The position numbers and the translations under genes are program-made. A stretch of 64,000 nucleotides of DNA from Lutjanus erythropterus (lineage: Eukaryota; Chordata; Actinopteri; Lutjaniformes; Lutjanidae): positions 26,138,094-26,202,093 of the forward strand of contig CM034610.1 in NCBI GenBank assembly GCA_020091685.1. The letters are read 5' to 3'. The notes below the pieces were generated by a model. The model searched no databases, was not told where the DNA came from, and worked only from the letters and a program-made list of their open reading frames with translations. The number at the start of each line of letters is the position of its first letter. The first letter of the stretch is position 1. Below are positions 1 to 64,000 of this stretch, piece after piece.

Positions 1-375
1 AGAAAAATAAGTTTCTAAGTATTTTGAGATACTGGGTCATTATTTTGGTAAAGTTTTTGTTTTATTTTGGGATTATTTTAATATCATTATTTAAAGAAAA
101 GTAACACATTCTGACAAAGTGTCTCATAATTTTGAGATACCAAACCATCAAAGTTTTTCATTATTTTTTCTTTATTTTGAGAAATTTTCTTGTTATTTTA
201 AAATATTAAGTAATTATTAAGTGATTATTTAGAGAAAAGTCACACATTATGACGTTTGTTGTTATTTTGAGATCCTAAATCATTACTTTGGGAAAGTTCT
301 TTTTTTATTTTGGGATTATTTTAAGATGTTAAGTCTTATTTTGAAAAAGCTTTGAATTATTTTAAGATTATTTTA
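1..375. repeat. Degenerate AT-rich tandem repeat array
   Basis: Phrases such as 'attttgagatac', 'tcattattttgg' and 'gggattattttaa' recur at roughly 110-130 bp spacing, with interposed 'agaaaagt(a/c)acacatt'. This reads as three diverged copies of one satellite-like unit that probably continues left of the window. It lies in an intron, or upstream of the first visible exon, of the guanylate cyclase gene. No coding signal was seen from 1 to 596. Confidence 0.6.
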
Positions 376-596
376 TCTCAGTATAGTTATCAGTTACGGA
401 TAATAAAAAAAGACAATCAGATTACAGTTACATTTAATAAAAATGTGTATTATTAGTTTTTGGTCATTAATTTGCACATAACAAAGGAAACAGTTGGAAT
501 AACTAATTGACTGAACAACAAATATAAACATTAAATCAACGAGGTGTCTTTCCATAAAACTTCTGGACAGATGTTTTCCTCCATTAAACCCAACAG

Positions 597-3500
597 GTCA
601 CCGGTCTCATCGCGTCCACGTGGAACATCCCCATGTTTGGCTTCGTGGGACAGTCCTCTAAAATGGACAACGGCGACATCTACGACTCCTACATCAAAAT
701 CGTGCCGCCGCTGAAAAGGAGCGCAGAGGTCCTGGTGAAGACGTTGGAGTTCTTCGGCTGGAGCCACGTGGCGATGATCGGAGGCGGACTCGAGTCGAAC
801 ACCTGGGACAAAGTCGACGCTTTGTGGAAAACCGTCGAGAATCCGCTGAGGGCTAAATTCAAACTGGTCGCCACGGCGAAGTTTGACACCAGCAATCCTC
901 AGCTAGTTTATCGAAATGTTAAGTACATCGCAACAGTCGCCAGAGGTAAAGAAAGTCCTTTTTTTGTCTCTTTAAACCACATATAACCTTGATTTCTTTA
1001 CTGTTTTTATGTTTGTCCTCCAGTGATCGTGGTGCTCACAAACCAGGAGGACTCGATGTCTCTGCTCCTGGAGGCCGAGCGACAGGGTCTGATGAACGGC
1101 AACTATGTCTTCTTCCTGGTGCAGCATTTTGAGGTCAGTGGCAGCGTGGTGAGTAAAAACTTTAACACATATTAACAATTAAACACTATTAAGTTAACCT
1201 CTGCCATTATGTAAAATCCAAACTCTGGATAAAGTTTGGAAAAATATCGGAAAGCAAAACATTCGGCAGTTTGATGAAAACCAAAAGAACAGTGAAGTTG
1301 TCAGGTTTGCAGGCATGCAGTTTACAGAGAAAGACCTATAGTTTGTGCGTCAAACTTTTCTCAAGTGCTGTGTGCTTAAGTGAAAAAAACACAATTTGAC
1401 AGACAAAAGTCTCCACAGGGATTTAATAAAAAGATGAAATACTTTGGGCCTCATGCATCAGAACATCCGCAGATAAAAGGCACAATAACCTTTAAGTTTT
1501 TGTGGGAATGTTCAACAAAGGTGGTGGTCAGTGACACAAAGACTCGCCTGCCTTTGAGTTCAAGAGGCAGGGAAACAACTGTTGTGAACCACTGATTTCA
1601 GACACAGGCTGACAAAAGCAGGCTCCTCATATCTGGTCCGTGACACTTGATTTTGTCGGCTGAAATGAGCTGTCGCCGGCAGATTTTGTGAGCTGTGACC
1701 GGCGAGCTAATTGAGCTAACGTTTGTGCAATGAGTTGGTTGAAAACGCCATCTCCAGCTGACTTTGTAATGTTTCCAGCTGACTGTTTGTTTTTTTTCCA
1801 AAAAGGGGTCGTGCCTGAGGCTAAAGAGAGCAGGATCCCAGGCAAAATGGTCAAACGGTCAAACTTAACACTTCTTTTCTTTTTTTCCTGAGCAGGACAA
1901 CATGTGGAAATATACCCTGAACAACAGGATTAACCAAGAAGCCATAAGAGCTTTCGACATGGCCTTTATCATCGGCCAGAAATCCTACGACAGCTACGAG
2001 TATTATGACTTCTTTGAGCAAGTTTTTGAGAGACTAAAAGGACACCCGTTCAGGAGCAACCTGACATCTGAGAGGGAGGTCAGCACCCATTATAAGAACT
2101 AAAAATCACATGTGAAAACTTAAAAGTAAAATCACTTATCATTTTATGTCTTTTTTTCTCCTTTAGGTTAGCCCTTACTCAGCCCACCTGCACGACGCAG
2201 TGCTTCTTTATGCTCTGGGACTGAAGGAAGTCCTCAAAGATGGAAAAGACCCTCATGACGGACGACAGCTGCTACGGAGGCTAAAAAATAAAAACGACAT
2301 TCGATTTCATGGTTTGTAGCTGCTTTGATAAATGTAGTGTAGGGACTGATCTGTACTGCAGTGGAAAGCATGCAAAGTACTCAGAAACCTTTAACACTAA
2401 ACATGCGGCGCTTTTTTGTTATTAATTAGTGCGTTTATAAGGATTTTAATTACAGAATGTTCAGAAGTAGCTTGTGGTTTGGTATTGTGGTTAGCGGTCT
2501 AAGGTTCGCAATTATGTTGCGCAGCTAACGTTAGCAGTTGTTCAGTGTAGCTAATATTAGTGATTATTCTCCAAAGCTAATGTTAGCAGTTGTTCTGTGT
2601 GTTGTTGTTTTGTGTAGCTAATGTTAGCGGTCTACTGTTAGCGGTTGTTCTCTGTAGCTAACACTAACAGTTGGCATGTGTAGCTAATATTAGTGGTTGT
2701 TTGTGTAGCTGCTAGCTGTCTAACATTAGCAGTTGTTGTCTGTAGCGAATGTTAGTGGTTTAATGTAAGCGGTTGTTCTGTTTAGCTAATGTTTGCAGTT
2801 GGTCTGACCTGTAAATGTTTATTCAAATTAGATGTTGCATGCTTTATTAATCCCCATTTTTACTAAATATAACTGTGATTAGATTGTCTTTTTTCTGATG
2901 GAATATATTTACCTTTTTTGCACCCTAATTAAAAAATCCCATTACATGTAATCCATTAATTCCCACCTGGGCCAACATTGGTATATAAATTTTAAATTTT
3001 ACAAAATATGAATAAAATATTTCTTAACACTCATTAAGTTATCTGAGCTGTGTAAGAACTATGTATGTGTTGGCGAGCACATCGAATCAGAGGCAGTTTG
3101 ATGCAGGTGTGCTGATCACTGCAGGTGCGTCTGGACTGGTCCACTTTGACGAAGAGGGGGAGAGGAACCTGGACTACTCCATTTATGACCTGCAGCACGC
3201 AGAAGACACCACCAAGTTTGTCCCCATCCTGCATTTTGACAGTCACACCAAAAGTATCCGGTAACAAAGCGCTTTTATACAATCAATCATGATAAACACA
3301 TTTTTTTTTTTTACGAATTAACAACCAAAAAATGTCGTTTCAGTCCAACGCCTTCGTTTTCTTCTGTGGTCTGGCCGAAAGGAAGACCCCCCTCTGATAA
3401 ACCAGAATGTGGTTTCAACAACGAACTCTGTGAATGGCTGCTTAATGGTAAAACAACACTTACAAGTAAAAAATAAATTCAAAAAATGGCCACTCTGCAA

Positions 3501-6500
3501 CCAGTACAAGGGTGTTTCTTCAACTATGGACACTTTTAAGTCCCAGCAGTGATTTTAGATTCATGTTAAAATTTCTCATATGTTGCCATCTGCCCTTAAG
3601 ATCAAGAAAGAAAGAGGTTTATTGTACTGTTGAATTCATGAATATTAGATGCTCAGAGTCAAAGCTAACATAGCAGACCTTGCTAGCTGCTATTTATCTG
3701 CAAAATTAGCAAAAATGTCATTTCTGCAGCAGCTTTAGGTGACAATTTCAGGACAAACAAATGGTAATGTCAGTATTCTTCAACCTGGAGCCTAATTTTC
3801 TAAGTGACTGATGGGAACAACAAGTTTTGAATATTGATCCCATATTGAGCGAGACTGCAATGGAATCCAGCCAATGTTAACAGCAGCTTATTGTTAAAGA
3901 TTACATTATTAACATTTACCATTAAGATTGTGTCCTTAACAGCTTTATTTTAGCTACAAACATGATTTTTTTATTTGCAAACATTATTTTAGCATTTAAG
4001 TAGACATGATTTGCAGGTTAGAATTCCAGTATCTGTCACTAAAAGCAACATATTTTCATGAAACGTATCAACATCTAACATTATTTGTCTAAATTGAGCA
4101 GAGAAAATCAGGAAATTCTCTTTTTTTTATTTTTTCAGTATTTACAATGATGCACAACGTTTGAAAAGATTACATTTAAAGAATAAATGGTGAAAACTGA
4201 AAAAAATAAACATACTCCAGATTAAAATCAATGCATTTTGAGTACCTATTTATGTTTATGTATTACAGACTCTGATGCTTAAAATTTAAATTTGCAGTAG
4301 CTGAGTTTTACTAATTTTGGAGATTTAAAAATGCACCCACATGCACCAGTTATCTCAGTTTTTAAGTCCAGTCTAACCACCTTCTTAATTTCTTGTGCAG
4401 ACATCGCCCTGCTGGCTCTACTGGTGACCTTCCCTGTCATCGGCGTGCTGGCGGTTTTGTTCATCTGGGTCCTCATTCTGCAGAAGTTACGACTGCAGAC
4501 AAGGCTCGACGACTCCTGCTGGTGGCTCATCAACTACAGCGACATCACCATCATCAGGGAGTCCTCGGTATGAGCTCTACGACGCGCGAAGAATTTAAAA
4601 AGCGTGCGTTTGCTTGCCTGGTTTTGCGCTGCTCACCGGTTTTCTCGGTGTGTGTGTGTGTTTTTGTTTTCTCTTCCAGGGAGTTCAGGCGTTATCTCTG
4701 AGCACCACGGGGAGTCACAGTGGGAGCAGGAGCAGCGGCTCTCAGTCCAATTTCTCCACCAACAGCTACGGCCTGAGGGACAAGGCAGGGAAAGAGCACG
4801 TCTACACCACCATCGGTCTCTTCCAGGTACCAGATTTATTCACTTAAAAGTGAGCCCATAAAACTTTTCCTGAACAGAGGCCACAAGTTGATTATGTGAT
4901 TATGTTTTTATGATGTTTGTATACCTGAGCTACAACTAAATCACCCCTGGTGGGATAATAAAGTTTGTCTTGATAAGTGGAAATTACAGATTAATGATGA
5001 AAGCAGAGTCTTATAGGCCTTTTCCCCAACAGGAACTTAATGACCCGTGACTTTTAGGAGAGAACATTAAAAGTATATTCCAGATTATTTGAACTGGGCG
5101 CTTACCCATAGCATGTTACCTATAGTAAATGGCAGTCGACACGCCCCCAGTCTGGAGAAGCAGGCGGAGAACCGGCGAGGTTAACAGCTGGTACACGCTC
5201 CACGCTCGGGCAGTGTGAGTGTGCGTGGCGTTAACCTGCTGGTTTTCATTTCGGCGCCCATATTAACAGGTTAAGCTTTACGAGTTTTTTCTCTCTACGC
5301 TTTATAGAGTCGTCAGTCCAGATGTCAGTTAAACATCTGGTCTCCTCCTGTCATCATATGCTCCCGCAGCTCATTTCATTTTTGTGCATTTGTTTTTAAA
5401 TCCAATTTCAAACAGAATCTACTCCTCTTTATAAACATATCATATATAATTATGTCATACAGAGTGATGCATGATGTTCCACTCATATCTATACTTATTA
5501 ACAATAATTCACAACAAACGTTTTACACAACAGCAAACTTGAATGCCAATATACTGTTGAAATTTCCAAATGGGAACTCGAAATTCCGACTTTCCAGTGC
5601 AACTTGAAGTGCATCTCCAGGTTAGGTGTTATGTTCCTGTAGAGGAAAAGGTCAAATAAAGTCAGCAAACTGATTCAGTCGTGTCAAAGTCACTGCAAAA
5701 TCCAGCTAAAGGTTGCTAACATCAGCTAATATTTGATCACTGAGCTCCTGGTCAGACCAGGCAAAGTGAGGCTGCAGCAGCAAAACCCCGGAGTGTACTG
5801 CATCAAGCAAGTGTGCATTTTATTGTTTATGAATGTGAGATTTCATGTCATTCATGCGGAAGATAGTTTTTTTCTTCTTCCAAACATTACAGGCTTACTT
5901 TAAGACATTTAACGTACATTTTGAAATTTTATTTTCTTCACGAGGGACGATCAGGGGTCTGCAACCTGTGGCTCCAGAGCCGGTTTTATTTGAAATGAAT
6001 AATTGCTTTTCTCTCATTGTATTTTTTTTAAATTCCATACAGGGAAATCAGGTGGCCATCAAGTACATGAAGAACAACGTTAACATTAATTTCCAGAAAC
6101 GTTCAATAATCACAGAGTTAAATCTGGTAAAGTTCCTCATGTATTTCTAGAATAAAACATACTTTGTTTTGGTTTCACTGTTTCTTGCATTTATTCTGAT
6201 TAATACAACAGAAGTAACATAAATATCATTCTATATGTTAGTGAATGATTGCAGTGTTTTCTTTTTGTCGCTCCTGATTTGATCTATTGTGTGCCTAACC
6301 ATCGTAAACTCTTTAAGACAGATGAAAGAGATGAAACATGAGAACTTGGTGCAGTTCTTTGGTGTTTGCATCGAGCCGCCGAACGTCTGTTTGGTAACTC
6401 AGTACTGCAGGAAAGGCAGCCTGAAGGTCAGTGTCTCCATCTGTCACACTGTTAACACTTCATACTGTAAATCATCACTGTAAAACTCACTCTTTAATGC

Positions 6501-9500
6501 TTGTTTGCACTTCAGTTATGTTTTTTTTTTTCAACCCAATTTGGGTCAAACTACCCGTACGGCGTAGAGAACCACCTGAAACAAGGGCTCTTTATTTTCA
6601 TTTTCCAGGCGCCATAATTCCTTGGTAAATAGGTGGTAATTACCAAGTAATATGTTTCTTAGAGGGTACCCACAAGTACTGTCTTCATGAAGTAGCTGGT
6701 TATTACAAACCAACATATTTGAAATTTCTGAGAAATTACCAACAATTTACCCCCATATTTAATGGAGAGTATGTGGTAATTTGCAAATGTCACTTTCAGG
6801 CATACTAACCATGAAGTTTGGTTGTAATTTATGGGTAATTTCTAAGTAATTTCAAATATATTACGTGGTAATTAAAACGAAAAAAACGGAAAAGTTGCAA
6901 AAACTCAACATTTCAAGGCAATGAACTGCAACAGCTGACTTAAATTGTTTTTTTAAAGTTTTGAAAAAGTTTGTAAAAATTTTTACTTTTCTCTTCTAGA
7001 TAATTTGAATTTTAGAAACTGAAAACACTGTCTTTGATGTTGTTAATTTCTCCTTCAGGATGTTCTGAGGTCTTCAGACGTCGAGCTGGACGGGATGTTT
7101 AAGCTGTCGTTTGCTTATGACATCGTCAACGTGAGTCATTTTTTTATGCAGCATGTTTGAGTTATCCTTATTTAGTGGTGGAACAGAGACATTAAATATA
7201 ACCAATGTTTCACCCATGTACCCAAAGCCAATAACAAAATAAATAAATAAATAAATGAATAAAAAAAAAAAAAAAATCATCAATTGACAGGAATTCCCAG
7301 AAGAAACAGAGACAACATGACCTCAGAGATGTCAATGGTAGCTACAACACAGCCCTTAAATTTGGAGATTGAATCTTAATGTTGACTCCATCTTTTAAAC
7401 AAAAACACAACAACTAGATCCACAAAATAAAACTAAAAAATTGGTGTCTGACTGTTAAAACGCAAATTGCCGTTAAAGGCGACGGCCAGTTCATGGTTTG
7501 ATCCTGTTCATTTGTGTTTCAGGGGATGGAGTTCATTCACAAAAGTAACCTGAAGTTTCATGGGAACCTGAGGCCCAGCACGTGTCTGGTGGACAGTCGA
7601 CTCCAGATAAAACTCTCTGGTTTCGGACTGTGGGAGTTTAAACACGGGACCAAAAACAAGATGATCCCGCTGGACAACAATAATTATGACGGTCAGTCGA
7701 TGCACAGGAGTGACGAATGTGAGGTGATCTGAACCGTTTCGTAGTTACCGTGTGTTTGGCTCGCTGTGTCGTAGAGATGTACTGGACGGCTCCGGAGCTT
7801 CTGAGACAAGTCGATCTCCCGGTCAGGGGAACGCCCAAAGGTGACGTCTTCAGCTTCGCCATCATCATGTGGGAGCTCATGTACAGGTCTTGCCCGTACC
7901 ATGACATCAACCTGGAACCCAAAGGTTAGCACGATACACACATTAATTTTCTTTAGCAGAAGGATGGAAATACTGCAACATACTGAACAACAGGAAGTAG
8001 ACAGAAATTAATCTTCAATCTATCAGACTGACTGACTGCAAATGAAACTCTTACAAACAAAGAGAGAGGACACATGAATCACACACTAATTTTGTTTGGA
8101 TATGAAATAAAGCCAGCTGGGATAATGCGATGGATCGTTGTCCTCCTCAAGCGTTAGTTAGCCGGATATGCTAACGTTCGCAGCAGACAAAGACAAAGTT
8201 TAATGATTCCCCACGTGTCCTCTTGCATTTGACATTTTTGAAAGACTACAAATAATTGCCACTGTCTGGACTCATGAAACGCTGAGTATCGCCCCTCTCT
8301 GAGCCCCCTGCACACTGCTTCGACATGTAGAGAAATGCAGAGCTTGACAGGCCTGCAGCATACCATCAGCCCACCTCTGACAGCAACTGTCCAATCATAG
8401 CTTAGCAACTGTAACTAGAGCTGACAAGCTTTCCACTTCTCTACATGTTTGACGGTGTGCAGGAGGCTCTGGGAGGAGCGATACTCAGCGTTTCGTGAGT
8501 CTGGATGGTGGCGCCTTTTTTGTAGTCTCTCAAAAACATGAAACACAAGAGCACACACGTGGTGAATGGATTCACCTCTGTCTGCATCTGCTCTAACATA
8601 GGCTGCGAACGTTAGCATGTCAGGCTAACTAACAGTAGCTTACTAGCATGCTGATGCTTGTATTGGACAAATTTAAAATTTGGCTTGATGGTGGCACTAG
8701 AGGAAAACTCGGATGATCACTTAAGTCAGAGGGATTCAATGTTTAGGGGCCATAAATGAACGTTAGGACAAAATTTCATGGCTATCCGTTTCAGTTTGGA
8801 CAGATGTGATGGACAGGCCTACACACTGTTTGCAAGGCTAAAAAGATCTCAAAACAAAAATCCCCAAATTCCAACACTACGATGACTCAGTTCGGTTCAA
8901 ATGGGGCGTATTGGCATGGGAAACAGATGCCAAAACAAGCAACAAAATTAAAAAGGTTCCTGCTTCTTGCCACATCTTTTTTCCAGAGATCATCATGCAG
9001 CTGCGGACGCCTTTCCAAGGGGAACCCCTCCGACCGATGCTGTGCGAGCAGCTGTGTGATGAGCACATCAACTCACTACTGAGGGCCTGCTGGAGTGAAA
9101 ACCCCGACCACCGACCGCCATTTGGCTCTATAAGGAGACGGCTAAGGGAGACCAGCCCAGACAGGTCAGACCTCTGACAGACATACTGTAAATAAAATGC
9201 TCCATAATACTGTGAGAAAATAAATTGTTCTCCCTGTCTCTCATTTGGGCCCTCAGATGCAGTTTGTAATATGGTCACAAATTTTTACTAATAAGAGAAT
9301 GTAAATGAGAATTAAACAGATTGTTGTCATAAATTAGAAAGCATTCAGCGATCGAATGTCTTTGCCAGGGCTGTAAAATCCTTTAAATCTGTGATCTGCT
9401 TTAAAATAAAATACTGGTAGTGAAAATATCAATGTTAAGTTGCACCAAATATGATCACTGATTAAGTTGCGACCAAGTTTCACTGAAATCTGTGATCTGA

Positions 9501-12500
9501 ATCTGAATATCCTGCTAACTAACTTCCAAACCAGTCTGTAAACGCAACACTCCTGAACCGGGGGGTGATCATGATGATTCTCTGTACTGTAGTCATGCAA
9601 ATATACTGGATAATATGGTGGAAAAGTTGGAGAAATATGCAAATCACTTGGAAGAGGTGGTGGAGGAGAGGACCAATCAGCTCACAGCAGAGAAGACCCG
9701 TGCAGACAAGCTTCTCTCCAGCATGTTACCAAGGTACCAGATGTAAACGGCATCAAAATGATCAATATTGTGCTTTTTCTTTATGCTGTGTCAATCATGA
9801 AAAAAGACCTGAAGTCTAGCAATTCATGGCAGCCCATTCAAATCATGGTGCCATCGGTTGAATGGGTTTCCATGATGACACCTCTCACCTCGCCAGTGCT
9901 GTCGCCTCTTTTGATGCAGGTACATCGCGGATCAGCTGATGGCGGGGAAATCCGTGGAGCCGCAAAGCTACGACACGGTGACCATCTTCTTCTCTGACAT
10001 CGTGGGCTTCACCTCCATGTGCTCCGTCAGCTCCGCGATGGAGGTGGTGACGTTCCTCAACGACCTCTACAGCCTCTTTGATGACATCATCAAGATGTAC
10101 GATGTCTACAAAGTAAGTCACACAAACCGCTTTTATTTCTCAAAAAATATTCAGGCAAGAAGATTTTGATGAAATACACTGCTGAGAGTTGGATGAGAAG
10201 ATTGATAGCACTCTCATGTTAGCTTACCACAATAACTGGAAAAAGTGAGAAACCTGGCCTAGCCTGCCAGTCTCCAAAGGTAACAAAATCTGTAAAGAAA
10301 GATAAGAAAAGGTCAGAAAATCTGCCTCTCAAAACTCTGAAAGTTCACTAATTATCACTTGTAATTATCACACAAAACAAGCGCTCCCTCCTCCCTCTCC
10401 TGCCTCTCCTCTTCATTTCCTCAAACCAGACAGCGAAAGAATTGATGTCACTCCACCAAACGTGGAAAAAGTTTATGTTTTATAAGAAAGATGAGAAACA
10501 CAGCTGCAAAGCATTTATGCAAAATATGTCTGACAGCAGAGTAGAAAGCCACGGGTCTCCTGACCCACAGAGACGTCATGTCTCTGTGACAGCAGGTAAC
10601 AGGTAGCATCACTGTTCCTCCACACCCCACTTCCTCTACACGGTCAAATTCAATCAAAACCACAGAACTCTTCATATTAAACAGAGCAGCAGATCATCTC
10701 ACTGCAAAAATGCATTTTAAACAGTTTTAAAGTTTGTTCACAGATTCTCTTTTCTTTTGGAATAATTCACGTATAAAACCTTTTTGATTTATACCACCAT
10801 ATTTTGGTGGATTAAGTCCAGGACTGAATTTCGCTGCTGTCCTCCTCTAAGCTGTACTGAGATCTGCATCCTTACTGGCTGTAGCTTCATATTTACCCCA
10901 CAGACATGACAATGGCGTTGATCTTATCTAACTATTGTCAAGAAAGCGAACAAGCATATTTCCCAAAACGTAGAACTAATATTTTAAAGTTAAGATATTT
11001 TTCATTTAATCATATATTGCATCGTTTTTTTAATTACATTGTGCTGTTTTGTATAAAAAAGGTTCCCACTCTGACTGTAAAAATTGTCAGTAAAACTTTC
11101 ATCTTGGCTTCTTTGACAAGGTGGAAACAATCGGTGATGCGTATATGGTGGCCAGCGGTCTACCCATCAGTAACGGTAATAAGCACGCTCTGGAGATATC
11201 TACGATGGCTCTGCATTTCCTGAGCGCCATCAAGGTCTTCAGAATCCGTCACATGCCCACTGAGAGTCTCGCGATTCGCATTGGGATACACTCAGGTAAG
11301 ACACAGAACAACTACAAGTCAACTAAACAGATTCAGAACTTTTAAAAACTTGCTTAACCTGTGGCTCTTCAGACGCTCTAAGGTGGCTCCCCGTGGCTGT
11401 GCCAAAAAATTATACGGTGATGAATAACAGGTTTTTTTTTGACATTTTAATTTTCAGTTATCGTTGTCGTAGGTCTGCACTGTAATAAGGAAAAAGTTGA
11501 GAAAACTCAAACTTTTCTTCTTTAGATACACTTAAATCTTTGAGTTTTACAAACTCAAAAAAGTTGTATTTAAAAGTGAAAAGTGAAGTAAATGATGGTT
11601 AAAATATTAATATTTTCACTTTTAATTTTCAGGTATCAATATAATGACAAACCAGTTTCACAGCTCAATGTGGCCACTGTTTGAAATACATTATTTTGAA
11701 TTTCTAAAACTCAAAGACTCAAGTTTATCTAAAGAAGAAAATTATCTCAACTAAAGATTATAGGTTGGCAAAACTTTTTAAGTTTATTTCAAAGCTCAAG
11801 AGTTTACGTTGGGCTCCAAACTCAAAGATGTACTGCAGTACGTTTTCTTGATATGTTGAGTTGTCTCAACTATTTTTTTATAGTCTAAACTGATTCTTAT
11901 GCCGGACATCTGGTTCCCTTTAAGGCCACAGGTCACAAGTTTATGGTTCTGCAGGCTTGTCATGCAGACTTAATGATGCACAAAAACATGAAATAAGTGA
12001 CATTTGACAAGTTTGAACGCATGTATACAAACAGTATGTTCTGGGTTTTGCAGGTCCGGTGGTTGCTGGAGTGGTGGGCACCACAATGCCTCGCTACTGC
12101 CTCTTTGGCGACACGGTGAACATGGCGTCTCGCATGGAAAGCAACAGCTTACGTGAGTGAGCTGAAGTAAAATCTTAGCAAGCGCTTTTCATTAAAGACG
12201 ATCAGTATCACAGTTTTATTGTTTGAACTTTCTGGATTCAATTTAGGTAACATACATGAAGTGTTTTGTCAGTGCAGAGGACGTCATTAGTTTTAGGACA
12301 CCTTGAAATTGTTTGGTACTCTCTCTTCTGTATATTTAAATTAGCCTTGAAGATTCACATATCTCAGTGCACAGCTGACATTCTTGTTCTGGCTGGATCG
12401 TTTGAGCTGGAGGAAAGAGGGGAAATCGAAATGAAGGTGACATTTGTTTACCCCCCTATATGATGAACAACGTACAGTATGTTTTTGACAAGTTTTTGAC

Positions 12501-12868
12501 CTGTGTGTGTGTGTGTGTGTGTGTGTCCATGGCAGGGCAAAGGGTGTCATAAGACCTACTGGCTGCTGAGCAAACATGGATTTAATCCTCCTATTATTAC
12601 TCACAGCTCTCCACCAGCTGACAGTCTCAGAATACAAACAGAGGTACAGGTAACACACACTTTTTTTTCTTAAAAAAATCAAGGACTCTATGTCCAACCG
12701 CAGTCAGTATACGACGTATTCTTTGTAAAGCTGTGTTCTAATTTGATCTGTTTTGTGATATCTCTGCTCAAGAAACTGGGAATGGCCAGAGTTGCTGAGA
12801 AAAAGGCCCATAAAATCCTGAACAAAGCTCACATGACAGATGCCATGATGACTGCAGTGCACATTTAA
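597..12868 (+). CDS. gucy2g: Receptor guanylate cyclase, GC-G type (5' end outside window)
   Basis: Membrane receptor that makes cGMP from GTP. Exons: 597-945, 1024-1148, 1896-2078, 2167-2311, 3125-3260, 3344-3447, 4401-4567, 4680-4826, 6043-6126, 6322-6426, 7059-7130, 7523-7691, 7775-7924, 8987-9164, 9593-9733, 9920-10112, 11121-11295, 12054-12152, 12345-12436, 12536-12649, 12773-12868. All junctions are GT/AG and in phase, giving 1007 visible residues. Order: ligand-binding-like ectodomain (1-347, with [10 protein letters not shown]); one membrane helix (~349-373); kinase-homology domain keeping the VAIK lysine (459) but with HGNLRPS in place of HRD, so a pseudokinase; a helical linker (~706-750, [12 protein letters not shown]); and the cyclase domain. 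Metal-binding aspartates are D778 (FFSDIVGFT) and D822 (GDAY). Guanine-selecting E818 and C890, plus N897 and R901, are intact, so it should be active. About 100 N-terminal residues are missing if the length is typical. The GC-G assignment rests on sequence resemblance and on tectb next door; another receptor-cyclase paralogue is possible. Confidence 0.85.
2518..2806. repeat. GTTAGC-rich minisatellite in gucy2g intron
   Basis: About ten imperfect copies of a 25-30 bp unit resembling 'tgtagctaatgttagcagtt' plus 'gttctg'. They run head to tail in the intron between the exons at 2167-2311 and 3125-3260. Some copies differ by short indels. The unit is not coding. Confidence 0.75.
6609..6875. mobile_element. 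MITE copy A of the 'ccataatt..ggtaaatagg' family
   Basis: Starts with 'ccataattccttggtaaata', followed by 'ggtggtaattaccaag', and carries many 'gtaatt' blocks. It is clearly related to the element at 19535-19855 read in the opposite direction. Lies in a gucy2g intron. The right boundary is approximate; no ORF is present, so it is non-autonomous. Confidence 0.6.
8153..8633. mobile_element. Fold-back MITE with ~200 bp arms
   Basis: The left end 'gttagttagcc' is the exact reverse complement of the right end 'ggctaactaac'. Similarity continues inward through 'gctaacgttcgcagc' / 'gctgcgaacgttagc', 'cacgtgt' / 'acacgtg', 'aaacgctgagtatcg' / 'cgatactcagcgttt' and 'ctacatgt' / 'acatgtag', with indels between arms. 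The element is about 481 bp, has no ORF, and sits in a gucy2g intron. Confidence 0.8.
11475..11890. repeat. Self-complementary 'aactcaa' repeat element
   Basis: The block opens with 'gcactgtaataaggaaaaag' and contains repeated 'aactcaaa' and 'ttgagtt' blocks in both orientations, ending near 'ttgagttgtctcaact'. This is the pattern of a non-autonomous palindromic DNA element. It fills much of the gucy2g intron between exons 11121-11295 and 12054-12152. Boundaries are approximate. Confidence 0.45.
12502..12526. repeat. (TG)n microsatellite
   Basis: About twelve TG dinucleotides immediately upstream of the acceptor of the penultimate gucy2g exon (12536). Length variation here would fall within the pyrimidine-tract region of that acceptor. 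Confidence 0.9.
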
Positions 12869-14198
12869 AGAACAAGGGGATATTCTGAGTATATTCTGGA
12901 GCAATTATCAGGAGTATCTGTTCCCACAGAACTGCAGCCAAAATGTGCACAGAAACTTGGAGTGAAAAAGTAAAACACTGACTTCATGAGACGCAGGATT
13001 ACAGCACCTGTGTCTTTGGACTGTCCATGTTATTTTGGTACAATTACAGGTTCATAATTTCACACAGGATCATTGATTCAGGGCTAACTCATTCTTGCAG
13101 CTATAATGTTGAATCTTGTGCTAATATTAATCATCCATCTGTGCAAAACCATGACGTCTGGAGAGGACCAACTACGAACAAAGTGGGGTTACATAACTAC
13201 GCCTAAAATTACCACGTGAACCAGAGTATATTGCATACATTTTTCACACAATAACTTGAACAACTTTCACAATCAAATCTACAACAAAATCCATAAATCA
13301 CTGGAAAAACATATTTTATACACAGTATAACACTGGAGGAATCAGAGCTGATACTAGTGAAATAGACCACATTGTGTTCTCGCCACGCTTTGAGTTGGTA
13401 AAAGTAAATTAAAATGAAAAAAATACACCAGAATGTGTCTTTCTCAACAATAATTCTCTGCGATGATCAAATCTAATTGCTGTTAAGAACTGAAAGTCGC
13501 AGTGAAACATCAGTTACAGCGCCTTTAGTTTCAGCAGTGTGACATTTTTCTACGTGAAACAGAATATGTGAGCTGTCTTTAGTTACCACAGAGATTTAAA
13601 TAGTAGAAATACTTGTACTATTAAAAGTTCTGCATTTATACTTTTACTTGCAAAAGTATTAGCATCAACTTATTCTTAAGTACCAACAGTAGAGGTACTC
13701 ATTATTCAGAATAACATCACATCATATCACTGGATTATAATTACTGATTAACTGATGTGTATATTAGTTTAATTTTCTGTTAAAAGGTGGAACTAATTTT
13801 AATGACTTGTGAATGAAGTCTTATCTTAATCTATAATAACACATCATAAATTATTTTCTATATTAATCTGAATCTGCAAAGTATCTTATAAATGTAGTTG
13901 AGTAAAAAGTACAATATTTTCCTCTTTAATGTAGCAGACTATAAGTATAAGTATGTAGTAGCATCAAATGTAAATGTTACTTTCCAGCACTGGAGGTTCG
14001 TCAGTCGACCAAAATCATATTTGAATGTATGAATTTATGTAACTGCTCTTTAGTTCATGATGAGTCACATGAAATATTTTTATTATCAGAAAAGAGAAGG
14101 AGTTTGATGTAAAAATACTAAAAAAAAAGAGTTTTTTATATATATTTAGCATATAAAAAGAGATAAATGAAGGATTAGACGAAGGAAATAATAATCAT

Positions 14199-14530
14199 TC
14201 CCTCCAGGAAGTTGCAACAGTTCACGCAAATTCAACCGATCCCTGTGAATTCTGTGCGACGCTGCAATTTGGTTCAAACTCTGCATCTTTTGTAATTCTG
14301 AGCCTTTTTGTCATACGGTTAGTTAGAACACTCAGAACAAAGTGCGGTTTTGGAACAAGTTGCCTTTGATTTTTAACAATTTATACAAAAGAATCACAAC
14401 TTCTTTTGCAATTCTGACTTGGTCCCAGAATGTCATTGCAAAAAATGCAAAATTTTCAGAAAAGCTGCTGTGAAATTGGGGATTTTAGGCCACAACAATC
14501 CCAAAAATGTCCCGCGAAATCCTGGAGGGA
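14199..14530. mobile_element. MITE with 11 bp perfect TIRs in the gucy2g 3' region
   Basis: TCCCTCCAGGA at 14199-14209 is matched by its exact reverse complement TCCTGGAGGGA at 14520-14530. The 332 bp element has no ORF and lies within the putative gucy2g 3' UTR. I could not recognise a target-site duplication. Confidence 0.7.
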
Positions 14531-14844
14531 CTGAATAATATACTTACCTGCCCTTAATTTCTAAGATAATTTTTTGCAAAATAGTTTTTTTGTTGCACTT
14601 TGTATGGAGGTCAGTGAGCAGAGAGCCTCATCAACAGACTTTTATTTTAAAACACAAATGTTTAAATCTATAAAAAAGAAAAGATCTGTGCCTCTGGTGA
14701 ATTTATAATAATAGCATTTATAATAAGTTCATGTTGGTTTTACTGGAATAGAAGAAATATGACAGTATGTTTATCATCTGATTTATGTTTGTTTATGTAT
14801 TTTGTTGTTGTCTTGTTGAGAGTCTGATTTTCATTTCTGTATTT

Positions 14845-14850
14845 AATAAA
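14845..14850 (+). terminator. Putative gucy2g poly(A) signal (AATAAA)
   Basis: First canonical AATAAA on the + strand that I noticed after the gucy2g stop at 12868, in 'atttaataaaaaaataaaat'. Use of this site implies a 3' UTR of about 2 kb that includes the MITE at 14199-14530. Earlier ATTAAA variants (for example near 13406 and 13619) could be used instead. Confidence 0.5.
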
Positions 14851-14958
14851 AAAATAAAATATTTATTTATTTACTAACTTTGAGAGAATTCCTGAAGGTT
14901 TGTACATAATTAAAAACAAGAGGGACAAGGATGATTTTTGGAAAATTTTCAAACAATC

Positions 14959-14964
14959 TTTATT
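14959..14964 (-). terminator. Putative tectb poly(A) signal
   Basis: TTTATT on the + strand reads AATAAA on the - strand, about 255 bp past the tectb stop codon. It faces the gucy2g signal at 14845 across roughly 110 bp. Confidence 0.55.
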
Positions 14965-15218
14965 GGAGAAAGCAGTGAAGTTTTGTCTGTGACACGTTAA
15001 CAGATTATCAATTCACAAGAGGATATGAGAAGCTCAATAAATGTGATAACAAACTAAAAACAAATATAATTTGTGAGAAAATGATTGATTTGAACGTGGG
15101 GGAGGAATGAATTCATACACTCCCTGAGTCCTGGGTGACACTCCCCTCTGTGTGTGTGTTTTTATGTAAATGAATGATGATATAAATGAGACTGAATGAA
15201 AATGTTTTTTTTTTTTTA

Positions 15219-20630
<5,412 letters not shown>

Positions 20631-20722
20631 ACTGCGATGCTGCAGAGAGAATTAACAAGTCCACTTTAGCAATGAGGATTATATAAAATGATGTGAATCT
20701 GTCATGATGTGAAAAGACTCAC

Positions 20723-20806
20723 CTGTAGGGAAACCTTCGAATAGTTTGATGTCAGAGGATCCTCATGGCTCTTCAACAGTTTTCCAGCACCAGTGACTCT
20801 ACAACT
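20723..20806 (-). other. Putative tectb 5' non-coding exon
   Basis: On the - strand, 'ccctacag|gtgagtc' is a strong donor at 20722. 'ctctctgcag' just before 'catcgcagtATG' is an acceptor at about 20640. This gives an ~83 bp intron in the 5' UTR. The upstream edge is set by a TATA box at 20832-20838, which predicts initiation near 20803-20808. No ATG-led coding is evident in this exon. Confidence 0.6.
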
Positions 20807-20831
20807 AACACCTTGACAGCTTGAGGAGGTA

Positions 20832-20838
20832 TTTTATA
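20832..20838 (-). promoter_or_regulatory. tectb TATA box
   Basis: The - strand reads 'gacagtataaaataccTcc', a good TATA box about 30 bp upstream of the inferred transcription start and about 200 bp upstream of the tectb ATG. Confidence 0.6.
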
Positions 20839-21304
20839 CTGTCACAGGTGAAGGTAATCAACTTTCCCCCATTCTCCCGTCTCCACTGTTCCCCCTGGCA
20901 GGATTAGTTTAAGAGCTCCATTGTGGAGCTGCTCACAAAAAGCTCTCTGTGCTGCTTGGACATTGACTTTCAAATGACCAGCGTCTCACGGGATCGGCAC
21001 TCAGGGTGCCTAAGTCACCTTTTATAGAGATGGGCACACAGGATATTTGTCAATTTTATACAGTGAATACTGGACACTTATGACTTACAGGAGAGCAATT
21101 TGTGTATTTATATAAGCAGGGTAACCGGAGGAAGAAAAGACAGAATCTCAGTGGAGCTCACAGACTCACATTGTGTAACATGACTAATTTTTCTTTAAAA
21201 AAGAAGCTGTTTAAGTAGATTTGTAGTCTCTTTACAACCTGTTACAGTTGATCAAATTATAATTACCAGATTTCTCCTGCACCCGTCCATTTCTTATCCT
21301 GTAC

Positions 21305-21683
21305 TTAAAGGTCCAGTGTGTCAGATTTACAGGGATTTATTGACTGAATACGGTAGAAATGGGATCTAATATTCATGAGCATGTTTTCATTAGTGTATAA
21401 TCACCTGTAAGTAAGAACCATTGTATTTTTGTTGCCTTAGAATGAGCTGGTTTGATCTACAGAGGGTGCAGGTCCTCTGTCATGGAGGTCACCATGTTGC
21501 GCTGCCATGTTTCTACAGGAGCTCAGAACGGACAAACCAAACACTGACTCTAGATGTGGCCTGTTGCCACACAGCTTAAACTGTGTTTCTCCAACATGTT
21601 TGGAACAGGAGGGAGAGATGAGGTGTTTGCAGTCTGCAAGCTCACTGCTAGATGCAAATAAACCCTGCAGACTGGTCCTTTAA
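21305..21683. mobile_element. piggyBac-like MITE with TTAA target duplication
   Basis: TTAA at 21305-21308 and TTAA at 21680-21683 flank inverted termini AGGTCCAGTGTG (left) and CAGACTGGTCCT (right), which match at 10 of 12 positions. The interior has 'ctgccatgtttctacagga' and 'gctcactgctagatgcaaat' but no ORF. End fragments of the same family are at 39130-39232 and 53341-53625. Confidence 0.7.
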
Positions 21684-21989
21684 AGCAGCAAGTTTGACAT
21701 TTTGGGAAATACACTTTCTGGTGGGGAGTTAAATACCACTTTTCTGTCAATTTTCATTTTGGTTTTAAAAAAAAACTAGATGTAAAATGTTAGTTATTCA
21801 TTTGTTTATCTGAATTACTTTATCTGCGCACACAAAACTGTGTAAAATCCAGATAATGAAAAAATGTGAGATATAACGTGAGAAGCCAAAGACTTATATA
21901 AAGGACCTCGTCTCCCTTTGTGGAAAAACAAACAACAATTTTTCCAATTTAGCATAATCTAGCATGATCCGTATTCATACCTCCTGCTC

Positions 21990-22222
21990 TTTCTCACAAA
22001 TATTCTGAAATTTGACTTTTTAATTTTTAATGAGACCTCATTCTGTTCCCAAATTGCAACTCATTTGTATTGTTTAAGTCAGTGTGTGATAAAAGTCATA
22101 TTGATATCATCACCAAACAAAATAGGAAAAGAAAATTTACAAACTAATGAAAGATCATTAATATAAATAAAAAATAAGGGTCCAAGAATAGATCCTTGTG
22201 GTACACCATATGTTGTGTGAAC
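21990..22222 (-). mobile_element. LINE reverse-transcriptase fossil
   Basis: The - strand across 22222-22075 translates to a reading frame containing YGVPQGSILGPLFF, IYINDL and FGDDIN. These are the conserved finger/palm motifs of non-LTR retrotransposon reverse transcriptase, where the catalytic box is normally F/YADD. The frame stops after TFITH. A further matching peptide (SLKIKKSNFRIFVRKS) follows near 22040-21990 after lost sequence or frame changes. It is a 5'- and 3'-truncated, inactive fragment. Subclass (L2, Rex or CR1-like) was not determined. Confidence 0.75.
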
Positions 22223-23124
22223 TGTGGTAACTGTGCATAAGTTTTAAAGATGTTGCAGGCAGATTTTTTTTTTATCCTTTGAACAGAACCAAGCTAGCTG
22301 TTTAACCCTGTTTCCAGTTGTTTATGCTAAGCTAAGCTAACTGGCTGCTGGCTGTAGTCTTATATTTAATGGACAGAGGTATCTATCACGTTATCTAATG
22401 CTCTGCAAGAATGAAAGTGTCAAATTACTCCTTTAACCAATAAATATCTTAACATTCAATATCGTTTCTCAAAAATACATATCTAAACATGTAGTATCAC
22501 AGATGTATTCTGAAGACAGAAACTGAGGTGGGCAGAGAAACCGACAGCCCTGTTCCTTCCCTCTGTCCTACTGGGACAAAAGAGGACAAAATGTCCAGAA
22601 ACAGAATACCATTTAAGAAGCTAAATAGTGAAAACAGACATGTATGGATACCTTCAAAATGTGATGGCAGCTCAGATAAGAGCTGGCACACACTAGTAAC
22701 TAGTGTTCTTCGGTGGAGATGATAGGCCTGTGTTTTGCAGCATTCAGTAATATAAGGTTTCTCACAGTCTTGTGCTATTAGATATCGCTTTTGTCTCACC
22801 AGCTTTTCGTATGTGACTGAAATGTGTTCTCATTGATTTGTTTGCATCATATTTGTTGGTTCATATCATGTTGCCGAAAGCCTCGGTAGCTTTGGTTTTG
22901 ATGTAATGAGTGTCCATTTTTTCTGATGTCTCTTCAACTCACAGTTTGTTATATTTTTTCTGCTCTAAATCAAATAAAAAAGGATGGAATTTACACCAGA
23001 AAAAGACATCATTGTAATCAAAATCTGCAAATCTAAATATGCCACCAATGCACCAATAAAGCTTGAAATCTTTTCATGCAGCTCCATTCACACAATCAAA
23101 AGCCTCCTTGCAAAGACTTAATGA

Positions 23125-23400
23125 TGAGAGCTGTAAAACGATAGCAAAGAGGTTAGACACTAATGTCCTTCACAGAACAATTCAAGTCACCCAACAATCG
23201 AAGGGGCAAACTGCAGACGATTAGCATCTGAATGGAGCGGCTGGGGAATTTGTGAGAGGTAGTCCGAGGAAGATATCAATCTAAGAACGGGTCAGGGGAC
23301 AGCTAGCGTTACAGCATCTGGTGATGCTGACAATCGGGAGCCGCGAGATTCCACCATGTTATGCAACCGCGGCCTTCGATCCAAGAAACGTGCTCGAGAG
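23125..23400 (+). pseudogene. Possible decayed Tc1/mariner transposase
   Basis: Three short peptide resemblances occur in order: CKTIAKRLD (23132-23158, first helix-turn-helix), SPRKIS (23261-23278, linker between DNA-binding subdomains) and NRGLRSKK (from 23365, second helix-turn-helix region). The first two share a frame with stops between them; the third is shifted. Spacing is somewhat off from intact Tc1 transposases, so the call is tentative. Confidence 0.35.
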
Positions 23401-24916
23401 GAGACAGAGTCTGTGTACAACTGTCTGTACGGTCCATTGAGTTTTAAAGTGATACGGCATCCAAAATCTATCCTTTGAGGATGAAACATTTACTGAATCT
23501 ACACTTGAAAGGTGTCTGTTAAAGGTTTGTTGTTGGTCTCTCGTGCAAAACACAGTCAGATTCAGAAATCAATGGATTCTGACTGTGACAAAATTTCACA
23601 GCAGAGAAAAGTCTAAGAACTTCTTAAACTACCTCTGCAGCAAAATACACGTCTCCATTATCCACCAGTATGAACAAAGTCCTTTTTACACTGGACAAAA
23701 AAAGCCCACTGGCTTTTTTCTTCAATAGGAAAAGGTAGAATCGGCAAAGGGTCTGCAGCAGACATAAGTATTTATCATCGCCAGCTCCAACTGGTAGTGA
23801 CATGAATACAACACTAGGGTAGATGCACTATTTTCACCCCTTTTCAGCAAAGGCAACGAAGGCTTTTATTATGACGCAGCAAAGTCAGGAAACGTTTCAC
23901 CAGCCGCAACTTGACACGACTCCTAACACGTGAAAGCGAACACAAACAGTAAAATATGGCAGATAACCAAACAGCAACACAGAGAAGAAACTAAACCACA
24001 GAGTCACAAAAGTGCTCAGAGCCGAACGCACAAAGACTTTAAAAAACGTCTTTCTCTCAGTTCTCCTGCGCAGTTGCGAGAGTTGAGTCTCAGCTCCAGC
24101 ACACATCAAAAAAAAAACAGAAGGGCAAACAGGTCTGCTGGCAATGGGAAAAGGGTCAACGGGTTTAAAAAACCTGCATATACACACTATTGATGTACAA
24201 ACAGTATAATATGCTCCAAACATGTTTTTTGTTATGATGCATTAGTAAACTTAGATTATTCTTGGGAAAATCAAATCTGAGATTGATTTTTAGACTGAAA
24301 TATGATTTCTTTCTGATAATATTCTAAAAAGCATAATTTAATTATCATGATGTTTTTAATTTTGACTTTAAGTTGACACTAAATGTGTTTTCTCAAACTT
24401 TTACCACTCTCTCGATCTTTTTCTCCAATAGTGGCTCAAATATTGAGTAGAAACTAAACTTTCTCCTGCTCATGAATACACACCCATCAGACCTCTCAGG
24501 TCTTCAGACAAACCCAGAATAAAATCAGGAGCCGGTCGAGGTGCTTTTAGTTTCTGTGGACATTACCTCTGGACGGCTTTGCCTGATGAGCTGTAAGCTA
24601 TAAAACTTGTATCTACTTTTAAAGCAAAGTTTAAAAACTTCCAGTTTTCTCAGGCCCATGAGCAGTGTGAGAGTCTGTGTGTGTGTGAATATAGTTATGG
24701 GTATGTATGAATGTTGTTCTCTATTGTTGTGCTACTGCGTTGCACACACTTCATGTTTGTGAAGTGAAATTCACCTTTTGATTCTGATATACTCACTGTA
24801 GATGAAAAAATGACATTTACATTTGAGTTTATTGTTGTCTTGCTACTTCCTTATGTGTATTTTTTACTGATAAAGAATGATGTTGGCAGAATTGTTGCTT
24901 TTGCAAAAGTTTTCTT

Positions 24917-24922
24917 TTTATT
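24917..24922 (-). terminator. Candidate poly(A) signal for the Dickkopf-like gene
   Basis: TTTATT on the + strand (AATAAA on -) about 260 bp after the stop codon at 25182. A variant ATTAAA lies at 25163-25168, very close to the stop, and another AATAAA at 24828-24833; which is used cannot be told. Confidence 0.35.
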
Positions 24923-25181
24923 CTTCAGATGGAATCGATAGCTGTAATCAAAGATCACTAAATGCATTGAGGTCGACACTGTATGAGACATAATGGCATT
25001 GTTGAGCCCAGCTACACACAGCAGTGCTTTTGTCAAAATTTACAAAATGAAACCATAAAGAAAATCATCCTTGATGTAAGACTCTAATAAGAACATGTAG
25101 TAATACAGCGTATTTTGAAATACATACATTTTTCTATACAACATATTTACATAATAAATAGCTTTAATGTTGAGGTTGGCA

Positions 25182-27571
25182 TCAAGGTTTGGGCACTTGG
25201 CAGGTCCAACTTGTTCGTTCTGGTTGGTAAATAAAATCTCTCCTGGAAGACAAACAAACTCAGGTTAGATCATGTGAACCATGAAATTCACTATCAAAAC
25301 CAACAAATATGTTTTTGAAAAGGATTTTAAAAGCAGAGAGATCTGCACTGAGATCCTGCAGAGTTTGTACTCCTCTGTCATGTTGGATGAAAGAAAAGTT
25401 CACACAACAGTTGGAAAGACTGTATACTGCAAATTTTACAAACATCCAAATTAAAACTGTAGTATATGTTACATTAACAGCTATTTGTTTTTCATAAGAC
25501 CAGGACTAGTGGTATTGCTAGATTAACATAAAACACACACTTCATGCCAGCCAGGTTTTCTGAGTGTCAGTAAAGTTTTCTGAAACAGAACAATAACCCC
25601 TGGACTGAAGGTTCTCTAATTACCCCTCACCCCAATCAAGTTTGTTAGCTTACACTTGTGTGCAAAAAACAAAATAATTAACTTTTATACAACCAGGAAA
25701 TGATTTAATCATTGCATGTCAAATAAAACTGCGACTGTGGAATTTCACTGCCAATTAAACTTCACAAATGGACGTCAAAATGTTTTTTTCGAGGATTTAA
25801 TTGCTATTCTTTGGCTTTCTGAGCTGTTTTACCGACATCTATAATGTGTTTTCAATTTTTCCAGATTCTAAATTTCCTTTGTGTAATGCTCTGTGGGACA
25901 ATAGTGAACGTAAAGAGCATATTTTAAAAATCAAGATTTTTTTTCAATGTTCATGACGTTTTGCTTAGATTTGGTGTGGCAGTGTGGATTTAAGACGCAG
26001 TTTGAACCTTCATTTTGACACAGCGTCCTCTGTAAGACAGGGCCTCACTAACGCAGGACATGTCTCACTTGATCTTGTATATAATTGGCACAAATTCCCA
26101 AACACATTTACAATTAATCAGCTGCTGTAGAACCATTTGACAAAGCTGGGATCTGGGCTCTGTGTTCCGGTGATAGTCGAGCCTCAGCTTTTGCTATTTT
26201 GAGTAAATAATTTTAGATGAAAAAGTTTGTTTGCTGTACTCACTCTCTCTGGTGTGATGCACCATTTTCACGACACAGCAGCCCCTCGTCACACGGACAA
26301 ATCTGGTTAATGCTGAATGCCAGGCCGCCATCAGGAACGTAGCAGCTCTCACCACGGATCAGACGTCTCTTGCACACCTGTTCACCATGGTGTCGAGCGC
26401 AGCACATGGACGCCCCACAATCCCTGTCAACTTTACATCTGGCACCTGCATGAAGGAAACACCAAATGTTTGTTCTTTGTTGCAATGCATTCAATTCTCA
26501 TTTATAATGTATTTAATGTGTGTATGTGTATGGGCTGCAAATGATGATTGTTTTCATTCATTTTCATTCTTTTTTTGATTAAGTAATTAGTTGTTTGGTC
26601 TATAAAATGGTGAAAAATGGTGAAAAATATCAACGTCATCTTGGGTTTCAGGAAACATCCTCAAATGTCTTGTTTTGTTCACAACCCAAAAATATTCAGT
26701 TTAGTGTCATAAATGACTAAGGAAACCATTACATCTTGAAATTTAAGAAGATGAAATCAGAGAAATTTAATTTTTTTTTCCTTTAAAAAACCTTCTCAAA
26801 CCGATTAAGAGATAATTAAAATAGCTGGCAATTAATTTAATAATCCATTAATCATTTTTAAAAAGTAGGTCACCAGGAAAAAAGTTTGTGAATCACTCGT
26901 CTACAGGACAAGGGGTGCCGCACACTGTACAGACTGTAAAACCCCCCTGAGATAAATACATTTTGATTTGATTGATTGATTGACTCTTACCCTCCTGTCC
27001 GTTGGGGATGCTGCGGTGACACTTTCCAAACATGCAGCTGAGTCCGCGGACACACTGGGCGTCCCGCCGACAGTAGTGGCCCTCCCCTCGCAGAGGAACG
27101 CAGAGACCAAAGTGACGATCGCAGGAGAAACCCCGCCCACAGGCCCTGTCTTGATCGCACACAGCCTGGGGAGAAAATGTTAAATGTGAAAACTTTATTT
27201 ATATATTAACTTTAAGACTTAAAAAAAAATTGCTGAGTTTTAAACCAACTGCATTAACAGCCCATTTTACATCTAAGTATGGAAAACTAACAGGTTGCAA
27301 TTATTTTTTAACATAGATTTTCTAGAACTGGCTTTTGCTCTGATGATTTCTCAAAAGTTTAAATAAAAGTTTAAAAGACAAGCTTCATATTCATGCACAG
27401 AATCCAGAGTTATCTTACCGTGGTTGCTTTGGCTACAGGGAGGATTTCTCTAAGGGCCTTTGCTCCTTCTTTGGGTGGGCTGTGAGGCATGTTGAGCATC
27501 CAGGCCCAAATCCGAGCTTCGGCCCAGGAGAAGCAAAGACACAGGCAGACTATCCACAGATTCCCCAACAT
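25182..27571 (-). CDS. Secreted Dickkopf-family protein, DKK3-like, short
   Basis: Small secreted cysteine-rich protein, probably an extracellular modulator of Wnt-type signalling by family analogy. Exons in transcription order: 27571-27419, 27165-26991, 26445-26244, 25242-25182. Total 196 residues. Signal peptide 1-19 (MLGNLWIVCLCLCFSWAEA), then a short 34-residue spacer. CRD1 spans C54-C100 with eight cysteines (54, 60, 66, 73, 83, 89, 95, 100). A 12-residue linker leads to CRD2, C113-C191, with ten cysteines including CC at 124-125. Exon 3 reads straight into a TGA at 26240, but 'cagaga|gtgagt' is a strong donor just before it. Splicing to 25242 adds RDFIYQPERTSWTCQ, which supplies the expected tenth CRD2 cysteine. 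The short inter-domain linker resembles DKK3, not DKK1/2/4, but length (DKK3 ~350 aa) and CRD1 differ. Exact orthology unresolved. Confidence 0.8.
26527..26865. repeat. Copy 2 of the 'gctgcaactaacgatt' family
   Basis: Contains 'gggctgcaaatgatgattg', 'tcctcaaatgtcttgttttg', 'cacaacccaaaaatattcag' and 'ggcaattaatttaataatcc'. Lies in the intron between exons 2 and 3 of the Dickkopf-like gene. Confidence 0.7.
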
Positions 27572-27800
27572 TTCCACCGACGGCAAAAAAAACCCCAAAT
27601 CAAATAAATAAATCAAATAAAAATAAGAGCAAGAGAGACTGAAAACGATTAAGTAAAGTCAGGGTGACTCAAAGAGAAAGAAAAAATGAGTCACTGGTCT
27701 ATCCGAAGCATCCACAGCTCAAAAGTCCCAGTAAATGTGCAGAGGGTTCAGGCTTGCAGGGTCCGTGCACTGACAGTGGCTGCCTCCTCTTCAAGCATGA

Positions 27801-27810
27801 CTTTTATAGG
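27801..27810 (-). promoter_or_regulatory. TATA box of the Dickkopf-like gene
   Basis: The - strand reads 'ggagacctataaaagtcatg'. This predicts initiation near 27775 and a 5' UTR of about 200 nt before the ATG at 27571. No other convincing TATA lies closer to the start codon. Confidence 0.55.
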
Positions 27811-27949
27811 TCTCCGGGGCTTGACTACCTCTCACCAGGCTGTTTGTCCAAGCAACAGGGTAGGAGGAGACAATTAGTTGTTAATGGATTAACTAAATTG
27901 CCCAGGTCACCCCCCGCAGCCAGAAAATAGTGTCAAAGTGACCAGTCAT

Positions 27950-28380
27950 GGAGTGGGGAGAAAAGAGGGGAGAGAGGGGAGATGGGGCCGGGGAGGGGAC
28001 GGACGGACGTGATGGGCTGACAACAGCTTCACACAATAGAGCCGAGACAAGCACCACCTCCACGTGGTTATCTCCGCCAGACAAACAAATGAGGAGGACA
28101 AAGGCAGACAAATGCATGACATGTTTCACTGCTCCCTGACTGACAGGTAGAGCCGCCGCGGGTCCTGGCCCCCGAACGCTGGGCAAACACTCCTGGCCCC
28201 GACCCCAACTGCCCCGTTGCCCCCTACCCTATCCCACTTCAGACCCCACGCTGAGAGCAATTTGCAGAAGTGCACCCTGCAGACGACCCCATGATCTCAT
28301 TAAATGTAATTACCATCAGCCATTAGTTCTCAGGGGGAGAAGGGGAGCGAGTGGAGGGGAGGCAAGTTGCTCGAGGGAAA
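27950..28380. promoter_or_regulatory. GC-rich/complex segment upstream of the Dickkopf-like gene
   Basis: A non-repetitive stretch of high GC against an AT-rich background. It contains a purine-rich run (27948-28010), 'gagccgccgcgggtcctgg' and then homeodomain-like cores ('tcattaaatgtaattacc', 'cattag'). Not coding in any convincing frame. The position, 150-600 bp upstream of the TATA box, suggests a proximal regulatory region. This is inference only. Confidence 0.3.
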
Positions 28381-28509
28381 CAAACATTGATTTTTGCACA
28401 TTTTTTCAACAATTTCTGGTTTCTTTTAACCTGCCAAAAAAGACTCAGATCATCTATAAATATATACCAACTATGGGGGAAAAAGTAATAACTTTATATC
28501 TAGAGTAGG

Positions 28510-28760
28510 TCTGCAGCTAACGATTATTTTCATAGCTGATTAATCTGTTGATTATTTTCTTGATTAATCAATAAGTTGGCCAAAACTCAAGTTGAAGTCT
28601 TGAAATATCTTGTTTTACCCACAACCCAAAGATATTCAGTTTACTGTCATAAACGAGTAAAGAAAATTGACTTTTTTTTTTTTTTTTTTACCAAAATAGC
28701 TGACGATTAATTTCGTAATCAATTCATAATGAAGTATTTGATTAACTGCTGCAGCTCTAA
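28510..28760. repeat. Copy 3 of the 'gctgcaactaacgatt' family
   Basis: Near-complete copy. It starts 'gtctgcagctaacgattatt', contains 'cacaacccaaagatattcag' and a T18 run, and ends 'attaactgctgcagctctaa'. The ends form an imperfect inverted repeat (agctgca / tgcagct). Confidence 0.75.
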
Positions 28761-31700
28761 TTCTGAGGATTTTTTACAATTTGCATTTTGCATTTTAAGG
28801 TCAGGTGATTTAACTGCAAAGTTTGGTTATAATTTTTCAGTATAATGCGAAAATAAGCCAAAGAAACAGACACAAAAAACAAACTGTTCTGGTGAAATGC
28901 TTCAAACATTCACATGGAGTAAAAGTGAAGTTTGTCTTTCATTTACGAACGTGTATAACCTTATGCTGAGTAACAGGGCTCCTCCACCTTTTCAGGAGCT
29001 GAAGTCAAATTCAAGCACTTTTCAAGCATTTTCAAAGTGGATTTTCAAGCTTTTCCAGCACCTTACAGCTCTGTTAAATGACATCTATATACACATACGT
29101 GCTCAAAACGTTTAAATTAGATGTTCCTGTGCTATAAACAACCCAAATTATGTTTCATGATAGAATTCGACAAATTAAAAGAAATCACAACAAAGCCTCA
29201 TGGTTAAAAATGTGACACCTGTCTGTAAATAGACTCTACACTGAGAGACAGTATAACAAAACAACAGAAACAGGAACAGTGAATACGGACCAGTTTAAAA
29301 ATTTGATTATGGAATAATAGCAAGTTAGTTATGTTGTTTTGGTGTGTGGGTGTGTGAGTATGGGGGGTAGGTGGGGAGTATGCGAGAGAAAGGAGCAAAG
29401 AAGAAGAGAAAGAGAAGTTGGACAACTAAGCACAGGAGAGGACAGAAAGGTGTACTACACATTTTCACCAACAATTCTACAATAAATACAAATAGTAATA
29501 ATAGTTAAATTCATAAAAGCAATAAATTACAGAACAAGTCTGGGATAATGTCGCATTAGCGAGTGGTTCAGCAGGGTCAGACCATTTTTATCTCTTTTAT
29601 CTTCCCCCAAACAACTGTTGGCTGAACTTCCGTTGAGGCACTCAAACTGAACAATTTCAGCAAACACACAGAGATCACATATCACACTTTCTCTGCACAC
29701 TGGCATAGAGCTGCTTAGGCTTGAGTCCAAAGGTTTACTCTTAATGTGCATGACACATCATGACATGGTCAGGCCCATTCATACTTTAAAGAGTTACTGC
29801 AGCCTTCGACCCCTGAGAGGAAACTCAGGTGTTTAGAGCAGGAACTTCTGGTAGTTTCAGGGTCAAGGCTGAAAGGTAGTGTAAGGGTAAAGTAATCAGC
29901 TGGGAACGTGCACATGTAATGATTGGCTAAATGGTTGCTACATGAAGTTATTTTGCTGAACGCGTTACGAGAAAGGCTGAACCTTTTTTGCTGTCCGACC
30001 CTCTCTGTTGGCACTGCCTCTGCTTTCATACAATGCACTGCTTTCAAATTAATAAGGATGCCTTTATCACACAGTACTGGTGTCTCATTTACTGTTGCTG
30101 CTCTTCAACATGTGATTTTATAAATATTATAATTGCATAATGTGTATTGTATTGTTTGAATCATTATGTGTGGCTTGTTCACTTTGTTTTGTTACGCGTC
30201 TGCTCTCTTCGTCCTTTGGTAAAGCACTTTGGAACAGCTGAAAAGCACTACATAAACAAGATTTGCTTGCTTACTTTGCATGCATATTTTTGATTAAAAC
30301 TTACTTAAATAAAAGCCAGCAGCTTTACAAATTATTTGCACATTTTAATCAGCTTTAGCGCTTTATTGATATGAAACAAAAACATGAGTGAACCCCCACT
30401 GTGCTGCTGGATGAGAGCGCAGCAGCTGTCACACTGCAGGCCAATACATTAAAATTAAACCTGATATCCTTGTCAGTGGTCTTTATAAAGTAAAGATGAT
30501 CACACTGGAGATGTGATGAGTCTTATGGTCTCACCAACTAAGACTGTAAGGTTTAGAGGATCTGTACTGTCAGAAGAACTTCTGTGTTAAACTAGCCTTC
30601 ACTGTTCCAGTATCATTCAGTATTTTCAGTCAGACTTAGATGCCTGCATAATTGTTTGTAATTTACATGTTCTCAGTGGCAGACAGCACAGATTGGTTGG
30701 GCAGATATCTGAGCTCCAGGTAGTTAAGTCCTTATCAAAACAGGCTAACACAGACTAATGACGTAATTGGCGGTCAATTAGTCGGCACAATAGCAGCAAC
30801 GGGATCAATTAGCAACATGTAAATTAGTGTTGTATCGTGATTATGCAACCAGTGGTCTAACTGTTGTGATTCATGTGTATTGAACACTTAGTGGAACGAA
30901 AGAATGGAAAAGTATTGTTGTTGGATGTTTAAAAAAAAAAAAAAGTGGTGAAGATGAATTTATCAAATTTATCTTGTTTGTTTGTTTGTTTTTAATATGT
31001 TTCACTCAATTTTTTATTTTTTTCCACAAAGCAAAGAACAAACTGACCACACATGACAAAGAAGACCAAAATAAAACAGACTGTCAACTCACAGAAAAGG
31101 TGAACGCACACGTGTCAATCTGTACGATGACTGAAATGTTTACAAGCGGACTGAGGGTCAGAGATTCCGGAGAGTCCACACTACCAAGACCAAGTGCGGC
31201 TGAGGACAACATGTCGTCAGCCACATCATCAATAATCATTGTTATCGACCAATATGGAGCTTCACTATTGTTATAGGTGTCTCAGATAGGTCGCCCAGGC
31301 TTACTACGTCCTATCATCTTCACCTACATGACCTGCATATCCCTACTTGAGATTGATTTAAGTTACAACAAGCTGAGTTGCCAAGTACTTTCACTCTGAC
31401 TGATGATGAATCTGAAAACCTTGGGACTCTGAACTCTGAGCCACGGTTCACGTCTTCATTACATTGTGTACATTTGACCCAATTCGATTAGTTTTGCTTT
31501 CACATTGCAATTATGCAAGCACACTAAAGAACTATGCCATGCTGTCTACGTCAGCTGCGTATCCCTGCTTGCAATTAATTGGTTTGTAGACGGGCGTCAG
31601 TGCGTCTGACTTCAGCACGTTGTCAGTTCAATTCAATTCCTCTTGATAAATACTTGGAAAATAAAAAGTGTCTGAATTTTTGTGAGGTTTTTTTCAGTGG

Positions 31701-34680
31701 ACTGTTTATAAAGTCTGTTAAACATTTGGTTTCCTCCTCTCAGCTCATTTTGTTCTATTGCATGGATTTTCCTTTTACCGGTGCTACCCAATGTCTCCAA
31801 GGGGTGGAAGCGGCTCAGGTGATAAAATGAGCAAAGATCACATTATTTTTGACCAAATAACTCCATGTTGTGACAATACTGCAAGGCAGAGTATTGATGC
31901 TTTCATAAAATATTACAACCAATGAGACTTTTTAATAAATCAGGAATGTGGATATTATGACTAAGCTGGTAAAGATAAAGTGTAATCACATAATTTAAAT
32001 GTGGAAGCAAAGCTAACCAGATCAAATGTATATATGCAACAAAAACATGAACCTCGGTTCAGACTTTCAGGTGTGGAAGCAGCCAGTAGATTTCTCAGTT
32101 TCAGTGTTTGCAGGTTCATCATCATCAGTACTTTGCAACTCTCAGCCTCTGTGTTGAAACTAATAAACTGGAAATCTGAACCTGGTTATTTACAGATTAA
32201 TTCTCCTCCAGTCCTGATGACACATTTGGGATTTTTCTTTTTTTTTTTTACTTGTGTTTTGCATCATTAGAATTACAACACATCTCCCACTCCTTTTTTT
32301 TATCCCACTCCTCCAAACACGTATTCTTGTTCTACATCCATACTTAAGCGAGATATCCCACCTTTTTATTTACCCAATGCCAACAGCAGATAACTGTCTC
32401 CAAACACTCCTTAACATGCTCCCCCAGTGTTAATGACTCTGCTAATGATGGTCGTAATGAATGCGCTCACTGTCACAATCAACATTGCTGTGGGTCTTGC
32501 AATTAGGGACTAACAAAAACAACGGGCAGGGTGATGTTTGTCCATTGTAATGGACCTTGACCCCCTACAGGGAGCTCTGAATGGTGGAGGTCGTGAGGAG
32601 TCTGCCTTCCCACCACCAGAAAAAACATGTTCAGTGCAGGAATGGATGGATGATTGGCGATGAGTCTCACAGACTGAATGTGTATTCAAGGAACCGGAGA
32701 ACAATGAGGTAAATGTTGTTTCTTCAGGATTCAGTACGTAGTTTCAATACTACTCTGCTAAAAAAAAAAAAAAACACAGTCGAGGGTGTTATTTTTCTGA
32801 GACAGAAGACACCAGGTTCTCAAGCTAATGAATAATTATAGACAGGGGAGGGTAAAGGGATTATAAGCAAGTATTGTTATGTTGATTGCAGTATTTGTTC
32901 TTCTGTAATGGTGCAGTATGTTTTATTCAAGAACAGGGAACTTTGTTAATGCACACTGAAAGCAGTGAGTAGATGTTGTATGAGTGGAAATCATCAGTAC
33001 CAGTGGTGGTGAAAGAGGTAGAGCAGAAAGTTTTAGAGATACAGAGATACTCAGCTGTAATTACGACTTAATGATTATATAATAAGCAAAAACAGGGGGC
33101 TAAATGTAAATGTTGTCGCCTGTGTACGGTGGCAAATGTCTGCTGATAAGAAAGAGATCATGTACAGTAAGCAGGCCTTTATTCTGAAATAAATCCCGGC
33201 AGGATGATGCAGGATCCCGACACGAAGCGGAGGGGGTCTTGAATCGTCATAATTGTTACCGAATAAAATGTAGCAACGCCTGCGAGCTAGCTCAGACAGT
33301 CAACTCGAGCCACACCACAATCACACCTGACATGCCTCACTCTCTGTAGTACAAACCGAACGCACCCTTCCAAACTGGCAGTCTATTTAAACTGCTAAAA
33401 CCTCCCATCTCTCCCTCTGCCTGTCAGTGCCATTGCTGCTTTGCACCAGCATCACTGCCTGTTCATTCAGCCCCACCTCACCTGCAGGCTCCGACAAGGG
33501 GTCCAAGATATGTGTTCATGAGGCCTAGACACCAAACTCTATGTTCTGCCGCTGCAATAAACATTCTTAAACATGAGCTGTCTGACTGAACTGAAATTTT
33601 GATCCGATAATGCTTGTATACATGCTTGTACATTTGTTACATGTCGAGGCATGCAGGAAAAACACCACGTTAGACCCAGAGATGGGGATCACTGTTTAGT
33701 TTTTTTTTTACCACCAGGTCTTTGAACAACTTCTGTAAAGTGAAATGTGTTTTAATTTTTTTGTTAAAAGTATTGTTAAGGAACTGATATCAATGTCACA
33801 GTATTAGCACAGGTATGGGTATGGAAAATTTCTGAACAATACTCACCCCTTCATACAAACACAACTTAAATAATGTCTCAAAAATAAGTCAACATTAACT
33901 ACTGGATTCACACGGGACACTTTCTCCTGAAAGTCCTGTTACTCTGACCCATCCATCCACCCTACCTCCTCCACACGTGGACTTTTTATACCATTTTATA
34001 CCACATCACCTGACTTCGATGGCACATTAAAACAGTAGCGGGGTCTCTCCAGGAATGACGTACTTACAGCATAATACTTTGAAGCACAGGAGTTAAAACC
34101 GACTGACCAACCAACCCAATGACGGAGACTGTCACAGAGCCACGCAGATGTCCATCTTAAAACATAAGCACTTCATTAAGCTTGGAGCTTGGATGTATTT
34201 AAATGTAGAGTCCTAAAGCTGTGTGACCACCCAACAAGCAGTTCTGACAGAGTGTACTGGCCCCTTAACACACTTGGGGATATGAATGTCCAAGTACAAG
34301 CACACAATGTTCTAACATTTACTTCCTGCCTTACATCTACACTTTAGTCACATTATAAAATGTGTTAGAAAAGCCTCAGAGCTGTTTCTTAGTGTTAGTG
34401 GGCAGACATTCCACACCTTCCACAGACAGGCCTGAGGTTTTATATCACTCCTCGTGAAGTGAAGCGAGGGGTGAAATGAAGCCAGCATTTGTTACCACAA
34501 ACAAAACATCACCATTATAATTTGGACGGCATACTCTTAAAATAAACAAAGAAACAAAAATTGTGCTTATGCTTTATTTTCAAGCAATGTGGAAAAGGCC
34601 AATAGGCAAAATCTAACCAGGTCCATTTTATTAGTTTACTTAAATTTACTTCAATGGAAGTAAAAAACTGGGTGATAGTT
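28761..34680. other. Intergenic, no gene recognised
   Basis: Six-frame reading gives only short ORFs without family motifs or plausible splice context. Recognisable pieces are a 'taaagcactttggaacagc' repeat tail near 30221, scattered poly-A/T runs, and a C+T-rich block at 33160-33560. Two non-repetitive stretches at 30740-30840 and 32390-32610 are dense in homeodomain-like 'aattag'/'taatga' cores and could be regulatory; this cannot be judged without alignment. Confidence 0.4.
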
Positions 34681-34710
34681 ACAGCTGAATGATTTTGAAG
34701 AAATATTTCA

Positions 34711-34816
34711 TTGCAATTATTCTGACTGATATTGCAACTGCGATATAATTTGCAATATTAGAGGTGATGACAATTCTTACATAGCACAATTGCAATATCA
34801 GTCAGAATAATTGCAA
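34711..34816. repeat. 27 bp perfect inverted repeat
   Basis: 'ttgcaattattctgactgat' + 'attgcaa' (34711-34737) is exactly reverse-complemented at 34790-34816, with a 52 bp spacer. It sits inside a diverged copy (34684-34850) of the 'gggctgaacgattttga' repeat family also seen at 38848-38950 and 42566-42795. Confidence 0.85.
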
Positions 34817-37800
34817 TTAGATATGTTTTCAAAATTGTTCATCCCTAATTTCCATGCATGTGATGTTTCATTCATCTGTCTTAAATACGAAACAATATCA
34901 GTCGCCAACAAGAAGCTTCCAGGACACCATGATGATAGTAGGTCTGCAGGCTTAAATTAATGTAAAATAACAAACTGTGCTTACTGCTGTAGTCTGATGC
35001 ACACATGTATACTTTAACATATTGGCTGCAGCTTTGTGTACCCTGAAAGGCATATGAAGTTAGTCTTCGGACGTCTCTGACAGGAGCAGCAGAGAGCTTT
35101 CTGGCAGAAGGTTTTAGAGAGTCAGGTGACGTGGTATAAAGAGCAACACAGTCCATATGAGCAGATTAATCGATTAATAGCTGTTTGACTAAAATTGACT
35201 AATAAAACTACGAAAACAGACCATCACACTAATTTTAAAACCTTGTTAACTTCAGGGTTCAACTAGCAGTTCTTTAGTCTAAAGATGATCATAATTATAA
35301 CACCAGTCATATTATTACTATTACTGTGACAATGGTGGCAGTGATATTAAAAGCAGAAATAAAATAGAGGGAGAAATGCATCTACAAAATCTTAAAATCA
35401 GAATATTCTGGGAGTCTCCATTTACCTGCTTCATAGCTCTCCTTGAATTCCTATCATTTCCACTGTATAAAGCAAAAATAAAATGCCAAAACATTTAAAC
35501 TAAATTACTTCTCTTGGTTATTTTGTCATCACAGTCAATGAATCTGTGAACACACTTGAGCCTCCATACCGCATCCGTCTGGAATGATGAAGTAATGTCT
35601 ACTCTTGTCATTTACTGTGTATTATCTTAAAAGTGAGGTATCTTTATTGTTGGTGAGACAGATGTTAACTCAGGTTAAATTTAATGGCACCTATGTTCGT
35701 TGTCATCCATTGCTGTTTTAGAGAGCTAAAGATTTGGCAGAGACCTTAGAGCTTTTTCTTTTTTTTAAGTCTGGTAAAACTCTTTATGTGCAGCATTTTA
35801 GAGCAGAAAACTGCGATAAACGTACAGGGATGACTTAAAATAAGGTCTTAAATTTGATTTATTTTGGATTGGACAAGTACACTGCGTGCCCAGTCCAAAC
35901 ATTCACTGGGAAATCACTACACATAAAGGCTTGTCAGTTTCCAATGATGGTAATAACCCTGCCTCGCTGACTCATAACCAACTCCACATCTGTCCTTTAT
36001 GATTATTTAGACACGGTGGCGGTAATCATTTAAAGACACACTTTTGATAAAGCCTTGTTGTGCTAAAATTAACTATAGTAAATCGTCCCATTGTTTTGAG
36101 TCAACAGGCAAAATAAACACACTTGAACATAAATATCCCCCCAAATAAATCAAACCTGTCCTCAGATGTTTGAACTCCATCTGTGCTAAGGTTTAAATAA
36201 TGGTCTCTATAAGCTGTTTCCAATTGGAACAAGACAGGAGAGTGTGACTCCCTCGATAATGGGAAACAGCCCTGTGTCTTCTTCATGCCAGGTTAACAAA
36301 AAAGGGGAAAGACGAAGAGGGCAAGAGGAGAATGTGGAGCAAGGGTCACCGGTGGCCACTGGTCACTGATCAGCCCATTCCCCTTTATTCCAGAAGGAAC
36401 ACATCAAGTATACAAGATCTAGAGTAGGAAACATACTTTTTATGAACGATAGGGGGATTCTTCTCCTTTTTCTCTCCATCTGCGCTTGTTTTCTCCTCAC
36501 CACTGTTCCTATGCGACTGGGGAAGCCCCCGGTTCTTGTAGCTGTTGTTGTTTGTTACATGGCGTTTTGTCAATCAAGCCTCCAGAGAATTTGTATTCCC
36601 CCAATCTTTGATTTCATTTAACTTTATTTTCCCTGTTCAAATTACATTCCACATCTGTACATGAGTCAGCAAAGGCAACTTGGGTAACCAGCTTTGTACT
36701 GTTTCTATTGCTGTTTTCGAAAACATTTTCATCAGGGGTTTGTTCCACCTACATATGGATGACAAACTCAAGCAGCAAACAACATGACTTGTCTTAGTGA
36801 AGCCTCCAGAACAACTTCTGTGCTCCCAGACATGTTTCTTCACGTCTCTGAACTCTAATGGACTCAACTCTCATTTGGTGTTTTGATGATGGTGGTGAAG
36901 CTAACTAAGCACAGAACGAGATTCACATCACGTAGGCATCAGTGTTTGTCCCTGTATGTCTCACCACTGATTTATTCAAGTTTTTTCTTTCATTTCTCAC
37001 CTGTTACTTTGTCTAAATAACAGCAGGATGTCATTCAAAAATATGGGCCACCAGAGGTCAGTCTCTGCACTGAGAAACATGGTGTCTGGAAGATAAAGTT
37101 ACAGGACACAAACACTGCAGACTGCTGACTGGTCAGAGTAGCATAGTGAGTGTGAGAGCAGGTGAGAGGCAGACTGCTTACTGTCTACAGTGGCAGAGGT
37201 GAGCGGTGAAGTTGTTGGACTGGCAGTAAATGTACAGTGACAGCACCGTAAATGAACAGTTTAGGTTTGAATTTGTCAGTGAATAAAAGCTGCAGCAGCT
37301 TCTCAAGACCAAAGCAGAGGTCCTGCATGTGTGTGTGTGTGTTGTGTCCCAACTGTGTGCAGAGCATCGTCGAGCATTGACGTTGAGGGCGAGTTTTACA
37401 CAAGTTCTACACAAACAACACCACTGTACATCCTGGAATCGGGATGTCATGACACCAGGAAAAAAAAGTCTCTCCGGGAGTCTGAAATGCTTACTCCAAC
37501 CGCTGCTTTGACACTTGACCCACCCGTCGTATACCTGTGGTATTTTCTAAAAAGTTGGTCCGAACCAGGCCGCTCCGTTGGTTAACTGGGTCGATTTGCA
37601 CATCACTACTTTTTCTTTTGGACAAGTTTAAGTGGAGCATACATGTTGCTATCTTACAGGTGTAGTTGTTGTTGTCCAGTGCTGGTAGACGTTATTCTCC
37701 TTCCTCTAGCATTTAAACAGCAGACTAGAGCCATAAAAACTGCCATGCTATAAAAACTGTCCCTGTCATGTCCAGAAGAACTGCATCTCCAATGCCTATG

Positions 37801-38847
37801 GTACTGTAAAAAAGTGAGTACCGACATGTTCTTGACATCCCCATCCTGGTAAAATGTCAGGAAGGTATGAAAGTCTGAAAAAATACAGGCCAAGTCAAAC
37901 TGCAAGAAGTGCAGAGAAACGTCATCGTCTTATTGTAACCCTCAATTTATGAAAGGGGACTTTATGGGCCAAATGCCCCCGTGGGACCACATCTGCCAAC
38001 GAAGACACCCAATGTAGCATAAACAGAATTACGTCGGCTGTAAAAGTCTGTATCTGTTTTGGCAATGACAGCGCGTCAAAACTAGTGTACTGTCAGACTG
38101 TTCTGTTACTCATTTCCATGCTTCTTGTTAACAAGAACAAATTTTAATACCTTGCCTTTTACCTCTAAGTGCATCCAAGTGGACAGACAGCTAAATCCAG
38201 TTTAAATTAAAATCATGTATGCCCTGATTTTGTGAAAGCCCAAAAGTGCCCCAAAATCCCCAAACATCCTGATTTTTGACACAGTTCACTGCTGAGTTTA
38301 AAACATAAATACTAATTCAGCAGGAAGTGCTGAGATTTGGCAAAGCTGCTGGATGCTGTAATGAAATCTGTGAATGTACTTTTAATGAACTTCTCACATC
38401 AATCGGCAAACTAAACAGTCTGGAAAGTACGGGGCGGGTAAAGTCTAGTCATTTGGAACAATTTTACTGGACTCATAAAAACTGTTTAGCTCCCCACACT
38501 GAAGTCATTGTGTTTGTGTATTAAAATGTAGGAAAACAAACATTATGTAAGTTTATGAGGAAGCACAAGACAAACCTATTTTGGCAAGTTTGTGTTGGCG
38601 GATGTCCAATCAGACCCAGCAGATCATCTCCAACAAACAGGTTTTTCCAGTTTATCACAAATGCACCCATTTATCGGATTTGTCAGGTCTGCATCTTTGT
38701 CTTTTCACCACCAGGCTCATTTGACCTTCACCCGAATATCAAGAGCAGAAATGATAAACAAATTAATTACAAATCTAATTTATTAAATTAAGATTAAGTT
38801 ACGGCAGCAATATCAGATTTGTTTATTTGTTTAGCTAACTGTAATTT

Positions 38848-38950
38848 AGGGCTGCACAATATGGTAAAACCTCATATTGCAATTATTTTTTACTGAAACT
38901 GAGATTGCGATATGTGATACAATTAGTGGGAGTGATATTTTCTGCATCAC
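38848..38950. repeat. Fragment of the 'gggctg(a/c)acgatt' MITE-like family
   Basis: Left-end fragment: 'agggctgcacaatatggtaa', 'catattgcaattatttttta' and 'gagattgcgatatgtgatac'. It is related to 42566-42795, where both ends are present. Confidence 0.6.
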
Positions 38951-39129
38951 AAACGATTAACATCATGATGATGTGATATTTGTTGGGGTCTGTCCCAAAC
39001 AAACATGTTTTCATGCATCTAGAGAAGAAGATTTTAAGGCCAGGGCATCTCTGCACCACTACAGTACTTTAATGTGATGCTGTTCTGTCACACATTTTTC
39101 CCTCATCAAAAAAACTGCAGGGTTCTGTG

Positions 39130-39232
39130 ATTTGGTTACTGCATCGAGGCCGCCATGCTTCTACGGTAGCCCAGTAAGGATCTGCAAGCTCACCACTAGA
39201 TGCTACTAAATCCTACACACTGGTCCTTTAAG
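39130..39232. mobile_element. Right-end fragment of the piggyBac-like MITE family
   Basis: 'gccgccatgcttctacggta', 'gctcaccactagatgctact' and the terminus 'cacactggtcctttaag' match the 3' part of the intact element at 21305-21683. The left part is missing. Confidence 0.65.
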
Positions 39233-39639
39233 TCAAAGAATTACATGCCTTTTCCACCTCTGCTGATCACCAAACAACACCAACAACAGTTGCTAAAACA
39301 ATCCATCTTTACATTTTCATATTCTACGATAGCTATGAAGAGCAGAAAAAAACATGTTCTTTGTGAACCTGTGTCCAGTTGTAAAAAAAAAAAAAAGAAT
39401 AAAAGATAAAAAAAGAATGAAACAAAAGTGCAGATTAATTGTACTATTTCTTCAAACCAAAGGGAAACTTTTCTCGAAATGTCATCCATTTAACAATATC
39501 ACATTTGTTTTGGTTCAACATGCTTCCACATGGGGGAGACATGCTCCTCCCAACTCCAACCCTCTTTTCTGTTTGGAAGGAAAGAAAAAATGTAGAAATA
39601 CATAAATATTTCCTCTTTGTGGAAGTCTCACACAATTCC

Positions 39640-40095
39640 AGAGCTCTGTCAGAGAGAGAAACTGAGCGACAAACACAAGAAAATAGGCAAAGAGAGGAGG
39701 GAGAGGAGTTATTTCAAGGAGTAGAAAATATTGAGATTGAGGTAAAGGTAGAGCAAAGAGAAAATACCTCACTCTGAAACACTTCAGCTCTTTGTCAATT
39801 CTTTTCCTGCCATGGATCCATCATCCCAGAAGTTACTCTGAGGGCAAAACAAGGACGTAAAGCAGAGAAGAGAGACAGACAGAGGAGGGAGAAAAGCAGT
39901 AAACCTTGGCTGAGGTGAGGAAAAAGCAGTTGTGTGGGAGAGCAGAGGCGACCAGAGAGCGACGAAAGGCGGGGGAGTGGAGGAGTGAGGCGCCCCGTTC
40001 TTCCTGCGAAGTGAGAAGGGAAATAGGGGGAAAAGAAGAAGAAGAAGAAGAGAGGAGTGATAAAGAGTTGGGGAAGGAGGGAGAAGAGTCGGCTG
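39640..40095 (+). promoter_or_regulatory. Purine-rich plxdc1 5' flank / 5' UTR
   Basis: Strongly G+A-biased top strand (agagaga, ggagga, gaagaagaagaagaag) running directly into the plxdc1 start codon. No TATA box was seen. This is consistent with a TATA-less promoter and a GA-rich leader; the transcription start cannot be placed from sequence. Long ORFs on both strands here reflect the base bias. Confidence 0.4.
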
Positions 40096-40098
40096 GAC

Positions 40099-61286
<21,188 letters not shown>

Positions 61287-61909
61287 AGGTCCTGGACTAG
61301 CAGGACTCAGTCAGGAGAGGGGAGGACATCATCTTGAGGACTGGAAAGGTACTACAAGTGGATGAATATGGACTATCAGGCCGACACAGAATGTCTCTAC
61401 TCCAACCTCGGCGGCTGGACAGTGTTTACTGTAACTGCTCTGGTAGCTCTTTCCAGCTCTCTCTGTGTCTTTTGCTCTTTGCCACCACACAGGGGATTTG
61501 CCATATTATCCAAGGGTTGGAGGGTCTGAGAGGAAGCCGACTGTACAGAAATGATGAGATGCAAACGTGTAACTGTACAAAACCCATCAATGCAAGGGGA
61601 TGTCAGGGAATGAATCAAACTAGCCTTCATACTGCAAACCAGTGTACAGCTCAACTTAACTATGTGTTTTTGTCTTTTATTCAGTTTATGGAGTTATTTT
61701 TGTTTCATGACACTTCCACGCGACCAATGATTGGTTCATAACATGTTATAATATCTCTGTGGACTTCACTATAACAGATATTTAGCTATATAACTGATAG
61801 TGATTATAATGACCATCTTGAATTTCTCTGGAGAAATATTGTTTGGATGAATTTTAGGGACATCATGTTACGAGAGTTTTCTTTGAACCTTTCTGTTTAA
61901 ATGTCTTCT

Positions 61910-61915
61910 AATAAA
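61910..61915 (+). terminator. Putative plxdc1 poly(A) signal
   Basis: AATAAA in 'gtcttctaataaaagctggt', 624 bp after the plxdc1 stop. It is the first canonical signal I noticed on this strand, and a T/G-rich 'gctggtggtgagtgttg' follows it. Confidence 0.65.
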
Positions 61916-63202
61916 AGCTGGTGGTGAGTGTTGATATTAATCTCATGTTTGGTGAGGAGCTGAAAATAAGTTGTACAGACCATGTTAACTTATATTAACC
62001 AGATTATTGACCACTGAAAAAAATGACTGAGTGGAAAATATACCTGTACTACTGCAGGCGAGTGCCTTCAGGTAACAAACTGTTGTATTTACATGCTGAT
62101 ATTTAATTTTGATAACTAAGAGAAGGCACTTATTCATTAAAATTTGTAGGGAAGTGACATAAAGGTACAAACAAACTAATGTTTTTTTGCTAACATGCAC
62201 ATGAATACTGGCAATATTCCTGCATCTGATTAACATTTAGGCTTCAATGTCTAAATATAAATTACTTGTATTATTATGCATAAACAAAAACAATATTTAT
62301 CTCTTAGTGACATTCACAAGCTACCTAGCAGTGTATATAGTGCAAAATAAGCCCCACTTCAACAGCTGCAACATTAAACTTAGGTTCATATGTCAATGCA
62401 CCAAAAATCACACAATGCACATTACTCTGCAATTGACCAATTTGCAAAATAAGTGCTTTAATTTTTGTAGTTTAAGTATATACTGATACCAATACTTGTA
62501 CTTGTACCTAAGTAGAAGATTTGAGTACTTCCTCCCACTACTGCATGTGTATAAAACAAAGGCTGAAAAAACATAATATAAAGAGAGGCGGTCACTCTCA
62601 TGGATCGATGATAACACAACATATGACACTGCCACACGATGGAGCCAGAGACTGCAAGACAGTTAACCCCACACACTGATCACTGGTGACAAAATGATCT
62701 TAAATCATACAATCAGTTATCCCAAAGCCACTGAGCAGGTAGACGTTTGAAAACTCAGCTAGCATGTAGCTAACCAGGAAAGACAATTAGCTTAGCTATT
62801 CCCTTAATGTTTGTTTTAAAAGAATAACCGGCACGGTTAAATTAACATACAGACATGGTGACTGCTTATAACTAATTATATAACTAGTTTCCAACTCAGT
62901 TGTGAAGCAAAATGAAGGCTGGAAGACAGTGAATAAAGCCTGTGTATAAGGTTAGCTTTGAAGCTAACACTGCTGTCAGGTGCTCCTAATTTGGTCCTAA
63001 TTAACATAACATATGCTAGCAGCCCACAAAAAGAGCCCAAATATCTTACCAAATGACTGAAAAATGAGTAATTATGTAAATATATGACTTACAGTTCGAT
63101 GTACGCACACCAAAGCGCAGGGAGCGTTAATAACACTTAAACTGGGACGCTAATTGGCCGTAAAAAAAACTTTTCAACGTCGTCTATACCACCGCAAATA
63201 AC
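61916..63202. other. Intergenic, no gene recognised
   Basis: AT-rich sequence with only short ORFs lacking family motifs. No clear repeat family, RNA or promoter was recognised up to the inverted-repeat block at 63203. Confidence 0.5.
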
Positions 63203-63446
63203 GGTCGTGTCTAGGAGGGAACCCTGGTTTGTGAAAGTCTCGCGGGATTTTACGCGTTGGTTCTTCAAAGTGGATTAAGTACACTCTAATTATGTTTTAT
63301 GAAGTGATAACACTGTAGTTATTATCCGTTGAAGTTTGGGGACGAAAAACACCTGGTTAAGGTTAGTGAAAGCTAATGGTTTTGGGTTGAAATGATCAAT
63401 CCCGCGAGATCACTCACGGATTTCAGGGTCCCTTCCAGACACGACC
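63203..63446. repeat. 244 bp inverted-repeat block with CGCGGGAT motifs
   Basis: The left arm starts GGTCGTGTCTAGGAGGGA and runs to TCTCGCGGGATT. The right arm is its imperfect reverse complement, running from AATCCCGCGAGA to CCAGACACGACC. Arms are about 47-50 bp at roughly 75-80% identity, around a ~145 bp AT-rich centre. Most simply a MITE. The 'tctcgcg' cores also resemble a promoter motif of vertebrate housekeeping genes, so a promoter of a gene further right cannot be excluded. Confidence 0.65.
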
Positions 63447-63769
63447 GCTTGTAGCAGGTAATGGAAATGGAGCATACCATTCTAAAGTAAAGTAAAGGGT
63501 AGAACAGTCATGACAGTAATATTTTTAAAGAGTAGTAAAACATTCATTAAAATACTTTGAAAAAATAAAGGTGAGTAACACATAAGAATACGAGTTTAAA
63601 GTCTGGTTTTGGTCTCATGCTGCAAGGAAGGTATGCTCTCCAAAGCCAACTTGGCATAACCCGTAGACCGTTGATTGGCAAATTACCTCATATAACGGTG
63701 CTTGTTCGCTGTGGATTCACGATTGCCATAACATGTGCTAGTGACCGAAGAAACAACAAGGTGAACGAG

Positions 63770-63773
63770 AAAA
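63770..63773 (-). terminator. Pol III terminator of tRNA-Cys
   Basis: AAAA on the + strand gives TTTT on the - strand, one base beyond the discriminator of the tRNA (63775). It is the minimal vertebrate Pol III stop. Confidence 0.7.
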
Positions 63774-63774
63774 G

Positions 63775-63846
63775 AGGGGGCACCCGGATTTGAACCGGGG
63801 ACCTCTTGATCTGCAGTCAAATGCTCTACCACTGAGCTATACCCCC
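63775..63846 (-). tRNA. tRNA-Cys (anticodon GCA)
   Basis: 72 nt including the discriminator U. The acceptor stem GGGGGTA pairs with TGCCCCC. The D-arm TAGCTCAGTGGTAGAGCA contains the A box. The anticodon loop CTGCAGA carries GCA at 63814-63812. The T-arm has GGTTCAAATCC (B box). No intron. Stems are fully paired and there is a downstream T-run, so it should be functional. Confidence 0.97.
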
Positions 63847-64000
63847 GATGATATCTAAGGATTGAACTGCCGTATATTTAAAAATGAAATAGTGTATAAT
63901 TGCTTGGATTTCGGGGTAGTGTTTGGTTTGGCATTTTTATATGTGTACCACCGCGCTCGTGTTAGCACGATACACTACGTTTAAACCATAATGTAGCATT

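Follow-up and report, generated by a model that had tools for sequence, protein, structure and literature searches.

We identified a minus-strand gene encoding a predicted 196-amino-acid Dickkopf protein, the first cysteine-rich domain (CRD1) of which has eight cysteines rather than ten, in the 64-kb window (the whole stretch of fish DNA that was analysed). With moderate confidence, we interpret it as an intact gene belonging to a third lineage of Dickkopfs in jawed vertebrates, one distinct from both DKK1/2/4 and DKK3; its orthologue is probably a turtle gene named DKK3L. Dickkopfs are textbook regulators of Wnt signalling, with vertebrates generally credited with DKK1–4 plus DKKL1 (PMC10967326). 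If fish, and probably turtle, have another lineage whose CRD1 follows a different disulphide plan, the account of the repertoire of the family, its losses and the origin of its domains would change. This interpretation builds on the gene structure (predicted from DNA), the cysteine pattern and the best placement of the gene between the known clades, all from this analysis. The pairing of the bonds is known from DKK4; we infer the bonds of the 196-residue protein, the direction of change, the turtle orthology and the function.

Gene structure and predicted product

The gene spans positions 27571–25182 and, in a model spliced from the DNA, its four exons give a reading frame of 591 bases and a product of 196 residues (Table 1). 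All three introns have GT–AG borders. The interval proposed in the first-pass annotation, 26244–27165, was paired with the correct product length, but covers exons 2 and 3 only and leaves exons 1 and 4 outside. The N terminus is hydrophobic and, judged by eye, forms a putative signal peptide that ends near residue 19. The CRD1 encoded by exon 2 matches the Pfam family Dickkopf_N (PF04706) at 43 bits (curated cut-off, 25) and has an AF2 model with a mean pLDDT of 80; exon 3 has a phmmer match to the second cysteine-rich domain (CRD2) of DKK1 at 40 bits. For exon 3 modelled on its own, AF2 gave a low-quality structure (mean pLDDT, 56.7), which was set aside. It follows from the sequence that the product would be a secreted protein with two small, disulphide-knotted domains.

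Exon 4 is a predicted exon. Its acceptor scores 6.4, the highest value among candidates up to 6 kb away that are in phase and encode a cysteine early on, and the runner-up, at 22570, scores 6.3. The identical scan of the two dkk3 genes of the same genome placed the C10-type exon third of 11 by score in dkk3_C1 (GRGSMCLK...) and first of 6 in dkk3_C12 (GRGSVCGE). We also considered a CRD2 exon that stops at an in-frame TGA and leaves nine cysteines. That TGA sits within the donor GA/GTGAGT, as it does in both dkk3 genes, and the nine-cysteine reading was therefore dropped.

The gene appears intact in its remaining cysteines, reading frame and splice sites, in agreement with the earlier view that it is not decaying. 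It had also been described as having almost no N-terminal spacer, which we do not find: about 34 residues precede CRD1 (with the end of the signal peptide placed by eye), compared with the 22 ahead of Cys41 in mature DKK4 (residues 19–224; PMC6078440), and the spacer is therefore not unusually short.

Table 1 Features of the Dickkopf gene and its neighbours in the 64-kb window
Feature	Position	Strand	Content or basis
Exon 1	27419..27571	-	ATG, putative signal peptide, N-terminal stretch ending just before CRD1 (residues 1–51); GT donor
Exon 2	26991..27165	-	Complete CRD1 (eight cysteines) and linker; CRD1 C1–C10 at 27159–27019
Exon 3	26244..26445	-	CRD2 C1–C9; phase-2 end at GA/GTGAGT
Exon 4 (predicted)	25182..25242	-	CRD2 C10 and stop; encodes ERDFIYQPERTSWTCQVPKP followed by the stop
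Codon CTG (Leu76)	27091..27093	-	C5 position of other Dickkopfs; gene model and paralogue alignment
Codon GTC (Val90)	27049..27051	-	C8 position of other Dickkopfs; gene model and paralogue alignment
TATAAAA	27802..27808	-	237 bases 5' of the ATG; motif only
ATTAAA, poly(A)-signal-like	25163..25168	-	Begins 14 bases past the stop; motif only
Receptor guanylate cyclase-like gene	534–11342	+	Pfam ANF_receptor 588–983, Guanylate_cyc 9915–10166
Beta-tectorin-like gene	ZP-C domain 16735–16968	-	Pfam
Plexin-domain-containing-like gene	55–61 kb	+	NIDO match below threshold only

One cysteine pair is missing from CRD1

CRD1 has eight cysteines (residues 54, 60, 66, 73, 83, 89, 95 and 100) and CRD2 has ten (113, 119, 124, 125, 134, 144, 159, 161, 167 and 191), the last of which depends on the predicted exon 4. 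As the first-pass annotation had noticed, the missing residues of CRD1 are the fifth and eighth cysteines, replaced by Leu76 and Val90, CRD2 keeps all ten and the spacing of the other CRD1 cysteines is kept; in the alignment, C4-x9-C6 and C7-x5-C9 match the paralogues. The Leu76 codon is three substitutions from a cysteine codon and the Val90 codon two, so no single base error explains either replacement. Both C5 and C8 are kept in all five other Dickkopf genes above the family cut-off in the same genome, each of which has a ten-cysteine CRD1.

In the solved structure of the DKK4 CRD1, the bonds are C1–C3, C2–C4, C5–C8 (C66–C80), C6–C9 and C7–C10 (PMC6078440). The missing cysteines are therefore partners in a known Dickkopf structure, as had been proposed, and exactly one disulphide is gone from the CRD1 of the 196-residue protein. 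Of the 45 ways to lose two of ten cysteines at random, 5 (1 in 9) remove a bonded pair, and the partnership of the missing two is therefore on its own suggestive, not conclusive. The domain would be held by C1–C3, C2–C4, C6–C9 and C7–C10, two per hairpin half, and would lack the C5–C8 bond that, in DKK4, joins the central loop at its two ends. The gene would be a natural test of the role of that bond.

Relationship to other Dickkopfs

A Dickkopf_N profile search of the 938-Mb genome (E up to 10) returned at least 18 matches. Those above the cut-off form six genes, giving at least six Dickkopfs: dkk2 (C3), dkk1 (C16) and two dkk3 genes (C1 and C12), named from their sequences, one on C23 and the 196-residue gene on C20. 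Nine weak matches below the cut-off lie outside these genes (L016 and L018 to L025). The C23 Dickkopf (L027, G000:C23) has a dkk2-like CRD1 (73% to dkk2_C3) and a CRD2 closer to dkk1_C16 (76%, leaving out the long stretch rich in serine that is inserted between CRD2 C9 and C10). Searches of viral contigs and of contigs from bacterial and archaeal genomes found no relatives.

For identities and trees, exons were joined at splice sites taken from the DNA sequence. The protein is 25–27% identical to dkk3 in CRD1 and 28–35% in CRD2, and 27–35% and 31–35% identical, respectively, to the dkk1/2 type; the dkk1/2 type and dkk3 differ from each other at a similar level (28–39% and 32–36%). The earlier proposal of a distinct, DKK3-related subfamily is thus supported as regards the distinctness of the gene from the other five Dickkopfs, but not as regards the relationship to DKK3, because its distances from DKK1/2 and from DKK3 are similar. 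In the best tree (6 sequences, 135 columns), the gene joins the branch between the dkk1/2-type and dkk3 clades with modest support; UFBoot values were 78 (LG) and 80 (WAG) for the dkk1/2-type clade and 98 (LG) and 100 (WAG) for the dkk3 clade. The AU test rejected five (LG) or six (WAG) of eight alternative topologies. It kept the gene as sister of dkk1 alone (p = 0.31, LG; 0.26, WAG), a reshuffled dkk1/2 clade with the gene still between the clades (0.17, LG; 0.11, WAG) and, only under LG, the gene as sister of dkk3_C12 (0.051). The SH test of the same eight topologies rejected none under LG and two under WAG. The branch leading to the gene is long (1.9 substitutions per site, LG).

The gene mixes DKK3-type and DKK1/2-type features. 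Like DKK3, it has a 12-residue linker between CRD1 and CRD2 (compared with 47–48 residues in dkk2_C3 and dkk1_C16) and a phase-2 intron between CRD2 C9 and C10. Like DKK1/2, it has an intron directly before CRD2, and it shares with DKK1/2/4 the sequence type of CRD2 and a protein end no more than five residues past C10. By contrast, dkk3_C1 has a long tail after C10, where the exon candidate continues LKGEDSSEEDLTDTLYSEIDYII; the tail of the 196-residue protein is five residues in the predicted exon 4. Other features set it apart from both groups. Its CRD1 lies in one exon, without the CRD1-internal intron found in both the dkk1/2 type and dkk3; the introns of dkk3_C1 and dkk3_C12 inside CRD1 (between C5 and C6) and between CRD2 C4 and C5 are absent, as are the CRD2 insertions of DKK3, and the eight cysteines of CRD1 differ from the ten of DKK1/2/4 and also from DKK3. 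Against the Pfam models of the DKK1/2/4 C-subdomains, the protein reaches 24.7 bits for PF21481 (cut-off, 27) and has no match to PF21479 (E up to 1). The dkk1 and dkk2 of the same genome score 69.5–95.9 bits on these models, and dkk3_C1 and dkk3_C12 score 13.7 and 12.9 bits on the first.

Turtle DKK3L and invertebrate dkk5

The DKK3L of Pelodiscus sinensis (XM_025186202.1) is described as a 201-residue protein encoded by four exons, with two cysteine-rich domains, no Soggy domain and high levels in spleen (PMC10967326). That description resembles the gene found here in length (201 versus 196 residues), exon number, putative signal peptide, paired domains and absence of a Soggy domain. Complemented and read in one of its three frames, the DKK3L reverse primer encodes MFGQCH, compared with MFGKCH here (5/6 residues), a peptide that ends just past CRD1 C10. 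The primer matches the gene at 15 of 20 bases, and the best ungapped matches nearby in the five paralogues reach 9 to 13 of 20. The peptide of the forward primer, YSLPYH, has no clear likeness to the protein; at its distance, however, it would fall immediately downstream of the putative signal peptide in the fish protein. From these primers and the description, turtle DKK3L is probably the orthologue of the 196-residue gene. The source equates DKK3L with DKK3a and, in its accessible text, does not mention missing cysteines. If the orthology holds, the gene has therefore already been annotated, is probably not confined to fish and may have its identity masked by the label DKK3L.

A brachiopod study names dkk5 as a third bilaterian Dickkopf subfamily that is said to be lost in vertebrates (PMC11414264). 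Its members in brachiopod, hemichordate and cephalochordate fall outside dkk1/2/4 and dkk3, as the 196-residue gene probably does, a likeness drawn from their description. A later review still counts two Dickkopf branches (PMC12550998). Our literature search, which covered mainly freely available texts, found no vertebrate dkk5 and no eight-cysteine vertebrate CRD1. The gene is a natural candidate for a vertebrate dkk5, an identity that we consider plausible and that would contradict the stated loss. We suggest, tentatively, that vertebrates kept dkk5: the gene and DKK3L would be its orthologues with an early four-bond, two-hairpin CRD1, and the ten-cysteine CRD1 of DKK1–4 would have arisen by gain of C5–C8. 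If true, an intermediate in the origin of Dickkopf domains by subdomain duplication would survive in this gene; until now, the case for such an origin has been made from structures.

Age of the eight-cysteine domain

The CRD1s of one anthozoan and of protostomes are reported to have eight cysteines in common (PMC6425005). The Dickkopfs of Nematostella and protostomes are called dkk1/2/4 orthologues in that study and, as far as its text tells (it names no eight positions), have a CRD1 of eight cysteines and a CRD2 of ten, like the 196-residue protein. The CRD1 of the latter also resembles its own CRD2, a likeness mostly absent from its ten-cysteine paralogues, and contains a half-repeat that is detectable beyond the cysteines. 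Compared with shuffles in which the cysteines were fixed, it resembles three dkk1/2-type CRD2s (z of 4.2 to 6.4, at most 1/2000, in three schemes); the values are 0.8 to 2.3 for two dkk3 CRD2s and 2.6 to 6.0 for the CRD1s of dkk1 and dkk3_C1. The CRD1 model superposes on the CRD2 of DKK1 at 1.8 Å over 49 residues, and the domain has the C6–C7 spacing of a CRD1, without the long CRD2 loop. The four bonds left are those common to CRD1 and CRD2. A weak match of CRD1 to antileukoproteinase (E of 0.002) was put down to common cysteine spacing.

Because of the eight cysteines reported for the anthozoan and protostome CRD1s, the likeness to CRD2, the half-repeat and the four common bonds, the eight-cysteine CRD1 may be old. 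A four-bond CRD1 would more likely be the ancestral state than the product of a recent loss. The first-pass annotation had suggested the coordinated loss of a disulphide; the pair concerned is indeed bonded, but the direction may be reversed, with the eight-cysteine form perhaps being the older state.

In line with that suggestion, the gene could have arisen by duplication of an ordinary Dickkopf, of DKK1 or DKK3 type, and then evolved fast, losing its C5–C8 bond and coming to resemble invertebrate CRD1s by convergence. The long branch and the survival of the sister-of-dkk1 topology in the AU test would fit such a history, as would the short linker and the phase-2 intron between C9 and C10, both as in dkk3, and relaxed constraint on a single bond would leave a paired loss of cysteines. 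We nevertheless consider it unlikely, as the probable turtle orthologue pushes the age of the gene back to the bony vertebrates, a derived copy should have lost the CRD2 likeness and half-repeat of CRD1, and the CRD1-internal intron of neither type is present. It is improbable that the CRD1 exon instead derives from a CRD2 exon by duplication or conversion and has lost the C3–C7 bond specific to CRD2. The resemblance to dkk1/2-type but not dkk3 CRD2s and the superposition on DKK1 CRD2 could be read in this way, but the domain is similar to the CRD1s of dkk1 and dkk3_C1 as well, has the C6–C7 spacing of a CRD1, lacks the long loop and has Dickkopf_N as its best Pfam match.

DKK4 has been described from mammals and reptiles only (PMC6078440), a gap that a strongly diverged fish DKK4 would fill, and turtle DKK4 also has four exons (PMC10967326). 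Such an identity is very improbable here: human, turtle and whale shark share the arrangement POLB–DKK4–VDAC3, and the turtle has both DKK4 and DKK3L (PMC10967326), whereas the neighbours in the window are guanylate cyclase-like, beta-tectorin-like and PLXDC-like genes, and POLB and VDAC3 were not recognised among the genes in its 64 kb. Moreover, DKK4 has ten CRD1 cysteines (PMC6078440), and the cut-offs of the DKK1/2/4 C-subdomain models are not reached. An assembly error or a decaying gene, which the use of DNA from one genome might suggest, is scarcely credible given that both replaced codons are at least two substitutions from cysteine, that the other cysteines, the frame and the splice sites are intact, and that the same gene seems to be represented by a named transcript in turtle.

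LRP6 contacts and possible function

The DKK1 residues named as LRP6 contacts are H204, F205, W206, S228, E232 and R236 (PMC5325476). In alignments read by eye, all six are kept in dkk2_C3 and five in each of dkk1_C16 and dkk_C23, compared with one (H204) in the 196-residue protein, from which the basic stretch 222–226 is also missing. The N-terminal NXI(R/K) motif does not occur anywhere in its 196 residues. With this motif and five of the six contacts missing, a DKK1-type LRP6 clamp is therefore unlikely. DKK3 is without these contacts and is hence said not to bind LRP6 (PMC6078440), although evidence that it can is mentioned elsewhere (PMC5325476). Our best guess is that the protein would act as a DKK3-like secreted modulator through a different surface or partner.

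Genomic neighbourhood

From their sequences, we take the beta-tectorin-like and plexin-domain-containing-like neighbours to be TECTB and PLXDC genes. GUCY2G and TECTB lie close together in dog (PMC7589484); the pairing of guanylate cyclase-like and beta-tectorin-like genes is thus found there too, and the region can therefore be used as a synteny anchor. A stretch of some 500 bases just beside the beta-tectorin-like ZP-C exon (16998–17518) consists of degenerate, A-rich tandem repeats with periods of 19 to 119 and yields long, low-complexity open frames on the minus strand. ARAGORN predicts a tRNA-Cys (gca) at 63774–63846 on the minus strand, which may be a gene or a tRNA-derived repeat. The open frames at 41876–42243 look like a repeated element that is common in fish genomes.
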